Shown here: one piece after another, positions 1 to 64,000 of the stretch
How positions within the stretch are numbered: the stretch's first letter is position 1
Layout of the letters: each line of letters starts with the position of its first letter
Assembly (NCBI GenBank): GCA_029225085.1
Contig: JAQXVU010000052.1
Span: 1-64,000, forward strand
Length of the DNA stretch: 64,000 nt
Direction: 5' to 3'
DNA from: Eggerthellales bacterium
GTDB taxonomy: Bacteria; Actinomycetota; Coriobacteriia; Coriobacteriales; Eggerthellaceae
Notes under the pieces: generated by a model
What the model saw: the letters and a program-made list of their open reading frames with translations, nothing else
The model's database searches: none
Told to the model about the DNA's origin: nothing
Translations under genes and position numbers: made by a program

Positions 1-149
1 CTTCCCAGGCTTTTTTCTTTGCGCCCCGCTACGGCAAATCCTGAAGCACAAAGGCCCTCACAGCGCTAAGCCCCAAAGCGCCAGCACCCTGCACCTCGAA
101 GCGCTCACCTCCCTCCCTTCCAAAAGAACTCCGCAAACATCACAGTTAG

Positions 150-189
150 GAAACTCCTTAAGGTTTCTTTATGTAGCGCGCCCTACAAT
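150..189 (+). promoter_or_regulatory. Probable autoregulated promoter of the two-component operon
   Basis: A -10-like TACAAT lies at 184-189. An inverted repeat GAAAC-N8-GTTTC (150-154 and 163-167) covers the -35 position, where no good TTGACA exists. An operator over a poor -35 is typical of promoters activated by OmpR-type regulators, so autoregulation is inferred. A strong AAGGAG site precedes the ATG at 211. Nothing else was recognised in positions 1-149. Confidence 0.4.
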
Positions 190-210
190 GCCAAGAGGAA
201 GGAGCGAACT

Positions 211-885
211 ATGCAAGTACTTTTGGTAGAAGACGACCGACGCCTCGCTGCTGCGCTGAAGCAGATACTCGAGGAAAACCAGTACCAGGTAGACGCGGTG
301 GAAGACGGCCAAGCCGGCCTGGACTATGCCCTCACCGGCATCTACGACGTCATCGTCCTCGACATCATGCTGCCTAAGATGGACGGCTTCCAGGTCATCT
401 CTAACCTGCGCCGCAACAACATCTCTACCCCCACGCTGCTCCTCACCGCTCGCGATTCGGTATCCGACAAGATTCACGGGCTCGATTCCGGCGCTGACGA
501 CTACATGACCAAGCCCTTCTCCCCCGCCGAGCTCATGGCCCATCTGCGAGCCCTCACCCGCCGTCGTGGCGAAGTGACCTTCGAAACCCTTACCTACGAG
601 GACCTCACCCTCGACCTGAACAGCTTCGACCTCAGCTGCGGCGAGGAGAGCATTCACCTAAGCTTCAAGGAATTCAGCATCGCCAAGATCCTCATGTCCA
701 ACCCTGGCCTCGTCATCTCGAAGGACACCCTCATCGCCAAGGTTTGGGGCACCGAAACCTCCGCCGAAGACAACAATGTAGAGGCATACATCTCCTTCCT
801 GAGAAAGAAGCTGCGCTTCCTGAACTCTTCGGTGACAATAGAGACCATCAGGAAAGCCGGGTACCGACTGGGAAAGAGCTGCTAG
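211..885 (+). CDS. OmpR/PhoB-family response regulator
   Basis: This 224-residue cytoplasmic DNA-binding regulator has the usual two-domain layout. The receiver domain (about 1-115) carries the acidic pair near D8/D9, the phospho-acceptor D51 in VLDIMLPKMDG, the switch T79 and the conserved K101 in the MTKPF motif. The C-terminal part (about 125-222) is a winged-helix effector domain ending in the typical KAGYRLG wing. An AAGGAG ribosome site six bases before the ATG supports the start. It is followed after three bases by its histidine kinase, so the two form an operon. Length and motifs are normal for the family. The regulon cannot be told from sequence; the inverted repeat upstream suggests self-activation. 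Confidence 0.95.
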   Translation: MQVLLVEDDRRLAAALKQILEENQYQVDAVEDGQAGLDYALTGIYDVIVLDIMLPKMDGFQVISNLRRNNISTPTLLLTARDSVSDKIHGLDSGADDYMTKPFSPAELMAHLRALTRRRGEVTFETLTYEDLTLDLNSFDLSCGEESIHLSFKEFSIAKILMSNPGLVISKDTLIAKVWGTETSAEDNNVEAYISFLRKKLRFLNSSVTIETIRKAGYRLGKSC

Positions 886-888
886 CAC

Positions 889-2166
889 ATGCTTAAAAAG
901 CTTCGATGGAAATTCACCCTCACCATCATGGTCTTCGTCACGGTGACCATCGGCATCTCCTTCTCAGCCATCTGCTGGCTCACCTACAACGATGAGGTGA
1001 ACGACGTCTACAGCAAGCTCGACAGGTCTATGGATGTGAACTGGAGCCTGTACCAGCTTGATGCCGACTCGGTTACAAGCAGCAATAAAGACGAGTTCCC
1101 CTCCCCCTACATCGGTCGCGGCAGAAATTCCGAAAACTTCATCCCCATCGCCAGCTACATCGTCACCGAAACCGGCGATGTCATCACACGAACCTTCGAC
1201 TCAACGGCGGTCATCTCGAAAGACGACCTGAGCACTGCGTTCCTGCTCATTCACGATGCGAATGCCCAAAAGGGCTTCCTGAAAGAACTGGGCGTGTACT
1301 ACCAGTACGAAGCCCACGGCACCTACCTGATCATCTCCTTCGCCGACAAGAGCTCCGCTTCCCAATGGGAAACCCTGGCCCTGTACCTCCTGGGATTGGC
1401 TCTCCTGCTCATCGCCGTCTTCTTCCTCATCTCCTGGAATCTCAGCAAATGGATGCTGCGCCCCGCTGAGGATGCCTGGGAAAGCCAGAACCGCTTCATC
1501 GCCGATGCCTCCCATGAACTGAAGACTCCTCTGACGGTGATCATGGCCAACAACGAGATTCTGAAGAGCAAGAAGGACAGCCCCATCGGCGACCAAATGC
1601 AGTGGATAGAGAGCACCCAGTGCGAGGCTGAGAACATGCAGGATCTGGTAAACGACATGCTCACCCTCGCCCGCTCTGACGCCCGCACCGATCAGGAGAA
1701 GACACCAGCCGAGAATGTGAACATGAGCGCTCTCACCGAACGCATTGCCCTGCAGTTTGAATCCGTAGCCTTCGAGAAGAACATACTGATGGATGCTCAG
1801 GTGGAAGAAGACTGCGTAGTCCCCGGCTGGGAGAAGGACCTGCAGCGCCTGGTTTCCACCCTGATTGACAACGCCTGCAAATACAGCGACCCCGGCACCA
1901 CCGTTACCATACGACTGAAGAGCGCATCTGCCGCGGTGAGCCTTACGGTGACGAGCTTCGGCAACGTCATTCCCGCCGATGATCTCCCCCATCTCTTCGA
2001 CAGGTTCTACCGGTCAGACAAGGCGCGTACCCATCATGAGGAATCGAGCAGCTTCGGTCTGGGACTGGCCATCGCCAAGACCATCGTCGATGCCCATAAG
2101 GGAACCATCACCGCCACCAGTAGCGAACAGCGGGGAACCACCTTCGTGGTGACCCTCCCCCGTTAG
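889..2166 (+). CDS. Membrane sensor histidine kinase, partner of the upstream regulator
   Basis: This 425-residue HPK1-type kinase has a transmembrane helix near residues 10-32, an extracytoplasmic sensor loop to about 155, and a second helix at about 158-182. The HisKA domain follows almost directly, with the phospho-accepting histidine near residue 209 in DASHELKTPL. The HATPase domain has the N box (LIDNACKYS), the F box (LFDRFYRS) and the G box (GLGLAIAKTI). The link between helix two and HisKA is short, so a full HAMP domain is doubtful. It starts three bases after the response regulator, so translation is probably coupled. The sensor loop has no recognisable ligand domain, so the stimulus is unknown. 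Confidence 0.95.
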   Translation: MLKKLRWKFTLTIMVFVTVTIGISFSAICWLTYNDEVNDVYSKLDRSMDVNWSLYQLDADSVTSSNKDEFPSPYIGRGRNSENFIPIASYIVTETGDVITRTFDSTAVISKDDLSTAFLLIHDANAQKGFLKELGVYYQYEAHGTYLIISFADKSSASQWETLALYLLGLALLLIAVFFLISWNLSKWMLRPAEDAWESQNRFIADASHELKTPLTVIMANNEILKSKKDSPIGDQMQWIESTQCEAENMQDLVNDMLTLARSDARTDQEKTPAENVNMSALTERIALQFESVAFEKNILMDAQVEEDCVVPGWEKDLQRLVSTLIDNACKYSDPGTTVTIRLKSASAAVSLTVTSFGNVIPADDLPHLFDRFYRSDKARTHHEESSSFGLGLAIAKTIVDAHKGTITATSSEQRGTTFVVTLPR

Positions 2167-2247
2167 CAGCCGCCTCAGTGGGTGGGCGCCCAAGCAAGCG
2201 AGGGGTCACCTTCACGGTAAAGCCGCCCCGTTAGCAGTTGCACCCCA

Positions 2248-5200
2248 TCAGAAGCAGCGGAAGTTATTTCCTCCGCCCTTCTTCACCTCGTAGAGCATCT
2301 TGTCCGCTTCTCGGTACAGGCGAGCGAAGCTGCTCCTATCCTCCGAGGGGCTATAGGATGCACCCAAAGAAACAGAGGCACTCTGGTCGTAGTCGCGAAG
2401 CACCGAAGAAACCCGCTCCCACGTGTTCTTCACCGCCGAATGCACGTGCTCGAGGGAAGTGCTCTTGGGCATGTACACCGACGCCGCAAACTCATCTCCG
2501 CCCATGCGGGCGGCGATGCCACTGGGAAACACGGTCTCCGACAAACCGCTGGCCAGCACCTTCAACAGCTCATCACCCTGAGGATGGCCATAGGTGTCGT
2601 TATAGGTCTTGAAGAAATCGACATCGAGAATGAGGAAGAGCACGTTGCCGTCGTCTTTCAGAAGAGCAGCCTCGGTTTCAGAACGCAGCGCCTCACGGTT
2701 GAACAAGCCCGTCAGAGGATCGCGACGGGCGCTGTCCTCCCACATGCTGATGCTGCGACGAGCACTGATGCGCTCCCTTCGCGCGATGATCTGCATAGAG
2801 CGGGACTCCATGCAGTCGGAGATGACGATGCGGGTGCGCTTCGCATGGGACACCGCATCGTACACGTCCCTTCCATAGCAGAAGACGAAGCAGGTTGATC
2901 CGTTCTTGCGACGAATACGATGTTCAAGGTAGGCCTCGTTGTCCACCGCGCAGATAGAGGAGATGAGGGAGAGGTAGTCATCCCTGTCCTCAGGAGGCAG
3001 CAAATCGAGCTGGGTGAGACCGTAATCCTGTACGTCCTGGGCAGTGTAGCCCGTCATGCGGGTAAAGGCGTCATCGATCTCGACGATGCGCATGTTGTCG
3101 CCCAAACTGTAGCTGCTGTACTCCGCAATACGCAGACAGCTCTCAGCAGAGGGGGCATTGTCCGTAAAAAGGCTCTCCAGGCTCTTAGGAGCCACAAAGG
3201 GGGCGTCATCAGCCCCTCGATCTGCGCCGGAAAGCTCCTGAATGACCTGCCGAGACTCCGGCTCTTCCAGCAAAGCAAGGAACTCACCGACGATGATGGG
3301 GTCGAACTGCACGTTGGCGCAACGAGCCAGCTCCTCCTTTGCCTCGGCAACCGAAATCGCTGGGCGATAGGGGCGATCGTTGGTCATGGCATCGAAGGTG
3401 TCGACGACCGACAGAATGCGAGCCAACAGAGGGATAGATTCCCTGCTCAGGCCATCGGGGTATCCCATGCCGTTCCAGAACTCATGATGATGCAGGATGA
3501 GAGGCGCGATCTTCTGCAGCTCGGGAGAAGCATTGGCGATGCGATAGCCCTTTTCTACATGGCTCTTCATAACCTGCCATTCGGAATCCGTGAGCCTGCC
3601 GGGCTTGTTCAGGATTTCCATGGGAATGCCCACTTTGCCGATGTCATGCAGCAAGCAGAGGAGGTCGAGGGAGGTGAGTTCGCTCTCGGAAAGTCCCAAA
3701 CGCTCGCCAAGACGCCTTCCCAGCAGCTGAGTGCGACGAACGTGGGAATCGGTCTCCAGGTCGCTTTCCATCAGGGTCTGCGCGAAGGAGTCGAGCAGGC
3801 TCGAATGGGAGGACTGAGGATCGAGGAGTTTCTTCTCACCAAGCGTATCGAGAGCTAACGCAATGGCATCTGACAGGGAAACGTCATCCTGCGCCGCAAA
3901 GACAACCGAGCCTTCCATAGAGAGCTGGCCGAATCCCAGATCGACCTCCGAGAAGGCATCACGTACCTCTTCGAGAGCGTGCCTGGCTTCCTTAATAGAG
4001 GAAAGCGGCGCGATGACCACCAGCGTCGCCTCACTAGAACGAAGGTAGTACGCCCTCTTCCCGAATAGATCGCGCAAAACGTTCGCCAAGGCCTGAATGG
4101 CAAGGTCTCCCTTATCCCGCCCGTACAGGGAGTTTATCTGGGCAAGACGATCGATATCGCAGGCAATCACCGCAAAGGGATAGACGATGGCAGTCGGCGT
4201 GCTTTCAAGAGCACGCTCGAAAGAGGACTGATACTGAAAACCGGTGAGCAAGTCGTTCTCGAGGGAGCTGTCGAAGAATACGAAGAGCTTGCCGATGACC
4301 CTGTCCTTCTCGTCTTTCAACACCTGGTAATCGCAGCGACGGAATCGAGCGCCATTGGCATCCTTGGTTTTCCATTGAAACGATGCGTTCTCCTGCAGAT
4401 TCACCAATGCGGTGTTGAAGGAGCAGTCAGCCACGAATTCAGAGAAGGTGTAGTCTCGGTTTCTCTTCCTCTCGGGAATGATGCCGCCCGTGCTCTCGTT
4501 GCAATAAGCGAACCGATCCTCATAGTCGAAGAGCACCAGGGCGGTTTCCATGTTGCGGAGAATCATGCTCTGAGCTTCCCGCACCATGTTGCTGTCTCTG
4601 AAGCCGTAGGCCATCTGATACACCAAGAAGCACATGACGCTATACAGGAGCACGGAGACATCGGGCATGGAATCGGTGGCGAAGTACAGGAACACTGCAT
4701 TCAGGGCCACGATGACGAAGAGCACCATGAGCAGGGAGAGGTACCGCAAACGATACACACTGGGAACCGAGGCCGCTTTCAGGAAGAGCGCCACCGCCAC
4801 CAAGCCGATGACGATATAGCAAAAGGCCAGATGCATGAGGAAGAGCAGCCCGGGAACGTACTGCCAAACGCCACCACCCAAGCCAACCTGCTCGTAGGAA
4901 AGCACCACGCCGGTGACAGGGTTAGACATTAGCGCCAGGACATCGAAGCACCCGTAGGCAGCGCAGCAGACAAGAACGACCCTGAACACCGAACTAGAGT
5001 GAAGCTCGGTGAAGCGAAGCGTATAGGCGAAGAAGAACAGCAGGCAGAAATCGATGCTGGCAAAATACACGCTGCTCGAGAAGGAAACCAGGAACAAGCT
5101 CGCTGAGGGAGCGATGCTGACGAGGTAGCTGACGTTGGTAATTGCCGCGGAAATCATCGCCGCCGCAAGCAACTGGGCCTTCGGGTCATGACGACGTAGC

Positions 5201-5271
5201 GAGACGAAGGCGAACACGATATTCGCCAGAGCAAACACGAGGGATATGACAACGTAGGGCCAGCTGAACAT
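2248..5271 (-). CDS. Multidomain c-di-GMP protein: 7TM-PAS-GGDEF(degenerate)-HD-GYP-PAS-GGDEF
   Basis: This 1007-residue protein starts with about seven hydrophobic segments (1-215, like histidine-kinase 7TM sensor domains), then a PAS-like domain. A first GGDEF-type fold at about 330-490 is inactive-looking: its signature position reads RSSEAT near residue 412. An HD-GYP phosphodiesterase domain follows, with HDIGK at H542 and HHHEFWNGMGYP. A second PAS domain covers about 720-840. The final GGDEF domain (845-1005) keeps the intact signature RMGGDEF near residue 924, so one polypeptide may both make and degrade c-di-GMP. The start has an AAAGGAG site eight bases upstream. It lies 22 bases after a small acidic gene and was probably co-transcribed with it. 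No RxxD inhibitory site is visible just before the intact GGDEF. Confidence 0.93.
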   Translation of the reverse strand: MFSWPYVVISLVFALANIVFAFVSLRRHDPKAQLLAAAMISAAITNVSYLVSIAPSASLFLVSFSSSVYFASIDFCLLFFFAYTLRFTELHSSSVFRVVLVCCAAYGCFDVLALMSNPVTGVVLSYEQVGLGGGVWQYVPGLLFLMHLAFCYIVIGLVAVALFLKAASVPSVYRLRYLSLLMVLFVIVALNAVFLYFATDSMPDVSVLLYSVMCFLVYQMAYGFRDSNMVREAQSMILRNMETALVLFDYEDRFAYCNESTGGIIPERKRNRDYTFSEFVADCSFNTALVNLQENASFQWKTKDANGARFRRCDYQVLKDEKDRVIGKLFVFFDSSLENDLLTGFQYQSSFERALESTPTAIVYPFAVIACDIDRLAQINSLYGRDKGDLAIQALANVLRDLFGKRAYYLRSSEATLVVIAPLSSIKEARHALEEVRDAFSEVDLGFGQLSMEGSVVFAAQDDVSLSDAIALALDTLGEKKLLDPQSSHSSLLDSFAQTLMESDLETDSHVRRTQLLGRRLGERLGLSESELTSLDLLCLLHDIGKVGIPMEILNKPGRLTDSEWQVMKSHVEKGYRIANASPELQKIAPLILHHHEFWNGMGYPDGLSRESIPLLARILSVVDTFDAMTNDRPYRPAISVAEAKEELARCANVQFDPIIVGEFLALLEEPESRQVIQELSGADRGADDAPFVAPKSLESLFTDNAPSAESCLRIAEYSSYSLGDNMRIVEIDDAFTRMTGYTAQDVQDYGLTQLDLLPPEDRDDYLSLISSICAVDNEAYLEHRIRRKNGSTCFVFCYGRDVYDAVSHAKRTRIVISDCMESRSMQIIARRERISARRSISMWEDSARRDPLTGLFNREALRSETEAALLKDDGNVLFLILDVDFFKTYNDTYGHPQGDELLKVLASGLSETVFPSGIAARMGGDEFAASVYMPKSTSLEHVHSAVKNTWERVSSVLRDYDQSASVSLGASYSPSEDRSSFARLYREADKMLYEVKKGGGNNFRCF

Positions 5272-5293
5272 AGGCTAGGCTCCTTTAAGGGCG

Positions 5294-5608
5294 TTAGGCA
5301 TCACGAGAATCTTCCATGAAGTCACTGACAGAGACGCCGTAGCTCTCCGCCAGCTCTACCAACTGCCTGGGGCTGATGTTGTCTACTTCCACCAGATCAT
5401 ACTGGGCCTGGCTAACGCCGCCGAAAGCCATGGCATCGAGGTAGTCGACCATGAAATCCCGCAGGTCATCGGTGCGAAGGCCCTCTACGGGCTCCTCGGG
5501 AGCCATAGGAACGGCGTCGGCAGGCGCGCTCATGGCGATGATGTCGTCTACCGAGAAACCATCATCGGGAGACTCGTGAATCTGAGACATAAGAGTTTTG
5601 AAGTCCAT
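5294..5608 (-). CDS. Small acidic protein of unknown function, upstream of the GGDEF/HD-GYP gene
   Basis: This 104-residue, strongly acidic cytoplasmic protein has no signal peptide, membrane segment or cysteine. Two helical-looking blocks are visible: residues 45-65 (DDLRDFMVDYLDAMAF) and 78-100 (a helix-turn-helix-like stretch around SPRQLVELAESYGVS). An AGGAG ribosome site seven bases before the ATG supports the start. The gene ends 22 bases before the large c-di-GMP protein on the same strand, so a regulatory or adaptor role for that protein is possible, but this rests only on position. I do not recognise a family. Confidence 0.72.
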   Translation of the reverse strand: MDFKTLMSQIHESPDDGFSVDDIIAMSAPADAVPMAPEEPVEGLRTDDLRDFMVDYLDAMAFGGVSQAQYDLVEVDNISPRQLVELAESYGVSVSDFMEDSRDA

Positions 5609-5710
5609 GTCAGATCTCCTAGCTTAGTGATCGAGCTCGAAGCCGGAAAGCTTGAACTCTTAGGTTGCTATGCGAACGTATCCTGGCAGCCAATGCTGCT
5701 CTCAGGGTTC

Positions 5711-7018
5711 TTAGAACAAAATGCCCATCTTCTTTGCCTCGAAGGCAAGCTCATCCCTGAAGTCGGGGTGAGCGATAGAAATAAGGCGCCTTGCCCTAGT
5801 GGGAACATCGGCCCAGCGAAGGTCAGCGACGCCGTACTCCGTGGCGATGTACTGCACGTCATTGCGCAGCGAGGTAATGGCGCTTCCCTGAGCGAGCATG
5901 GGGACGATCTTAGAGACGTCGCCCTTCTTGGTGTGAGCTACGCTGGTAACGGCGATGAAGGACATGCCGCCCTTGCTGTTCTTCACGCCCTGCACGAAAT
6001 TCATCTGGCCACCGCTGGCGGAGTACTGACGGGGACCGATGCTCTCGGCGCAAACCTGACCGGTAAGGTCGATAGACACCGCCGTGTTCAGGGACATGAG
6101 GTTATCGTTCTTGGCGATGCATTCAGGGTTGCACACCGTCTCGTAGCTGGTGAAGTACACCTCAGGGTTCTGGTTGATGAAGTCGTAGAGGCGCTTCGAG
6201 CCCGTGGAATAGCCGCCCACGCTCTTGCCGGGGAAGTAATTCTTGCGGGAGTTATCGATGACGCCCTTCATCTGCAGCTCTACCAGTGCGTCGGAATACA
6301 TCTCGGTAAAGGCTCCCAGATGCTGCTTCGATTCCAAGCCCTTGGCGATAGCGTTGGAAATGCCGCCAATGCCCAGCTGAATGCAGGCGCCATCGGGAAT
6401 GCGGTCGACGATGAGCTCGGCCACCTTCAGCTCCTCAGGAGTTGGGTCAGGAACCACGATGTCTTCGAGCTCCTCATCCTGCAGGAGGAAGGCGTCGATC
6501 TGGGATACGTGGTAGTCATGGGAATCGCCGAAAACGCGAGGGAGATTGCGGTTGACCTGAGCGATGATATGCTTCGCGCCCTGCACGCCGCCGGGTTCGA
6601 AGCCCAGAGGACCGATGTTGCAGTAGCCGTTTTCGTCAGGCGGGGTCATCTGCACGACTGCGTAGTCGAGGCCCACCTCACGAAGCATGCGATTCACATC
6701 GCTGAAATGCACGGGGATATGGGCCACGCAGCCTGCCGCCATACCGGCACGCTCGTTGGGGCCGGCGAAATAGGTGTGGTAGCGGAAGGTTTCAGGACCA
6801 ACCTGCGTCTCGTTCAGGGTAACATGACCATTGATCCAGTTGCCCCAGGCGTCGATGCCGGAGAGCCTGCCGTCACGAATACGCTGCAGCATCTCGTTGA
6901 TGATGGTGTTAGGAGTATGAAGTCCGCCGATATACACCTTCTGATTTCCCGTAAGATGAGATTCGAAAATCTGCTGCAGGGAAACCTGCTTCTCTTCGTA
7001 TTCCTTCGTCCAGCTCAT
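5711..7018 (-). CDS. Acetyl-CoA hydrolase/CoA-transferase family protein (4-hydroxybutyrate or butyrate type)
   Basis: This 435-residue enzyme moves CoA between an acyl-CoA and acetate or another short acid in the cytoplasm. It resembles the Cat1/AbfT/But group of fermentative CoA-transferases. The C-terminal half has the block with SVGGYSTGSKRLYDF, then ESIGPRQYSASGGQMNFV and the terminal AHPDFRDEL motif. The middle carries the FTEMYSD segment that holds the likely catalytic glutamate. The ATG at 7018 has a GGGAG site at good spacing and is preferred over an in-frame TTG at 7033. Substrate choice (butyrate, 4-hydroxybutyrate, succinate or propionate) cannot be settled here because no pathway neighbours are present. 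Confidence 0.9.
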   Translation of the reverse strand: MSWTKEYEEKQVSLQQIFESHLTGNQKVYIGGLHTPNTIINEMLQRIRDGRLSGIDAWGNWINGHVTLNETQVGPETFRYHTYFAGPNERAGMAAGCVAHIPVHFSDVNRMLREVGLDYAVVQMTPPDENGYCNIGPLGFEPGGVQGAKHIIAQVNRNLPRVFGDSHDYHVSQIDAFLLQDEELEDIVVPDPTPEELKVAELIVDRIPDGACIQLGIGGISNAIAKGLESKQHLGAFTEMYSDALVELQMKGVIDNSRKNYFPGKSVGGYSTGSKRLYDFINQNPEVYFTSYETVCNPECIAKNDNLMSLNTAVSIDLTGQVCAESIGPRQYSASGGQMNFVQGVKNSKGGMSFIAVTSVAHTKKGDVSKIVPMLAQGSAITSLRNDVQYIATEYGVADLRWADVPTRARRLISIAHPDFRDELAFEAKKMGILF

Positions 7019-7132
7019 GTCAGCTCCCTTCAAAACGCGTTACTCGATTGTATGCCAACAGGCGATACGATAAAAGCAACGAGACTCCCTGCGACCCGAT
7101 ACATGCCCCGAACGTCACAGAAAGCCACCGCC

Positions 7133-7387
7133 ATGAAGCCCAAGAACTGCTCATCCTTCTTTCAGAACACCGAATGCGAATACTTCCCCTGCCATGCAGG
7201 CTCGGACCCCGAAACCTTCAACTGCCTGTTCTGCTACTGTCCCCTGTACCTGCTGGGCAAAGACTGCGGCGGAAACTTTACCTACACCTCCACAGGCCTG
7301 AAGGATTGCTCTGGCTGCTTGGTGCCCCACGGACCCGAAAGCGCCGCGTACATCGCCCGAAAGCTCTTTGGGCAAGAAGCCGAATAA
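7133..7387 (+). CDS. Cysteine-rich small-domain protein, probable metal binder
   Basis: This 84-residue protein contains nine cysteines, with clusters ECEYFPCH, CLFCYCP and KDCSGCLVPHG. That spacing matches the cysteine-rich small domain family, a presumed metal-binding domain sometimes attached to cobalamin-related enzymes. An alternative in-frame ATG lies at 7103, but the homologous part begins near the ATG at 7133; neither start has a strong ribosome site. The gene is divergent from the CoA-transferase and stands alone. The bound metal and partner are unknown. Confidence 0.75.
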   Translation: MKPKNCSSFFQNTECEYFPCHAGSDPETFNCLFCYCPLYLLGKDCGGNFTYTSTGLKDCSGCLVPHGPESAAYIARKLFGQEAE

Positions 7388-7411
7388 GCCTCTTTTCGAA
7401 GCGATGCTTCC

Positions 7412-7548
7412 CCACTGGGAGTGAATGGGTCACGAAGCGCTAATCCCCGCTGGAACGAACGTGCCGAAAGGCACTGACCCCCGCTGGAACGAACGTGCCG
7501 AAAGGCACTGATCCCCGCTGAGAAAGAATGGGCCGCATGGCCCGAAAA
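7412..7548. repeat. Tandem hairpin-forming 34-bp repeats (two exact-like units plus degenerate flanks)
   Basis: Two adjacent 34-bp units (7444-7477 and 7478-7511) differ only at the first base. Each contains the stem-loop GTGCC-GAAA-GGCAC. The unit starting at 7512 keeps the CCCCGCTG head, but its hairpin reads GGGCC-GCAT-GGCCC, a compensated stem change. A more degenerate copy sits just before 7444. The array lies between the cysteine-rich gene and the lipoprotein gene, outside any credible reading frame. Confidence 0.75.
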
Positions 7549-7566
7549 CCATGAGAAGTTCCCCTC

Positions 7567-7572
7567 TATAAT
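7567..7572 (+). promoter_or_regulatory. Probable -10 element of the lipoprotein gene
   Basis: A perfect TATAAT lies about 75 bases before the lipoprotein start and directly downstream of the hairpin array. No convincing TTGACA is present at 16-18 bases upstream, where the last repeat copy ends. Confidence 0.45.
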
Positions 7573-7645
7573 ACGTACCTGACCAGGTAATTCTTCGAAT
7601 TCAAACCAAGCCTGCACCCCTAACGTTCACGAGGAGGAGAACAAG

Positions 7646-8527
7646 ATGAAGAGGACCAAGAAAGCGTTTATGCTGGTCATGGTCGCAGCCCTGTCACTGA
7701 CCTTGGGGCTTCTTACCGCATGCGGCGAGAGCTATGAGAAGCAGACCATCGACGTCACCGACGGAAACGACACCAACTACTGGGAGCTCACCGTCACCAA
7801 CGACGAGGTACAGTTCAACGAGGGTACCGGCTACGATGACCTGATCGTGTACGTCACCGCCAAGAACACCTCCGACCAGACCGAAAAGCTCAGCAGCGAC
7901 ATCATCGCAACCCCCACCCAGAATGGCGAGACCCTTGATGCGGGCATCCAGATCGAAGGCAACTATGACCTCATCTGCTCCGAGGTAGAGGCCGGCAAGT
8001 CCGTTGACGTGGTATACACCTGCCGCCTTGCCGATTACTCCCCCGTCACTATGGAATTCCACGGCTACACCTCTGCGGTAGTCGGTGGCACCGCAACCTT
8101 CGATGTTGAAGGCCGCCAGACCGACGAGGCCAAGGCCGCAGCTGAAGCCGAAGCTGCCAAGCGCGATGCCAACAGCTTCGACATTGAATACGTCACCGGC
8201 GAAGTTGCCGAGGGCTGGTATATCGATGAGGTTGACGACGACTCCGTAGAGATCGCCCGCGACGATGACAGCGGCGCAAGCCTGTCTATCTCCGTCACCT
8301 TCGGTGACAGCGCCAAGGACGCCATGATGACTGAGGAGAAGAACTACCCCGACGCCAAGACCTCTACCAAGACCATCAACGGCACTAAGTATCAGGTACT
8401 GACAAAGACCAAGGACATGTTCGCCCTGTTCGCCGAGACCAGCAATGGCGATCTGTTCAAGATCAGCGGTTCGTTCCTCACCGTTAACGACGCCATGGAT
8501 CAGCTGAAGAAGATCACGGTGAAGTAA
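7646..8527 (+). CDS. Secreted lipoprotein with DUF4352/DUF5067-like domain
   Basis: This 293-residue protein begins with a type II signal peptide ending in the lipobox LTAC at about residues 23-26, so it should be lipid-anchored outside the cytoplasmic membrane. Residues 45-150 look like an immunoglobulin-like beta domain of the DUF4352/DUF5067 type, with alternating WELTVTNDEVQF strands and a KNTSDQTEKL turn. An alanine/glutamate-rich linker (about 158-175) leads to a second beta-rich domain. A GAGGAGG site precedes the ATG. A strong terminator follows directly, so it is probably a single-gene transcript. Ligand and role are unknown. Confidence 0.85.
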   Translation: MKRTKKAFMLVMVAALSLTLGLLTACGESYEKQTIDVTDGNDTNYWELTVTNDEVQFNEGTGYDDLIVYVTAKNTSDQTEKLSSDIIATPTQNGETLDAGIQIEGNYDLICSEVEAGKSVDVVYTCRLADYSPVTMEFHGYTSAVVGGTATFDVEGRQTDEAKAAAEAEAAKRDANSFDIEYVTGEVAEGWYIDEVDDDSVEIARDDDSGASLSISVTFGDSAKDAMMTEEKNYPDAKTSTKTINGTKYQVLTKTKDMFALFAETSNGDLFKISGSFLTVNDAMDQLKKITVK

Positions 8528-8547
8528 CAAGCCCTAGAAAAACAAAA

Positions 8548-8568
8548 AGCCAGGCGTTTCGCCTGGCT
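8548..8568 (+). terminator. Rho-independent terminator of the lipoprotein gene
   Basis: The stem AGCCAGGCG-TTT-CGCCTGGCT is perfect over nine pairs and is followed by a run of six T (8571-8576). The A-rich left flank means it may also stop transcripts from the tRNA-Val side. Confidence 0.9.
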
Positions 8569-8578
8569 TGTTTTTTCA

Positions 8579-8653
8579 TGGTGGGCGGGACAGGGTTTGA
8601 ACCTGCGACCCATACCGTGTGAAGGTATTGCTCTTCCGCTGAGCTACCCGCCC
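8579..8653 (-). tRNA. tRNA-Val (anticodon CAC)
   Basis: The minus strand folds as a standard cloverleaf. The acceptor stem is GGGCGGG/CCCGCCC, the D arm holds TAGCTCAG, and the anticodon arm is ATACC-TTCACAC-GGTAT, giving anticodon CAC for GUG codons. The T arm contains GGTTCAAACC. The CCA end is encoded in the DNA (TGG at 8579-8581 on the plus strand). Confidence 0.95.
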
Positions 8654-8729
8654 ACGAGTAGCCGCTCTCTTGGAGCGCAAACCATTCTAACCATTTCCCC
8701 ATGTAAGCGCAAGTGAAGATTTGGCCTGC

Positions 8730-10100
8730 CTACAAGCAGAATCCGAAGACCACGCCGTTCTTCGCGCCGGCCTCATCGCTGACGGTCTGGTCGCCATCAG
8801 AGCCGGACACGTGATACTTCGTCGACGTAGAGGGAGTAGAGGTGCGCATCCACCAACTCACTTTCTGACCCTCATAGGAGTACACCACGGCACCATCAGC
8901 GGGATCATCGGCCTTTACGCCCAAGTCGGCGAAGTACTGGTACTGCTTGCCCTCTCCGTTGTAGATGTTGTAGTTGGGCACATCCTCAGGCTTATACCAC
9001 AGGGTCTTCTTCGTGATGGGACCGACCACTTCTACAAAGGAGGGGCACCACAGCACGTCCTCAGTCGCCGACACGCAGGACGGCTTCTCAGCGTAGCCCT
9101 TGTTGTTGGTCAGCTTCATCACGGGAACAAGGCACTCACGCAAATCGTCAGGCAGAAGGGGCCGGAGTTCATCCTGCAGATACGCGCGAAGATCGCTTTC
9201 CTTCCAACCGCCGTCATTGGTACCGGACTTGTTCATGGCCAAACAGGTCACCGGAGCCGACGAGCAAAACGTCAGACCAGCAGCCTCACCGGATTTCGTC
9301 TCATCATGATAGATGCCCACGATGCGAACCTTCACCTGGCTGCCATCGGAAAGCTCGATTTTCTTGGTCTCCCCCGTAAGGGATCCCTTCTTCACCAGGT
9401 TGTAGTCCGCGGCCAGAGAATAGGCCTCAGCCTCAGAGTCGCATGCGGCAATAAGGTCCGCTATCTCGGAAAGCTCTTGCCAGCTATAGGCCGAGAGCTT
9501 CTTCTTGGGTTGCACCGAAGGCGCTGCAGCCTCGGCATCCTGGCCGCTTTCAGAATCTTGCGCACCAGACTCCTGGCCCTCGCCTGCAGTCCCCCCGTCA
9601 GAAGAGCTGCCGGGAACAGCTTGGGGCGAAGCCTGACCCGTACCCTGCGCGATATTAGGAAGAGAGGCAGCGCCGGTAGCGAAAGCAACGCCAATGCCCA
9701 CCACCACAACGAACAGGACCGCCACGAGAATCATGAGGCCCACAGGCAGCTGGCGCTTCTCCTCATCGGGGCGGGCGGAAACATAGGAGCGCTGAACCGC
9801 ATCAGAGGTTACGCTTACGGTGGGGATGCGAACCGTTGCATCGGGATCGAGAATCTCGGGTGGAGCAACGTATGGGTCGGAGGAAGCATCGTTTACGGTC
9901 GAAGACCCATCGCGAGCAGCGGAAACCGAACCTCGCCGAGCCGAAGCGGCGTCGTAGGCGGCGGGAGCAGCATCGTATACGGCCCGCTGGGAACGGACTT
10001 CTTCCATAAGCTCTTCAGAAAGAGGCTCGCCGCAGAAATGACAGCGACTTCCCTCTCTTCCCGTCAGAAGAACGCCACAATGAGGGCACGTGAGCCGCAT
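8730..10100 (-). CDS. Zinc-ribbon membrane protein with C-terminal DUF6273-like domain
   Basis: This 456-residue protein opens with a double-CXXC zinc ribbon (CPHCGVLL...CHFCGEPL, residues 5-25). A disordered stretch to about 115 and one transmembrane helix near 120-142 (LMILVAVLFVVVVGIGVAFA) follow, then a Ser/Gly/Glu-rich linker. The outer part (about 205-456) is a DUF6273-type domain with WKESDLRAYL and the WWMRTSTPSTSTKYH block. It is probably anchored with the ribbon inside and the large domain outside. A GAGGGGG ribosome site supports the start. The gene stands alone between tRNA-Val and the helicase-nuclease pair. Function is unknown. Confidence 0.85.
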   Translation of the reverse strand: MRLTCPHCGVLLTGREGSRCHFCGEPLSEELMEEVRSQRAVYDAAPAAYDAASARRGSVSAARDGSSTVNDASSDPYVAPPEILDPDATVRIPTVSVTSDAVQRSYVSARPDEEKRQLPVGLMILVAVLFVVVVGIGVAFATGAASLPNIAQGTGQASPQAVPGSSSDGGTAGEGQESGAQDSESGQDAEAAAPSVQPKKKLSAYSWQELSEIADLIAACDSEAEAYSLAADYNLVKKGSLTGETKKIELSDGSQVKVRIVGIYHDETKSGEAAGLTFCSSAPVTCLAMNKSGTNDGGWKESDLRAYLQDELRPLLPDDLRECLVPVMKLTNNKGYAEKPSCVSATEDVLWCPSFVEVVGPITKKTLWYKPEDVPNYNIYNGEGKQYQYFADLGVKADDPADGAVVYSYEGQKVSWWMRTSTPSTSTKYHVSGSDGDQTVSDEAGAKNGVVFGFCL

Positions 10101-10241
10101 GCTTACCCCCTCTCACCATATTTGCGGAGATTATCGTTACCTGGGAACTTTTCAGGACTCCCACATCCGCTGTTCATCCTATCATTTCCCTAGCGAAATG
10201 ACGCGCAACACGCACAGACCAACGCGAAGAATACGAGCACC

Positions 10242-13076
10242 ATGCAGAACTACGACATCATCCTTTTCAGCACCTACGACGAGCAGGTCGCCACCCAGAA
10301 GGCCCTCGCCCGGCAGAATCCCACTTCATGCTTGGGCACAACCTTTGCCACCTTCCGATCCTACGTCAGCTCCCTCTGGGATCTCTACGGCGACGAGCGA
10401 AGCATCATCGGCAACGTACAGCGCAAGCTCCTGGTGCAGAAGGCCTGCGAAGGCAGGGAATCGAGCCCCACTGCGGTAGAGGCTCTGGTTGCAAAGGCCG
10501 ATGCTGCACCCTATCTTCTGGCGGCTTGCGAAAACCCCGAGTCACTGGAAATCTCCGACCCCGAAGAAGAGACCATCAGAACCTGCGCGGTGTACTTCAA
10601 CCTCCTCGCCAACCATGGTCTGGTGGAATTCGGCCATGCGGTTCTTCACTTGAAAGAAACCCTCCCTCAAAAGACGGCTCAGAAGCAAGTCCTCCTTTGG
10701 GGCACCTGCCTCCCCGAGGACGAAGCGCCCCTTCTGCTAGCGGACAACAAGCTGGGCATCGTCACCTTCCAGAGCCTTGCCGACCCCGAGACCCTGCGCA
10801 TCACTCGCCCCGAGGGCATTACTCCCCGCTTCACCTTCAGTAGCGGCCCCTATGCAGCTCCCGCCGCTCTGCAAAAGGCCATCAGCGCCATCGCCAACCA
10901 GGAGGAAGCATCCGCAGGAGAACTGGGCGAACCAAGCGATCCGCGTGAGGCGGAAAGGCCGGGCGAACCAGGCGACCTGCGCAAACCGAGCGAGAGCGCG
11001 CCCAAGCGCATTGCCGTGACCTGCGCAGACCCGCTGCATTACTTCACCCTCTTGCAGAACCCCCTTCTCGGCCAGGGAATCACCCCCGCTGTGCAGGGAA
11101 AGGTCCCCTTTACCCAGATAGAGATGGGAAGGTTCCTCGCACAGGTCTGCATCATGGCCCTCGATGAAGCCTGGGACCCGCTGCTTGCCAGCCAGGTCGC
11201 CCATTGCGTTCACAGCAAAATCTCGCCCAAAGACGCCCGCAACATCGATCGCGTCATCCGCTCCGATCGCCTCTTCACCTGTCAGAGGGCCCTGTCCCTG
11301 GTAACCGAGGCATCACCCACCGTGGCCAAGCTCGTCGACCTCATGCAGGGCACGGGGAACAAGATCGTCTTCCGCTCCCTGCGCATGGCCCTGCGCAGGA
11401 GCCCCCACAGCCTCTGTTGGAAGGTGATGCAGGAGCGTTGCCTCGATGCCTTCGGCACCTTCATCGACGCCTGCAGGCAGTTCGGCATGAACCCCGCAGA
11501 TTGCCTCGACATCCTGACCAGCGCAAAGGTAAACGTCTCGGTTCAGGCTCTGCCAAACGAGCAGAAGGTCGGCGACGGCGCGGACGCTCAGTGCGGTGAC
11601 GCGGACAATCCTTGCGAGACTAACGCGGCGGCGACTAGCGCGACCACCGCCGGCCCATCCGTGGTGTTCTTCAGCCAGAGTCAGGCCGCCCTCGAACAGC
11701 CGGGCTCCTTCGACGCACTGATCATGGCCGACCTGTCCCAGAGCAACTGCCCCATCTCAGCCAAAAAGGACGCCATGACCCTCCTGCTCGAGAAGCTGGG
11801 GTGCCTGCGCACCGACCAGACCCTTGCAAAGGCCCGCCTCACCACCAACAAGCTCACGACCCTCCCCACCCAGCAGCTCGTTTTGCACCGAAGCCTCAAC
11901 GACGCCAACGCCGAGGAGGACAACCCAGCCCTCATCTTCGAGGAGCTGCTCGATTGCTATCGCGACGACCCCACGGACACTGCCGACATCGACAACCCCT
12001 ATCGCATCCCCGAACGCCTTATGGCCGGCATGATCACCGTAGGCGAAGAGGACTTCCACCTTACCACCACCTATACCCAGAGCCTCCCCGATGATCTGGA
12101 AGTGCAGCCCGTCGCCAACGACACCGCGCTGCCCGACCCCCGTCATCTGATCCTGCCAAGGCGCACCGAGGAAGGCCCCCTGCCAGGCATTATCCTGTCC
12201 CCCTCTAAGATCAACGACTACGCGCTGTGCCCCCATCACTGGTTCATCGGGCAACGCTTGAAAACCGACCCCGTCGATGAGGTCATCGATGAGCCCAGCA
12301 AGGGCAGCTTCATTCACGAGCTGCTGCAGCGGTTCTACCCCGCCTATAGCCAGCTCACCGGCGAAAAGAAGCTCACGAAGGAGCATCTGCCTGAGGCGAA
12401 GAGGCTCATCTGCGACTTAGGCACCCAGCTGGCTGCCGAGCAAAAAGATCGCAGCCCCCGCGACAATCGCCTGGTAACCCTGAACCCCACCGAAGAACAC
12501 CTGGTGCAGGGGCTCATACACGATGCCGCTGATTACCTGGAACGAGAATGCCAGCTGCTTCCCACCTTTATGCCCACCTACTTCGAATATTCCATCCCTC
12601 CTGAGGATGCAGTGGAATACGGCGGCGTAAAGATCACTGGCGCCGTCGACCGCATCGATGTTGACGACCAGGGCCGCGCGGTCATCATCGACTACAAGGG
12701 AACCCTTCGACCCGAACACGCCCTTTCCAGCTTCCTTGCAGGAACAGGAAACTGCCAGGCCCTCATCTATGCTGGCGCCATCCAACGCAGGTTGGGATTG
12801 CAGGTAGTTGGCGCCCTGTACGTGTCCTACAAGCGCAAGGGCGGCATCTCCGGTGCCTACGATGGCATCGTGCTAGAGCCCCTGCACCTTCCCGGCATCG
12901 TCAAAGGCTGCGCTAGCATGCCCGGAGACGAGAGCGGAGGCTTCACCAACCTCCTGGCCAGCACCGAGGAAATGGTGGAAGAGCTAGCCCGCCGCATGCA
13001 GTCGGGTGACGTGCACCCACAGAAGAGCGCCGCCTGCGAATACTGTCTCCGCACCAACTGCCCCGAGAGGAACTAG
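10242..13076 (+). CDS. addB: AddB-like PD-(D/E)XK nuclease/inactive helicase subunit
   Basis: This 944-residue protein is the likely partner of the helicase that starts three bases after it. The N-terminal two thirds resemble the helicase-like part of AddB without a proper Walker A motif. The C-terminal nuclease (about 650-944) has the active-site pair GAVDRID...VIIDYKG. It also has the iron-sulfur cysteine pattern typical of AddB: one cysteine near 662 (CPHHWF) and three at the end (CEYCLRTNC, about 931-939). Two low-complexity inserts, near residues 229-252 and 442-470, interrupt the helicase-like part. Known AddAB enzymes process double-strand breaks for recombination. AddB is the best fit; a generic PD-(D/E)XK protein is the fallback. 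Confidence 0.82.
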   Translation: MQNYDIILFSTYDEQVATQKALARQNPTSCLGTTFATFRSYVSSLWDLYGDERSIIGNVQRKLLVQKACEGRESSPTAVEALVAKADAAPYLLAACENPESLEISDPEEETIRTCAVYFNLLANHGLVEFGHAVLHLKETLPQKTAQKQVLLWGTCLPEDEAPLLLADNKLGIVTFQSLADPETLRITRPEGITPRFTFSSGPYAAPAALQKAISAIANQEEASAGELGEPSDPREAERPGEPGDLRKPSESAPKRIAVTCADPLHYFTLLQNPLLGQGITPAVQGKVPFTQIEMGRFLAQVCIMALDEAWDPLLASQVAHCVHSKISPKDARNIDRVIRSDRLFTCQRALSLVTEASPTVAKLVDLMQGTGNKIVFRSLRMALRRSPHSLCWKVMQERCLDAFGTFIDACRQFGMNPADCLDILTSAKVNVSVQALPNEQKVGDGADAQCGDADNPCETNAAATSATTAGPSVVFFSQSQAALEQPGSFDALIMADLSQSNCPISAKKDAMTLLLEKLGCLRTDQTLAKARLTTNKLTTLPTQQLVLHRSLNDANAEEDNPALIFEELLDCYRDDPTDTADIDNPYRIPERLMAGMITVGEEDFHLTTTYTQSLPDDLEVQPVANDTALPDPRHLILPRRTEEGPLPGIILSPSKINDYALCPHHWFIGQRLKTDPVDEVIDEPSKGSFIHELLQRFYPAYSQLTGEKKLTKEHLPEAKRLICDLGTQLAAEQKDRSPRDNRLVTLNPTEEHLVQGLIHDAADYLERECQLLPTFMPTYFEYSIPPEDAVEYGGVKITGAVDRIDVDDQGRAVIIDYKGTLRPEHALSSFLAGTGNCQALIYAGAIQRRLGLQVVGALYVSYKRKGGISGAYDGIVLEPLHLPGIVKGCASMPGDESGGFTNLLASTEEMVEELARRMQSGDVHPQKSAACEYCLRTNCPERN
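10926..10981 (+). repeat. In-frame 36-bp period duplication inside the addB-like gene
   Basis: Two similar 20-bp blocks beginning GGCGAACCA (10926-10945 and 10962-10981) lie 36 bp apart. They encode a Gly/Glu/Pro-rich linker with the repeated GEPSDPRE/GEPGDLRK motif. The frame is kept. Confidence 0.6.
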
Positions 13077-13079
13077 ACC

Positions 13080-16000
13080 ATGGGATTTACCCCGCAACAA
13101 GCACAATGCATCGCCACCCTCGATAGGCCTCTCGCGGTCACCGCAGGCGCAGGAAGCGGAAAGACCTTCACCCTGACCCAACGCATCGTGGGTGCCCTGG
13201 AATCCGGCTACTTGTCAGACATCGACGAGCTGTTGGCCATCACCTACACCGAAAAGGCCGCTGGCGAGCTGAAGACCCGCATCTGCCGGGAGCTGCGCAG
13301 CCATGGCCTCATCACCCAGTCCCTGAAGGCACACAACGCCTATATATCCACCATTCACGGCATGTGCTCTCGCATCTTGCGGGAGCATGCCATCGAACTG
13401 CAGATAGACCCCGCCTTCTCCGTCCTCACCGGTGCTCTGCAGAAGCAGCTGTTCAACCAGGCGGTGAACGAGGCCTTTCAGCAGGCCCAGGAATCCCAGG
13501 ACAAGGACGTTGCCGCCTTCCTGGCAGAGTACCCCGCCACCACTGGCGGGCAAGGTCCCACCGACCTCATCTCGGCCATGGGCAGAGCCCTCGAAAAGCG
13601 CGCCTGCGGCATGACCCTCGCCTCCATCCCCCAGCCCCTGACCAGGGGGCAAATCCTCAACGGTCTCATCTCCGAGGCAAGCGCTCACCTGGGACTGGTA
13701 GAGGCTCAAAAGGAGTCCGGCTCGCAGGTGAAGGCAGCTGCATCCCTCACCAACGCCATCGAGGCTTGCCAGTCCTACGTGCAAGAGGGATCTTTCGACG
13801 CCCTGAGCAGCAGGGACTTCCTCACCCTGGTAGACAACTTCCCCACCTCGGGCCTGGCAGGCTTCGGCACCAAGGACTACAAGGAACTGGGTAAGCAGGC
13901 CCATGAGACCTTCAAGATGTACAAGGCTGAAGCGGCTCTGCGTGTAGCGCTTCCCTATGGCGAGACGCTTATGAAGCTCAGCGAAAACGCTTGGAACATC
14001 TACCAGGATCTGAAGGCCCAGGAGGGGTACCTCACCAACGACGACCTGCTCATGCTCACCTTCCAAGCCATGGAACATCACCCCGACATCGCCAAGAGCT
14101 ACCAGGACCGATTCAAGCTGGTGATGGTAGATGAGTTCCAGGACACCAACCAGATGCAGGTCGATATGATTAGCAAGCTGGCCGGCGAGAACGGCGAGCG
14201 CCTATGCGTAGTAGGCGATGCCCAGCAGAGCATCTATCGCTTCCAGGGCGCCGACGTATCCGTGTATAAGCGCCACCTGCAGGCGACCAGGGACTCTGAG
14301 GATGGCTGCGTCGTGCAGCTGCCTGACAACTTCCGCAGCCACCGTGACGTCCTGGCCCTGGTAGACGCGGTTTTCGGACAACAGGAAGCCTTCGGCAGCG
14401 AATTTATGCACCTCGACCCCAAGCGCGACGAATCCCGCTGTGATGCCAGCTACAACCAGGAGCCCTCCAGGGTGCTCATTCAACGTGCGGTGAAACCTAA
14501 GACCGAGAAGGGCACCACCACCGAAACCGTACAGCAGACCAACGCACGCATGCTGGCCCGCACCTTCTACGACCTGCACCAACGAGGGCATCGCCTTGGC
14601 GACATGGTGATTCTCATGGGCAGCACCACCCACGCCCAGGTATACTCCCAGGCCCTGCGAGACCTCGGCATGCCCTGTGTGGTGGTGAAGGGTTCCGTAT
14701 TCAACAGGGCCCCCGAGGTACAAACCGTCATCGACCTGGCCTACGCTCTGGCCAACCCCCTCGACGGCGATCACCTGTACCGCGCCCTAAGCAGCTCCCT
14801 CTTCAACCTGTCCGCCCAGGACCTGCTCGTTCTCTCCACCCGTTGCGATGACGAGGACGCTCCCCACAAGCAGGGGCTCTTCCAAGGCCTCCTGACTGCT
14901 GCGCACGACACGCAGACCTGCAACAACACCGACAACGGCCCTCTTTCCCTCAGCTGCCTGCACGCGGCATCTGCCCTGGTGAGGGCCGTTGACGATGCCC
15001 GCAGCCTCCCCCTCTCCGAGGCTTTGCTGAACTTGGCGAACGACGCCGGTCTCCTCATTCGCCTGCATGAGCAGGGAGCCGAAGGCCAAGCTATCGCCGC
15101 TAACGTTCTGAAGGCGATTCGCATCCTGAAGGATCTCGAGGCAAAGGAGCTGCACCAAGGCACTGCCCTGGCCATGCGCTTCGAGGAGGAAGTGGCGAGC
15201 CTGCAAGAAGCTCCTGGTGCTCTATCGGCCCAGGGAGGCGATTTCGTCCGCATCATGACCATTCACTCCAGCAAAGGTCTGGAATTCCCCATCACCGCCG
15301 TGGCCGAGTTCGAAATGGGACGGGATCACGGCGGTCACCTGCGTCTAAGCGAAGAGGGCACCACCATCACCTTCGCCCTGACCCCCGAAGCGAGCACCTG
15401 GAAGGCCGAAGGCGTGAAGAAGGCCTTGGGCTCTGACGGCTACCACCCTTGCGCTACCTATACCGACGAGGAGCTTCAGAAAGCGCTGAGCACCACCGAT
15501 AGCGCCAGCGAAGCCCTCGACGCCCTGATAGGCAAGGAGCGCAGGGCGGATGTCGCCGAGCGTCTGCGCCTATTCTACGTGGCCCTTACCCGCGCCAAGG
15601 AAATGCTGGTGATCTGCCTGAGCTCTCGGGAAACGAAGGACAACCCCTTAGGCACCCTCGACGGCATCTCCGCATTGGTAGAGTCCGCTCTGAGCCCTGC
15701 CGAGGGATTTTCCGAGATGGCCGGCACCTACGACTTCGGCGGCACCAAACCTGCAGTGCTGCAGACGGAGTTCTGCGCCATAACCTCTGGGGATGAGGAG
15801 ACCCAGACGACGCCGGAGGCGGATGCAAGCCCCTACGCAGCGGCAGAAACGATCGAAAGCGCCCACGAGACGCCAGAGCCAGATGCCGGCGAATCGGAGG
15901 GCCCCGGCTTCCTCACGGCATCCCCCGCCCTGCGCACGCCTGTTACCCAAGCGGAGTACCTTCCCCATTCCAGCCAGGTCACCAGCTATACCGGTATGAG

Positions 16001-16748
16001 CGACTACGCCCTTTCGGAAGAGGACGAAACCTTCCACAAGCCCCTCGCGGAAATGGAGGGCGACCCCCTAAGCCAGGAGGACTGCCAGTTCGAGCGCAAG
16101 GTTGCCTCCGACCCAGAGAAAGCCACGGACTTCGGCACCGCCTTCCACCTCTTAGCTCAGAGCATGGTGGAAGAACGGGAAGAAGGTGAAGACCTAACTC
16201 GCCCCAGCGCCCAGCGCGTGCAGGCCATCTGCAGGCGACAAGGCCTAAGCGAGACGCAAACCCAGCGCATCGCCGCAGCCCTTACCTGCTGGGCGGAATC
16301 CTCCCTGGCCAAGAACATGTCCTCCCTGAGCAATCTGCAGGCAGAGGTGCCCTTCTTCATGGCCATGGAAGACAGGGACGAATGCGAAGATCAGCCCGCA
16401 GCTAACGCTCCCTGGTATCTGGAAGGAGAGATAGACCTTCTAGGTCGGGGAACTTTCGCAGATCCCAACGACGCCACCGCCGTCACCCTCGTCGACTATA
16501 AAACAGGCGGAAAAAACGACCTGACCGACGCAGAACTGGCAGCTCACCACAGCTTGCAGGCCCAATGCTACGCCAGCGCCCTTCTTAAGGCGGGCTTTAA
16601 GACCGTCCATGCCCATTTCGTACGGGTAGAGCACCCCGACGAAGTCACAGGAGAGCCTCAGGTCGTAAGCTACCTCTTCACCGCAGAGGACGCGCCCGTC
16701 ATAGAGAGGACTCTGGCAAAGGCCCATCGCGAGACCGTGGTACAGTAG
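13080..16748 (+). CDS. addA: AddA-like UvrD-family helicase-nuclease
   Basis: This 1222-residue superfamily 1 helicase has all main motifs: Walker A TAGAGSGKT (about 21-29), motif Ia ITYTEKAAGEL, ISTIHGMCSRIL, Walker B VMVDEFQDTNQ, VGDAQQSIYRFQGAD, LPDNFRSH, IMTIHSSKGLEF and YVALTRAKE. The C-terminus carries a RecB/AddA-type nuclease domain, with GEIDLL and LVDYKTGG followed by a QAQCYA motif (about 1115-1155). A low-complexity Glu/Thr/Pro linker at about 900-945 joins the two parts. It starts three bases after the AddB-like gene, so the two form one heterodimer and operon. It is about the usual AddA length. Role: end resection of DNA breaks and feeding of RecA. Confidence 0.9.
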   Translation: MGFTPQQAQCIATLDRPLAVTAGAGSGKTFTLTQRIVGALESGYLSDIDELLAITYTEKAAGELKTRICRELRSHGLITQSLKAHNAYISTIHGMCSRILREHAIELQIDPAFSVLTGALQKQLFNQAVNEAFQQAQESQDKDVAAFLAEYPATTGGQGPTDLISAMGRALEKRACGMTLASIPQPLTRGQILNGLISEASAHLGLVEAQKESGSQVKAAASLTNAIEACQSYVQEGSFDALSSRDFLTLVDNFPTSGLAGFGTKDYKELGKQAHETFKMYKAEAALRVALPYGETLMKLSENAWNIYQDLKAQEGYLTNDDLLMLTFQAMEHHPDIAKSYQDRFKLVMVDEFQDTNQMQVDMISKLAGENGERLCVVGDAQQSIYRFQGADVSVYKRHLQATRDSEDGCVVQLPDNFRSHRDVLALVDAVFGQQEAFGSEFMHLDPKRDESRCDASYNQEPSRVLIQRAVKPKTEKGTTTETVQQTNARMLARTFYDLHQRGHRLGDMVILMGSTTHAQVYSQALRDLGMPCVVVKGSVFNRAPEVQTVIDLAYALANPLDGDHLYRALSSSLFNLSAQDLLVLSTRCDDEDAPHKQGLFQGLLTAAHDTQTCNNTDNGPLSLSCLHAASALVRAVDDARSLPLSEALLNLANDAGLLIRLHEQGAEGQAIAANVLKAIRILKDLEAKELHQGTALAMRFEEEVASLQEAPGALSAQGGDFVRIMTIHSSKGLEFPITAVAEFEMGRDHGGHLRLSEEGTTITFALTPEASTWKAEGVKKALGSDGYHPCATYTDEELQKALSTTDSASEALDALIGKERRADVAERLRLFYVALTRAKEMLVICLSSRETKDNPLGTLDGISALVESALSPAEGFSEMAGTYDFGGTKPAVLQTEFCAITSGDEETQTTPEADASPYAAAETIESAHETPEPDAGESEGPGFLTASPALRTPVTQAEYLPHSSQVTSYTGMSDYALSEEDETFHKPLAEMEGDPLSQEDCQFERKVASDPEKATDFGTAFHLLAQSMVEEREEGEDLTRPSAQRVQAICRRQGLSETQTQRIAAALTCWAESSLAKNMSSLSNLQAEVPFFMAMEDRDECEDQPAANAPWYLEGEIDLLGRGTFADPNDATAVTLVDYKTGGKNDLTDAELAAHHSLQAQCYASALLKAGFKTVHAHFVRVEHPDEVTGEPQVVSYLFTAEDAPVIERTLAKAHRETVVQ

Positions 16749-16781
16749 CAAGCAGATTCGAAATCCTACGGAAGGACGAAC

Positions 16782-17138
16782 ATGGCACTTATCGCCAACG
16801 GCGAACAAGGACTGAGAAGGACGCTTATTTCCGCCACCATCATCAGCGGGTTTCTGGCCCTGGTTTGCTACCAATCCGCCTCGCAGATAGAAGGTCAGAC
16901 CATGTACTGGGCCACCGCCACCTTTGCCGCCGTGGCCTGGCAGTTCCTCCTGCGTTTCGCGCTGGGAACCATCAATGGCAGCTACGAGGATATCTCGCCC
17001 TCCCTGCACATTCTGGCGGCAATCCTGAGCTTCGTGGCCCTTGCGGGCATGTTCTTCTACCCCGCCCTGATTTGCTACCTGGCCGTCGCCATCGTCGCAG
17101 CAGTAGCTGATCTGGCGTTCGTGATCCTGGGACGATAG
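16782..17138 (+). CDS. Small four-helix membrane protein, unknown function
   Basis: This 118-residue protein consists almost entirely of four hydrophobic segments (about 20-38, 44-64, 72-90 and 93-115) with short charged links. A GGAAGG ribosome site lies at good spacing before the ATG. It begins 33 bases after the AddA-like gene and may be in the same transcript. I do not recognise a family; the context gives no clear role in repair. Confidence 0.7.
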   Translation: MALIANGEQGLRRTLISATIISGFLALVCYQSASQIEGQTMYWATATFAAVAWQFLLRFALGTINGSYEDISPSLHILAAILSFVALAGMFFYPALICYLAVAIVAAVADLAFVILGR

Positions 17139-17196
17139 CTCAAACAGGCCCAGCAAATAAGCAGGGCGTCCCATTGCGTAAACGGGCTCAACAAAA

Positions 17197-17218
17197 AAAG
17201 CTGCCCGTAGGCAGCTTT
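17197..17218 (-). terminator. Terminator downstream of tRNA-Asp
   Basis: Read on the minus strand, the stem AAAGCTGCC-TACG-GGCAGCTTT runs into a T-rich tail. It closes the tRNA transcript and also separates it from the convergent membrane-protein gene. Confidence 0.85.
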
Positions 17219-17231
17219 CTCAGATGTAAAC

Positions 17232-17308
<77 letters not shown>

Positions 17309-17317
17309 GTGTCTCAA

Positions 17318-17339
17318 AAGGCCCGCCGAAGCGGGCCTT
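17318..17339 (-). terminator. Hairpin between tRNA-Asn and tRNA-Asp
   Basis: The stem AAGGCCCGC with a four-base loop and GCGGGCCTT is perfect. On the minus strand it ends in TTTTGAG. It probably terminates the tRNA-Asn transcript or marks a processing boundary. Confidence 0.75.
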
Positions 17340-17347
17340 CGAAGTTC

Positions 17348-17422
17348 TGGCTCCCCGGGTAGGTTTCGAACCTACAACCCTCCGGTTAACAGCCGGATGC
17401 TCTGCCGTTGAGCTACCGAGGA
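17348..17422 (-). tRNA. tRNA-Asn (anticodon GTT)
   Basis: On the minus strand TCCTCGG pairs with CCGGGGA in the acceptor stem. The anticodon arm TCCGG-CTGTTAA-CCGGA gives GTT. The T arm has AGGTTCGAAACCT, and the CCA end is encoded. Confidence 0.95.
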
Positions 17423-17490
17423 ATTCGGGTTTCAAGGTTTCCCCTGAACACAAGTGAATATTATACGCATCTTCTCGGGGTGCGCAACCC

Positions 17491-19734
17491 CTATTCTGAA
17501 ACTTTTTCCATATCCCGCGAAACAAGGTAGCACTTGTGAATCTTGGGGTTACGGGCGAAGTCGTGAGGAATGGTGCGCTCGGTGATGTCCTCTATCTGCA
17601 CGCCGAAGTCGCGGAGCTTGTTCACATCGGGCTTGAAGGATCGCAAGTTACAGGAGAACACCGCGGTGCCGCCCTTCGCCAGAAGTCGGGATACGCCAAT
17701 GAGCAGCTCGGTGTGGTCGCGCTGCACATCCCAAGTTCGACGCCCCATGGCCTTGGAATTCGAGAACGTGGGGGGATCCACGAAGATCAGGTCGTAGCGC
17801 AGGTGCTTGCCACGAGCCCAGCTTATCCAGCTCATAACGTCGCCCTTGTAGTACTCATGCTCAGGGCCGGTAAAGCCGTTATTGCCCATGTTGCGCTTCG
17901 CCCAATCAAGGTAGGTCTGAGACAGGTCGACGGTGGTAGTGGTCTTCGCTCCCCCAGCGGCAGCATGCACGGTAGCGGTACCTGTATAGGCGAACAGATT
18001 CAAAAAGCGGGCTCCCTTTGCCATCTGCCCCACCATCTCGCGGGTGACGCGATGGTCGAGGAAGATGCCGGTATCCAGATAGCCACGCAGGTCGGTTTCC
18101 ATAACCAGGCCGCTCTCGGAGGTATACACCACGTAGGGGTCGAAGTTCTGACCGTACTGGCTGCCGCCCTTATCGCGACGACGAACCTTGGTGAAGACCT
18201 GGTCTGCGGGGATTCCCAGAACCACCGGAGCCAACGCGGAAAGGTCATCGAAACGGCGACGAGCCTTGCCGGCATCAACCGATGCAGGCGCGGCATATTC
18301 GGCAATGTGCAGGAAGGTTTTGCCATCATCGGGGCCCGCACCCTGATACAGGTCGATGGCGGCCGCATATTCAGGCAGGTCCGCATCGTAAACGCGATAG
18401 CAGCCGATTCCCTCGCGCTTGGCCCACTTGCGCCGCTCCTTAGCCACCTTACGCAAGCGATCGGCGAACTGCACGGAGGCTAGGTCGTGCACCCCAACCT
18501 GATGGTCGGCACCGCCGAAGGAATCGGGGATGGTAAGGGTCTGCAAGGTTGCAGGAGGCTCGATGAAGGTGGCAACCGTAACCTGATGGCTTCCGGAGCC
18601 AACCGGCATAACGGAAGCTGCAGGGGCGCCGAAGGAAGCAACAAGATCCTCTCCCGCAGCAAGAACCTGCAGCTCAGGGGTAAGGGCACGACAGGCATCA
18701 AGACAGATGCTCTCACAGGAAATGACGCCGGTATCCGTATCGGTTTGGGTAGAAAGCGCCGAGGCGACCACCACAGCCATGCCCTGCTTCTGCAAGCGAG
18801 CGGAAAGCTGGCCGAAGTACTCCGACAACTGCGCCTGAGGAACATGCATGAGGTGCACGAAAGATCCCAGTCCTGCCCGCTTCACATGATCGACGCCGTA
18901 AGCCAGAGCTCGTGGTGACGACGCGCAGCCAATGAGCATGGTGGAAGAAGCGGATTCCTTCCACGCTGCAAGTCCCTGCTCGAAGGCCTCGTCAGCCTCG
19001 TCGAGAATACGGCCCCACAGGTCATCCTGATGGCCCTTCCACCCATAGAAGCCCCAGGAAGCGCGGGAGAGACCGGGAGCGCAGTTGGAAATGACCATAG
19101 CGGCCTCAGTCAGAACATGGGCCTGACCGCAGCAAGGATCTACCAGGGAGCCGGTGAAGTCCCGAGAAATCTTAGCCAAGGACACGATACCCGCAGCAAG
19201 GGCGCACTCGTAGGTCTGGCTCACCGTTTCCGAATCCCGCAAATAGCCACGACGATACAGGGAGCCGCCGGTCATGTCGAAGGAAACGGACGCACGATCG
19301 TTACGCAATCTGACGATGATCTGACAGCCCGGGTTCTGCGAGTCGACATCGGGACGGGACCCCGTTTTGGCAACCAGCCTGTCTACGATGGCGTCCTTCA
19401 CCCGCAGCTCCGTGAAGTGGGTGTTGCGAAGCTCGGCGTTAGTACCATGGGCTCGCACCGCCAGCGTGGCCCCAGGGGCAAGAATGTCTTCCCAGGGAAT
19501 CTGGTAGACACCGCGATACAGCTCGTCACCAGCCTCTGCGCTGATGCGGCCCAAGATCATGGTGACATGGGAAGTCAAGCGAGACCAAAGACACACCTTG
19601 TACAACGCCTCATCCTCGGCAAAGAAGGCGACGCCGCCAGACAAGGGGCGAACGCGTTTGGCTCCCAAGCCTCGAAGCTCGGTATCGAGCTGATGCTCGA
19701 GGCCCGCCAAACAGCTGGCGAAGTATTCACGCAT
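17491..19734 (-). CDS. rlmKL: RlmKL-type 23S rRNA methyltransferase with a degenerate first domain
   Basis: This 747-residue protein matches the fused RlmL-RlmK layout: a ferredoxin-like and THUMP region to about 160, a first Rossmann methyltransferase domain (about 165-400), then the RlmK domain. The RlmK half is intact (YRVYDADLPEY, LFLNLFAYTGTATVHAA-like block, FVDPPTFSNSK, VQRDHTELL), so m7G2069-type methylation is expected. The first half is unusual: DPMCGSG is replaced by DPCCGQA, and the NPPYG catalytic motif of RlmL is missing, with VVVASALSTQ in its place. Loss of the m2G2445-type activity is inferred. The gene follows sigma-factor transcription on the same strand, with 165 bases between. 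Confidence 0.92.
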   Translation of the reverse strand: MREYFASCLAGLEHQLDTELRGLGAKRVRPLSGGVAFFAEDEALYKVCLWSRLTSHVTMILGRISAEAGDELYRGVYQIPWEDILAPGATLAVRAHGTNAELRNTHFTELRVKDAIVDRLVAKTGSRPDVDSQNPGCQIIVRLRNDRASVSFDMTGGSLYRRGYLRDSETVSQTYECALAAGIVSLAKISRDFTGSLVDPCCGQAHVLTEAAMVISNCAPGLSRASWGFYGWKGHQDDLWGRILDEADEAFEQGLAAWKESASSTMLIGCASSPRALAYGVDHVKRAGLGSFVHLMHVPQAQLSEYFGQLSARLQKQGMAVVVASALSTQTDTDTGVISCESICLDACRALTPELQVLAAGEDLVASFGAPAASVMPVGSGSHQVTVATFIEPPATLQTLTIPDSFGGADHQVGVHDLASVQFADRLRKVAKERRKWAKREGIGCYRVYDADLPEYAAAIDLYQGAGPDDGKTFLHIAEYAAPASVDAGKARRRFDDLSALAPVVLGIPADQVFTKVRRRDKGGSQYGQNFDPYVVYTSESGLVMETDLRGYLDTGIFLDHRVTREMVGQMAKGARFLNLFAYTGTATVHAAAGGAKTTTTVDLSQTYLDWAKRNMGNNGFTGPEHEYYKGDVMSWISWARGKHLRYDLIFVDPPTFSNSKAMGRRTWDVQRDHTELLIGVSRLLAKGGTAVFSCNLRSFKPDVNKLRDFGVQIEDITERTIPHDFARNPKIHKCYLVSRDMEKVSE

Positions 19735-19899
19735 GGTAGTCCTCTCGTAGGTGGTTGGCGCAATGTGCGCAGATGCGGTACCTGCCAGACGAAGCGAGCG
19801 CCGGCTTACCGCACATCGAACGATACGGTGTCAGGTGCAAAAGCGCCCCGAGCTGCGGAATGTCAGCACGGGGCGCACAAGTTGCTTTAGGGTTGCTCC

Positions 19900-21276
19900 C
19901 TAGTCCTCAAGGTAATCCTTCAGCTTGGTAGAGCGGGAAGGATGACGGAGCTTGGCGAGGGTCTTCGACTCAATCTGGCGAATACGCTCACGGGTTACGC
20001 CGAACTCGCGGCCAACTTCCTCGAGGGTGCGAGGATGACCGTCTTCAAGGCCGAAGCGCAGGCTGATGACCTTGCGCTCACGCTCAGCCAGACCATCGAG
20101 CACCTTGCCCAGCTGCTCCTGCAGCATAGAGAAGCTTGCAGCATCGGGAGGAGCCACAGCGCTGTCGTCCTCGATGAAGTCGCCCAGCTGGGAATCCTCT
20201 TCCTCGCCGATAGGGGTCTCCAGGGAAACAGGCTCCTGGGAGATCTTCTGAATCTCGCGAACGCGCTCGGGAGGCAAGCCCATCTTCTCGCCGATCTCCT
20301 CAGGGGTTGGTTCGCGACCGAGCTCCTGCAAAAGCTGGCGCTGAATGCGAACCAGCTTGTTGATGGTCTCGACCATATGCACCGGAATGCGGATGGTACG
20401 AGCCTGGTCGGCGATGGCGCGGGTAATGGCCTGACGGATCCACCAGGTAGCGTAGGTAGAGAACTTGAAGCCCTTGGTGTAGTCGAACTTCTCGACGGCG
20501 CGAATCAGACCCAGGTTGCCTTCCTGAATAAGGTCGAGGAACAGCATGCCACGGCCAACATAGCGCTTGGCGATGGAGACAACCAGACGAAGGTTAGCCT
20601 CGGTGAGCTGCTGCTTTGCATCGAGACCCACCTGCACGATACGGTTCAGGCGGCGCTTCTCGCGGCGCTCGAGCTCCTTGCCCTCTTCCTCAGCCTTGTC
20701 GAGCTCATCCTGAGCAGCGACACCGGCCTCAATCTTCATGGCCAGGTCGATCTCCTCGGCGCTGGTAAGCAGAGGAACCTTGCCGATCTCCTTCAGGTAC
20801 ATGCGCACAGGGTCGCCGGTGAGCATGGTTACCGAGGTATCGGTGCTCTTAGTATTGCGCTTCTTGCGGGAAGAGCGAACCTTGGGCAGGGACACGTTGG
20901 TGGCCGCCTTCAGCTCCTCTTCGGGGATGTCCTCGATGATCTTCTCGGGATTCTCGAAAACCTCATCATCCTTTACGGACTCCTCGGAGCCATCGTCAAG
21001 GTTCAGGGGCTCGTCGAGGTCCTCTACGCTCTCGCCGAAATCGTCAAGGTCGTGATCAGCGGAAACAGCTGCAGCGTCAGCCTTGGGGGCCTTCTTCGCA
21101 GCGGTCTTGCGAGTGGTCTTCTTTGGTTTGTCGTCGCTCTTGGCGGAATCGCGAACCTCTGCAGCAGCGGATGCGCTCTTACGGGTGCTTGCCTTCTTTG
21201 CGGCGGTCTTCTTTGGCGCGCGCTCTGCTTCAGGGGTCTGGGTTTCGGAAGGTTTAATCTCGGAGGCTTCTGCCAC
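19900..21276 (-). CDS. rpoD: Primary sigma factor RpoD/SigA
   Basis: This 458-residue sigma-70 factor directs RNA polymerase to housekeeping promoters. The N-terminus is a lysine/alanine-rich, then acidic, low-complexity extension (1-150). Region 1.2 starts at [11 protein letters not shown]. Region 2 has [34 protein letters not shown] and [10 protein letters not shown]. Region 3 starts at [10 protein letters not shown], and region 4 ends in the [10 protein letters not shown] helix-turn-helix. The GTG at 21276 is preferred: an AAAGGAAG ribosome site sits just before it. A farther in-frame GTG at 21303 would have no such site. A good minus-strand promoter lies upstream at 21335-21363. Confidence 0.97.
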
Positions 21277-21334
21277 GTTACTTCCTTTCAGACTATGTGC
21301 CACCTACATGAGGGCACAGAAATACCGAACATAC

Positions 21335-21363
21335 ATAGTACCAAAACAAAATCACGATGTTAA
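21335..21363 (-). promoter_or_regulatory. Sigma-70 promoter of rpoD
   Basis: On the minus strand a -35 TTAACA (21358-21363) is followed after exactly 17 bases by a -10 TACTAT (21335-21340). The start would fall near 21328, giving a leader of about 50 bases before the GTG. Confidence 0.7.
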
Positions 21364-21414
21364 GGCGCATTTTCTCGATGAGCCTCAATCTGTGGAAGAA
21401 CCCGCTGCGGTACT

Positions 21415-21467
21415 TTCCATACCTGCAAGGAAGCCTCGGACAAACCCCCAAAGCCCGAGGTATGGAA
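21415..21467. other. Compound inverted repeat between rpoD and cysE
   Basis: An outer stem TTCCATA/TATGGAA (21415-21421 and 21461-21467) encloses an inner stem CCTCGG/CCGAGG (21434-21439 and 21455-21460), with a 12-base bulge on one side. It sits between the two divergent genes, so it may be an operator or the 5' part of a cysE leader RNA. Confidence 0.5.
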
Positions 21468-21540
21468 GGGTAAATCCAATAGACGGGGGAATTTTGCCAG
21501 GTTAGAATGAACCCGAAAAGCACAAGAGAGAGGACACCCT

Positions 21541-22470
21541 ATGACTTCAGTGGATATCGACCAGATCATCCGTGAGATCGAGGACAACTACGGGGCGGAG
21601 GAGATCTTCTTCACCAAGCCCGACAGGCATTTCCCCAACCGGGATGCCATCATCTCGATCATCAAGGACTTGCGTCAGGTCATGTTCCCCCGCTACTTCG
21701 GGGACGACACCCTGCCCCTGCGCGGACCCAGCTACTTCATCGGCAACAAACTCATCGCTATCGAGGAGACCCTGGCCAAGCAGGTCTACGAAGCACTGGC
21801 CTTCCGCGACAGCGGAACCCGCTCCGATGAGGAAATCCGCGCCGAAGCAACCGATATCAGCAGCCAGTTTATCGCCCGCATTCCCGAGCTGCAGAAAATG
21901 CTGCTGAAGGACGTGCAGGCAGCTTTCGACGGCGACCCCGCCGCCCAGAGCAAGGAGGAGATCATCTTCTCCTACCCTGGCTTCTTCGCCATCTACGTGT
22001 ACCGTTTCGCTCATGAGCTCTACGTGCACAACGTGCCCCTGATCCCCCGCATCATGACCGAGTACGCTCACTCCAAGACCGGCGTCGACATCAACGCAGG
22101 CGCCACCATCGGCGAGTACTTCTTCATCGACCACGCCACCGGTGTGGTCATCGGCGAGACCACCATCATCGGCGACCATGTGAAGGTATACCAGGGCGTA
22201 ACCCTAGGCGCGCTTTCCACCCGTGCAGGCCAGGCCCTGTCCGGCGTTAAGCGTCACCCAACCATCGAGGACAACGTGACCATCTACTCCAACGCATCCG
22301 TCCTTGGCGGCGAGACCGTGGTTGGCGAAGGCTCCATCATCGCTGGCTCCGCCTTCGTCATTAAGTCCGTGCCCAAGAACTCCCGCGTCAGCCTGAAGAA
22401 CCAGGAGGTAAACGTCAGGGAATCCGCTCCCAAGAAGACCGAGCCCCCTGCTCCTACCTGGGAGATCTAA
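21541..22470 (+). CDS. cysE: Serine O-acetyltransferase (EpsC-like)
   Basis: This 309-residue enzyme makes O-acetylserine from serine and acetyl-CoA, the first step of cysteine synthesis. An alpha-helical N-terminal SATase part (about 1-170) ends in SYPGFFAIYVYRFAHELY. The C-terminal left-handed beta-helix follows, with hexapeptide turns and the catalytic block GEYFFIDHATGVVIGETTIIG, then GVTLGALS and the KRHPTIED loop. The N-terminal part is longer than in E. coli CysE and matches the EpsC subgroup. GAGAGAGG precedes the ATG. No sulfhydrylase gene is next to it. Confidence 0.93.
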   Translation: MTSVDIDQIIREIEDNYGAEEIFFTKPDRHFPNRDAIISIIKDLRQVMFPRYFGDDTLPLRGPSYFIGNKLIAIEETLAKQVYEALAFRDSGTRSDEEIRAEATDISSQFIARIPELQKMLLKDVQAAFDGDPAAQSKEEIIFSYPGFFAIYVYRFAHELYVHNVPLIPRIMTEYAHSKTGVDINAGATIGEYFFIDHATGVVIGETTIIGDHVKVYQGVTLGALSTRAGQALSGVKRHPTIEDNVTIYSNASVLGGETVVGEGSIIAGSAFVIKSVPKNSRVSLKNQEVNVRESAPKKTEPPAPTWEI

Positions 22471-22521
22471 AGCGAGGGTGCGAGCCTGACGAACAGGCCC
22501 CATTTCGCCTATACTGCCCCC

Positions 22522-24702
22522 ATGGCAGAAAAGAACACATATCAGCACAAGGGCGCTTCGAAGCGCTCCGTCAAGGGGAGGGACCAGCAAAAGGGCCCCT
22601 CCCCTTCTCGTTCTTACAAACCCAAAGCCGCCAAGGCTCCTGCAGCAGCGCATCCTTCCAAAGCTAAAAACGTGAAGGCCTCCGCCGCAGCGCAGTCCCC
22701 CAAACCCAAAGCCGCCAAGGCTCCTAAGACAAGGCAAAAGGCAACGTTGCCCCCACGCAGCGCCTTCCTCCCCGTCTCGCGTCAGGACATGCAGGACCGA
22801 GGCTGGGACCAATGCGACTTCGTCTACGTTTGCGGCGACGCCTACGTCGACCATTCGTCCTTCGGCATGGCCATCATCACCCGCCTGCTCGAATCCCACG
22901 GCTTCAAAGTTGGGGTCATCGCTCAGCCCGACTGGAACGACCCTGAGTCTATCGCTGTCCTCGGAAAGCCCCGCTTGGGCTTTCTGGTCTCCGCCGGCAA
23001 CATGGATTCTATGGTGAACCACTACACCGTGGCCAAGAAGCGCCGCCACAACGACGCCTACTCCCCTGGCAACCAGGCCGGTCTGCGCCCCGATCGCGCT
23101 GTCATCGTGTACGGCAACCTCATTCGCCGCACCTTCAAGGACACGCCCATCATCATCGGCGGCATCGAGGCCAGCTTGCGCCGCATGGCCCACTACGACT
23201 ATTGGCAGGACAAGCTCCGCCGCTCCGTGCTCCTCGATTCCGGCGCTGACATCATCAGCTATGGCATGGGCGAGCATTCTATCCTGCAGATCGCCGAGGG
23301 TCTTGATGCGGGTCTCGCCGTGTCGGACCTCACCTATATAGATGGAACGGTGTATCGCACCGGCGACCTTGCCCAGGTATACGACTATCAGCTCCTGCCC
23401 AGCTACGAGAGCATGGTGCAGGACAAGCTGAACTACGCCAAGAGCTTCAACGTTCAGTACCAGAACAGCGACCCTATCACCGGCAAGCGTCTGGTTGAGC
23501 CCTACGAGCGGGATGGCATCTACGTGGTACAGAACCCGCCTTCCCTGCCTCTCACCACCGACGAGATGGATGCCGTATATCGCCTTCCCTTCGCAGGAAC
23601 CTACCATCCCGACTACGAGGAAGCTGGCGGTGTTCCCGCCATTAAGGAAGTGAAGTTCAGCCTCACCAGCAATCGTGGCTGCTTCGGCGAGTGCAGCTTC
23701 TGCGCCCTCACCTTCCACCAGGGACGCATCGTCACAGCTCGCAGCCACCAGTCCCTCATAGATGAGGCCACCGCCATGACCAGGGACCCCGAGTTCAAGG
23801 GATACCTACACGATGTGGGAGGCCCCACCGCCAACTTCCGCGGTCCCGCCTGCGATCGCCAGCTGAAGCGCGGTGCCTGCAAGAACAAGCACTGCCTGTG
23901 GCCCGAGCCCTGCAAGAAGCTGAACGCCAGCCACCAGGACTACCTGCAACTGCTGCGAGAGCTCCGCGCCTTGCCCGGGGTAAAGAAGGTCTTCGTGCGC
24001 TCCGGCATCAGGTTCGATTACCTGCTGGCCGAGGGAGATGATACCTTCCTCACCGAGCTGGCGGAGCATCACGTCAGCGGACAGCTCCGCGTGGCCCCCG
24101 AACACGTGTCTGACCAAGTGCTGAGCCTCATGCACAAGCCCTCCTCCCAGGTGTATGCAGAATTTCAGAAGCGCTTCTACCAGGTTTGCAAGAAGCTGGG
24201 CAAGGAGCAGTACGTGGTCCCCTACCTCATGTCGAGCCACCCGGGATCTACCCTGAGCGCTGCGGTTGAACTGGCCGAATGCTGCCGCGATTTAGGCTAC
24301 ATGCCCGAGCAGGTGCAGGACTTCTATCCGACGCCTTCCACCATGTCTACCGCTATGTACTTCACTGGCGTAGACCCTCGCACCATGCAGCCAGTGTACG
24401 TGCCCAAGTCTCCCCACGAGAAGGCTCTGCAGCGCGCACTCATTCAGTACCGCAAGCCCGAGAACTACGACCTGGTAGAAGAGGCCCTGACCAAGGCAGG
24501 GCGCCGTGACCTCATCGGCTATGGCAAGGAATGCCTCATTCGCCCTCGGAAGGGCAACAACCAGAAGGGCCAAGCACCTCAAGGTCAGCCACATCGTCAA
24601 GGCAAACCTTCCCGCAATCAAGGTGCAGGCAACGGTAGGCAAGATCGACCTGGGAAACGCGAGCAACAGCGCTCTCGTAGGCGCCCTGATCGTAGTAGGT
24701 AA
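22522..24702 (+). CDS. YgiQ family radical SAM protein
   Basis: This 726-residue protein has a YgiQ N-terminal domain (about 95-330), a radical SAM core with the cluster motif CFGECSFC near residue 395, and an ELAECCRDLGYMPEQVQDFYPTP block. Residues 20-75 form a Lys/Ala/Pro-rich extension containing a repeated KPKAAKAP motif. The tail after about residue 671 is basic and low-complexity (KGNNQKGQ...RRRPDRSR) and is antisense to the YolD-like gene. The reaction of YgiQ proteins is not established. The gene lies 51 bases after cysE and may share its transcript. Confidence 0.9.
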   Translation: MAEKNTYQHKGASKRSVKGRDQQKGPSPSRSYKPKAAKAPAAAHPSKAKNVKASAAAQSPKPKAAKAPKTRQKATLPPRSAFLPVSRQDMQDRGWDQCDFVYVCGDAYVDHSSFGMAIITRLLESHGFKVGVIAQPDWNDPESIAVLGKPRLGFLVSAGNMDSMVNHYTVAKKRRHNDAYSPGNQAGLRPDRAVIVYGNLIRRTFKDTPIIIGGIEASLRRMAHYDYWQDKLRRSVLLDSGADIISYGMGEHSILQIAEGLDAGLAVSDLTYIDGTVYRTGDLAQVYDYQLLPSYESMVQDKLNYAKSFNVQYQNSDPITGKRLVEPYERDGIYVVQNPPSLPLTTDEMDAVYRLPFAGTYHPDYEEAGGVPAIKEVKFSLTSNRGCFGECSFCALTFHQGRIVTARSHQSLIDEATAMTRDPEFKGYLHDVGGPTANFRGPACDRQLKRGACKNKHCLWPEPCKKLNASHQDYLQLLRELRALPGVKKVFVRSGIRFDYLLAEGDDTFLTELAEHHVSGQLRVAPEHVSDQVLSLMHKPSSQVYAEFQKRFYQVCKKLGKEQYVVPYLMSSHPGSTLSAAVELAECCRDLGYMPEQVQDFYPTPSTMSTAMYFTGVDPRTMQPVYVPKSPHEKALQRALIQYRKPENYDLVEEALTKAGRRDLIGYGKECLIRPRKGNNQKGQAPQGQPHRQGKPSRNQGAGNGRQDRPGKREQQRSRRRPDRSR
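22618..22725 (+). repeat. Exact 24-bp direct repeat in the ygiQ 5' region
   Basis: An identical 24-bp block, starting AAACCCAAAGCCGCC, occurs at 22618-22641 and 22702-22725 with a period of 84 bp (28 codons). It creates the repeated KPKAAKAP peptide in the N-terminal extension. Confidence 0.85.
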
Positions 24703-25087
24703 TTCGGACCATATCCCCCTTACGAACAAGAGTGAGAGTCTGAGACAGGCGCAGAGCGTCCTCTTCCGTAAGCAGCCGCTTAGGCTCGGGAACGCGCTCC
24801 TGCTCCCTCACCAGATCGTAGTATCCCCGCAAGGCCGCAAAGGGCATGAAGATATGGGCTCTGTCGGCATGAGGAACCCCGATGCCCTCGGGCGGCTGCA
24901 CGTATCCCGAGTCTTCAGCCGCAGACCTTGCGACAGACCCCTGGCTGCGGCCCCCGCCACCCGCCGAAGACTCCCGAATGCGATCATCGCCACCCGCTAA
25001 AGGACCCCGGCTGCAGCCCCCGCAACCCACCGAAGGCCCGCGCACTTCCCCTCCGCTCATAGCGACCCCTACCTGGCTTCTACTCAT
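24536..25087 (-). CDS. YolD-like protein downstream of the Y-family polymerase
   Basis: This 183-residue protein is Gly/Arg/Ser-rich over residues 1-65, with an imperfect 22-residue repeat. The conserved part follows: FMPFAALRGYYDLVREQE and a beta-rich C-terminus with VRITYYDQG and CLDDVADLEVL. This matches YolD-like proteins, which accompany UmuC/DinB-type polymerases in Firmicutes and relatives. The start overlaps the polymerase stop by eight bases. The last 167 bases overlap the 3' end of ygiQ on the other strand. An accessory role in SOS mutagenesis is inferred from the operon. Confidence 0.75.
   Translation of the reverse strand: MSRSQVGVAMSGGEVRGPSVGCGGCSRGPLAGGDDRIRESSAGGGGRSQGSVARSAAEDSGYVQPPEGIGVPHADRAHIFMPFAALRGYYDLVREQERVPEPKRLLTEEDALRLSQTLTLVRKGDMVRITYYDQGAYESAVARVSQVDLAYRCLHLDCGKVCLDDVADLEVLGPSGCCPSEGE
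24936..25035 (-). repeat. 66-bp period repeat encoding the Gly-rich N-terminus of the YolD-like protein
   Basis: Two GC-rich blocks sharing GGCTGCxGCCCCCGCxACCC lie at 24936-24969 and 25003-25035. They keep a period of 66 bases and encode two versions of an SxGxGGxSxG peptide. Confidence 0.65.
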
Positions 25088-26345
25088 GATGGCCTCCTAC
25101 CTGACGATTCCGTTCCCGAGCGGTGGCCTTGTCTTTCAGGCTGACGCCTTTGATGAGGGCGTTCTTGCCGAAGCGCTCTTTCACGGCGATAACCGCTTCC
25201 TGCATGTCCCGCTCCTTCTGCAACGCCCCTACATCGGTAAACAGGTCGTAGGTGGCGAAGTCCTCTCCCATGAGATTGCCGAAAGCGATGTTTATGCGCC
25301 TGATCGTCGCTTCTTCGCAAACGGTCTGACAGTACAGATCGTCGAGAACGCCCTGCAGCTCCTTGAAGCTGTTAGTGCGTCGGGAGAGCTTTCGAGACCC
25401 GCCGCCTTTGCTGCCTGGCATGCGAGAGCTCTGGCGGCTATAGCCCACCGCCAAGGAAACGGAATCAGTGACCAGACCCTTTTGCACCAGATCGAGAACA
25501 AGGGAATCGGCCATCTCGCGAAGGACCATGCGCCCCTCGGAGAAGGTGTAGTCGCAGGGAAGCACCTGGCCGTTCCCCAACGAGCTGCCTTGGGGTTCGT
25601 AGCGATGAATGTCTGCGATGGTGCAGGGCTCGAGCCCCCAGGCGTGGTCGATAAGGTACTCGGCGTTCACCCCGAACTCCCGGTACAGCAGGGATCGGTC
25701 TAAGCGCGCCACCCCGCCCATGTCATGCACCCCGTAGGTTGCCAACCTCCGAGCGATGCCAGGGCCCACATTCCAGATATCGGTAATAGGCCTATGGGGC
25801 CAAATGGTTCGCTGATAGCTGGGAAGGTCGAGAAAGCCAATACCATCAGATACGTGCTTGGCCGTGATGTCGAGGGCGACCTTGGCCAAAAACAGGTTCT
25901 CGCCGATGCCCGCCGTAGCGCAGATGCCGGTCTCCCGCATCACCGCACCTATAAGCATCTGGGCAAACTCCTTGGGTGTGGTGCCGTACAGGGACAGGTA
26001 GGGCGTGGCGTCGATGAAGCATTCATCGATGGAGTACACATGCACATCCTCCCTGCTGACATAGCGCAGGTAGATGCGATAGATAGAGGCGGACACCTGC
26101 ATGTAGCGGCGCATGCGCGGCTTCGCCATAAGATAGTCTATGCCCTCGGGAATCTCATAGACCCTGCAGCGATTGCGCACCCCTAGGGCCTTCATGGCAG
26201 GCGAGATCGCCAAGCAAATGGTGGTCTGGGAGCGCTCGGGATCCGCCACCACCAAATTGGTGGTGAAAGGGTCGAGGCCCCTATCCACGCATTCCACCGA
26301 GGCGTAGAAAGTCTTCAGATCTATGCACACGTAGGTTCTGCTCAC
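25080..26345 (-). CDS. Y-family DNA polymerase (UmuC/DinB type)
   Basis: This 421-residue translesion polymerase has the catalytic motifs CIDLKTFYASVEC at the start and VYSIDECFID near residues 100-110. The palm block GICATAGIGENLFLAKVALD and the helix-hairpin-helix ITDIWNVGPGIARRLATYGV follow. It resembles the UmuC-like polymerases of Gram-positive mobile and chromosomal SOS operons more than short DinB. The start is GTG, six bases or so after an AGGAG site. Upstream lie a LexA-type box and five 18-bp repeats, and downstream a YolD-like gene overlaps its end. DNA-damage induction is inferred. Confidence 0.92.
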   Translation of the reverse strand: MSRTYVCIDLKTFYASVECVDRGLDPFTTNLVVADPERSQTTICLAISPAMKALGVRNRCRVYEIPEGIDYLMAKPRMRRYMQVSASIYRIYLRYVSREDVHVYSIDECFIDATPYLSLYGTTPKEFAQMLIGAVMRETGICATAGIGENLFLAKVALDITAKHVSDGIGFLDLPSYQRTIWPHRPITDIWNVGPGIARRLATYGVHDMGGVARLDRSLLYREFGVNAEYLIDHAWGLEPCTIADIHRYEPQGSSLGNGQVLPCDYTFSEGRMVLREMADSLVLDLVQKGLVTDSVSLAVGYSRQSSRMPGSKGGGSRKLSRRTNSFKELQGVLDDLYCQTVCEEATIRRINIAFGNLMGEDFATYDLFTDVGALQKERDMQEAVIAVKERFGKNALIKGVSLKDKATARERNRQVGGHHE

Positions 26346-26365
26346 GTCATCTCCTGGTTTCCCTC

Positions 26366-26455
26366 GCGCCGCATCCTGAACCCGCTCCGCATCTCGGGTT
26401 TGCGCCGCATTCCGATCTGGCGCCGTATCCCGAATTCGCGCCGAGTCTTAAACTA
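26366..26455 (-). repeat. Five 18-bp tandem repeats in the SOS leader
   Basis: Five consecutive 18-bp units begin at 26366, 26384, 26402, 26420 and 26438. Each starts GC(G/T)CCG on the plus strand, with a variable second half. They fill the stretch between the LexA-type box and the polymerase start, so they would be transcribed as an mRNA leader. Confidence 0.8.
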
Positions 26456-26475
26456 CAAACATTTGTTCGATAATA
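26456..26475 (-). promoter_or_regulatory. LexA/SOS box overlapping the polymerase promoter
   Basis: CAAACATTTGTTCG (26456-26469) matches the Gram-positive SOS consensus CGAAC-N4-GTTCG with one mismatch. It abuts a minus-strand -10 TATTAT (26470-26475). LexA bound here would block transcription of the polymerase and YolD-like genes. Confidence 0.72.
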
Positions 26476-26732
26476 CTAGCACAGAACCAGCTGGTGAGTT
26501 TCCATCTGATTTCGTGGAAGTTGCAGTCCCGTTAGAATCTCGCCATCAGACAGCGGGTGAAGCCCCAGGCGGGTAGGATTTCCCTATCACGAGTGCTCAA
26601 GGCACAGGCGTTCAAGCCACGTACCGCAGCTTTCCCAAGCCATTCCGCCAAATGGCATATGCGGACCGCTTCTCGGAACACGTCTCGCCCTAGCAACCGC
26701 GCCTGGCCCCAACCCCCAGGGCAAGGCGATTC

Positions 26733-26761
26733 GCCACTTCCCTCTCGTGTCGGGAAGTGGC
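26733..26761 (+). terminator. Terminator without an assigned gene
   Basis: The perfect 10-bp stem GCCACTTCCC/GGGAAGTGGC with a nine-base loop is followed by CATTTTTAT. No reading frame ends just upstream, so it may end a noncoding RNA. Confidence 0.8.
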
Positions 26762-27011
26762 CATTTTTATGTACGCATTCAGCCCGCGCCCGAGCCTCGT
26801 TCATACCCAGAGCCCGCTTTCGCCCAGCTATCCGTGCCCAAGCCTCGCATACTCGAACCGGACACATGCCCGCATCGCGTTTATGCTCAAATGCGCATAG
26901 CTTTAGACAAATCTTGCCATTTGCCGAATGGGTTATTACACGATATCGGCGCTCCGTGGTATTTTTAATGAAGCGTTTATGCGATAGATGAGTACAAAGC
27001 AGGGGGAAACC

Positions 27012-27536
27012 ATGGCATACAAGGTCGGCGAACGAGTAATCTACGGTAACTACGGAGTCTGCGAGATCACCAAGATCGAAGAGCGACCCGATTTCATCGA
27101 TCCCTCTACCATCACCACGTACTACACCCTGAAATCCCTGAACGATCGCATGGGCAAGGCCATGATCCCCGCCAACCGCATGGATCAGGTTCGCTACGCC
27201 CTCACCCGCAAGGAAGCCCGCGAGCTTATCGACAACGTTCCCGCCATCGAAATCGACGACTTCTTCGACGAGGGCCGCAACGTTACCGAGGACCACTTCG
27301 CCGCATTGCTGAAGACCGGCGAGCTCGAGAATCTCATCACCGTCATCAAGAGCATGCACGTCCGCATTGCCAAGCAGACCGAGATGGGCAAGAATCCCTC
27401 CGCCGCCTACGTGCGCCTCGAGAAGGACGCCAAGGCAAAGCTCTATACCGAGCTGGCCTTCGCTCTGAACATCGAGGAATCCGATGTGGAAGACTACATC
27501 ACCAAGGTGCTCGAGGGCAACAACCCCCAGCAGTAG
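27012..27536 (+). CDS. carD: CarD family transcriptional regulator
   Basis: This 174-residue protein binds RNA polymerase and modulates open-complex formation, as known for CarD/CdnL. The N-terminal RNA-polymerase interaction domain (1-60) has YKVGERVIYGNYGVCEI and the strand pair with YYTLKS. The C-terminal helical DNA-binding domain has the DRMGKAMIPANRMDQVR join and a basic helical segment. The ATG at 27012 directly follows an AGGGGG site and is preferred over an ATG 24 bases upstream. A bidirectional terminator follows. Confidence 0.93.
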   Translation: MAYKVGERVIYGNYGVCEITKIEERPDFIDPSTITTYYTLKSLNDRMGKAMIPANRMDQVRYALTRKEARELIDNVPAIEIDDFFDEGRNVTEDHFAALLKTGELENLITVIKSMHVRIAKQTEMGKNPSAAYVRLEKDAKAKLYTELAFALNIEESDVEDYITKVLEGNNPQQ

Positions 27537-27582
27537 CCGCCGCAGGGGCAGCTCAAAGCGCAGCACCGCAAAACGAAACGAC

Positions 27583-27617
27583 AAAAGGGACGGTATCCTT
27601 ACGGAACCGTCCCTTTT
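27583..27617. terminator. Bidirectional terminator between carD and the thioesterase
   Basis: The 12-bp stem AAAAGGGACGGT/ACCGTCCCTTTT with an 11-base loop has T-runs in both directions, as expected between convergent genes. Confidence 0.88.
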
Positions 27618-27664
27618 CATACGCACATCAGTTTCGTTCGCAGAAGTCCGCAGATCGTAGAAAC

Positions 27665-28105
27665 CTACTCCCCTTCTATGAGCTTCAGGTAGAGCTCGTA
27701 GTGCTCGGGGAGCTCCCGCTTAAAGCTTACAGGGGCGAAGTCCTCTTTGCGCACCATGCAGCAGACGATATCGCCGGACACCAAGGGCTTGTCCTTGCCG
27801 GGCTCCATGCCTTGACGGTACACCTCCTGATGGTAAGTGACCTTCACCGAGCTCACCTGAGTGATCTGGGTGGCGACGAAAGCGTCCTCACCGTAACGAA
27901 GGGGCTGACCGTAGGAAAGGCTCGCGCTGTAGATGGGGCACATGAAGCCGAGCTCCTCGACCTCCTCATAGGGAAGACCCACCTTCTTAAGGAAGTCAGT
28001 ACGAGCATCCTCGAAGTACAGTAGGTAATTGGCGTGATACACCACGCCCATCATGTCAGTCTCGGCGTAGCGCACAGTAATAGGGGTGCAAATCTGCACA
28101 GGCAC
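27665..28105 (-). CDS. Acyl-CoA thioesterase, YbgC/FcbC hotdog family
   Basis: This 146-residue single hotdog domain hydrolyses an acyl-CoA in the cytoplasm. The active-site segment VRYAETDMMGVVYHANYLLYFE carries the conserved aspartate and the HANYL helix of the 4-hydroxybenzoyl-CoA thioesterase family. GTG is the start, after an AAGGAGA site at good spacing. The substrate is unknown. It lies 46 bases downstream of degV on the same strand and may be co-transcribed. Confidence 0.9.
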   Translation of the reverse strand: MPVQICTPITVRYAETDMMGVVYHANYLLYFEDARTDFLKKVGLPYEEVEELGFMCPIYSASLSYGQPLRYGEDAFVATQITQVSSVKVTYHQEVYRQGMEPGKDKPLVSGDIVCCMVRKEDFAPVSFKRELPEHYELYLKLIEGE

Positions 28106-28151
28106 GAAAATCTCTCCTTACTTAGTTTGTCAGATACCCTCCGCCAAGAGG

Positions 28152-28994
28152 CTAGCAGCTCTTGGTTACGAAGGTCGCTCCGAAAGCCTTCGGGCCAATG
28201 TGGGCACCGATGGTACTGCCGATCTGCAGGACGTCGTCTACCTTCACGCCGGCCTCTTCTAGACGAGCCTTGAACTTCAGGGCGTTCTCATCACCGCAGG
28301 AATAGAGAACGTGGAAGGGATAGCGCTCATCGATGTCGAAGGAGCACACATGCTTCACCACGGCATCGAGGGCCTTCTTCCTGCCCAAGGCAACCTTCAT
28401 GAGCTTTACGGTTCCGCCCTCACCGAAGCAGATGACCGGCTTCACCTTCGCCACATCGCCCACCTTAGCGGCGGCCTTGTTAAGGCGACCGCCACGAGCC
28501 AGATATTCCAGCGTGTCAAGACCAGCAGCAATCTGAATCTTACCGCGCAGATCCTTCAGAGCTTCCTCTATCTGTGCGGCATCAGCACCGGAATCTCGCA
28601 GGGAAACAGCCTCATCTACCAGGAACCTCACCATATAGGTAGCACCAAGAGAGTCAATCACGCGAGCTTTATCGCACCCTGCCAGCTCGGCAGCGGACTG
28701 CACATGCTCATAGGTGCTCGAAAGACCAGAGGAGAGGGTGATGGCGATAACGTCATCACCGGCTTCCTTAGCTTCAAGGAAGTACTTTACATACTCGGCG
28801 ATAGGAGCAACCGAGGTCTTGGGGAACTCCTTGGCAGATTCCGCCAGGGAGTAGAACTCGTCCCTATCAAGGCCTATGCCATCGCGGCATTCCACGCCGT
28901 CAATGGTGACCACCAGAGGAATCAGGTCGACGCCTATTTCAGCAGCTTCACTCTGAAAGTAATCGCAAGAGGAGTCGACGAGAATACGAATCAT
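28152..28994 (-). CDS. DegV family fatty-acid-binding protein
   Basis: This 280-residue protein has the DegV fold. The N-terminal DSSCDYFQSEAAEIGVDLIPL is the typical start, followed by KTSVAPIAEYVKYF and ITLSSGLSSTYEHVQSAAEL. The C-terminal block LEYLARGGRLNKAAAKVGDV contains the GGR motif. DegV/FakB proteins bind a fatty acid and present it to the kinase FakA. No FakA gene is in this window, so whether this one is a true FakB is open. Confidence 0.9.
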   Translation of the reverse strand: MIRILVDSSCDYFQSEAAEIGVDLIPLVVTIDGVECRDGIGLDRDEFYSLAESAKEFPKTSVAPIAEYVKYFLEAKEAGDDVIAITLSSGLSSTYEHVQSAAELAGCDKARVIDSLGATYMVRFLVDEAVSLRDSGADAAQIEEALKDLRGKIQIAAGLDTLEYLARGGRLNKAAAKVGDVAKVKPVICFGEGGTVKLMKVALGRKKALDAVVKHVCSFDIDERYPFHVLYSCGDENALKFKARLEEAGVKVDDVLQIGSTIGAHIGPKAFGATFVTKSC

Positions 28995-29094
28995 AGGAAC
29001 CAGTCACCTTCATGTATGCACACCGATAGAGAGCCACCCAGGAGCAAACTCCCTGCGCTAATAAATCCGCAGGCTTCAGGCAGCGTTGCTTATC

Positions 29095-29766
29095 TTACCC
29101 TTTTACGGAAGAGATGCGGTCGTGAAGATAGGTAGACAGTCCCTGCGACACCAAATCAGCAACAAAGACGGAATACTCGTCGATGGTCATATCGATATCG
29201 GTGGTAAGCCACAGGTGATAGCAGGAAATGATAGAACCCAGTGCATAGGTGCTGCAGATTTCCAGGCGCTCCTTGGGGACATCGCAGAAGGCCTCAGCAT
29301 CCCGCAGCACGGGCTCCCTGAACCTGCTCACCAACGATCCCATAGTGGAATACTCGAAGAGGTGGCGCACCGCAGCGGGATTCTCCTGGATAGCTGCGTT
29401 GAACTCCTGGCAAATGAGGGCGGCGCGACTGCCGAAGAATTCCTCGGCATCGATGAGGAAGTCGATGTAGTCCTTATGCTCATCAGCAGAGGAAAGGGAC
29501 ATGATGGGCACCATGATGCGTCCCACCAGCTCATCGACCATATCGTTGATCATGTCATCGAGGGAGGAATAGTGCAGATAAAAGGTCTTCCTGTCTACCC
29601 CGGCCTCTCTGGTAAGGGAGCTGATGGTGATGCGACTTACATCGGGATCAGAGAGGAGCTTCTCGTAAGCATCGAACAGAGCGCGCTTGGTTCTCACAAC
29701 CCGTCGGTCGGTCTTGCCCTTCTTGTTGGTATTGCTGAGTGAGTTCTCGTTAGAGCGCTGAGTCAT
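29095..29766 (-). CDS. TetR/AcrR family regulator
   Basis: This 223-residue repressor has a TetR helix-turn-helix near residues 25-70, with TRRALFDAYEKLL-like and ITISSLTREAGVDRKTFYLHYSS segments. A helical ligand domain follows. The ATG at 29766 has an AAGGAGG site five bases away and is preferred over an in-frame start 24 bases upstream. The gene is divergent from the YczE-type membrane protein, which it probably controls. The ligand is unknown. Confidence 0.88.
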   Translation of the reverse strand: MTQRSNENSLSNTNKKGKTDRRVVRTKRALFDAYEKLLSDPDVSRITISSLTREAGVDRKTFYLHYSSLDDMINDMVDELVGRIMVPIMSLSSADEHKDYIDFLIDAEEFFGSRAALICQEFNAAIQENPAAVRHLFEYSTMGSLVSRFREPVLRDAEAFCDVPKERLEICSTYALGSIISCYHLWLTTDIDMTIDEYSVFVADLVSQGLSTYLHDRISSVKG

Positions 29767-29815
29767 AATCCCCTCCTTACCCTCGATCATCTAAGAACTA
29801 CAGGTCGTTATGAAA

Positions 29816-29980
29816 CGTTAGATATCAGTTACAAAAACCCTACACATTTCATACCAAATGAGTAAATACCCTTTCAAGCCCAAAATGTGTCTTTTTTCAT
29901 ACGTCTAATGCATCTTGACCGAAATATCTCAGTACAATAATTCGTTAGAGCGTTTAATGTGGTCATATAGCAGCGTTAGA
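29816..29980. promoter_or_regulatory. Candidate operator region between the TetR and YczE genes
   Basis: The heptamer CGTTAGA occurs three times here, at 29816-29822, 29943-29949 and 29974-29980, in an otherwise AT-rich stretch. The last copy overlaps the ribosome-binding site of the membrane-protein gene. TetR binding is inferred only. Confidence 0.3.
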
Positions 29981-29996
29981 AAGGGTTGATGCGAGC

Positions 29997-30776
29997 GTGA
30001 AGCTGGCAAAAGGATGGCATGACTTCTTCGACAAGGACGTCCCCAACCTCGCCCTTCGCATCGTCGCCATGTTCGTAGGCCTGTCCTTCGTGGCCTTCTC
30101 CGTGGCCCTCTCCCGTACCACCGGGTTGGGAACCTCCGTTATCTCCTGTGTTCCCGCTGTGCTGAGCTTCCTGACGCCCCTCTCTATCGGTTTGTTCACC
30201 TTTGCCCTGAACACGTTGTTCGTCCTTGCCCAGGTGGTCCTCCTTCGCCGGGACTTCAAGCCCCTGCAGCTTCTGTGCATTCCCTTCGTCCTGGTATTCT
30301 CCCTGGCGATAGACTTCTTTGTCCCCATCTGCCAGCTCATCCCCATGCCCGTCTACCCCGTGAAGATCTTCTTCAGCCTCGTAGCCTGCTTCTGCACCGC
30401 CTTCGGCGTCTGGATCCAGGTTAAAGCGGCTCTTATCATGCTTCCCGGCGACGGCATCGTGCTCACCATTTCCAAGGTCTTCCACACCGATTTCTCGAAG
30501 ACCAAGATCGCCTTCGACGCTTCGAACGTCATCATCGGCGCCGGCCTCTCCCTGATCACCATGGGCGGCTTGTTCGGCGTCCGCGAAGGTACCATCCTCA
30601 TGGCCGTTACCGTTGGCCTGATCATCGGCCTGCTGAACAAGACCTTCCCCAACATCGAGTACTACCTGCCCACGGAGGGCCATATCACCCTGACGGCAGA
30701 CGATCGCCCTGTACCCGAAGAGCGCGAGCCCCAGGAAGCTCCCGAGCCTGCCACCAGCCCCGACGCCACGTGCTAG
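29997..30776 (+). CDS. YczE/YitT-type integral membrane protein
   Basis: This 259-residue protein has about five to six transmembrane segments between residues 18 and 215 (LALRIVAMFVGLSFVAFSVA is the first). It has a GTSVISCVP motif and the GDGIVLTISK segment typical of the YczE/YyaS family. The tail is soluble and Pro/Glu-rich. The start is GTG. A three-codon frame ATG-CGA-GCG-TGA overlaps it, with the ribosome site placed for that mini-frame, which suggests coupled translation. Divergent from a TetR gene. The transported or sensed compound is unknown. Confidence 0.85.
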   Translation: MKLAKGWHDFFDKDVPNLALRIVAMFVGLSFVAFSVALSRTTGLGTSVISCVPAVLSFLTPLSIGLFTFALNTLFVLAQVVLLRRDFKPLQLLCIPFVLVFSLAIDFFVPICQLIPMPVYPVKIFFSLVACFCTAFGVWIQVKAALIMLPGDGIVLTISKVFHTDFSKTKIAFDASNVIIGAGLSLITMGGLFGVREGTILMAVTVGLIIGLLNKTFPNIEYYLPTEGHITLTADDRPVPEEREPQEAPEPATSPDATC

Positions 30777-30919
30777 ACGTGAAAGCACTCGCCCCAACAC
30801 CATGTGTTAAGTGCAAAGTCGCGTTCCTCCACACCGCAAAGCTCCAAGTCCCTGCGCCCCTCCTCCTACGCCCTGTGATACCCTGAGGCGGAAAGCAAAA
30901 TCCCGCAGAAAGGCCTCCT

Positions 30920-32287
30920 ATGGCTACCAACGCAGAGCTGACTAACGAATACTTCCAGATCATGAACGAGCGCGACGGCGACATTGCCGGCAGGCGCCAG
31001 GCCTTCGCCTACATGAAGGAATCTACCGCTATCGTGCATCATCAGGTAGTGGCCTGCTCCTACGTGCCTCGCCTGTTCAACCGGGAGACCCACGACGCTA
31101 TGGCCACCTGCGCAGAGACCGCCCATCGCATCCTGTGCAAGGTCATGCAGCGCTATCTCGACGACCCAGAGTATCGCACCATCTTCGACTTCGACCCCCG
31201 CCTGCAGGACCTGATCCTCATCCCCCGCCGCTACGACGCCCTGCTGCCCTTCGCCCGCGTAGACACCTTCATGAACGAGGACGACTACACCTTCAAGTTC
31301 TGCGAGTTCAACGGCGACGGATCAAGCGGTATGAACGAGAATCGCGAGATCACCCATTCCATCGAGAACACCCCCGCCTATCAGGAGATGGCAGCCCGCC
31401 ACAACCTGGTTCCCTGCGAGCTCTTCGACGCCTGGGTTTCTGAGTTCATCAGCATCTACGACACCTTCGAGAACAAGGTGGAACACCCCCGTTTCGCCAT
31501 CGTCGACTACCTTGAAAACGGCGTGGTAGACGAGTTCAAGATCTTCAGCCAGCTCTTCGCCGAGAAGGGCTATCCCTGCGCACCGGTAGACGTCCGCGAC
31601 CTGCACTTCGACGGCCAGGTGCTTACCGATGCTCAGGGCAATAGGGTCGACGCCATCTGGCGCCGCTGCGTCACCAACGACGTCATCGAGCACTGGGACG
31701 AGTCCCAAGAGCTTATCGAGGCAGTGCGTGCCGGTGCCGTGGCCCTCATCGGCAGCTTCGCTGGGCACATCGTGCATGACAAGCAGATCTTCAAGGCCCT
31801 CTTCGACCCCGCAACCCAGGCCTTCCTCACAGAGGAAGAGCGCCAGTTCGTGCAGGACACCGTTCCTCGCACCGTCTTCCTGAACAGCAACGACATAGAT
31901 CTCGAAGAGATCAAAGCCAACAAGGACCAGTGGATCATCAAGCCCACCGACGCCTACGGCGCCAAGGACGTGTACGCTGGCTGCTACCTGACCCAAGAGC
32001 AGTGGGACGACACCATCAGCCGCTTCGCCGACGAGAAGACCGGCTTCCCCTTCCTGGCCCAGACCTACATCACGCCCTTCAAGACCCTGACCCTGCCTCC
32101 CGACGCCAACATCGAAGAGCAAAGCGATGAGGACGTACCTCGCCAGGGCGCTTGGTACAACAACCTAAACGGCCTGTACCTGTACAACGGCCACTTCCAA
32201 GGCGTATTCAGCAGGCTGGGACCCCTGCCCACCATCTCGAAGGACATGCAGGGCATCACCAGCGCCACCATCTGGGTAGAGGACTAA
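30920..32287 (+). CDS. ATP-grasp protein of the glutathionylspermidine-synthase type
   Basis: This 455-residue cytoplasmic protein resembles the circularly permuted ATP-grasp enzymes related to glutathionylspermidine synthase. Visible motifs are FKFCEFNGDGSSGMNENREI (substrate-end motif), RRCVTNDVIEH, HDKQIFKALF and the nucleotide-binding WIIKPTDAYGAKDVYAG. The family forms amide bonds with ATP; the substrates here are unknown. No partner such as a peptide carrier or amidase is next to it. The last four bases overlap the convergent membrane-protein gene. Confidence 0.75.
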   Translation: MATNAELTNEYFQIMNERDGDIAGRRQAFAYMKESTAIVHHQVVACSYVPRLFNRETHDAMATCAETAHRILCKVMQRYLDDPEYRTIFDFDPRLQDLILIPRRYDALLPFARVDTFMNEDDYTFKFCEFNGDGSSGMNENREITHSIENTPAYQEMAARHNLVPCELFDAWVSEFISIYDTFENKVEHPRFAIVDYLENGVVDEFKIFSQLFAEKGYPCAPVDVRDLHFDGQVLTDAQGNRVDAIWRRCVTNDVIEHWDESQELIEAVRAGAVALIGSFAGHIVHDKQIFKALFDPATQAFLTEEERQFVQDTVPRTVFLNSNDIDLEEIKANKDQWIIKPTDAYGAKDVYAGCYLTQEQWDDTISRFADEKTGFPFLAQTYITPFKTLTLPPDANIEEQSDEDVPRQGAWYNNLNGLYLYNGHFQGVFSRLGPLPTISKDMQGITSATIWVED

Positions 32288-32985
32288 CGCCAGGTAGCGA
32301 TCTCCGGCCACATAGACATGGTCTGGAAGCGATTCGCCATGAACTGATCGTCGAAATACGTAGCGTAGAACTCAGCCAGCGGCGTAGCGGGAACTGCGCC
32401 GCTCATGCGCTGGAACCAGAACTCCCAGGCAGCGATGGTCATGGCGATATCCACCACCATGATGATGCAGAATGCGCAGTACAGGGGCTTGCGCAAGCGA
32501 AGGGGAATGAGATCGATGATGCGCATAACGGGAGCGAGGGCGAGACGTATCCAGGCAAGGCCCAAGGCACCCCAGATTATGCACATGGGCACACTGGTGA
32601 ATCCCGAGAAGTTGAAGGGATGGCTCAGATAGCTCCAGGCCACGATGCCGTACCAGTTCTCAAGCAGATAGCCACCCAAATATTCCGTCAAGCCACCAAA
32701 GACCGCTGCCACCAAAAACAGCAGCAAGGGACTCTTATCGTGAATCTCGTTCAGCACGATAGTGAACACCATGGCCCCTAACCCGTAGATAGGCGAGAAG
32801 GGACCCCATAGCAGACCCGCGCGATCCTTCCACACCCCATCCTGAATGAGACTGACGAAGGATTCGCCGATGAGGCCCACCACGGACATGAAGACGAAGA
32901 TCATCACCAAGTTGTAGCCGGAGAGCTCTATGGCGCCCCGCAACGACGTGCGGCTCTCGATGAGCCGTTGCAGCTTTAAGAACAT
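32284..32985 (-). CDS. Putative ABC-transporter-permease-like membrane protein (PF06541 type)
   Basis: This 233-residue protein has about five hydrophobic helices from residues 22 to 195 and the motif GLLWGPFSPIYGLGAM, which marks the CmpB-like PF06541 family. A second conserved segment is WSYLSHPFNFSGFTSVP. Despite the family name, no ATPase partner is present. It starts seven bases after the patatin-like gene on the same strand, so lipid-related work in the membrane is possible but inferred. Confidence 0.82.
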   Translation of the reverse strand: MFLKLQRLIESRTSLRGAIELSGYNLVMIFVFMSVVGLIGESFVSLIQDGVWKDRAGLLWGPFSPIYGLGAMVFTIVLNEIHDKSPLLLFLVAAVFGGLTEYLGGYLLENWYGIVAWSYLSHPFNFSGFTSVPMCIIWGALGLAWIRLALAPVMRIIDLIPLRLRKPLYCAFCIIMVVDIAMTIAAWEFWFQRMSGAVPATPLAEFYATYFDDQFMANRFQTMSMWPEIATWR

Positions 32986-32992
32986 GAACGGG

Positions 32993-33883
32993 CTACTCCC
33001 CCGCCTGCACGAACTTCAGAAGGGCAGGAAAATCCCGCTGGATCTGCCTGTACCCCGCATCGAAATTCTGCTGCAGCAAGGCAACGTCCCGCTCCTGACC
33101 CAACAGTGTCAGATCCTCAGCATAGAACACATAGGCGCGACCCTGCTTCTCCCACTCATCGAGCAGATCGCAGGCCTCGTTATAACGCTGGGAACGCGTC
33201 AGCATGGCATCGCGCATCTTGGGCTTGCGCCAGAAGAAGGCCTTGGCCCAAGAATAGGAGTCTTCCTTGCGATAGCCGCGCTTCCTCGTGCGAATAACCA
33301 CTACCCGCTCGTAGCCGTCATCCTGAATGCGGCGCAGGGGCAGACCGCCACCCCAGGCAAAGCCGCCATCATAGCATACGTGGCCGTTTACCGTAGGAGG
33401 CGGCATGAACAGGGGCAAGGTAGAGGAAGCTCGCACCCGAACCATCAGGTCATCGAGGCACTTCACATCATCGCGGGTGAAGTACAGGTCCTCACCCGTA
33501 TCCCGGTCATATGCAGGGATGCAGAAGTTCGCGGGATTAGCCTGGAAGGTGTCGAAGTCGAAGGGAATCGCTCCTTCGGGCTGGCCAGCCTCCTGATAGA
33601 TATAATGGGCGTTGAAGAGACCCTTATGGGTAAGGAAGGTCTTCCAATCCCCCACCTGAGGATTCGCCATGAAGGTGGTAAAGGAATCCTTGGCACGCTG
33701 ACGATTCCGAGACAGATAGTTCACCAGGTTTGAAGAGCCTGCGGACACGCCGTACACCATGTTGAAATACAGACCCTGCTCGAGGAAATAGGAGACCACG
33801 GCAGAAGTGTAGGCTGCGCGCATGCTGCCGCCCTCAAAGAGCAGGGCGGTGTTAAAGACATTGCTTTCTAGTTCAGTACTCAT
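32993..33883 (-). CDS. Patatin-like phospholipase
   Basis: This 296-residue serine hydrolase of the RssA/YjjU type has the oxyanion segment FEGGSMRAAYTSAVV, the nucleophile elbow YGVSAGSSN and the catalytic aspartate in DGGFAWGGGLP. These form a Ser-Asp dyad for lipid acyl hydrolysis. The ATG at 33883 is only seven bases from a TATAAT box and has no ribosome site, so the mRNA is probably leaderless. The membrane protein of the PF06541 type follows immediately. Confidence 0.9.
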   Translation of the reverse strand: MSTELESNVFNTALLFEGGSMRAAYTSAVVSYFLEQGLYFNMVYGVSAGSSNLVNYLSRNRQRAKDSFTTFMANPQVGDWKTFLTHKGLFNAHYIYQEAGQPEGAIPFDFDTFQANPANFCIPAYDRDTGEDLYFTRDDVKCLDDLMVRVRASSTLPLFMPPPTVNGHVCYDGGFAWGGGLPLRRIQDDGYERVVVIRTRKRGYRKEDSYSWAKAFFWRKPKMRDAMLTRSQRYNEACDLLDEWEKQGRAYVFYAEDLTLLGQERDVALLQQNFDAGYRQIQRDFPALLKFVQAGE

Positions 33884-33890
33884 GGGGCTG

Positions 33891-33896
33891 ATTATA
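33891..33896 (-). promoter_or_regulatory. -10 box giving a probable leaderless patatin mRNA
   Basis: The minus strand reads TATAAT, then seven bases, then the ATG of the patatin gene, so transcription should start at or next to the start codon. Confidence 0.6.
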
Positions 33897-33990
33897 CCCT
33901 TCTGTACCAACTGCGAAATTAGGTAGAATGTGCCCATGTGAACAAAACGGGCAGGTAAGCGGATATCTGCCCCTGCGGATAGGAGCACCT

Positions 33991-34584
33991 ATGGCCTACG
34001 TTCCCGTCGCTCAAGACACCCCCTGGCAGAAATCTGCTGAAATCGATCCGTCTCGCACTGCCGTGCTGGTCATCGACATCCTCGGCGGAGAGGAAGGGGT
34101 CATTGAGCCTCTGCAGGAGATGGCAGACAACGCCGCCCTCATCGTAAAGGCCGCCCGCGCAAAGGGCGTCCCCGTCGTGTTCAGCGACGACGCTCATCTG
34201 CCCGGCATCGACCGGGAGCTGCAGCTCTGGGGCGAGCACGGCATTGCTGGTTCCGAAGCCGCCAAGCCCTTGGCAAGCCTAGAACCCCAGGAGGGAGACT
34301 ACATCATCCCCAAGCGTCGTTACGATGGCTTCTTCCAGACCGACCTCGACCTGACCCTGCGAGAGCTCGGAGTAGACACCCTCATCGCCATCGGCTGCGA
34401 CACCAACATCTGCGTATTGCAAACCCTCGCCGGAGCCTACTTCCGCGGCTATCGCACCATCGTAGCCGCCGACGCCACCGCCACCTTCCTGGTAGGCGAC
34501 CAGGAGTCCGGCCTGCAGTACTTCACCCGCTGCTACGACTCCCGCGTGGTGACCACTTCAGACGTTCTGGGATACCTGGCCTAA
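33991..34584 (+). CDS. Cysteine hydrolase of the isochorismatase family
   Basis: This 197-residue cytoplasmic hydrolase has the three catalytic elements of the family: Asp29 in VLVIDILGG, a lysine in IIPKRRYDGFF, and the nucleophile in IGCDTNICVLQT. Possible substrates include nicotinamide, isochorismate, ureidoacrylate or N-carbamoylsarcosine; the sequence does not decide. The ATG at 33991 has an AGGAG site five bases away, while an upstream ATG at 33928 has none. A small membrane-tail protein follows after one base. Confidence 0.9.
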   Translation: MAYVPVAQDTPWQKSAEIDPSRTAVLVIDILGGEEGVIEPLQEMADNAALIVKAARAKGVPVVFSDDAHLPGIDRELQLWGEHGIAGSEAAKPLASLEPQEGDYIIPKRRYDGFFQTDLDLTLRELGVDTLIAIGCDTNICVLQTLAGAYFRGYRTIVAADATATFLVGDQESGLQYFTRCYDSRVVTTSDVLGYLA

Positions 34585-34585
34585 C

Positions 34586-35050
34586 ATGAGAGAGCTGATC
34601 CTATCCACCAACGCGGTGGCATCCCAACATCCCATGACCGAGACGGTGAGTCTCATGAAAGAGGCCATCGCCAACGACCCCAACTTTCAGCTTCTGAGCG
34701 CTGAGACCATCGAAAAGCCCGACTGCACTTACGTGAAGATGGTCACCGAGTGCGCCCTGAACGGAAGTCGCGGCGAGGAGTACTACCAGCACAAGGGGTT
34801 CACCTGGCCCAAAATAAACTTCTTCGTGAACCAGAAGGCCGAGGCTGACAAGCCCTTCGTGTACGCCCGCAGCGCTGACCCCATCAGCGAGGACCTGTGC
34901 CCTCAGGCCACCAACCTGGCAGCTCGGGTCATCGATGCGGCTGACGTCTCTCCCACCAAGATTCACGTGGTCACCAACTATAAGGCGCTGGCCCTTGTAG
35001 CGGGAGGAATCCTGTTGTTCGCCCTGATCATGGGGATCTTGTCTTTATAG
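34586..35050 (+). CDS. Small tail-anchored protein of unknown function
   Basis: This 154-residue protein has a soluble part (1-128) and one C-terminal helix (about 131-152, ALALVAGGILLFALIMGIL), so it should be tail-anchored. It starts one base after the hydrolase stop, which strongly suggests coupled translation and a shared task. No family was recognised. Cysteines are few and no catalytic motif stands out. Confidence 0.75.
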   Translation: MRELILSTNAVASQHPMTETVSLMKEAIANDPNFQLLSAETIEKPDCTYVKMVTECALNGSRGEEYYQHKGFTWPKINFFVNQKAEADKPFVYARSADPISEDLCPQATNLAARVIDAADVSPTKIHVVTNYKALALVAGGILLFALIMGILSL

Positions 35051-35166
35051 ACAATTACCAAAAATCGCTTCGCCCAGGCGAAACGACCGAGCCAATGCGA
35101 ATGAAGCCGCAATAGCGACTGTGCGAATACTTACGGGCTGAAGGAAACCAAATAATTAATAAAACA

Positions 35167-35193
35167 ATGAGGGGCGCGTAACGCGCCCCTCAT
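35167..35193. terminator. Terminator between convergent genes
   Basis: The perfect 12-bp stem ATGAGGGGCGCG-TAA-CGCGCCCCTCAT has a T-rich tail on the minus-strand side, so it fits best as the end of the beta-helix gene transcript. Confidence 0.82.
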
Positions 35194-35249
35194 CATATCG
35201 CTTATCAGGTGAAGGATTCTCCTCGTTGATACCGAAGGCGCTTCCCTCA

Positions 35250-36686
35250 CTAGAACCTGCGAGCAGAGCCCTTCAGGTACTTGCCGTTGATCTTCAGCTT
35301 GCCGCCAGAGATCTTCACCTTGCTATTGCCGATAACACCATAGCCCTTCTTAGAGGTGACCTTGCCAGTGCAGCTCTTAATAGTGCCGCCCTTCAAACCG
35401 GCGATGCCAACGCCCTTCTTATCGGTTACGGAAAGCTTCACCTTGTTCAGGGAGATCTTGTTGTCACACCACAGGGCACCCTTCTTCTTTCCGCTATAGG
35501 AAGACTTTGCGGTTAGAGAGCCCTTGTAGATGGTCATCTTGCCATGGCTTCCCACGCCAACGTTCTTCGTAGCGGAACCATAGGTGGTGCAGCTAGTGAG
35601 CTTCATGTAGCCATGAGCGATGATGCCCCGATAATAGCCCTTGCCGGTGATCTTCGCGCTGCTACCAATCAGGTTCTTCTTTACGTAAATACTATCGCCC
35701 TTACTTCCCGTAGCCTTGGCATACAAGGACTTACCAGAAACCGTTAAACTGCCACTAACGAACAGGGCGTCCTTGCCGGTAAAGCTGCTTGTGCACTTGC
35801 TGAACTTCGCGCTATCAGACACAAGCGCGGCGACGGAGCTTGACCCCGTTGCAGATGCGGTGATCTTAGAGCTAGAACCGGAGAAGTAACCGCAGCTGAC
35901 AAGAGAAACAGCGCCAGAACCCGTATCCTTTGCCGTTACAGTACTGCTCGATACGGTGAACTTTCCGGAAGAAAAGATGCCGAAAGAATCCTTACCTGAA
36001 GACGTCGCGGTAACCTTCGCGCCATTCTTTGCAGTGAAGGAGCCTCCGCTCCAAATAGCGGCAGCAACATACGTACCCTCAGAAGAAGGGGTCGTCGAGA
36101 GCTTAGAGGCAGAGGAAACCGTAGCCTTATCGATCACGAGATTGCCGTTTGCCAGCAAGGTAATAAAGGCATAGGAGTTACCAGAGCAAGTGACCTGAGC
36201 GGAACCGGAAACGGTCATATTGCCAGCAGATTCAATGGCGGACGTCTTCAGAGAGCCAGGGCCTTTAATGCTCACGTTAGGGGCATCGAAAACCATTCCT
36301 GGTGCAACATAGTTGCTGCCGGTGAGAACCACGTTAATCTGAGCAACGTTCGGATAGTTAAGGTTCGCCAAGACAGCGGAACCCGTGTAGTTCACGTTGT
36401 TCATGGTGATGGTGAGACAGCTGGAGTCGCCCGTCACGGTTACACCTGCAACCGCAGAATAGTCGACAGAGCCATCTGCAGTTTTGGCCAGTTCCTCTGA
36501 CGAGGCAATTCCCGCGATCCCTTCATCCCCGATTCCCTGCACCGCTGAAGCTGCAGCGGGGACATCCTGATCAGACAATGCCAAAGCTTGCTGCGGGGCC
36601 ACGAGACCCGCGCCGAATAATGCCAGAGCAATAGCCGTCATAGCAGCAGCAAGACCAGCAAGCCCCTTCTTGCACAACGCACTCAT
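35250..36686 (-). CDS. Secreted repetitive beta-helix-like surface protein
   Basis: This 478-residue protein has a signal peptide (1-37, cleavage near ALA-LSDQD) and then many short, loosely repeated strands rich in Ser, Thr, Gly, Lys and Val. The pattern (for example SGSAQVTCSGNSYAFI, ITGKGYYRGIIAHGYMKL) suggests a right-handed parallel beta-helix resembling carbohydrate-binding secreted proteins. The C-terminal third is very Lys-rich. No sortase motif or membrane anchor is visible, so it may be released or held by charge. The ATG has an AGGAAGG site. Function unknown, possibly adhesion. Confidence 0.75.
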   Translation of the reverse strand: MSALCKKGLAGLAAAMTAIALALFGAGLVAPQQALALSDQDVPAAASAVQGIGDEGIAGIASSEELAKTADGSVDYSAVAGVTVTGDSSCLTITMNNVNYTGSAVLANLNYPNVAQINVVLTGSNYVAPGMVFDAPNVSIKGPGSLKTSAIESAGNMTVSGSAQVTCSGNSYAFITLLANGNLVIDKATVSSASKLSTTPSSEGTYVAAAIWSGGSFTAKNGAKVTATSSGKDSFGIFSSGKFTVSSSTVTAKDTGSGAVSLVSCGYFSGSSSKITASATGSSSVAALVSDSAKFSKCTSSFTGKDALFVSGSLTVSGKSLYAKATGSKGDSIYVKKNLIGSSAKITGKGYYRGIIAHGYMKLTSCTTYGSATKNVGVGSHGKMTIYKGSLTAKSSYSGKKKGALWCDNKISLNKVKLSVTDKKGVGIAGLKGGTIKSCTGKVTSKKGYGVIGNSKVKISGGKLKINGKYLKGSARRF

Positions 36687-36755
36687 ACATGTTCCTTCCT
36701 CGCAGTGTATGGGTACGAAACGAGCGAAAAGCAGACACGAACGCCGCCTGTTTTT

Positions 36756-36794
36756 AAACGCTCGTCACGACTTGTTTAATTTTACCAAACGCTC
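36756..36794. promoter_or_regulatory. Phased direct repeats upstream of the beta-helix gene
   Basis: AAACGCTC occurs at 36756-36763 and again at 36787-36794, 31 bases apart (about three helical turns), in an AT-rich region with TAAAAT on the minus strand. This could be an activator site. Confidence 0.3.
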
Positions 36795-36911
36795 TGAGGT
36801 ACATGGAAGGTCATAGGAAACAATGCGCCAACATAAGGCTCGTAAGCCCAACAATGCCCAGACGAACTACCTGTCAGACGTCTATCGTCAATTAAAAAAG
36901 CAGCCGAGCAA

Positions 36912-37865
36912 CTAGCGCTTCACTTCGAGAGGCGCACGGAAATAGCAGAGCTTGTCGGAGCAATGGGCGCACCGGAGAGAGGCGTTGGTGCGATCATCGA
37001 AGCGCTCGGGATGCCTGATGAAGGCAAGCTCCCAGCGAAGGAGCACCACCACAGAGAGCAGCACCAGCAGCCAAGCAAAGGGGGTCTCGAAGAACAGAAG
37101 CAAAAGCGGCGTGGTGGTCATGATGGCGTCCCAATTGAATATCTGGCAGGTGGTGCAGCAACGGTTCCTCATGAAGAAGAGCTGCAAGGGACACCAGAAC
37201 ACCACGCACACCATGTCGAAGAAAAAGAAGAACATGGTCCAGAGCATAATGGTGCGCTCATTCAGCACGTCGAAGTACCAGAGGCCCAAGCCCAGCAGCA
37301 CGTTGGCAACAACCCAGAAGATCATTACCGGAACAATCTCCTTAACGCGGTTGCGGCGAATATCCCAGATCAGCTCCTCGTCAGCAGTAAGGTCCTCCTC
37401 TTTGAAGGGAATCTGACGCAGCAGCTTGATGTCTCGAAGAACCTGACCGACGGACTGTACCACCTGATTGGCGGCATCAATCACGCCATCCTTAGTTTCC
37501 ACCAGAGCAACCTTGCCGTCTTCCACCACAGAACGAACGAAGGACACCAGGGCCTCGCGTCCTCCCCGGAAGGTCTTGGCCGTGGGAACCTGATACCTGC
37601 CGTACTGCTTCAGGCTGCCCATAGAAATAGCTGCTTCAGGGGCAAACTTCGAGAGAATGTCCACCAAAATGGCAATGAAGAAGAAATCGACGGAGTTGAA
37701 GCCGTGGGCAATGCCGAAGTACTCGGTGACATCCAACAGCTCCGGGTGCACCACGAACAGGTAGATTGCATAGCCGAAGATGATAGTGCGCACCGCAAGG
37801 CGCAGGGCATACTGCTTGAAAAGACCGGTTGCCTGCAGATTCTTCGCTCGCTGAGATAACGCCAC
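36912..37865 (-). CDS. Cysteine-containing integral membrane protein
   Basis: This 317-residue protein has hydrophobic segments near 22-40, 58-72, 178-200, 205-225 and 245-275, separated by a large soluble loop (about 85-175). Cysteine clusters follow the fourth helix (RNRCCTTCQ, about 236-240) and sit at the C-terminus (CAHCSDKLC), which could bind a metal or cofactor. The start is GTG with repeated AGGAG sites before it. No family recognised; neighbours are secreted proteins. Confidence 0.75.
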   Translation of the reverse strand: MALSQRAKNLQATGLFKQYALRLAVRTIIFGYAIYLFVVHPELLDVTEYFGIAHGFNSVDFFFIAILVDILSKFAPEAAISMGSLKQYGRYQVPTAKTFRGGREALVSFVRSVVEDGKVALVETKDGVIDAANQVVQSVGQVLRDIKLLRQIPFKEEDLTADEELIWDIRRNRVKEIVPVMIFWVVANVLLGLGLWYFDVLNERTIMLWTMFFFFFDMVCVVFWCPLQLFFMRNRCCTTCQIFNWDAIMTTTPLLLLFFETPFAWLLVLLSVVVLLRWELAFIRHPERFDDRTNASLRCAHCSDKLCYFRAPLEVKR

Positions 37866-37958
37866 GTGCCTCTCCTCTCCTTATTTCGAGGAGGGATTGT
37901 AGCACCAAGCAGATTCCCAACGACGAACATGGGGGGATCCTCCGAGGAAAACGCAAAT

Positions 37959-37982
37959 CGGGCGGCCCCGAAGGACCGCCCG
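37959..37982 (-). terminator. Terminator of the secreted FN3-like protein gene
   Basis: The stem CGGGCGG/CCGCCCG with a 10-base loop has TTT and TTTT stretches on the minus-strand side. Confidence 0.65.
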
Positions 37983-38059
37983 AAGAGTCTCATCGCTCAC
38001 GCATAAGCGCTGCAGCGATATCACCGAAACTCAGAAAGGTGAGCTAACGGCTAATCTCG

Positions 38060-39460
38060 CTACACCTCGCGGGTAGAGGTGCTGTACATGATGCCGGTGT
38101 TGGGGATATCAACCACCTTCTTGGCCTTCATGGTGAAGGTCACCTTCTGGTTCTTCTTGCTACCCAGGTTCTTGCTGGTCACGGTAGTGCTGCCAAGCGT
38201 CTTACCGTTGCCATCTTTGATGGTCACCTTGGTGGCAGCGATGGTCGTGGTCTTGCCGCTGATCTCGGAGGTGAAATCACTGTACTTAGTCTCGCCGCCA
38301 ACCTTGTAGAAGGAGCGCAGCTTGTACTTGTTAGTGGCACCATAGGTCACATTGTCAGTGAAGCTGGTCACGTTGTTGCCGAGGGTCTTGTACAGCTTAC
38401 CGTTCTTCCATACCTCAACGCCGCTGTAGTAGTACTGCAGGTCCTCAGAGATGGTGGTAGAGAAGCTGATCTTGGTCTGCTTCAGAGAGGTGCCGGTAGA
38501 CTTCAGGCTCTTCACAGGGGATGGAGTTGAGTACGCATACAGATTCACGGTGTCAGAGTACACCGTGCCATCGGAATCCTCGTAGTAGATGGTGAACACG
38601 TTATTCTGGCAGTAGTTCAGCAGGGTGGTGTCGACGCCGCCGCTATACGTGCTTTGAGCGATGCTGGGGTGCACCATGCGGAGGGTGTAGTAACCGTCCT
38701 CATCTACAGCAGGCCACGCAGCGCTGGAATAGTTATCACCGCTGAAGCGAAGCTTGCCGCAGTACAGATAGAGGTCACCGGATTTATAGGCCGTGTCATA
38801 GTTGGCCAGATCATCATCATCGACCTTGTTGCAGGTAATATAGACGCGAGAAAGCCTATCAACATTGGCGACCTTGAAGCGCAGGTCTGCATACAAACCT
38901 TCAACAGCGCCATCGCTGTCGGCGGAGGTTGTACGATAGAGGTTGCAGCCAGCTGGGTCGAACTTAACGAATGGCGTGGTGCCATCTACTACCGCCTCAG
39001 CGGAGATGTAGGCACCATAGATGTAATAGCTGCTGCCCCATCCGGAAGAATCGGCAGCAGAAACAGAGAAATTCACCGACGATCCCGCAGCTAACGTATA
39101 CGTGAGCACATCGGATTGGGTCATGTTCGTAACCGAAGAAGAACCAAGCTTCCACACAACCGGATTAGCATCAGTAGCAACATCGCCAGAGCGATTTACG
39201 TAGCTACGAACAACGGTGATGTCCATCTTGAAATTGCTGGTGTTCTTAATAGTCCAAGAATCAGATGGATTAGAGCTGTTAACGGCGATGCCCGTATCGA
39301 AATCGAGCTTATCTGTATTGCCATCAATGGTGATGACGTGGGTAGAACTGTCGTACGAGCTGGCCTGAGCCTGTCCGGGAATCAGCAGCAAGGCGAAAAG
39401 CGCTGCTACGAGAAGTGCAAGGCCTCCTCGTACGAACTTCTTCGTATAGGTCGCGTTCAT
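38060..39460 (-). CDS. Large secreted beta-rich surface protein with C-terminal FN3-like part
   Basis: This 466-residue protein has a signal peptide (1-33, GQAQA-SS) and a long region of Ser/Thr/Asp-rich beta strands. A fibronectin-like stretch (about 325-405: SPVKSLKSTGTSLKQTKISF, NKYKLRSFYKVGG) precedes a short Lys-rich C-terminal strand pair. No LPXTG or membrane anchor is present. An AAAGGGGG site precedes the ATG. Together with the nearby beta-helix and lysozyme-like proteins it fits a set of surface or matrix proteins. Specific function unknown. Confidence 0.75.
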   Translation of the reverse strand: MNATYTKKFVRGGLALLVAALFALLLIPGQAQASSYDSSTHVITIDGNTDKLDFDTGIAVNSSNPSDSWTIKNTSNFKMDITVVRSYVNRSGDVATDANPVVWKLGSSSVTNMTQSDVLTYTLAAGSSVNFSVSAADSSGWGSSYYIYGAYISAEAVVDGTTPFVKFDPAGCNLYRTTSADSDGAVEGLYADLRFKVANVDRLSRVYITCNKVDDDDLANYDTAYKSGDLYLYCGKLRFSGDNYSSAAWPAVDEDGYYTLRMVHPSIAQSTYSGGVDTTLLNYCQNNVFTIYYEDSDGTVYSDTVNLYAYSTPSPVKSLKSTGTSLKQTKISFSTTISEDLQYYYSGVEVWKNGKLYKTLGNNVTSFTDNVTYGATNKYKLRSFYKVGGETKYSDFTSEISGKTTTIAATKVTIKDGNGKTLGSTTVTSKNLGSKKNQKVTFTMKAKKVVDIPNTGIMYSTSTREV

Positions 39461-39655
39461 GACGCCCCCTTTCTCTTCGAGGTCTTACACCCACATAGGT
39501 GCCTGATCCTGCCTCAATTATAGAAGGGGGAATTCCCACAAAAATGGGCCTTGTGTCCCAAAGAAAGAGGGTGAAATGAGCCGCTTTTCGTTGCCCTTTC
39601 AGATTCCACAAACGTTCTGGCCAGCATTCCTCGCATAAAGCGCCTATAAGCCGCC

Positions 39656-40153
39656 TTACTTCTTACGGAAAAAGCCTTTCAGGGTTCCCAGGATGTTGCC
39701 CGCAGTCTCCGCAGCACCATACACCGGGTCATCTCGCATATCGCTCTTGGCCTGCAGGTAGTCATCCTTGGTTTCTTGAAGCACCGCATCCTTCATAGAC
39801 CAATAGGATTCCCGAACGACGCCACTGGTAAAGGTCTTCGCGCCTTCGGCGATGAGCTCGCCCTTGTGGTCAGCCATACCCTTGAAGGTTGCCGAAGCAA
39901 CCTCAGACGCGGAGGGAGCGCCGTTGCAGCTCTGCATGAGCTCCCCATACACCAAGCCATATTCAGCGTTCAAAGGACCAGCGCAAAGAGCCGCTTCGAA
40001 CCCCGCCGCATCAGTGCTGGCTTCCGCAAGCTGGCGAACCTGATCTATGAGGGACTCTGCCCTGCCCTTCAGGGCAGGATCGGAACAAGACTGCAGGTAG
40101 GGCGCGAGCATCCCCACGCGCACCTCATACTGCGCCTGTACGCTTTCATTCAT
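39656..40153 (-). CDS. Small cytoplasmic helical protein, unknown function
   Basis: This 165-residue protein is predicted all-helical with no membrane segment or signal peptide. It ends in the basic tail LKGFFRKK. The ATG at 40153 has an AAGGGGAG site and is preferred over an in-frame start 21 bases upstream. No family recognised. It lies alone between secreted-protein genes and a repeat-rich region. Confidence 0.7.
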   Translation of the reverse strand: MNESVQAQYEVRVGMLAPYLQSCSDPALKGRAESLIDQVRQLAEASTDAAGFEAALCAGPLNAEYGLVYGELMQSCNGAPSASEVASATFKGMADHKGELIAEGAKTFTSGVVRESYWSMKDAVLQETKDDYLQAKSDMRDDPVYGAAETAGNILGTLKGFFRKK

Positions 40154-40529
40154 AGCTCTCCCCTTCCGTTGCAATTCGAGCCCATCTTAAGACGGCCGGC
40201 CATCGCGCGGCATTTGCAGTGCGCGACACCATACGGCTTGCACGGTCCCGGCCATCGCACGGATTGTGCGATCCCGACCATCGCGTGGCTTCCGCGACCG
40301 CAATCCTTACTTATATATAGTAGTTGCGAGAAATGCGCCAACAGTCCCAAACCCGCAAAGCGTGCCATTCCATCAAATCCCTGAACCTGCCCAGAAGAAA
40401 GCTCGCTTCAGGGACGAAACCCCAGCAAGAGGCTACTATGGGCACCATGCACAACCATTCGCGATTCACCGTCGCGTAAATCGTCCGCAACGACAACCAA
40501 CAACGACCACTCATCACAAGGAGAAGGAC
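40154..40529. other. Repeat-bearing intergenic region before the aspartate-dehydrogenase-like gene
   Basis: This 376-bp stretch holds the 26-bp hairpin repeats (40196-40299) and an AT-rich TATATATAG stretch near 40312 that may contain a promoter. The open frames here lack ribosome sites and family signals. Confidence 0.65.
40196..40299. repeat. 26-bp hairpin repeat array
   Basis: Copies starting CCGGCCATCGC or CCGACCATCGC occur at 40196, 40248 and 40274, the last two exactly 26 bp long and adjacent. Each forms a small hairpin whose stem bases change together: TCGCGC/GCGCGA, ATCGCAC/GTGCGAT and TCGCG/CGCGA. Confidence 0.72.
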
Positions 40530-41312
40530 ATGGGCAAAACTCGTTTGGCAGTCATCGGCTGCGGCATGCTGGGAAACGTCCTGGTAGATGCCTATAATCA
40601 GGGGCTTTTAGAAGATTATGAGATCGTCGCCGTTCTGGGACGCACTCCCGAAAAAGCCCAGGCCCTGGCAGAGAAAGCCAACTGCGCTGTGGCAGGAGAC
40701 ATTAACGAGCTGCTGTCCTTCAAGCCCGATTACGTCGCCGAAATGGCCTCAGTAGAATCCGTCCGGGACAACGCCATCCCCATCCTGAGAAGCGGCGCGA
40801 ACTTCGTCGTCCTCAGCATCGGCGCCTTTGCCGACAAAGATTTCTACGAAGAGGTTGCCGCCACCGCCAAAGAGCACAACGCAAAGGTGCACATTGCCTC
40901 TGGCGCCGTTGGCGGCTTCGACGTGCTGCGCACCATCTCCCTCATGGGCTGCTCCCGCGCCTATATGGAAGGCCACAAGAACCCCAAAGCGTTGCAGAAC
41001 ACCCCTCTGTTCACCGAGGATCTCATGACTACCGAGGATGCCGTCGCCTTCGAAGGAACCGCTAAGGAAGCCATCGCCTTCCTTCCCACCAAGGTGAACG
41101 TCTCTATCGCCACCGCCCTCGCAACGGTAGGCCCGGAGAATCTGCAGTTCAGTATCACCAGCACCCCGGGTTTCGTGGGCGACGATCACCACATCGTGGC
41201 AGAGGGACCTGGCGTTAAAGCTGACCTGGATATATACTCAAGCACCGCCGAAATCGCGGCCTACAGCGTAGTCGCCGTCCTGCAAAACGTGGCCTCACCC
41301 GTGATGTTCTAG
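40530..41312 (+). CDS. nadX: Aspartate dehydrogenase-like protein
   Basis: This 260-residue protein has a Rossmann start AVIGCGMLGNVLVDAY and the family block HIASGAVGGFDVLRT. Conserved elements LPTKVNVSIATALATVG and STPGFVGDDHHIV of the NadX/aspartate-dehydrogenase family follow. The enzyme would convert L-aspartate with NAD(P) to iminoaspartate or oxaloacetate, serving NAD synthesis or aspartate breakdown. An AAGGAGAAGG site precedes the ATG; a longer upstream frame has no start signals. No nadA or nadC gene is next to it, which leaves the role open. Confidence 0.82.
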   Translation: MGKTRLAVIGCGMLGNVLVDAYNQGLLEDYEIVAVLGRTPEKAQALAEKANCAVAGDINELLSFKPDYVAEMASVESVRDNAIPILRSGANFVVLSIGAFADKDFYEEVAATAKEHNAKVHIASGAVGGFDVLRTISLMGCSRAYMEGHKNPKALQNTPLFTEDLMTTEDAVAFEGTAKEAIAFLPTKVNVSIATALATVGPENLQFSITSTPGFVGDDHHIVAEGPGVKADLDIYSSTAEIAAYSVVAVLQNVASPVMF

Positions 41313-41421
41313 CCCAAGATTTCGTCACCAGACACAATTTGCGGGCACGAAAAAGGACATTTCGTCAAGAATGGGTAATATTTCTGGCATAAACTATACA
41401 CTCTTCATACAGATTTCCTAT

Positions 41422-41543
41422 TATGTAGTTTTATCTACATATGGGAAGAAATAGAGAGAAATTCCAGCGTTTTCTGACGGGAAACTGCTAGCCTTCCCTT
41501 CCCATGAAGCAAAGCCCTGGCGCAATGACGCGTCGGGGCTTTT
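41422..41543 (+). ncRNA. Candidate small structured RNA
   Basis: Several stems line up. TATGTAG/CTACATA (41422-41428 and 41435-41441). ATGGGAAG/CTTCCCAT (41441-41448 and 41498-41505). An inner stem AGCGTTTTC/GGAAACTGCT with one bulge (41466-41474 and 41480-41489). A strong terminator follows at 41511-41542. No gene begins within 500 bases downstream, so it looks like a free-standing RNA and not a leader. No known family was recognised. Confidence 0.5.
41511..41542 (+). terminator. Terminator of the candidate small RNA
   Basis: The arms AAAGCCCTGGCGC and GCGTCGGGGCTTT pair over 13 positions with two G-T wobbles, then TTTT-rich sequence follows. Confidence 0.82.
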
Positions 41544-42048
41544 CTATGATCGCACGCATGCGGGCAATACGACACTCGCCACTGGGCCAAACCGGCGCAT
41601 ATTCCATAAAACATGCTTTTACCTGGGAAAACGATAAATTATTTACACAGTCTCCTCGGGAAGTTGCATTTCCGCCCCTCGTTCACCCCCGCAAGACGAG
41701 GACAGAGAGCGTGTCGAAGAGACCCTTCGAAAACCCGCGGAACTGCCCTTACGACAGCGGGGGATTTAAGAGCCATCCACCTTGCCGAAAACAACCCGTA
41801 TATTTTGTGGAATCCTCTGAAATCGGGGCTCCTCCCCCGCCAAGACCTAGACAACCGATACTATGTATGCATCGCGAGAGCCGAGTCCGCCTGAAGGCGC
41901 TGGCGCAGACGCAGCTATGCATGCGTAAGGTTCCCGATCGATCATCCCCCGTGAATCACATTCATAGCACTCCTTGTACGCCCCTTAGGGCGCATTTGGC
42001 GTGCCCTGAGGCGATGGTCGGCTTTATTGGCCTATCAAGGAGATGCTT

Positions 42049-42540
42049 TTGAACAGCGATAGTAAGCGCTTCAGCGCAGCAATTATGACGGTTGGCATTA
42101 CCGCCGTACTGGCTCTGGCTCTGTTTGCCGTGACCCTCCTCTGCCCTTCCAGCGCGGAAGCTAAGACCAAGGTCACCTGGAACTCCCCCGTGCAGTGCTC
42201 CTACTACACCGAATGCGGAGCTCGCACTGCCAGCGGAACCGCCGTCACCTCGAAGAGCATGGGCGTTGCCGTCCCCTACAACAAGGTCGTCTCTAAGAAG
42301 ACCTGGAAGAAGGGATCGAAAGCCTACAAGCGCTCCCATTTCTACTATGGCGAGAAGCTGGAACTGAAGCACGGTAAGCGCACCGTTAAAGTGAAGGTAG
42401 TAGACTGCGGCGGCTTCGGCTACTGCGGCCAGTACTACAAGGGCAAGTGGGCACCTCGCCTCTTCGATCTGCAGATCGCGGTGAAGAAGAAGCTGAAGTG
42501 CGGCAGCACGGACATCATCACGTGGCGAATCATAAGCTAG
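42049..42540 (+). CDS. Secreted double-psi beta-barrel (RlpA-like) protein
   Basis: This protein of about 163 residues has a signal peptide (cleavage near SSAEA-KTK). A mature domain resembling a double-psi beta-barrel follows: CSYYTECGARTASGTAV, a hydrophobic middle strand, VKVKVVDCGGFGYCG and RLFDLQIAVKKKL. Relatives bind or cut peptidoglycan. The AAGGAG site lies directly against an ATG (42043) but six bases from TTG at 42049, so TTG is the better start. A terminator follows. Confidence 0.72.
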   Translation: MNSDSKRFSAAIMTVGITAVLALALFAVTLLCPSSAEAKTKVTWNSPVQCSYYTECGARTASGTAVTSKSMGVAVPYNKVVSKKTWKKGSKAYKRSHFYYGEKLELKHGKRTVKVKVVDCGGFGYCGQYYKGKWAPRLFDLQIAVKKKLKCGSTDIITWRIIS

Positions 42541-42548
42541 GCGTATAG

Positions 42549-42578
42549 AAGAGGGACTCTGGTTGCAGGGTCCCTCTT
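42549..42578 (+). terminator. Terminator of the double-psi barrel gene
   Basis: The stem AAGAGGGAC/GTCCCTCTT with a 12-base loop is followed by TCTGTTT. Confidence 0.78.
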
Positions 42579-42643
42579 TCTGTTTGGGTGATACCATGAG
42601 CGTACGCGAATTGCCCGAGACAGCAAGCGCAAGGAGGCCTCCC

Positions 42644-43294
42644 ATGACCCATGACGCTGTTCTTCAGAGAATCATCGACGACCGCATCATCGCCATCGTG
42701 CGAGGCGTCCCTAAAGAGAAGATCCTCGACACCGCCCGCGCCATCTCTGACGGCGGCATCCGTTGTCTAGAGATCACCTTCGACCACGAGTCCCCCAATG
42801 GGGAGCGCGAAACCCTGGAATCTATCGAGCTTCTGGCTACCCATCCCGAGTTGGGCATCATGGTAGGCGCCGGCACCGTCATAGAGCCTGCCGAAGTGGT
42901 GCGCGCTAAGGATGCAGGCGCCCACTACATCGTCTCTCCCGACACCAATCCTCAGGTCATCGAGCTCACACGAAGCTTGGGGCTAGTTTCTATCCCCGGC
43001 GCCTACACCGCCACCGAAGTGCTCTCCGCCCACAAAGAAGGGGCCGACATCGTGAAGCTCTTCCCCGCCGGCCTCATGGGCCCCTCCTACTTCAAGGCCC
43101 TCATGGGTCCTCTGGGATTCATCAAGTTCTCCGCCGTGGGAAATATCAGCAAGAGCAACATCCGGGATTTCCGCGACATAGGCGTCACCTGCTTCGGCAT
43201 CGGCGGCAGCTTGGTAGACAAGAAAGCCATTGCCGCAGGGGAATTCCACAAGATTACGGAAACCGCCAAGGGACTCATGCAGGCCCTGGGCTAG
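42644..43294 (+). CDS. Bifunctional 4-hydroxy-2-oxoglutarate/KDPG-type aldolase
   Basis: This 216-residue class I aldolase splits 2-keto-3-deoxy-6-phospho sugar acids into pyruvate and glyceraldehyde 3-phosphate. The catalytic glutamate lies in CLEITFDHE and the Schiff-base lysine in DIVKLFPAG. MVGAGTV and the GAYTATEV segment complete the family set. The ATG at 42644 has an AAGGAGG site; an upstream start lacks one. The next gene is a 2-keto-3-deoxygalactonate kinase, so KDPGal is a plausible substrate. Confidence 0.93.
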   Translation: MTHDAVLQRIIDDRIIAIVRGVPKEKILDTARAISDGGIRCLEITFDHESPNGERETLESIELLATHPELGIMVGAGTVIEPAEVVRAKDAGAHYIVSPDTNPQVIELTRSLGLVSIPGAYTATEVLSAHKEGADIVKLFPAGLMGPSYFKALMGPLGFIKFSAVGNISKSNIRDFRDIGVTCFGIGGSLVDKKAIAAGEFHKITETAKGLMQALG

Positions 43295-43402
43295 CCGCGA
43301 CCTTTCGCTCATGCAATCCCAAACCGTGCAGGCGCAGGACTGCATATGAGCCGCAAGCTCGCATCACGTAAAGCAGCCCGCACGCATTGGGAAGGGGATC
43401 TC

Positions 43403-44422
43403 ATGGGCTACGTCATCACTTTAGACACAGGAACCACCAACACCAGAGCAACGCTGCTGCGCCACTCCGGCGAAGTGGTGGCACAGGTCAGCACCGCAGT
43501 GGGCGTCAGAGACACCGCCATCACCGGAAGCAATAAGAAGCTGACCCTGGCAGTACGCGACGCCTTAAGCAAGCTGGTAGAGGACGAGGGCATCACCTTC
43601 AGGGACGTGAAGCGCATCATGGCATCGGGCATGATCACCTCGAACGTAGGACTGGTAGAGATTCCCCACATCACCGCTCCGGTCACCATGAACGACCTGG
43701 CACTGCAGGTGCAAGAGATTCTCATCCCCGACATTTGCCCCATTCCCTTGTGCTTCATCCCCGGCGTAAAGAACAGCGATCAGCCCGTCACCCAGGAAAC
43801 CGCTGCAGCTATGGACATTATGCGCGGTGAGGAAACAGAGGTCTGGGGCGTGACCCCTCAGCTGACGCCCGGTAAGCCTGCCCTGCTAGTACTCCCCGGC
43901 AGTCACATGAAATTCGTCGCCCTCGATGAGGAGCAGCGCATCACCGGTTGCATGACCTCTATCAGCGGCGAGCTCTTAGATTGCATCGTAAAGAACACCA
44001 TCATCGCCGACTCGACCAACCGCCTCTTCCCCACCGAAGACATCTACGACAGGGAAATGGTGCTAGAGGGCTACGAAAGCGGCCGAGCTCAGGGATTGGG
44101 CCGCGCTTGCTTCACCGGACGCATCATCAGCCAGTTCGCCCATCTAAGCCCCGAAGCGGTGGCCAACTTCATCTTAGGCGCCGTGCTGTCCTGCGACATT
44201 CAGGCCATCACCAGCAACACCTGCATCACGGTGCCCGAAAACGCCCAGGTGGTCATCGCCGGCAAGAACCCCTTCCGCCAAGCCATGGCCGACATCATGA
44301 CCCACGCAAAGCTCTTCGGCCAGGTGCAGACCCTGGTTCCTGACAGCCGCCTGCCCCTAAGCGCCGCAGGAGCACTGGCAATCGCCGGTGCGATGGACCA
44401 TACTGACAACCTGACAGCGTAA
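43403..44422 (+). CDS. dgoK: 2-dehydro-3-deoxygalactonokinase
   Basis: This 339-residue kinase phosphorylates 2-keto-3-deoxygalactonate with ATP. The N-terminal TLDTGTTNTRATLL forms the phosphate-binding loop, and VLPGSHMKFVALDE and SISGELLDCIVKN are further family motifs. The ATG at 43403 has an AAGGGGAT site. It follows the aldolase by 108 bases, giving the lower part of the galactonate pathway. A galactonate dehydratase is not in this window. Confidence 0.92.
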   Translation: MGYVITLDTGTTNTRATLLRHSGEVVAQVSTAVGVRDTAITGSNKKLTLAVRDALSKLVEDEGITFRDVKRIMASGMITSNVGLVEIPHITAPVTMNDLALQVQEILIPDICPIPLCFIPGVKNSDQPVTQETAAAMDIMRGEETEVWGVTPQLTPGKPALLVLPGSHMKFVALDEEQRITGCMTSISGELLDCIVKNTIIADSTNRLFPTEDIYDREMVLEGYESGRAQGLGRACFTGRIISQFAHLSPEAVANFILGAVLSCDIQAITSNTCITVPENAQVVIAGKNPFRQAMADIMTHAKLFGQVQTLVPDSRLPLSAAGALAIAGAMDHTDNLTA

Positions 44423-44446
44423 GCACAGACACCAAGCCAGGAGCAC

Positions 44447-45235
44447 ATGAACCGCAAGTACTTCTTCTTCGACTACGACGGCACCCTTGCCGTTCCCCAT
44501 ACCTATACCATCCCTGAATCGACCCGAGCCTGCCTTAAAGCTCTGGAAGATCAAGGGCATTTCGTCGCCCTGGCAACGGGGCGACTGCAGTGCAACGCCC
44601 TCGACTACGTGAAATCCGCCAATATCCGCAACATCGTGGCTGATGGCGGCTACTCCGTCACCTACGAAGGCGAGCTAGTGTGGATGCAGCCCCTGCCCCT
44701 GGCTCCCGTGCAGAAATGCCTGCGCAGGCTCGATGCAGCAGGCGTTCCCTGGGCGGTCACCACGGAAAACGAGCTGAAGCGCTACACCAACAACCCTCGC
44801 TTCGACGAGATCTCCGGGGACTACTATGTCCCCACCACCTATGACCCCACCCTGACCATCGATGACCTGACCCAGGTGCACAAGATCTACATCCCCGCCA
44901 AGCAGGGACAGGAAGCCGACTATGAACGTGCTGGCCTCTTAGAGGGCGTTCCCTGGGTACGCTACACCTCTGACACCGTGTTCGTTGAGCCCATGGAAAA
45001 GTCCGTGGGCGTGAAGAAGATGATGGATATCCTGGGCGCTCCCTATGAGGACGTGGTGGTCTTCGGCGACGGCCTGAACGACGTGAGCATGTTCCTGCCC
45101 GAATGGACGAGCATCGCCATGGGCAACGCCAAGGCGCCCCTAAAGGAGCTGGCAGACTACATTACCGACGATTGCGATAAGGACGGCATCCTGAAGGCAT
45201 GCCAGCACTTCGGCTGGGTGCCCCAGACGCTATAG
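44447..45235 (+). CDS. HAD-superfamily phosphatase, Cof type
   Basis: This 262-residue phosphatase has the four HAD motifs: FFDYDGTLA with the nucleophile aspartate, ALATGR, the lysine of MEKSVGVKKMM, and VFGDGLNDVSMF. The large cap between motifs two and three marks type IIB (Cof). Sugar phosphates are likely substrates. It follows dgoK by 24 bases with an AGGAG site, so it may serve the same pathway. Its last six bases overlap the convergent PHP gene. Confidence 0.92.
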   Translation: MNRKYFFFDYDGTLAVPHTYTIPESTRACLKALEDQGHFVALATGRLQCNALDYVKSANIRNIVADGGYSVTYEGELVWMQPLPLAPVQKCLRRLDAAGVPWAVTTENELKRYTNNPRFDEISGDYYVPTTYDPTLTIDDLTQVHKIYIPAKQGQEADYERAGLLEGVPWVRYTSDTVFVEPMEKSVGVKKMMDILGAPYEDVVVFGDGLNDVSMFLPEWTSIAMGNAKAPLKELADYITDDCDKDGILKACQHFGWVPQTL

Positions 45236-46012
45236 CTCTCGCACCACCTGCAGGCCCAAGCGCTGGGCCAGCGCATCAGCCTCGGGAATGCCCGCCAGAA
45301 GCTTGTCAGCCCTATGGCAATCGGAGGACAAAATGACCTTGCCGCCTGCATCGGCAATGCGCTTTAGAAGGGGAACCGACGGATAGGGCTCGCTGCGATA
45401 GCCCTTCACCACCGCGCCGGTGTTTATCTCGAAGAGAGCTCCCTGACCAATGAGGGCATCGAGAGCGGCCTGGGAGGCGGCCACATACCGCGGGTCGCTT
45501 TCGTCGAAGAGAGCGTTCCCCTCATTGAACTTGGTCACCAAGTCGAAATGGCCCACGACGTCGGCCCCGGTAACTTGCAGCACCTGGGCAACCTGAGCGT
45601 AGTATTCCTCGCAGAAGGCCAGGTAATCACCGTCAAAGTACCACTGCACATCGCGGATGAAGTCTTCCTTGGAATTGTCGACAGGCACATACGTGCCCTC
45701 ATGCAGCACGTAGTGCACCGATCCGATGACGAAATCGTAGCCATCGGTAGGCATGCGGGAGAAATAGTCCTGTTCCACACCGCAGAGAATGCGAATCCTG
45801 CCAGCATACTCCCGCTTCAGGGCTTCAACCTCTTGACGATAGCGATCGGTGTTCTGGCGGGACATGGCGTAGGACTCGTCGAAGAAGGTGTAGCTATGGC
45901 CGGAGAACCCCAGCGAGGGACAACCTGCCTGCAAGGCAGCTTCCACCGTTTCCCGCAGCGTGCTCGCACCGTCGCAGTAGGTGCTATGAGTGTGGAAGTT
46001 TGAATAGGCCAT
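45230..46012 (-). CDS. PHP-domain histidinol-phosphatase
   Basis: This 260-residue protein of the HisJ/HisK type has metal-ligand motifs FHTHSTYCDGAST at the start, ILCGVEQDY, VIGSVHYVLHEG, GADVVGHFDLVTKF and VILSSDCHRADKL. It probably dephosphorylates histidinol phosphate or another small phosphoester. No other histidine-biosynthesis gene is next to it. The assignment to histidine is from the family only. Confidence 0.88.
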   Translation of the reverse strand: MAYSNFHTHSTYCDGASTLRETVEAALQAGCPSLGFSGHSYTFFDESYAMSRQNTDRYRQEVEALKREYAGRIRILCGVEQDYFSRMPTDGYDFVIGSVHYVLHEGTYVPVDNSKEDFIRDVQWYFDGDYLAFCEEYYAQVAQVLQVTGADVVGHFDLVTKFNEGNALFDESDPRYVAASQAALDALIGQGALFEINTGAVVKGYRSEPYPSVPLLKRIADAGGKVILSSDCHRADKLLAGIPEADALAQRLGLQVVREL

Positions 46013-46254
46013 GAGCTAATCTCCCGTTTCCGATTGGCGAATCCTTTTCAGAGCAGCCTGCGGACCCCGTTCTCCCATTCACCTGCGAAATCGTTCGCAA
46101 ACTTCAGCGGGACCATCTGCAGACTCTTGCAGACTGCACAGCCCATGATAGAGCAAGGGCTCTCAACGAGGCCGAACGTTACGATTTGGTTTCCCCTCTT
46201 TTGCCAGTTGGTAACAGAGTCGGCGAGAAAACATGCCTGAAACATTGACCAGGC

Positions 46255-46288
46255 ATCCTTACGTCATTGACATCCGCGACGTAAGGAT
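46255..46288 (+). promoter_or_regulatory. Hairpin covering the ribosome site of a 43-residue gene
   Basis: Perfect arms ATCCTTACGTC (46255-46265) and GACGTAAGGAT (46278-46288) form an 11-bp stem. The AAGGA ribosome site of the small gene at 46294 lies within the 3' arm, so folding of the mRNA should block translation. Confidence 0.6.
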
Positions 46289-46293
46289 ACGCC

Positions 46294-46425
46294 ATGAAGC
46301 CAACCAAGTACGCAGCTGCAAACCACACCTCCCGCACCAAGGCCCAGAAGCGCACGTTCGAGCAGCGCAAGCTCGAGAAGGCTCCCCTGATGACCGCACG
46401 TGCCAAAAAGGCCGCAATCGCGTAG
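46294..46425 (+). CDS. Very small basic protein, unknown
   Basis: This 43-residue frame encodes a lysine/arginine/alanine-rich protein (begins MKPTKYAAANHTS, ends KKAAIA). Support comes from an AAGGA site six bases before the ATG and codon choice typical of the genome, almost always C or G at third positions. It has no membrane helix or signal peptide. It might bind nucleic acid or the ribosome, but this is inferred from charge only. The ribosome site lies in a perfect hairpin. Confidence 0.5.
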   Translation: MKPTKYAAANHTSRTKAQKRTFEQRKLEKAPLMTARAKKAAIA

Positions 46426-46593
46426 TTTCACCGCTTACCGCACCATCAGGCGAAGCCAAGGCGCTGCGATCATGCGCAGTTGCCAGGCGAGCCCGATGCG
46501 TTACGGCCATGGGCAAACACCCACAAGACCACATAGCGCTCACGCAGAGGCACTGGTATCATCGGCTGAGAAAATCCGAGAGAAAGCACCGCT

Positions 46594-47319
46594 ATGCCTC
46601 ATTCATTCGGACCGGACACCTCCTGGTCCCTTAACGACGATGTGCTCACCGTGAGCGCAACCGGCCCCCTTCGCACCCCTGCATGGGACGCTTCAGCCTG
46701 GGAAAGCCGCGATCAGGTCCGGACCATCGTCCTAGAAGAGGGGATCACCGTCATACCCGCCCTGTGTTTTCAGGACTACGCCTTCTTAGAGACGGTGCAG
46801 CTTCCTAGCACCCTCACCTATCTTGGCGCAAAGGCTTTCAGGAACTGCCCCCAGCTTCAGGCAATCGAGCCGCTCTGCGACATCCGCAGCATCGAAAAGG
46901 ATGCCTTCGAAGGCACGCGACTGAATGAGCTGCAGGACAAGCTCAGGGAGGCTCCTGCCGCCATTCGCCCCTACGAGCAGCTCTCCGGTGACCACGCCGA
47001 GGCTATCATCACCGACGCCATGCGCAACCTTCTTACAGGCGTTCCCTACGATCAGCAGCTGGAAAGCTACACTGCCTGGGTATCCGAGAAGGAGAACCAC
47101 GCCAAGGCAACAGCGCGCAAGTTCAACGAGAACGCAGCTAAGGCCCTGGTGGTGAAAGAAGGCATCGTGGTGGGCATCGCATTCGAAACCCACATCGGCG
47201 AAAGCCTGCTCATGAACTCCGGCAATTGGGAGCCGGTGAAGTTCCGTCCCACCGCCTTCAGGTTCCTGCACGACGACATCATCGCTTGTCGCTGGTCGAA
47301 GATGGAGTTCGCAGGCTAG
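46594..47319 (+). CDS. Leucine-rich-repeat (BspA-like) protein
   Basis: This 241-residue protein has one to two BspA/LRR_5-type repeats near residues 45-100 (TIVLEEGITVIPALCFQDY, VQLPSTLTYLGAKAFRNC). A helical region of unknown type (about 120-195) and a short beta-rich end follow. It lacks a signal peptide, unlike secreted BspA proteins, so it may be cytoplasmic. The start has only a weak ribosome site. A strong terminator follows. Confidence 0.78.
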   Translation: MPHSFGPDTSWSLNDDVLTVSATGPLRTPAWDASAWESRDQVRTIVLEEGITVIPALCFQDYAFLETVQLPSTLTYLGAKAFRNCPQLQAIEPLCDIRSIEKDAFEGTRLNELQDKLREAPAAIRPYEQLSGDHAEAIITDAMRNLLTGVPYDQQLESYTAWVSEKENHAKATARKFNENAAKALVVKEGIVVGIAFETHIGESLLMNSGNWEPVKFRPTAFRFLHDDIIACRWSKMEFAG

Positions 47320-47351
47320 TAAAGGGACGAGGAAGCGACAAAAGATATGCA

Positions 47352-47387
47352 AAAAGGGGGATGGCCCGCGGGCCATCCCCCCTTTTT
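47352..47387. terminator. Bidirectional terminator between LRR and NTF2-like genes
   Basis: A long stem of about 17 pairs around GGATGGCCCG/CGGGCCATCC with A- and T-runs at both ends serves the two convergent genes. Confidence 0.9.
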
Positions 47388-47398
47388 GTCTTGCAACC

Positions 47399-47815
47399 TT
47401 AATACGTGGTGGCGTAGGCCTTGGTCATAAGCCAGCTATCGCCCTCACGGGACAGATCGATGTCCATCTGCAGGGGCCAAAGATTGCGATCCTCCCCAAA
47501 CATGGAAGCATCTACCAGGCTCTTTCCACGAAGATGGGCCTCGTCGCCGTTCAGCTGCACGTCAAGGTCCTCATGATTCACATGGAAGCAGCTCTGGGAA
47601 CCGTCTACCACGTTCTCGATGAAGTCATACTTGGGGTAGGAATCCCCCGTTCGATACACAAATTCAAAGGGGTCGTCTAACAGGTCTTCCAACCCGGAGG
47701 CGTCCTTATCCATCAGGCAGTGGTACATCTCCCTGTAGGCGTTTGCAACCAGCTGCTTGTCTAAAGCGGCATCTACCGTACTTCGGCTTTCGCCGGTACT
47801 TCCACCGTCGCTCAT
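47399..47815 (-). CDS. NTF2-like (SnoaL-type) protein
   Basis: This 138-residue cytoplasmic protein looks like a cone-shaped NTF2-like fold. It has helices around VANAYREMYHCLMDKDASGLEDLL, then strands with FVYRTGD, DLDVQLNGDEAHLRG and DSWLMTKAYATTY. Such proteins may bind ligands or act as enzymes; no catalytic residues are identifiable. The ATG at 47815 has an AAAGG site and is preferred over an in-frame start 24 bases upstream. Confidence 0.68.
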   Translation of the reverse strand: MSDGGSTGESRSTVDAALDKQLVANAYREMYHCLMDKDASGLEDLLDDPFEFVYRTGDSYPKYDFIENVVDGSQSCFHVNHEDLDVQLNGDEAHLRGKSLVDASMFGEDRNLWPLQMDIDLSREGDSWLMTKAYATTY

Positions 47816-48151
47816 AGGAACCTTTCTGCGAGGGAACATGACTGCGGCCCCCTATGGGCCGCGCGAGGTCCTTGTGAACCTGTAGCTAGGGTATGATAAC
47901 GCACTTTCACCACGACAATGCAAGGGAATCGTCCAAGAACACAGAATGATTGCACCGCAATTCCATAGCTAGTTTCTATGCATACTCCCACTGTCGATAA
48001 ATCAATTACGCGCATATCGTAGCTAGACAGATTTACATTTCTGTTGGTTATCCACAAACGAGGGATAACGAGGCGATACCTATAATTGAAAGGGCATGGT
48101 CAGGCGTATGTCCAGGTCATGCAAGTCGTCACGACGAAAGGAGTTTCACCC
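47816..48151. other. Upstream region of the Tm-1-like operon
   Basis: No gene is evident. The region is AT-rich, carries three TAGCTAG heptamers (47883, 47966 and 48020), a perfect DnaA-type box TTATCCACA at 48048-48056 and a -10 TATAAT at 48081-48086. The AAAGGAG ribosome site lies before 48152. Confidence 0.65.
48048..48086 (+). promoter_or_regulatory. Promoter with adjacent DnaA-type box
   Basis: TTATCCACA (48048-48056) is a perfect consensus DnaA box. TATAAT follows at 48081-48086, placing the transcript start near 48093. A single box is more likely a regulatory site than an origin. Confidence 0.5.
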
Positions 48152-49360
48152 ATGAGCACTGTTGCCATCGTTGGCACCTTCGACACCAAGGGAGATGAGT
48201 TCGCCTACGTTAAGGACCGCTTCGAGGCCCTGGGCGTCAGCACCCTCACCATCCACGTTGGCGTCTTCGACCCAACCTTCACCCCCGATGTATCTAATGC
48301 AGAGGTCGCCAAGGCCGCTGGCGCAGACATCGCCGAGATCGTCGAGAAGAAGGACAGGGCCCTTGGCACCAAGACCATGTCCGAAGGCATCGCCACCCTG
48401 CTCCCTCAGCTATATGAAGAGGGCAAGTTCGACGGCGTGATCTCCCTGGGAGGCTCTGGCGGCACTTCCATCGCCACCGCCGCCATGCAGAAGCTGCCCA
48501 TCGGCGTCCCCAAGATCATGGTTTCCACCATGGCTTCCGGTGACACCTCCCCTTATGTGGGCGCATCCGACATCTGCATGTTCCCCTCTATCGTTGACGT
48601 TTCCGGCATCAACAGCTTCAGCACCGTCATCTACAACAATGCGGTAGCCGCTATGACCGGTATGCTGAACACCCCTAAGCCCGAGGCCGTCGAGAGCAAG
48701 CCTCTCATCGCAGCCACCATGTTCGGCGTAACCACCCCTTGCATCACCAAGGCTCAAGAGTACCTGCAGGATCAGGGCTATGAGGTTCTGGTATTCCACG
48801 CAACGGGTACTGGTGGCAAGTGCATGGAAGCCCTGGTAGAAGGCGGCTTCATCTCAGGCGTTCTCGACCTGACCACCACCGAGTGGTGCGACGAGACCGT
48901 AGGTGGCGTACTGGCAGCAGGTCCTGACCGCTGCTCCGCCGCAGCCATCAAGGGTGTTCCCGCTGTTGTCAGCGTCGGCGCTCTCGACATGGTGAACTTC
49001 GGCCCTATGGACACCGTTCCTCAGCAGTTCGCAGACCGCAACCTGTACCCCCACAACCCCACGGTTACCCTCATGCGCACCACCGTTCCCGAGAACGTGG
49101 CCATCGCCAAGAACATCGCCCGCAACGTGAACAAGTCTACGGGTCCCGTATCCTTCATGTTGCCTCTGGGCGGCGTCTCTATGATCGATGCCCCTGGTCA
49201 GCCTTTCGAAGGCGTAGAGGAGGACAAGGCCCTCTTCGACACCCTGAAGGCCGAGCTCGACACCGATAAGGTAGAGATCATCGAGGTGGACGCCCACATC
49301 AACGACGATGAGTTCGCTCTGGCAGCTGCCAAGAAGCTCATCGAGCTGATGAATAAGTAA
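48152..49360 (+). CDS. UPF0261 / Tm-1-like ATP-binding protein
   Basis: This 402-residue cytoplasmic protein matches UPF0261. It starts [20 protein letters not shown] and contains the glycine-rich segment [13 protein letters not shown] and the typical middle blocks [21 protein letters not shown] and [16 protein letters not shown]. The fold is a nucleotide-binding alpha/beta protein. The tomato resistance protein Tm-1 has the same N-terminal domain. Its bacterial biochemical role is not established. It is followed by the TIM-barrel gene that matches the rest of Tm-1. Confidence 0.9.
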
Positions 49361-49530
49361 AACCGATCGGTGCCAGCTTACGGGCTGGCACCAACCTTGA
49401 GCGCTTCGGCATCTTCCGCCTCGTATTTGTGGATCGCGCCGAAGCCCACGTAACCAAACGTATTCCCAGCCCTTTTTGGGCGAAGAAAGCAGCCCTCTAT
49501 GGGCGAAACAACGAGCAAAGGAGAAACACA

Positions 49531-50361
49531 ATGCTTGACATGACCCGCGCAGAGATCCTCGATCGCTTCCGTAAGTCCCTGGCTGAGGGCAACATCATCC
49601 TCGGCGTTGGCGCTGGCACCGGCATCACCGCAAAGTCCTCCGAGGCTGGCGGCGCAGACCTGTTCGTTATCTACAACTCCGGTCGTTTCCGCATGGCTGG
49701 CCGCGGCTCTCTGGCTGGCCTGCTTTCCTATGGCGATGCAAACCAGATTGTTGTCGAGATGGGCGCCGAGGTTCTGCCTGTCGTCAAGGACACCCCTGTT
49801 CTGGCTGGCGTCTGCGGCACCGACCCCTTCCGCGTTATGCCTAAGTTCCTGCAGCAGCTGAAGGATCAGGGCTTCAACGGCGTTCAGAACTTCCCAACCG
49901 TCGGCCTGATCGATGGCGTGTTCCGCAAGAATCTGGAAGAGACCGGCATGGGCTATGACCTCGAGGTCGAGATGATCCGCGAGGCCCACAAGCTCGACAT
50001 GCTCACCTGCCCTTACGTATTCGACGAGGAGCAGGCAAAGGCCATGACCGAGGCTGGCGCTGACCTGATCGTTGCTCACATGGGTCTGACCACCGGCGGC
50101 ACCATCGGTGCTGAGACCGCTAAGAGTCTCGATGACTGCGTCGAGATCATCTCTGGCATCGTAAAGGTCGTTAAGGAGACCAACCCTGAGGCTATGGTCA
50201 TCTGCCACGGCGGTCCTATCTCCCAGCCTGCTGACGCTGCTTACATCATCGAGCACGTTCCTGGTATCGACGGCTTCTTCGGCGCTACTTCCATCGAGCG
50301 CCTTGCCGCTGAGAAGGGTATCCGCGAGCAGACCGAGGCCTTCAAGAGCATCAAGAAGTAA
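49531..50361 (+). CDS. Phosphoenolpyruvate-hydrolase-like TIM-barrel protein
   Basis: This 276-residue TIM-barrel protein of the PF09370 type has [25 protein letters not shown] at the first strand, [35 protein letters not shown] and [11 protein letters not shown]. The family is related to PEP mutase/hydrolase enzymes, but the true reaction is unknown. The ATG at 49531 has an AAAGGAG site; a longer upstream frame is not supported. Codons are strongly biased to GCT, GTT and GGC, suggesting high expression. It lies 170 bases after the Tm-1-like gene. Confidence 0.9.
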
Positions 50362-50401
50362 CTGAATCTCGCAGTTTCCTCGCAGCTTTCTGCAACATTC
50401 G

Positions 50402-50441
50402 GCGCCGGCTTCAAACGTTTTCTAATGCTTGGAGTCGGCGC
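50402..50441 (+). other. Long hairpin after the TIM-barrel gene
   Basis: GCGCCGGCTTCAAAC pairs with GCTTGGAGTCGGCGC over 15 positions with two wobbles and one mismatch, with a 10-base loop. No T-run follows, so it may be an RNA stabiliser or processing site instead of a true terminator. Confidence 0.6.
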
Positions 50442-50476
50442 TATGAATGTAAACTATTGAGAAGAAATCCTGATTA

Positions 50477-50512
50477 GCGCTATTTCCCTGGTAAAGGGGT
50501 GTAAAATAGCGC
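50477..50512 (+). promoter_or_regulatory. Dyad-symmetric promoter region of the rubrerythrin gene
   Basis: Perfect arms GCGCTATTT (50477-50485) and AAATAGCGC (50504-50512) enclose CCCT...AGGG, which pairs again. A -10 TAAAAT (50502-50507) overlaps the right arm. This suggests a redox-responsive operator or a structured mRNA leader. Confidence 0.6.
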
Positions 50513-50548
50513 CAGAGATAAACGATCATCGAGAGAGAGGATCATCCA

Positions 50549-51106
50549 ATGAAGTTTGTATGCCCCGTATGCGGTTACGTTGAGGAGTTCGACGGCGACG
50601 AGCTGCCCGCCGATTTCGTCTGCCCAGTATGCAAGGTTCCTGGCGAGAGGTTCATTAAGCAGGCTGGCGAGATGACTTGGGCTGCTGAGCACGTTGTAGG
50701 CGTTGGCAAGGCTGAGGGTGTTCCCGAGGACATCATCGAGGGCCTCCGCGCTAACTTCGAGGGTGAGTGCTCCGAGGTTGGCATGTACCTGGCAATGGCT
50801 CGCGTTGCTCATCGCGAGGGTTATCCTGAGATCGGCCTGTACTGGGAGAAGGCAGCCTACGAGGAGGCAGAGCATGCCGCTAAGTTCGCTGAGCTCCTGG
50901 GCGAGGTTGTCACCGACTCCACCAAGAAGAACCTCGAGATGCGCGTAGAGGCCGAGAACGGCGCTACCGCCGGTAAGTTCGAGCTGGCAAAGCGCGCTAA
51001 GGAGCTGAACCTGGACGCCATTCACGACACCGTTCATGAGATGGCTCGCGACGAGGCTCGTCACGGCAAGGCTTTCGCTGGTCTGCTGAAGCGCTACTTC
51101 GGCTAA
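50549..51106 (+). CDS. Reverse rubrerythrin (rubredoxin plus ferritin-like di-iron)
   Basis: This 185-residue protein has an N-terminal rubredoxin iron site (C5, C8, C25 and C28 in CPVC pairs). A ferritin-like four-helix domain follows with the di-iron ligands in [20 protein letters not shown] and [12 protein letters not shown]. Such proteins reduce peroxide in anaerobes. The rubredoxin part is placed first, opposite to classical rubrerythrin. GC-rich codons with many GTT/GCT triplets suggest high expression. It has its own promoter-like dyad and a strong terminator at 51203. Confidence 0.93.
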
Positions 51107-51202
51107 TCAGTCTCGCCGGCGCACCGCTAAAGCTGAATCTGCCTGCAGATACACAGCTAAAGCTAACCGCACACTTAACGAGATTTCGCACCTAGCGAAC
51201 GC

Positions 51203-51230
51203 AAGGGGCCGCTCTTCGGAGCGGCCCCTT
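51203..51230 (+). terminator. Terminator of the rubrerythrin gene
   Basis: The perfect 12-bp stem AAGGGGCCGCTC-TTCG-GAGCGGCCCCTT has a stable UUCG loop, then CTTCTTCG. Confidence 0.85.
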
Positions 51231-51344
51231 CTTCGTGGGCTAACCTAAGGCAATATCAGATATGAACCGAAACACGGCACTTGGCAAACTCTGGCACAAG
51301 CCATGCCTTATCGGTATATGAAGCTCAAACCAAGAAAGCTGACG

Positions 51345-52325
51345 TTACAGCTCTTCGAGAACCTTGTTCACCATAGAGGGATAGTCGCTGATGATCGCGT
51401 CTGCGCCGATGCCGATGAGATAGCGCATCTCGTCCTCATCGTTAATCGTCCAGTAGCGCACCGCCACATTGGCCTTGTGGGCATGGTTCACGATGTAGGG
51501 CTCAGCCAAGTCCTGACCGTAGTAGCTCATGGGAATCTCCATGGCGTCGAAGGCGTAGTAGCCAGGCTCGCGATCGATGCCGAGCAGAGCATCGACATAC
51601 AGACCCACCATGTCCGTAACGCCAGCAGAGCGCATCATGTCAGGATACTCGCTGTCGAAGTACTCGGTGATCTCGGAGTTGAAGGTGCCAACCACCACGT
51701 CATCAAGAAGGTCGCGCTCGCTCAGGATGCGATACAGCTCATCGGTAGCCGCATAGCCCAGCTCATCGGAATCCTTGATCTCGATGATGTAGTCGAAATC
51801 GCCCTTGCCCTGCAGGTAATCGAGGACGTCCTCGAGCAGGGTGGCGCGCAAGTCATCGGGAACCGCATCGTTGCGCAGACCCGCATAGGGATAGCTACCG
51901 TCCTCCGCCTGGAAGCCCTCACCAAAGTTCAGCTGGCGCAGCTCCTCGTAGGTGTAGTCGCAAACTTTGGCATCGGCAACGCCGAAGACGTCTGTGGAAT
52001 CCGTCGTTCTATCAAGGGTATCGTCGTGCAGCAGGACAAGCTTGCCATCAGCGGTGATCTGCACGTCCATTTCAAGGACATCGACCCAACCGCCCTCATT
52101 GTTCACAACACTCTCGAAGGCGCGCATGGTGTTCTCAGGAAACTCTCCGCCGCCGGAACGATGGGCAACGATAGCGGCTTCGTCATCATTCACGATGTAG
52201 GGGTTCGTCCCCTCAATGCTCTCCGGAGCCTCCCCCGCCCTCACGTTTACCAATGCGAAGTAGGCAATCGCTAACACGGCGACAACGCCCACGATTCCCG
52301 CAAGAACCTTAGCAAGCTTCTTCAT
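51345..52325 (-). CDS. Membrane-anchored glycerophosphodiester phosphodiesterase
   Basis: This 326-residue protein has one N-terminal membrane anchor (about 6-26, VLAGIVGVVAVLAIAYFALV) and an external GDPD barrel. Catalytic and metal motifs are AIVAHRSGGGEFPENT, EMDVQITADGKLVLLHDDTLDRTT and IIEIKD. It probably releases glycerol 3-phosphate from glycerophosphodiesters outside the cell. A GGAGG site precedes the ATG at 52325; the longer frame upstream is unlikely. The exporter gene upstream on the same strand may be in the same transcript. Confidence 0.9.
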   Translation of the reverse strand: MKKLAKVLAGIVGVVAVLAIAYFALVNVRAGEAPESIEGTNPYIVNDDEAAIVAHRSGGGEFPENTMRAFESVVNNEGGWVDVLEMDVQITADGKLVLLHDDTLDRTTDSTDVFGVADAKVCDYTYEELRQLNFGEGFQAEDGSYPYAGLRNDAVPDDLRATLLEDVLDYLQGKGDFDYIIEIKDSDELGYAATDELYRILSERDLLDDVVVGTFNSEITEYFDSEYPDMMRSAGVTDMVGLYVDALLGIDREPGYYAFDAMEIPMSYYGQDLAEPYIVNHAHKANVAVRYWTINDEDEMRYLIGIGADAIISDYPSMVNKVLEEL

Positions 52326-52370
52326 GCACCCTCCGAACGACAGTACGGCCTCCGTCAAACAATACGGAGG

Positions 52371-53765
52371 TTATTCTACAATGCGTTTGTCATACACACG
52401 TACATATACGACAGAAATAATGAAAAGAAGAACGGACAGCACCGCCGAGAACCCAAAGGACGCATGAAATGCCAGCTCTAGGCTCACGGGAGAAACCAGC
52501 AGCACGATGATCACCATGCATGCGGTGCCAAATGAGCTGAAGGCCTGACGGAGAGCCATAGAGAAGCTGGTGCCCGAGTTCATGATGGAAGGCCCCAGTC
52601 CGGAGAAGCTCCAGGAGATCAGCGGACTCATGAGACCAGACACGCCCACCTGACGAAGGCACTGCCAAAACATGGCCTCAGCCAACGACGATTCGGCGTT
52701 CAGGAACACCATGCCACAGGCGCCCACCGCGAGGAACGCCGCGAAGGTCAGCACCACAGGACGCACGCCCACCTTGTCAGTGAGAATGCCGGCAACAGGG
52801 TTGAAGACGAGCGCAGTGATCGTGCCAGGCAGAAGAACCAGGCCAGCCTCGAAAGCCGTACCACCGCACAGATCCATCCACCACAAAGGGATCACCAAGG
52901 TCACGCCCATGAAGGAAGCCTGCAGCAGACAAAGCAGGAAGGTGCCCCTCCGGTAATGACGGGACTTGAAGATGGCAAGGTTCACCAGGGGGTTCGCCTT
53001 CCTGTGCTGCACGACCAAGAAGACCGTCATGAAGACAGCACCCTCCAGCAGCAGAACCCACACCAAGGGATCGGAGAGCGAATTGTTGGAAGCTTCGGAA
53101 AGACCCAGCAGCAAGCCGCCGAAACCGATGCACACAAGGATGAAGGACCCGGCATCGAACTTCACCAGTGGGTTGGTCTGTCCCCCTCGCTCGATAAGCA
53201 GCATGCCGGCTACCAGCAAAACCACCGCGAGCACCGAGAGCAGCAGGAAGAAGCTGCGCCACCCCAAAGTATCTACCATGGCGCCGCCAATCACCGGACC
53301 GATGTTTGGCGAGAAGCCCATGGCGATTCCCGCAAAGCCCATAGCCGTGGCAGACTTGCTGCGAGGGAATTTCACCATGGCGATGGTCTGCATCACCGTC
53401 ACCGAGATGCCCGCAGAGAAGCCCTGCAGCACGCGACCGAGAAGCATCACCGCAAAATTAGGGGCGACCAGGCTCAGCAGGGAGCCCACTAAGAACGAAG
53501 TGGAAGCCAAGGCCACGTATCCGAACAGCGTCAACCTTTCGCTGAGATAGCCTACCAGGAACACCGACACACCCATGACCATCATGTACACCGTGGTAAG
53601 GAGCTGGCCTGTCGACAAATCGACCCCCAGATCCTCCGCCACATAGCTGAGCATGGCGTTTACCGCAGTCTGGGAAAGGTTGCCCAAGGCAGCAACCAAG
53701 AGCACCACCACGAAAAGCGCGATGACCTTAGAACTGACCTTTTCCTGTTCCTGTTCTTCCGCCAT
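52371..53765 (-). CDS. MFS transporter of the DHA2/EmrB type
   Basis: This 464-residue protein has about 13-14 transmembrane helices. The early part carries typical drug:proton antiporter motifs: ATSTSFLVGSLLS-like segment, LLGRVLQGFSAGISV and GFSPNIGPVIGGAMVDTLGWR. It probably exports a hydrophobic compound using proton motive force. The ATG at 53765 is taken; an in-frame TTG at 53771 has a better-spaced AGGAG site and cannot be excluded. Substrate unknown. Confidence 0.88.
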   Translation of the reverse strand: MAEEQEQEKVSSKVIALFVVVLLVAALGNLSQTAVNAMLSYVAEDLGVDLSTGQLLTTVYMMVMGVSVFLVGYLSERLTLFGYVALASTSFLVGSLLSLVAPNFAVMLLGRVLQGFSAGISVTVMQTIAMVKFPRSKSATAMGFAGIAMGFSPNIGPVIGGAMVDTLGWRSFFLLLSVLAVVLLVAGMLLIERGGQTNPLVKFDAGSFILVCIGFGGLLLGLSEASNNSLSDPLVWVLLLEGAVFMTVFLVVQHRKANPLVNLAIFKSRHYRRGTFLLCLLQASFMGVTLVIPLWWMDLCGGTAFEAGLVLLPGTITALVFNPVAGILTDKVGVRPVVLTFAAFLAVGACGMVFLNAESSLAEAMFWQCLRQVGVSGLMSPLISWSFSGLGPSIMNSGTSFSMALRQAFSSFGTACMVIIVLLVSPVSLELAFHASFGFSAVLSVLLFIISVVYVRVYDKRIVE

Positions 53766-53987
53766 GTTCAATAACTCTCCTGGGTTCTTTACGGTTTCCT
53801 GATGAATTATGAACCAAACCCCGCTGACCTTGGGATAGAATTCCCTTTACGGACGGAATTCCCCCTGCAGGACGAGCCCCTAAGACGAACCCCTGGCAGG
53901 TCTCACCCTCCACACGCGGAAAACGCCCAGAACAAAGCCCCTTGGCACGAGCCCCACAAGCCCACGACCCACAAATGGAGCCCCCCC

Positions 53988-55091
53988 ATGAACTCCCTGC
54001 GCAGCACCGCACCATCAACGAAGAAGCTGCTCTCGCTGATCATGCTCATCGTCGCCACGGCGATTCTTTCAACCTGTCTTGCAAACCCCGCCAAGGCCCA
54101 AGCGGCCACCAAGGCGCCGGCCACCCCCATAGCCAAGGTGTCAGTCTCTAGCGATACCGCCATAAAGGTAAAGTGGAAGGCGGTGTCGGGTAGCAAGGGA
54201 TACCAGGTCAGGTACAGCACCAATAAGGATATGTCCCACGCAAAGAGGGCCACCCTCACGGGAAAGAACACCACCAGCTGCAAGATCTCTGGCCTGAAGT
54301 CGAAGACCACCTACTACGTGCAGGTGCGCTCCTACTCCCTCACCTCGTCGAAGGCCAAAAAGGTCAGCAAGTACACCAAAGCCGTAAAGGTGAAGACCAA
54401 CTATTCCATCATCTACAGCTTAGGCGGCGGAACCCAAGCCGCAGGTCAGAAAACCAACTACAACAAGACCACCGGCACCATCTACCTGCAGGATCCCACC
54501 AAAGTGGGCTACCTGTTCCTGGGGTGGTACGACAACTCGAAGCTCACCGGCAAACGAGTCACGAAGATACCTGCAGGCTCCACCGGCACCAAGCACTTCT
54601 ACGCCAAATGGCAGCCCCGCACCTCCCCTAACGCCCAGATCATCTTCAATTACTGCGTGGCTCAGGGCATGACGAGCCAATGCGCCGCCGCCATCGTAGG
54701 CAACGCCATGCAGGAATCCGGCTGCAATCCCGAGGCTGTGGGATACAAGAGCTACGGCATCTTCCAATGGTCGGGAAGCCGCTACACCCGCCTGAAAGCC
54801 ATCGCCAAGGAACGCGGCACCACCTGGAAGGACATCGAATGCCAGCTCCTGCTCCTTACCGAGGAGCTTCCGCCCAATTTCGAAGCCTACACGGGCTGGA
54901 CAGGCACCTATAACTTCGGCGAAAAGGCCACCTACGGCTGGAAAGATGATGTCACCTTCGCCCAATGGTGCAAGTGGAAGGACATCGAGGCCGCCACCCG
55001 CTGCTTCGAGCAGGTGTATGAGCGAGCTGGAACCCCCATGATGGACAACCGCATCAGCTACGCCAAGGCCGCCTACGAGGCCTACGCCTGA
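53988..55091 (+). CDS. Secreted FN3/InlB-repeat/phage-tail-lysozyme protein
   Basis: This 367-residue protein has a signal peptide (about 1-40, ANPAKAQA) and a fibronectin type III domain (about 48-135). A Listeria-Bacteroides/InlB-type repeat follows (about 140-215: SIIYSLGGGTQAAGQ, GYLFLGWYDN). The C-terminal phage tail-tip lysozyme-like domain (about 222-367) has AAAIVGNAMQESGCNPEAVG and GIFQWSGSR. It probably cuts peptidoglycan of other cells or remodels the own wall. GGAG precedes the ATG. The end overlaps the GNAT gene by 10 bases. Confidence 0.85.
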   Translation: MNSLRSTAPSTKKLLSLIMLIVATAILSTCLANPAKAQAATKAPATPIAKVSVSSDTAIKVKWKAVSGSKGYQVRYSTNKDMSHAKRATLTGKNTTSCKISGLKSKTTYYVQVRSYSLTSSKAKKVSKYTKAVKVKTNYSIIYSLGGGTQAAGQKTNYNKTTGTIYLQDPTKVGYLFLGWYDNSKLTGKRVTKIPAGSTGTKHFYAKWQPRTSPNAQIIFNYCVAQGMTSQCAAAIVGNAMQESGCNPEAVGYKSYGIFQWSGSRYTRLKAIAKERGTTWKDIECQLLLLTEELPPNFEAYTGWTGTYNFGEKATYGWKDDVTFAQWCKWKDIEAATRCFEQVYERAGTPMMDNRISYAKAAYEAYA

Positions 55092-55675
55092 GCCAAGACC
55101 TCTTCAACCAAAGCGGCATCTACCTGCGCAAAGGGAATGAAATCAGCGGGGTCGTCAGGAATGGGACACGCGATGGGCTTCTCCATCCAGACCATGTCGT
55201 ACCAGCGGTTGAACTTGCGGCCGCAGCTAGCGAAACGAGCGACCTCCCGATAACCAAGATGGTCGTGGAACCTCACGCTGGTGTCGGGCACGTACTCATC
55301 GGGCGGGTTCACCGTAGCGATGCAAGCATCGAGGATATACACGTTCTGCAGAGCCAGCAGCTTCTCGAGGCAACGGTACAGCCTGCCGCCAACGCCCTTA
55401 GCTCGCGTATCGCGACGAACATAGATAGAGGTCTCTGCCGAATGGCTGTAAGCTGCGCGAGGGCGGAAGGCATGGGCATAGGTGAAGCCCAAAATCTGAC
55501 CCTCCTCCTCAGCGACGATATAAGGGTAGGACACAGCAGTAGAGACAATGCGCTGAGCCATCTCCTCTACGGAAGGCGGCTCGAGCTCGAAGGTCACCGC
55601 AGTTTCAAGCACATAGGGCGCGTAAATCTCCCTGATTGCCTCAGCATCCTGCGCGGTAGCTAGACGCACGTTCAT
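55082..55675 (-). CDS. GNAT acetyltransferase, phosphinothricin-acetyltransferase-like
   Basis: This 197-residue protein has MNVRLATAQDAEAIREIYAPYV as the typical start and VAEEEGQILGFTYAHAFRPR. The acetyl-CoA loop is RRDTRAKGVGGRLYRCLE, and FHDHLGYREVARF follows. The C-terminal 30 residues extend past the usual domain. Its ATG overlaps the nitroreductase stop (ATGA), so translation is coupled. The substrate may be an amino acid or drug-like amine. Confidence 0.87.
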   Translation of the reverse strand: MNVRLATAQDAEAIREIYAPYVLETAVTFELEPPSVEEMAQRIVSTAVSYPYIVAEEEGQILGFTYAHAFRPRAAYSHSAETSIYVRRDTRAKGVGGRLYRCLEKLLALQNVYILDACIATVNPPDEYVPDTSVRFHDHLGYREVARFASCGRKFNRWYDMVWMEKPIACPIPDDPADFIPFAQVDAALVEEVLAQA

Positions 55676-56274
55676 CGAGCACTCACCAAAACCTCTCCCA
55701 GCTCTCGTTTAGGCACATAATGCACCTGATCATCATCATCGCGATAATACTTCAAGGATCCGTCAGGACGAGGTGAAACGATATGCACCTCTTCTACCGG
55801 CTTGCCCAAAGCGAGTACCAACTCAGGGGACATCTCACCCTCGGCGTATCCGCCGGCTTCCCTGCAGATGGCACCCAGAGAAGCCTTCTTGAAGGAGCCG
55901 ATCATGCAACCTCCGAAGCCGTCCTCGTTAGCGCGCAGCATGATGGTCTGAGCAGCGATACCCTCATCCCATGCGGTGAAACGCTCAGCCACCGCAGAAG
56001 CTCCATGGCAGGATATGACGATATAGGCAGAAGGACGCTCCCCCTCCTCAGGGCCATCCCACTCGGGCAGAGCACCGGCCCAGGCAATGCAGGGGAAGAT
56101 GCGCTGGCAATCCTCGGGGTTGGCGAAGATCTGATAGCGAAGGGGTTGCGCATTGGCGCTCGAGGCCACCAAGCGAGCCGTATCGACCCAATCCGTAAGA
56201 AGGTCTAAAGGCACCGGCACACGTTCGTCGAAGCGCCTATAGCTCCGCGTGGCAGCGACAGTCTCTTTCAGCAC
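55672..56274 (-). CDS. Nitroreductase-family FMN protein
   Basis: This 200-residue flavoenzyme-like protein has the SYRRFDERVPVPLDLLTDWVD start, LVASSANAQPLRYQI for the FMN phosphate, and AAQTIMLRANEDGFGGCMIGSF with ALGKP near the end. GTG at 56274, six bases after an AAGGAG site, is the best start; the region before it codes nothing typical. The physiological substrate is unknown. It forms an operon with the GNAT gene. Confidence 0.88.
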   Translation of the reverse strand: MLKETVAATRSYRRFDERVPVPLDLLTDWVDTARLVASSANAQPLRYQIFANPEDCQRIFPCIAWAGALPEWDGPEEGERPSAYIVISCHGASAVAERFTAWDEGIAAQTIMLRANEDGFGGCMIGSFKKASLGAICREAGGYAEGEMSPELVLALGKPVEEVHIVSPRPDGSLKYYRDDDDQVHYVPKRELGEVLVSAR

Positions 56275-56636
56275 GCAAGGCTCCTTCCATATCGTCGCAA
56301 AGCACATATAAGTTAGTAAGGATGCCCGAGCAGCCAAAGGCTCGAACATGTTGAAGGAAGCGGGAACTCGGCTGTGTTGCACGCACCGAGGGCACTCCCC
56401 AAACGAGGAAAGTCTAGCATTATCATGCCTTGGCTTATACCCCATTCATCGCCATTAATTCAATCGATGAATAAGTGAACCAATTAGCGGCGATTCTGCG
56501 CGAAAAATCCGTTGTAAGCCTTCACAAATTCAACATAAGCCCTAGAATGATTTAGCTTTGCAAAGAGCAGAGGATATACGGTCTCGCATCGAATTGGGAA
56601 GCGATGCGGCCAACGCCATGATGAAAGGGGGAATGA
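56275..56636. other. Intergenic region between nitroreductase and the cstA unit
   Basis: This 362-bp region has no supported gene. It contains an inverted repeat ATTCATCG/CGATGAAT (56444-56451 and 56465-56472), a palindrome CTTTGCAAAG (56556-56565) and the probable cstA-unit promoter at 56521-56548. Confidence 0.6.
56521..56548 (+). promoter_or_regulatory. Probable promoter of the cstA unit
   Basis: TTCACA (56521-56526) and TAGAAT (56543-56548) are separated by 16 bases. The palindrome CTTTGCAAAG lies at 56556, near the expected start site, and may bind a regulator. Confidence 0.5.
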
Positions 56637-57173
56637 ATGTCGGCTGAATCTCGCAACGATTTGCTCGAGCGTGTCGTAGCGGCAAACTCCTCCTACTACA
56701 CCATGCAGCGGGACTACACCTTCGCTGGTGAGACCTTCCCCGCCTATGGCGAGTTTCATACCGCAGGCGAGCAATACGTCTTGGTGAAGCGCGCCAAGCT
56801 TTGGGAAGTGAACACCCATGACTACCTGTTCTTCATGTCCCTACCCAGCCTTTCTGTGGAAGAGCTGAATAAGGCAGTGGAATTCATGACGACGCAGGCG
56901 ATCAGGAAGGTGAGCCCTGGCCCCGACCATATGTCTTCCGCCCTTTCCCTGGTCATTCTCGCCGATGTGATCGACGAGGAAGCCAGCAAAGCACTGAAGA
57001 AGGTTAAGTTCCGGAAGAATTACCTGCTCAGCATCCATGGTTGGTCGGATCTGCGCGTTGCCGCAGTGAACTTCTCCGCACCACAGGGTTCTCAGCTGAT
57101 CAGCAATTCCATGGGCAAGCCTCTCATCGAGATGCTCGAAGGGAATCTCGAACTTACCAACAAGCAACTATAA
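56637..57173 (+). CDS. Small cytoplasmic protein paired with CstA, unknown function
   Basis: This 178-residue soluble protein has the N-terminal part NSSYYTMQRDYTFAGETFPAY with strands rich in tyrosine and phenylalanine, then LWEVNTHDYLFFMSLPS. A helical middle and a beta-rich C-terminus follow. No membrane segment. It lies 17 bases before cstA on the same strand and likely shares its transcript, suggesting a regulatory or sensory role for the transporter. An AAAGGGGG site precedes the ATG. Confidence 0.75.
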   Translation: MSAESRNDLLERVVAANSSYYTMQRDYTFAGETFPAYGEFHTAGEQYVLVKRAKLWEVNTHDYLFFMSLPSLSVEELNKAVEFMTTQAIRKVSPGPDHMSSALSLVILADVIDEEASKALKKVKFRKNYLLSIHGWSDLRVAAVNFSAPQGSQLISNSMGKPLIEMLEGNLELTNKQL

Positions 57174-57190
57174 GAAAGGTATCGTCAAGT

Positions 57191-58993
57191 ATGAACGCTA
57201 TGCTCATCTTGCTCGTTGCCGGCGCTTGCTTGATTGTCGGCTATGTGACCTACGGTCGCTGGCTGGCCAAGCAGTGGGGCATCGATCCAAGCAAGCCAAC
57301 GCCAGCTAAGCAGCTTGCTGACGGCGTAGACTACGTTCCCGCTAAGCCTTACGTCCTCCTGGGACACCACTTCTCCTCTATCGCAGGCGCAGGCCCCATC
57401 AACGGCCCTATCCAGGCAGCCGTTTTCGGTTGGGTCCCCGTTCTGCTGTGGGTCGTCATCGGTGGCATCTTCTTCGGTGCTGTGCACGACTTCGGCGCTC
57501 TGTTCGCATCTATCCGCCACAAGGGCCAGACCATCGCTTCCGTTATCGCCGCTAACATCGATGACACCGCTAAGAAGCTGTTCTGCATCTTCGCATACCT
57601 GACCCTGGTTCTGGTTGTTGCAGCATTCGCTTCCATCGTTGCTAACACCTTCGCCGTTGTGCCCATCACCGACGCCATGAGCGCCGAGCAGGTGGCAAAG
57701 GCCGAGGCAAGCAACCTGGCCAACATGCGCACCGCTATGATTTCCTGCCTGTTCATCCTGGTGGCAATCATCTACGGTCTGGTAACTCGCGGCCGCAACA
57801 TCCCTACCCCTGTAAACGTGGTTTCCGCCATCGCCATCATCGTGGTTCTGGTTGCCATCGGTTACAACCTGCCTCTGATTCAGCTGGACTACACCGTTTG
57901 GATGGTTCTGCTGGGCATCTACATTCTGGTAGCATCCGTTGCTCCCGTTTGGATCCTGCTGCAGCCTCGTGACTACCTGTCCAGCTACCTGCTGTACGGC
58001 ATGATCATCCTGGCTGTCGTTGGCATCATCGGCGCATCCATCATGGGCGACGCATCCAACCTGGACATCCCTGCCTTCACCGGCTTCACCGCTTCCAACG
58101 TCGCCGTAGACGCCTCTGGCGCTCCTATCCTCGACGAGACCGGTGCTCCTGTAGTGAACAAGGCCGCCGCTTCCGGCTTCCTGTTCCCTGCCCTGTTCAT
58201 CACCATTGCTTGTGGCGCTATCTCCGGCTTCCACTCCCTGGTTTCCTCTGGTACCACCTCTAAGCAGCTTGACAGCGAGAAGAACGCTCAGCCTATCGCT
58301 TACGGCGGCATGCTGCTCGAGTCCTTCGTTGCCGTTATCGCCCTGTGCGCTGTAGCATTCGTATTCACCACCTATCAGGCTGGTGGCTACGCTTCCCCAA
58401 CTGCAGTATTCGCTGGCGGCCTCTCCCAGATGCTCGCCTGCATCCCTGGCCTCGAGAACGTCGAGTCCATCGCTTACTCCCTGCTGATTCTGGCTGTGTC
58501 CGCCTTCTGCCTGACCTCCCTGGATACCGCAACCCGTCTGGGCCGCTACATGTTCCAGGAGCTCTTCACCCCAGCTGGTAAGACCCCTGAGGAGCACAAG
58601 AGCATCCTGACCAACAAGTACTTCGCAACCATCGTCACCGTTGTCGCTGGCGTTGGCCTTGGTATGACCGGCTACACCGTCATCTGGCCTCTGTTCGGTG
58701 CTGCTAACCAGCTGCTGGCCGTTCTGGCTCTGCTGGCTGTAGCCGCATGGCTGGGCAACGCAGGCAAGAACAACAAGATGTTCTTCATCCCTATGATCTT
58801 CATGCTGTGCGTGACCCTGACCTCTCTGGTTCAGACCTCTATGGCAAAGTACGCTTTGCTCATGAGCGGCGCTGATCCTTTCGCACCTGCCATTCAGCTG
58901 GCTATCGCCATCCTGCTGCTGGTGCTGTCCGTCGTCCTCATGGTGAAGGGCTTCAAGACCCTGTTCACCAAGAAGGACAAGGCCGCTGCATAA
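57191..58993 (+). CDS. cstA: CstA-type peptide/pyruvate transporter
   Basis: This 600-residue membrane protein has about 16 helices and the conserved CstA segments GYVTYGRWLAKQWGID, GHHFSSIAGAGPINGP and GAVHDFGALFASIRHKGQTIA. Also present are CGAISGFHSLVSSGTTSKQLDSE and SLDTATRLGRYMFQE. Known CstA and BtsT family members take up peptides or pyruvate, especially on carbon starvation. Codon choice is strongly biased (GCT, GTT, ATC), suggesting high expression. A stable terminator follows at 59095. Confidence 0.93.
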   Translation: MNAMLILLVAGACLIVGYVTYGRWLAKQWGIDPSKPTPAKQLADGVDYVPAKPYVLLGHHFSSIAGAGPINGPIQAAVFGWVPVLLWVVIGGIFFGAVHDFGALFASIRHKGQTIASVIAANIDDTAKKLFCIFAYLTLVLVVAAFASIVANTFAVVPITDAMSAEQVAKAEASNLANMRTAMISCLFILVAIIYGLVTRGRNIPTPVNVVSAIAIIVVLVAIGYNLPLIQLDYTVWMVLLGIYILVASVAPVWILLQPRDYLSSYLLYGMIILAVVGIIGASIMGDASNLDIPAFTGFTASNVAVDASGAPILDETGAPVVNKAAASGFLFPALFITIACGAISGFHSLVSSGTTSKQLDSEKNAQPIAYGGMLLESFVAVIALCAVAFVFTTYQAGGYASPTAVFAGGLSQMLACIPGLENVESIAYSLLILAVSAFCLTSLDTATRLGRYMFQELFTPAGKTPEEHKSILTNKYFATIVTVVAGVGLGMTGYTVIWPLFGAANQLLAVLALLAVAAWLGNAGKNNKMFFIPMIFMLCVTLTSLVQTSMAKYALLMSGADPFAPAIQLAIAILLLVLSVVLMVKGFKTLFTKKDKAAA

Positions 58994-59094
58994 TGCTCGC
59001 TTAAAGCAGAGTGGGCAGCAATTAAGCAACCGCCGCCCACACGCTGAAATGCGTCCGGTAAAACGGATAGATCGGTGAAACAACCGATACGCTC

Positions 59095-59122
59095 AGAGCC
59101 CGTCGAGAAATCGGCGGGCTCT
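59095..59122 (+). terminator. Terminator of the cstA unit
   Basis: The 12-bp stem AGAGCCCGTCGA-GAAA-TCGGCGGGCTCT (one T-G wobble) with a GNRA loop is followed by TTTCC. Confidence 0.85.
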
Positions 59123-59161
59123 TTCCATATCTCCCGGCAAAGCCCCTCCGCCGCAAAACGC

Positions 59162-59227
59162 CCCCTGTCGACGGCGGCAGCGCCCTCCGCAACGCCTCCC
59201 CTGTCGACGGCGGCAGCACCCTCCGCA
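59162..59227. repeat. Tandem 30-of-36-bp repeat
   Basis: A 30-bp block starting CCCCTGTCGACGGCGGCAGC occurs at 59162-59191 and 59198-59227 with one base different. The period is 36 bp. Confidence 0.85.
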
Positions 59228-59370
59228 CGACCGGTTCTTGCATCAACGCGCTTCCTCCCCACCCATTCGGAAAGCGCATCTCTTTCTCCCTGTCTGAAAC
59301 CCCGAAAGGGATAGACTAGGAAACCGTGTGCAACGACACGAAAACCCGTCACCTGAAGAAGAGAGCACCG

Positions 59371-60327
59371 ATGGAAGTATTCATTCACGCCGCAACGCAA
59401 ATGGCTATCCTCTGCGCCCTGGTTGCCTGCGGATTCATCGCCCGCAAGAAGGGCATGATGAACAATGAGTTCGACTCCAAGCTCTCTACCCTGGTCATGA
59501 CCTTCTGCTGTCCGGCCATGATTCTCGATTCCGTACTGGCCAATCAGAACATCCCCGGCCCTGAGGTGATCCTCCCCATCTTCGGCTACTCCTTCATCAT
59601 CTACCTCTTCGCCGTAGTCTTCTCCTACGTGTTCGTCCGCTTCATCTACCGAGGCGTAAAGCTCACCTCCCGCGGCGTCTACGCCTTCACCATGGCCTTC
59701 GGCAACGTGGGATTCATCGGCTTCGCCGTCATCAACTCCCTCTTCGGCTCGGACGCCGTGCTGCTGGCCGCCGTCTTCAACATCCCCTACAACGTGTTCC
59801 TTTTCAGCATCGGCATGATGTTCATCTCCCGTACGGGCAAGGCCGAGAAATCTAAGAGCCGCAAGACTGAGATCAAAGCCATATCCAAGTGCTTCATCTC
59901 GCCTGTGATGATCGCTTCCTATATCGCCGTCATCTTGGCCCTGCTGCAAGTGTCCGATTCCGGTCCCATCGGTACCGCCGTTGGCATGCTGGGAGATGCC
60001 ACGGTGCCCGTAGCCATGCTCATCACTGGCTCTTCTCTGGCTAAGCTCCCCGCTCGCGAGATGCTAAACGATGGCTGGTCCTACCTAACCACCTTCATGA
60101 GGCTGGTGGGCATGCCCCTCATCGTCTTTTTCCTCTTCGGCTTCATCATCCCCGACAAGGAGATCCTGGCCATCATCGTCGTCCTCACCGCCACCCCTGC
60201 CGCCACCGTGGGCACCATGATGTGCGTCAGCTACGGCGGCGACCTGAAGACCATGACCCGCTGCACCTTCCTGACCACGGTGTTGTCCCTGGCGACCATC
60301 CCCCTCATGGCCCTGTTGGTCATGTAG
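59371..60327 (+). CDS. AEC family transporter, first copy
   Basis: This 318-residue membrane carrier has about ten helices in two halves, as usual for the auxin efflux carrier fold. Conserved features include VACGFIARKKGMM, ANQNIPGPEVILPIFGYSF and TMAFGNVGFIGFAV. LPAREMLNDGWSYLTTFMRLVGMP and the C-terminal GGDLKTMTRCTF match the second copy. Bacterial members export or import organic acids such as malate. The ATG at 59371 is set by alignment with the neighbouring copy, which has identical length. Substrate unknown. Confidence 0.9.
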   Translation: MEVFIHAATQMAILCALVACGFIARKKGMMNNEFDSKLSTLVMTFCCPAMILDSVLANQNIPGPEVILPIFGYSFIIYLFAVVFSYVFVRFIYRGVKLTSRGVYAFTMAFGNVGFIGFAVINSLFGSDAVLLAAVFNIPYNVFLFSIGMMFISRTGKAEKSKSRKTEIKAISKCFISPVMIASYIAVILALLQVSDSGPIGTAVGMLGDATVPVAMLITGSSLAKLPAREMLNDGWSYLTTFMRLVGMPLIVFFLFGFIIPDKEILAIIVVLTATPAATVGTMMCVSYGGDLKTMTRCTFLTTVLSLATIPLMALLVM

Positions 60328-60377
60328 GCGCCGTTTGGCCACGAGCATTCCACGACAACACGCACGGTCAAAGCATT

Positions 60378-61334
60378 ATGGAAGTGTTCACTCATGCAGC
60401 AGGTCAGACAGCCGTTCTCTGCGCACTGGTTGCCTGCGGATTCATCGCCCGCAAGAAACGGCTCATGAACGACGACCTCGACGCAAGGCTCTCCTCCCTG
60501 GTCATGACCTTCTGCTTCCCGTGCCTCATCGTCGACTCTGTCCTAGCCAACCAGAATATTCCCGGCCCTGAGGTCATCCTTCCCCTCTTCGGCTACTCCT
60601 TTGCCATCTATTTGGTTTCCTCGGCGCTCGCCTACGGGTTTTTCAAAATCGTCTACAAGGGACCAAGGCCTTCGGTTCACCGGATCTACGCCTTCACCAT
60701 GGCCTTCGGCAACATGGGATTCTTCGGCTTCCCCATCGTGCAGGCCCTCTTCGGCTCCGATGCCCTACTGCTGGCTGCCATCTACAACACGCCCTACAGC
60801 CTCTTCCTCTTCAGCGTCGGCTTGCTGTTCGTAGCGAATACCAATGAAGCCAGTGATGGATCTTCTAAGAAGCTCGACACCAAAGCCTTCATGAAATGTT
60901 TCTTCTCTCCGGTGATGATCGCTTCCTATGCCGCAATCGTGCTTGCCCTGCTGCACATCACCGATTCTGGCCCCGTAGAAACCGCTATGAGCATGCTCGG
61001 CAGCGCCACGGTTCCCATGGCACTCCTGGTCACCGGATCCTCCCTAGCGAAATTCCCCCTTAAGGACATGCTGAACGATGGCTGGGCCTATTTGGCTGCC
61101 TTCATGAGACTCATCGGCATTCCCCTGGTGGTCTTCTTCGTTTTCGGCCTCATCATTCCCGACAAGAACCTGTTGGCAGTCGTGGTGATTCTCGCCGCAA
61201 CTCCCGCTGCCACGGCAGGCGTCCTCATGTGCGTGAACAACAACGGCGATCTGAAGACCATGACCCGCTGCACCTTCCTGACCACGGCGCTGTCTTTGAT
61301 GACCATCCCCCTCATGGCCCTGCTGGTCATGTAG
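60378..61334 (+). CDS. AEC family transporter, second copy
   Basis: This 318-residue carrier is a tandem paralogue of the gene just before it. It shares long blocks (VACGFIARKK, NQNIPGPEVILP, MLNDGWAYLAAFMRLIGIP, DLKTMTRCTFLTT) but diverges in the helices around residues 75-100 and 150-175. It starts 50 bases after the first copy, with no clear ribosome site, and may rely on coupling. The duplicated genes could form a heterodimer or handle different acids. Confidence 0.9.
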   Translation: MEVFTHAAGQTAVLCALVACGFIARKKRLMNDDLDARLSSLVMTFCFPCLIVDSVLANQNIPGPEVILPLFGYSFAIYLVSSALAYGFFKIVYKGPRPSVHRIYAFTMAFGNMGFFGFPIVQALFGSDALLLAAIYNTPYSLFLFSVGLLFVANTNEASDGSSKKLDTKAFMKCFFSPVMIASYAAIVLALLHITDSGPVETAMSMLGSATVPMALLVTGSSLAKFPLKDMLNDGWAYLAAFMRLIGIPLVVFFVFGLIIPDKNLLAVVVILAATPAATAGVLMCVNNNGDLKTMTRCTFLTTALSLMTIPLMALLVM

Positions 61335-61418
61335 AAACCGCTGCGTGAGCCGGTAACGACAAGCAGCGATGCGCAAGCACGCGCAACGATACGCGGCCAG
61401 AGGCAGCGCATAAAAAAC

Positions 61419-61445
61419 GGGCTGCCAGCAAAACGCCAGCAGCCC
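61419..61445 (-). terminator. Terminator of the universal stress gene
   Basis: GGGCTGC/GCAGCCC arms with a 13-base loop are followed on the minus strand by GTTTTTTATG. Confidence 0.82.
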
Positions 61446-61576
61446 AAAGCATTCATTCGTTCGGCCCGTCGCTCTTAAGCGACGAACAGGCGAGCAGCCA
61501 AGCAGCTTCCGCCCCTAACCGAAGCCAAGCGGCCGAAGAGCCTTCGCTCCCAACCAGACCAAGCAGCGAAAAGCCC

Positions 61577-62053
61577 TTACTTAACCACCAGTACGGGGAT
61601 CTCAGACTCGCGCAGAACGGCGAAGGAAACGGAACCCAACATACCGCGGACGGCACCCAGGCCACGAGAACCCATGACGATAACGTCGGCACCCAGCTTG
61701 CGAGCGGTCTCGACAATCTGAACCGAAGGATTGTTGCCGGGAACAATCTGCAAAGACACCTTATCGCGAACAGGGGCAACTAGGGAGGATACGGCCCTAT
61801 CGAGCTTGTCAGTCTCCTCAGCGATGGCCTTGTCGTGGATGGCGATGATGTCCTCAGTGGAGAGCTGGAACTGCTCGGGATCGAAGCCGGACATATTCAG
61901 GCTCTCAGCGAGCTGAGCATTGTGGTTAGAGCTGATGAGGATGATGGTAATCTTCGAGTTCTCCTCGAGCTGGGAAATCTCGACAGCCTTCTTAACTGCA
62001 GCCTTAGCGTGGCTAGAACCATCGAATGCTACGACGATGTTGCCGAATACCAT
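61577..62053 (-). CDS. Universal stress protein (UspA family)
   Basis: This 158-residue protein has the family start NIVVAFDGSSHAKAAVKKAVEI. The C-terminal nucleotide-binding motif VIVMGSRGLGAVRGMLGSVSFAVLRESEIPVLVVK includes the G-2X-G-9X-G(S/T) pattern, so it should bind ATP. It acts in the cytoplasm in stress survival. A GAAGG site precedes the ATG. It is a single-gene unit with a clear terminator. Confidence 0.95.
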   Translation of the reverse strand: MVFGNIVVAFDGSSHAKAAVKKAVEISQLEENSKITIILISSNHNAQLAESLNMSGFDPEQFQLSTEDIIAIHDKAIAEETDKLDRAVSSLVAPVRDKVSLQIVPGNNPSVQIVETARKLGADVIVMGSRGLGAVRGMLGSVSFAVLRESEIPVLVVK

Positions 62054-62135
62054 ACGTACCTTCTTCCCTTATGACTCAGACGACCTGCACTGTCGTCTCC
62101 TTTGCATGTCTATACCATAGCACAACGGCGAATGA

Positions 62136-62160
62136 GCAAAACCCCTGAACAGAGGGGGTT
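62136..62160. terminator. Symmetric terminator upstream of uspA
   Basis: The 8-bp stem AAAACCCC/GGGGTTTT has T-runs in both directions. Its transcript is unclear; it may insulate the uspA promoter. Confidence 0.72.
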
Positions 62161-62332
62161 TTTCATGAATGAAACTCATAGAGCGGCCGCTATTATCTCC
62201 CTATTTTTTGGCCTTCAAGCACCAGAAGTTGTAGTAAGGCGCAACGATGAAACACGGTCACGACATCGACACGCCAAAAGCCCGAAGAAAGATGAAGAGA
62301 GCCGGACGCAGAGCCAGCAGGCGCAGGCAAAA

Positions 62333-62359
62333 GAAGGCCCCCGCAACGCAGGGGCCTTC
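62333..62359 (-). terminator. Terminator of the M42-CPBP operon
   Basis: The 9-bp stem GAAGGCCCC/GGGGCCTTC with a nine-base loop is followed on the minus strand by TTTTGCC. Confidence 0.78.
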
Positions 62360-62398
62360 CACCTGAAGCTAATCGCAAGAAGAAAAATGCCAGGGAAC

Positions 62399-63163
62399 CT
62401 ACTTCACCGTCGTCATATCCGTGAGAATGGTCCGAGGCTGCTCGCCGCCATAGTAATCGTCGAGTTCTACCGCCAGACGACGCTCCCTGCTGGTGACGTA
62501 CACGTTGTACAGGAAGTGAGCGAGCAGACAAACCAGCACGCTCCCCCACCACAGGTAGATCCAGGCAAGAACGATGCCCAAGGTCACCGTGGTGATGATG
62601 GAGTACTTGTTGCGGTACTGCCCATGCACGAACCAGAACGCAAGGGCGGACACTACACTGGCGATAAGGGCCGCAGGGGTGCTTACCAGGCCGAACACGC
62701 CCAGAATGGCCAGGAACAACGGGATCAGGGTACCGCGGAACAGCAGCTCCTCGAAGAAGTTGGTGAAGAGCATGGCAGGATACAGCTTCTTGCCATCGAG
62801 AGCTATCAGCTCACCTGTCAGACCCTGGCGAATCTCGAGGATGTCGGCATCGTAGCTCTTCAGGTTCTTAGAGAGCTCTAGGTCGAGACAGCAATACACC
62901 GCCAGCAAAACGCCTGGGCCCACCAAGAAGCCCCACCAACCCGTGGTAAGCAGATCATCAGGGAGCATGCCATCTGCGAAGAAGGACAGCCACCCGAAGG
63001 AGATCAGGGAGTCGAACAGGCTGGCACCCTGCTGCACCATCACCAGGAAGAAGGCGATGATGGCAGCCACCGCACCCAGCATGATGCCGGAGACCAGGGT
63101 ATTGGTGAGCAGCAGCTTCTGCTCCCCCTTCGAAAGGGCCTTGTGCTTATCTTCGAACCGCAT
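62399..63163 (-). CDS. CPBP family intramembrane metalloprotease
   Basis: This 254-residue membrane protein has about six to seven helices. The three CPBP/Abi motifs are present: FFEELLFRGTL, FWFVHGQYRN and LLAHFLYNVYV, which supply glutamate, arginine and histidines for the active site. Such proteins process prenylated peptides or act in bacteriocin immunity. It starts two bases after the M42 peptidase stop, so the two share a transcript. Confidence 0.9.
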   Translation of the reverse strand: MRFEDKHKALSKGEQKLLLTNTLVSGIMLGAVAAIIAFFLVMVQQGASLFDSLISFGWLSFFADGMLPDDLLTTGWWGFLVGPGVLLAVYCCLDLELSKNLKSYDADILEIRQGLTGELIALDGKKLYPAMLFTNFFEELLFRGTLIPLFLAILGVFGLVSTPAALIASVVSALAFWFVHGQYRNKYSIITTVTLGIVLAWIYLWWGSVLVCLLAHFLYNVYVTSRERRLAVELDDYYGGEQPRTILTDMTTVK

Positions 63164-63165
63164 GC

Positions 63166-64000
63166 CTACACTCCGGGGACAAAGCTCACGTCCTCATCGA
63201 GGTCGAGAGCGAAGCGGGTCAGCAGACGAATCGTGTCCTCAGCGTCCTGCAGGCAGATGACCTCGTTAGGTGTGTGCATATAGCGCAGGGGAATAGAGAC
63301 CAGGCCGCAGGGGATGCCGCCACGCTGCATCTGAATGGCTCGAGCGTCGGTGCCCGTAGGACCTGGCTCCGCCTCGATCTGATAGGAGATGCCCTCAGCC
63401 TCTGCGGCTGCCACCAGACGAGAGAACACCACTGGGTTGATGTTGGGACCGCGGGCGATGACAGGGCCCTGACCGCAGGTGAAGCTGCCGTGCTTGGTCT
63501 TGTCGATGCCAGGATAATCCGTGGCATGGGTCACGTCGAAAGCCAGAGCCACATCGGGGGCGATGCCATAGGCACTGGTCTCACCACCGCGGGTGCCGAT
63601 CTCCTCCTGCACGGTAGCGGCGGCGATGAAATCGCCGGAAGCGCCGCCAGCAGCAGCGATCTCTTCCATAACCCTAGTGGCAATGTAGACGCCGATCTTG
63701 TCGTCGAAGGCGCGAGACACCGCCATACCCTCGCCGAACTCCTCGAAGCACACGCCGAAGGTGATCTGGTCGCCAACGCGCACCAGCTCCTGAACCTTCT
63801 CGCCGGGCATGCCCAAGTCGATGACCAGCTCGTCGATAGGCGTCACCTTGCTGCGATCATCAGCCTTAATGAGGTGAATGGGCTTACGACCCACCACACC
63901 GCGCAGGGTGCCAGATTCCGTATGCACATCTACCCGAAGGCCGGGAAGGATAGCGGCATCCACGCCGCCAACGGAGGTGACATACAGATAGCCCTCAGGA
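63166..64000 (-). CDS. M42 family aminopeptidase (start lies beyond the window)
   Basis: The visible 278 residues are the C-terminal part of an M42 metallo-aminopeptidase. They include the PEGYLYVTSVGGVD entry, the SRAFDDKIGVYIATRVMEE zinc ligand, VQEEIGTRGG, VALAFDVTHATDYPGI, GPTGTDARAIQ and IPLRYMHTPNEVI. The catalytic glutamates and metal-binding Asp/His are present. It cleaves N-terminal residues from peptides in the cytoplasm, which fits a peptide-using lifestyle together with CstA. The N-terminus is cut off by the window end. The CPBP gene follows directly. Confidence 0.93.
   Translation of the reverse strand, partial: PEGYLYVTSVGGVDAAILPGLRVDVHTESGTLRGVVGRKPIHLIKADDRSKVTPIDELVIDLGMPGEKVQELVRVGDQITFGVCFEEFGEGMAVSRAFDDKIGVYIATRVMEEIAAAGGASGDFIAAATVQEEIGTRGGETSAYGIAPDVALAFDVTHATDYPGIDKTKHGSFTCGQGPVIARGPNINPVVFSRLVAAAEAEGISYQIEAEPGPTGTDARAIQMQRGGIPCGLVSIPLRYMHTPNEVICLQDAEDTIRLLTRFALDLDEDVSFVPGV

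What the first reader, a model, noticed from the sequence alone, without database searches (positions are those of the whole stretch)
17491..19734. RlmKL with a dead-looking RlmL half
In E. coli RlmL the first methyltransferase domain carries DPMCGSG and SNPPYG. Here these positions read DPCCGQA and VVVASALSTQ, while the RlmK half keeps FVDPPTFSNSK and the rest. The protein may have kept only the m7G activity, with the first domain as an RNA-binding platform.
Basis: partly seen in the sequence, partly recalled or inferred. Interest (0 to 1): 0.6.

Follow-up and report, generated by a model that had tools for sequence, protein, structure and literature searches.

The report
Ribosome methylase with one dead half
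A two-part enzyme that marks ribosomal RNA has kept one working half while its other half lost the catalytic residues, this recurs across a large group of bacterial relatives, and some relatives carry a second gene with the opposite half broken.

Summary
The minus-strand gene 19734-17491 is an RlmKL of 747 aa with an open frame. Its RlmK half keeps the catalytic motifs. Its RlmL half has lost NPPY (the first residue aligns with E. coli N309), the motif II acid and part of motif I. In the same family (f1), 66 of 110 loci read have also lost NPPY, 20 lack the L half altogether, and 18 are fully intact, with one more cut by its contig. Intact, lost-L and L-less forms all occur beside rpoD, so the half decayed in place. 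The ferredoxin-like and THUMP parts of lost-L proteins have dN/dS about equal to RlmK, which fits a retained RNA-binding or assembly role; published E. coli RlmL N309A, unable to make m2G2445, still helps large-subunit assembly. I found no substitute RlmL in this genome. In 36 genomes (35 of a second family, one of f1) an extra RlmKL has intact L and broken K; 33 of them also carry a gene with intact K and no working L motif. I judge catalytic loss near certain, a scaffold role plausible, and the reciprocal pair the most novel part.

The parts
17491..19734 (-). RlmKL-type gene, 747 aa: non-catalytic RlmL half and RlmK half with intact motifs
19564..19728 (-). RlmL ferredoxin-like domain (PF22020, residues 3-57), kept
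   Evidence: 53 bits
19276..19527 (-). THUMP RNA-binding domain (PF02926, residues 70-153), kept
   Evidence: 63.2 bits
18823..19203 (-). RlmL methyltransferase fold, UPF0020 match (residues 178-304), cut short at profile position 116 of 197
19120..19140 (-). RlmL motif I, DPCCGQA (residues 199-205) in place of DPxCGSG
18922..18924 (-). RlmL motif II acid position, A271; the aligned residue is D in 94 of 95 intact loci and E in one
18751..18762 (-). RlmL motif IV position, SALS (residues 325-328) in place of NPPY
   Evidence: E. coli N309
17515..18474 (-). RlmK half (residues 421-740)
17752..17778 (-). RlmK motif IV DPPTFSNSK (residues 653-661), intact
19900..21303 (-). neighbour: primary sigma factor gene (rpoD-like; name by recall); the same neighbour lies beside 57 of 65 lost-L/intact-K, 7 of 18 intact and 7 of 23 rows classed L-absent in this family

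Best explanation
The gene makes an RlmKL in which only the RlmK half is an enzyme (m7G2069 of 23S rRNA; activity inferred from intact motifs). The RlmL half no longer makes m2G2445: its NPPY, motif II acid and glycine motif are changed (shown from sequence; no activity measured). Its ferredoxin-like and THUMP parts, and more loosely its methyltransferase fold, are kept as an RNA-binding and assembly-assisting module that presents helix 74 to RlmK or helps fold the large subunit (inferred from selection in relatives and from E. coli RlmL N309A). This genome therefore probably lacks m2G2445. The state is common in the order, arose more than once or was followed by regain of intact genes (not settled), and in some lineages went on to full loss of the L half at the same locus.
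For: Motif loss with open frame. f1: 66 lost-L, 18 fully intact, 23 without an L half in the read stretch (20 of them true stand-alone RlmK; 2 end at contig ends and 1 is a fragmented gene), 2 unclear and 1 intact-L/broken-K, of 110 loci in 109 genomes. Motif II acid is D in 94 and E in 1 of 95 intact loci; in 66 f1 lost-L loci the commonest residues are S 37, A 9, C 6. dN/dS medians of genus medians, 24 lost-L genera: ferredoxin-like 0.147 (23 genera), THUMP 0.221, L methyltransferase 0.343, K 0.181. No full UPF0020 protein other than this one in the own genome; two of the three weak hits are PrmC and RlmD. The extra intact-L copies keep NPPY and have a broken or truncated K half in 36 of 36. 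E. coli RlmL N309A loses m2G2445 yet aids assembly (PMC11194073, passages).
Against: No modification was measured. The retained-function step is inferred: the window's own L half has no close relative for dN/dS and sits on a long branch (1.1, 0.74). The L methyltransferase part is relaxed and reaches a dN/dS near 1 for some pairs of genus g52. The L/K ratio of dN/dS is about 1.9 in lost-L genera against about 1.4 in only four intact genera, a modest difference (my arithmetic). Stand-alone RlmK relatives show that the L half is dispensable. The AlphaFold model was too poor to confirm the fold (mean pLDDT 54.6).
Confidence: 0.68

Rival explanations
1. The L half is a relic without any function, carried along because it is fused in front of RlmK, and is on the way to deletion.
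For: L methyltransferase part relaxed (median 0.343 against K 0.181; near 1 for some g52 pairs). Twenty f1 loci are true stand-alone RlmK, and six such genera have it beside the same rpoD neighbour. Two genes of genus g23 are much eroded (L060, L061).
Against: Ferredoxin-like and THUMP parts keep dN/dS about equal to K in lost-L genera; lost-L proteins are found in 22 of 37 f1 genera read; E. coli RlmL N309A is still active in assembly (PMC11194073).
Confidence: 0.24
2. The L half still methylates G2445 with a changed active site.
For: In f2, NPPY is replaced by D-[LMI]-S-[WF] in 21 of 21 single-copy lost-L proteins, about as conserved as NPPY is in intact ones, and the motif II acid is kept (20 D and 1 E of 21).
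Against: In f1, the window's family, the NPPY columns vary (38-62% majority residue) and the motif II acid is lost. Genomes with lost-L genes in f2 genera g66, g69, g83 and g143 keep a second copy with intact NPPY whose K half has decayed. E. coli N309A alone abolishes m2G2445 (PMC11194073).
Confidence: 0.06
3. Another enzyme makes m2G2445 in this genome, so the L half was free to decay.
For: In 36 relatives a second RlmKL with intact L exists; B. subtilis has the separate protein YpsC (PMC7408541, one passage).
Against: The own genome (listed completeness 100, 91 contigs) has one RlmKL match and no other UPF0020 match over the cut-off; two of the three weak hits are PrmC and RlmD, the third was not named by a model.
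Confidence: 0.06
4. Sequencing or assembly error in one genome.
For: The genome is a 91-contig assembly without a 23S gene found.
Against: Same motif loss in 66 of 110 f1 loci and in 22 of 24 f3 loci, the other two having no L half in the stretch read; open frame of 747 aa.
Confidence: 0.01

Closest known systems
Escherichia coli RlmKL (YcbY; PDB 3v8v, 3v97)
   Same: Same domain order and length class; whole-protein equivalog model passed; RlmK motifs kept; ferredoxin-like and THUMP domains kept.
   Different: NPPY, motif II acid and GSG of the L half changed; the E. coli L half is an active m2G2445 methyltransferase.
E. coli RlmL N309A, a made mutant (PMC11194073)
   Same: Loss at the same residue of NPPY; the protein keeps its RNA-binding parts.
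   Different: One designed change in E. coli against many inherited changes in a clade; the assembly role was measured only in E. coli.
Separate RlmK and RlmL proteins of other bacteria (stated in PMC11194073), B. subtilis YpsC (PMC7408541)
   Same: The two activities can live on different proteins.
   Different: There the halves are separate genes; here each gene keeps the fused form with one half broken, or has dropped the L half.

Membership tests
RlmKL (NCBIfam PRK11783.1 equivalog) | whole-protein score over the curated cut-off | tested here: met
   669.6 bits against 466
RlmK, m7G2069 methyltransferase | FLNLFAYTG and DPPTFSNSK motifs | tested here: met
RlmK, m7G2069 methyltransferase | makes m7G2069 | not testable with these tools
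   needs rRNA; G2069 context kept in 25 of 25 relatives whose 23S covers both sites, the own genome has none assembled
RlmL, m2G2445 methyltransferase | NPPY motif | tested here: not met
   SALS at residues 325-328
RlmL, m2G2445 methyltransferase | motif I DPxCGSG and motif II acid | tested here: not met
   DPCCGQA and A271
RlmL, m2G2445 methyltransferase | ferredoxin-like and THUMP domains | tested here: met
   PF22020 53 bits, PF02926 63.2 bits
pseudoenzyme (non-catalytic homologue of an enzyme) | catalytic residues lost while the fold is kept | tested here: inconclusive
   residues lost; fold not confirmed, AlphaFold pLDDT 54.6
pseudoenzyme (non-catalytic homologue of an enzyme) | under purifying selection | tested here: inconclusive
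   met in related genera; the window gene has no close relative to test

The most novel reading that the evidence does not exclude
Across an order of bacteria the RlmL half has been turned from an enzyme into a modification-independent 23S assembly factor, with new conserved signatures where the active site was (an invariant D-[LMI]-S-[WF] in family f2, an S-S-P run in f1). In several genera the lost m2G2445 was restored by a horizontally gained RlmKL whose own RlmK half then died, giving a reciprocally broken pair that together does what one protein did before.
Probability: 0.35. Interest if true: 0.82.

Novelty: new variant of a known kind. Interest (0 to 1): 0.66.

Why it matters
Whether rRNA modification enzymes matter for the mark they leave or for touching the RNA is an old question. 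Here nature has made the test many times: the mark is predicted to be gone while the protein part stays, at the very residue that E. coli workers mutated. The pairs with complementary dead halves look like a clear case of reciprocal decay after gain of a bifunctional gene, and they predict, genome by genome, which bacteria carry m2G2445. A pipeline that uses the NCBIfam equivalog would call the window protein fully bifunctional, since it passes that cut-off.

Tried and rejected
AlphaFold on the window protein with three relatives gave mean pLDDT 54.6, so no fold search was made with it.

A first rpoB tree mixed in ORFs from the wrong strand; it was discarded and redone. First trims of some loci hid the L half and labelled them L-absent; corrected.

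One origin of all lost L halves could not be excluded by the L-domain tree (AU p 0.406; at least 5 changes of state on the tree). The idea of several independent inactivations therefore rests on the spread of intact families between lost ones and on the different replacement motifs, not on that test.

A horizontal origin of the extra copies is supported, not proven: f2 extra and f2 resident L halves as one clade is rejected with p 0.0175, and the extras group with f1 genera g10 and g45 (support 99, quick tree). An ancient duplication with many losses remains possible.

Rows dropped: in dN/dS, pairs with K dS under 0.05 or over 1.2, and also L071 and L103; in the master table ten duplicate loci; in trees, more than one or two rows per genus and state; L200 and L201 were fetched without need and not used. 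Seven f1 genomes with a match were not read: five had weak matches only (G012, G038, G047, G071, G108) and two had the gene split over contigs (G004, G119).

Full report
What is there. The gene is on the minus strand, 19734 to 17491, 747 aa, one open frame. It passes the NCBIfam equivalog for RlmKL at 669.6 bits, cut-off 466. Pfam finds the RlmL ferredoxin-like domain, THUMP, part of the UPF0020 methyltransferase domain (profile 15-116 of 197) and the RlmK-type methyltransferase. The genome has one such gene. Families are given here by the tool's codes; f1 is the window's family. By recall and genome size f1 looks like Eggerthellaceae, f2 like Atopobiaceae and f3 like Coriobacteriaceae; no call names them.

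The L half lacks its catalytic motifs. E. coli RlmL reads DPMCGSG and SNPPYG, with the NPPY Asn at residue 309. In the window gene the aligned residues are DPCCGQA and SALS. The motif II acid, D in 94 and E in 1 of 95 intact loci, is A271 here; that this column binds SAM is recalled from the fold, not tested. The RlmK motifs FLNLFAYTG and DPPTFSNSK are intact. RlmK motif IV is classed intact in 226 loci of the master set.

It is a clade-wide state. Of 138 f1 genomes searched, 116 match the protein and 22 do not. I read 110 f1 loci in 109 genomes: 66 lost NPPY, 18 are fully intact, 23 show no L half, 2 are unclear (one with a masked run, one shortened), 1 has an intact L and broken K. Of the 23 without L, two end at a contig end (L096, which shows NPPY, and L113) and one is a fragmented gene (L112); 20 are true stand-alone RlmK with open frames of 356-658 aa and no L-like frame in the stretch fetched around them. 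Outside the order, the 16 class relatives read in families f8, f11, f12, f13, f15, f17, f18, f22 and f24 keep NPPY, one of them (L189) a partial locus. Within the order, families f26, f27 and f29 are intact in 7 of 7 loci; f6 keeps NPPY in 14 of 15, the 15th (L376) being cut by a contig end; f4 is lost in 4 of 4 and f28 in 1 of 1; f3 is lost in 22 of 24, the other two showing no L half (one of them, L183, at a contig end); f5 has one L-less and one lost, contig-cut locus. The loci outside f1 are a chosen subset of the matches, not all of them.

The change happened in place. The rpoD-like gene next to the window gene is also beside 57 of 65 lost-L/intact-K loci of f1, 7 of 18 intact and 7 of 23 without L. 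By genus, intact g4, g36 and g46, nearly all lost-L genera, and L-less g14, g17, g21, g28, g29 and g43 share it; intact g10, g38 and g45 do not. So the same locus holds bifunctional, half-dead and halved forms.

Selection. Within-genus NG86 dN/dS, median of genus medians in lost-L genera: ferredoxin-like part 0.147 (23 genera), THUMP 0.221, L methyltransferase 0.343, RlmK 0.181 (24 genera each); intact genera: 0.072, 0.064 (3 genera), 0.153, 0.104 (4 genera otherwise). So in lost-L proteins the RNA-binding parts evolve about like RlmK, the L methyltransferase part faster but below 1, except some pairs of genus g52 that reach about 1. The contrast with intact genera rests on four genera and is modest. 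The window gene could not be tested because its genus holds one genome.

No backup in this genome. A search with UPF0020 finds only this protein above the cut-off; three weak hits remain. Two are PrmC and RlmD by NCBIfam; the third, a class I methyltransferase by eye, was not named by a model. Across 138 f1 genomes, the strongest UPF0020 matches that span the whole profile belong to intact RlmKL genes (compared). The two 23S sites keep their G and surroundings in 25 of 25 relatives whose 23S gene covers both, including lost-L, L-less and gene-less genomes (30 genomes were asked, 27 gave some 23S match); the own genome has no 23S gene assembled.

The reciprocal pair. Some genomes have a second RlmKL. 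In 36 genomes (35 of f2, in genera g66, g69, g83 and g143, and G101 of f1) I read the copy with an intact L half: all 36 keep NPPY, and its K half has lost the motifs in 34 and is cut short in 2. For 33 of the 36 the same genome also has an intact-K gene without a working L motif: 27 of 30, four (G308, G325, G349, G408), G289, and in G101 a stand-alone RlmK. For G378, G402 and G405 (76-89% complete) none was found. One f2 genome, G375, has a single fully intact gene of the same type and no second copy found. In the L-domain tree the extra copies and G375 group with intact f1 genera g10 and g45 (99), apart from the resident f2 and f3 L halves (98); putting extra and resident f2 copies in one clade is rejected, p 0.0175. 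The simplest reading is gain of a bifunctional gene from an f1-like donor, then loss of the redundant K half. A tree in which the nine extras tested form one clade scored higher than the free search, so the K loss may have happened once and been passed on.

How often was L lost? The rpoB tree holds f1 together (100) and f2, f3 and f5 together (100), with intact genera scattered in a poorly resolved f1. The L tree needs at least five changes of state, yet a single origin of all lost L halves is not rejected (p 0.406). Different replacements suggest separate events: variable residues in f1, D-[LMI]-S-[WF] in 21 of 21 single-copy f2 proteins, D or N followed by varied residues in f3. In f2 and f3 the motif II acid is mostly kept (20 D and 1 E of 21; 19 D of 22), unlike f1. 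So the f2 half may still bind SAM; this is a real caveat for f2, less so for the window gene.

What the literature adds. PMC11194073 (abstract and passages read, not the whole) reports that RlmL N309A abolishes m2G2445 while stimulating large-subunit assembly like the native L domain, that RlmKL has helix 74 unwinding activity (citing Kimura 2012, not held), and that separate RlmK and RlmL exist in other bacteria. PMC7408541 and PMC4119055 were read only as passages. Searches of the held library for RlmKL, RlmL/RlmK with the two marks, RlmKL with YpsC, Coriobacteria with RlmL or 23S methyltransferase, bifunctional methyltransferase with subfunctionalization, and pseudoenzyme with THUMP, and of Eggerthella or Collinsella with rRNA methylation (8 of 1,113 listed), showed no listed title or abstract start that reports these forms; listings were seen, not full texts.

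Verdict. Catalytic loss of the L half is close to certain from sequence, retention of RlmK likely, a non-catalytic RNA-binding or assembly role plausible but untested. The clade-wide spread and the reciprocal pairs raise the interest well above the single gene.

Noticed in passing
L292-L321, L378-L381, L086, L169 (f2 genomes and G101): Extra RlmKL copies with intact L motifs and broken or truncated K half, in genomes that mostly also carry the opposite form.
   Followed up: yes
f2 single-copy lost-L loci, e.g. L130, L137, L146: NPPY is replaced by an invariant D-[LMI]-S-[WF] (21 of 21) while the motif II acid is kept: possibly a new active or binding site.
   Followed up: partly
L085 and L089 (genus g41): Two stand-alone RlmK proteins carry long arginine-glycine-rich N-terminal tails where the L half used to be, with possible GTG starts; perhaps a substitute RNA-binding region.
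   Followed up: partly
f1 genomes such as G046 and G080, one contig each: No RlmKL match at all in complete small genomes: both marks are predicted lost; they keep G2069 and G2445.
   Followed up: partly
L264 and L290 (G185, f2): Both 23S copies read GGAGAGACC where the others read GGAAAGACC just before the 2069 site; by recalled numbering this is A2059G, a position linked to macrolide resistance.
   Followed up: no
f1 lost-L loci, residues 271-275 of the window protein: A conserved S-x-S-S-P run replaces the D-x-D of motif II in most f1 lost-L proteins (58 of 66 have S at 273), which suggests a new constraint and not plain decay.
   Followed up: no

Follow-up and report, generated by a model that had tools for sequence, protein, structure and literature searches.

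Candidate transcript end and two predicted alternative RNA folds downstream of an aspartate-dehydrogenase-like gene in an Eggerthellales bacterium

The AspDH locus

The window analyzed here, a 64,000-nt stretch of DNA from an Eggerthellales bacterium, carries an aspartate-dehydrogenase-like gene on its plus strand (AspDH; 40530–41312), which is monocistronic by position. Its product matches the Pfam domains NAD_binding_3 and Asp_DH_C (PF03447, 3.3e-17; PF01958, 4.7e-14) and the NCBIfam model for aspartate dehydrogenase, the latter with a score under the curated cut-off. A gap of 730 nt separates the AspDH stop codon (41312) from the next gene, which lies on the same strand and encodes a small secreted-looking protein (42043–42540). 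This gap contains the feature under study, which starts at 41422, 110 nt past the end of AspDH and on the strand of that gene. The original prediction had stated that, a distant AspDH-like gene apart, no gene ends just upstream; this was only partly fair, since AspDH ends at this short distance, on the same strand and with no other terminator candidate in between.

A search of the 137 other genomes of the family found no copy of the AspDH gene, whose relatives are in Hungatella, bacterium 1XD21-70, and Holdemania (51–61% identity). The absence from the family, together with relatives in Hungatella-like Clostridia and Holdemania, suggests from sequence that AspDH was acquired horizontally. We rejected the synteny of AspDH as a source of comparison for the feature, as the relatives in Clostridia and Holdemania have different sequence on their 3′ side and other neighbors. 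On the 5′ side of AspDH, in the divergent promoter region (40196–40295), a 22-nt repeat occurs three times, imperfectly, as CCGGCCATCGCGCGGCATTTGC and variants of it at spacings of 52 and 26 nt; these are possible operator repeats. At the other end of the gap, the leader of the secreted-looking protein gene (41950–42045) folds with −37.3 kcal/mol (z −2.86; 2 of 200 shuffles as stable), and within it CTCCTTG pairs with the CAAGGAG ribosome-binding site, like a translation-controlling leader. This leader has no Rfam match and only weak and partial DNA matches in the family, and the open reading frame at 41504–42052 (182 amino acids) has no Pfam match.

The predicted terminator and the competing folds in front of it

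The feature includes a strong plus-strand hairpin with a T-rich tail (41511–41548) that resembles other gene-end terminators of the window. Its arms (41511–41523 and 41530–41542) form 13 pairs, two of them G-U, and the tail that follows GGGGC reads TTTTCTAT if counting begins at the G+C portion of the stem. The stretch 41506–41546 folds with −24.7 kcal/mol (z −4.98 in a shuffle test). A stable G+C-rich hairpin is followed straight away by a T-rich tract, as expected of an intrinsic terminator; going by sequence and predicted folding, a terminator hairpin and tail are present. The automatic terminator scan listed none here, probably because it extended the stem into the T run, while a separate script detects the hairpin. 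With this script applied to the first 400 nt past the AspDH stop codon and the automatic scan to the rest of the gap, the hairpin at 41511–41542 is the sole terminator candidate on the coding strand of AspDH between 41312 and 42043. At 198 nt, it lies farther from the stop codon than any other convincing gene-assigned terminator of the window; most of them lie 7–68 nt from a stop codon. Another observation was that the sequence abutting the terminator, TATGATCGCACGCATG (41543–41560), recurs without a change in a relative (L005, about 1520–1535), where it follows an unrelated terminator; it may be a −10 promoter element where terminator and promoter adjoin, or the recurrence may be due to chance.

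All stems named in the original prediction, and the 13-bp terminator, were located in the sequence where it had placed them. On the plus strand, the first stem, TATGTAG/CTACATA (41422–41441), has arms at 41422–41428 and 41435–41441; the second, ATGGGAAG/CTTCCCAT (41441–41505), pairs 41441–41448 with 41498–41505 at 100% complementarity; and the inner stem, AGCGTTTTC/GGAAACTGCT (41466–41489), joins 41466–41474 to 41480–41489 by nine pairs with one bulge. The claim that the three stack in front of the terminator held less well. The first stem lengthens outward to TTCCTAT.ATGTAG/CTACATATGGGAA (TTCCTAT.../...ATGGGAA, 41415–41447), and as RNA this extended 5′ hairpin, UUCCUAU.AUGUAG/CUACAUAUGGGAA, of which the first stem is the inner part, reaches −13.8 kcal/mol (z −4.84). 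Because it needs the same ATGGGAA as the second stem, the two exclude each other.

Which of them forms is predicted to depend on where transcription starts. In partition function calculations, transcripts starting at 41200, 41313, or 41371 adopt the extended hairpin with a probability of 0.97 and the second stem with 0.0, so that in RNA derived from AspDH ATGGGAAG would pair upstream and not with CTTCCCAT. With a start at 41420 or later, the second stem forms with a probability of 0.89–0.98 (0.97 for a start at 41431–41433), while the inner stem stays at 0.23–0.63 whatever the 5′ end. The proposed architecture therefore depends on the transcription start, since the second stem forms solely with a 5′ end at about 41420 or beyond, and in these models the stems are two alternative folds and not three stacked ones.

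How far this folding exceeds chance differs between the parts. The whole of 41431–41546 has a z score of −3.87, with none of 200 dinucleotide shuffles as stable, and in a scan of 1,280 stretches of 116 nt on both strands of the window the z score of the feature, −4.45 from 20 shuffles, falls at the 0.7th percentile; several of the better-scoring stretches are gene-end terminators too. The signal is carried mainly by the terminator and by the 5′ hairpin at 41415–41447, whose z score (37 nt) was obtained with ends chosen after the fact. Taken alone, 41441–41508 does not go beyond chance (z −1.31; 24 of 200 shuffles equally stable), and 41420–41508 and 41410–41508 score −2.47 and −1.68, so that structure 5′ of the terminator ranges from −1.3 to −2.5 with the ends chosen. 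The portion between the two hairpins, which is the one that would define a distinct RNA, is thus weak.

Searches for related sequences

A search of the whole window against Rfam at the gathering score gave no family match to the feature, and at E up to 10 the region 41300–42060 returned chance-level matches alone, none of them credible; the Rfam comparison that the original prediction had put forward as a check thus brought up no known family. DNA searches of the source genome, 138 family genomes (48 genera, with no other species of the source genus included), and 398 class genomes found no relative, just short terminator or chance matches. The best outside match (G029, L005; 89% over 35 nt) covers the 3′ side of the terminator and the TATGATCGCACGCATG after it, behind an unrelated gene. 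No DNA match to the stretch was found among phages, plasmids, and viral contigs, and an origin in a mobile element was rejected on this ground. A covariance model built from the single sequence and the proposed structure did return weak matches in four relatives, G090, G091, G083, and G084 (E 2e-5 to 0.007). These are ordinary terminators; the 5′ part of each match falls within an unrelated coding frame or at its end, and we rejected them as homologs because the terminator alone fits and the remainder of the model falls over those frames. With no relative in the genomes searched, comparative support for the structure is none. A literature search returned nothing on this stretch.

Readings of the feature

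Taken together, we lean towards reading the feature as the place where the AspDH transcription unit ends, an ordinary case in which a long 3′ untranslated region leads up to an intrinsic terminator. As the hairpin is the sole terminator candidate before the next gene, we infer that AspDH transcription reaches it, and this makes the end of the AspDH unit the leading reading. Beyond its stop codon the AspDH transcript would have about 230 untranslated nucleotides, folded into the hairpin at 41415–41447, then loose structure, and then the terminator, near whose predicted end (41545) RNA polymerase would stop; the 5′ hairpin would be at most a 3′-end stabilizer. The terminator is strong and belongs to the type seen at other gene ends in the window, 41441–41508 is without significant structure, there is no Rfam family and no conservation in the 138 family and 398 class genomes, the best promoter match (9 of 12) occurs at chance frequency, and no Hfq gene was detected. 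Against this reading stand the 198 nt between stop codon and terminator and the promoter-like composition of 41350–41449 (31% GC). If it is right, little changes: the end of a transcription unit is marked, in a genus without another member among the genomes compared.

The same long distance and AT-rich upstream region (about 57% GC in the surroundings) speak for a free-standing small RNA, which we regard as possible but doubtful. A suitably placed promoter-like pair, TATACA-18-TATTAT (41395–41424, plus strand), would put the transcription start at about 41431–41433 and yield an RNA of about 113 nt ending at 41545, in which ATGGGAAG/CTTCCCAT closes a long stem-loop; this is the start that favors the second stem, and the fold from there on exceeds all 200 shuffles. 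However, the pair is a weak, sigma-70-like match of 9 of 12, the best in the region, and the scan gave two sites (this one and a mirror on the minus strand) where 1.0 is expected by chance. Apart from the terminator the structure is near chance, neither Rfam nor the genomes, phages, plasmids, and viral contigs searched hold a homolog, and the genome has no detected Hfq gene, although small RNAs occur in bacteria without Hfq. A small RNA of recent origin is not refuted by the lack of homologs. The TATGTAG palindrome would, with a start at 41431–41433, lie across the −10 region, and it could be a DNA operator over that promoter-like site rather than an RNA stem; a repeated operator was rejected, as TATGTAG-N6-CTACATA has a single exact copy in the genome. 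The pyrimidine-rich CCUUCCCUUCCC could pair with purine-rich ribosome-binding sites, and it has 14 near-matches within the window against 6.8 in shuffles, all with 2–3 mismatches. The original prediction took an independent small RNA for the simplest explanation, which no longer holds, given that AspDH has no other terminator candidate and the internal stems are near chance. Should it prove real, the small RNA would be specific to this lineage, in a genome where no Hfq gene is detectable. It is tempting to speculate, as a long shot, that such an RNA has two exclusive folds, the UUCCUAU/AUGGGAA hairpin and AUGGGAAG/CUUCCCAU, between which AspDH read-through or its own promoter chooses, with the CCUUCCCUUCCC pairing stretch exposed or hidden accordingly.

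Alternatively, the AspDH 3′ untranslated region may be processed to a stable RNA or serve a double duty, with the hairpin at 41415–41447 protecting the messenger. The dominance of this hairpin in AspDH-derived transcripts and its stability for its composition agree with this, but it has no comparative support and boundaries set after the fact, and we consider it improbable. The least likely reading is a very small gene that has a terminator to itself and would resemble a type I toxin messenger or a small membrane peptide; the candidate is a 27-residue open reading frame (MGNISGINYTLFIQISYYVVLSTYGKK, 41371–41454) that is partly hydrophobic and ends in GKK. In its favor, the frame is open and moderately hydrophobic in the middle, a terminator lies downstream, and the minus strand bears the mirror promoter-like site; however, chance alone would give an open run of 27 codons in AT-rich DNA, no ribosome-binding site sits at a suitable distance (a GGA stops about 13 nt short of the ATG), and neither a Pfam match nor a relative was found.

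Among known systems, actinobacterial Hfq-independent intergenic small RNAs with C-rich seeds (6C RNA type) resemble the feature in being short and terminator-ended with a pyrimidine-rich stretch, here CCUUCCCUUCCC; unlike them, it matches nothing in Rfam up to E 10, is not conserved, and has its C-rich stretch outside the loops. Compared with the Rho-independent terminators that end transcription units, the 198-nt distance from the stop codon is beyond what is typical in the window, whereas the G+C-rich 13-pair hairpin, the A-rich upstream arm, the T-rich tail, and the position 3′ of a gene on its coding strand are alike, and the kind matches the others in the window.
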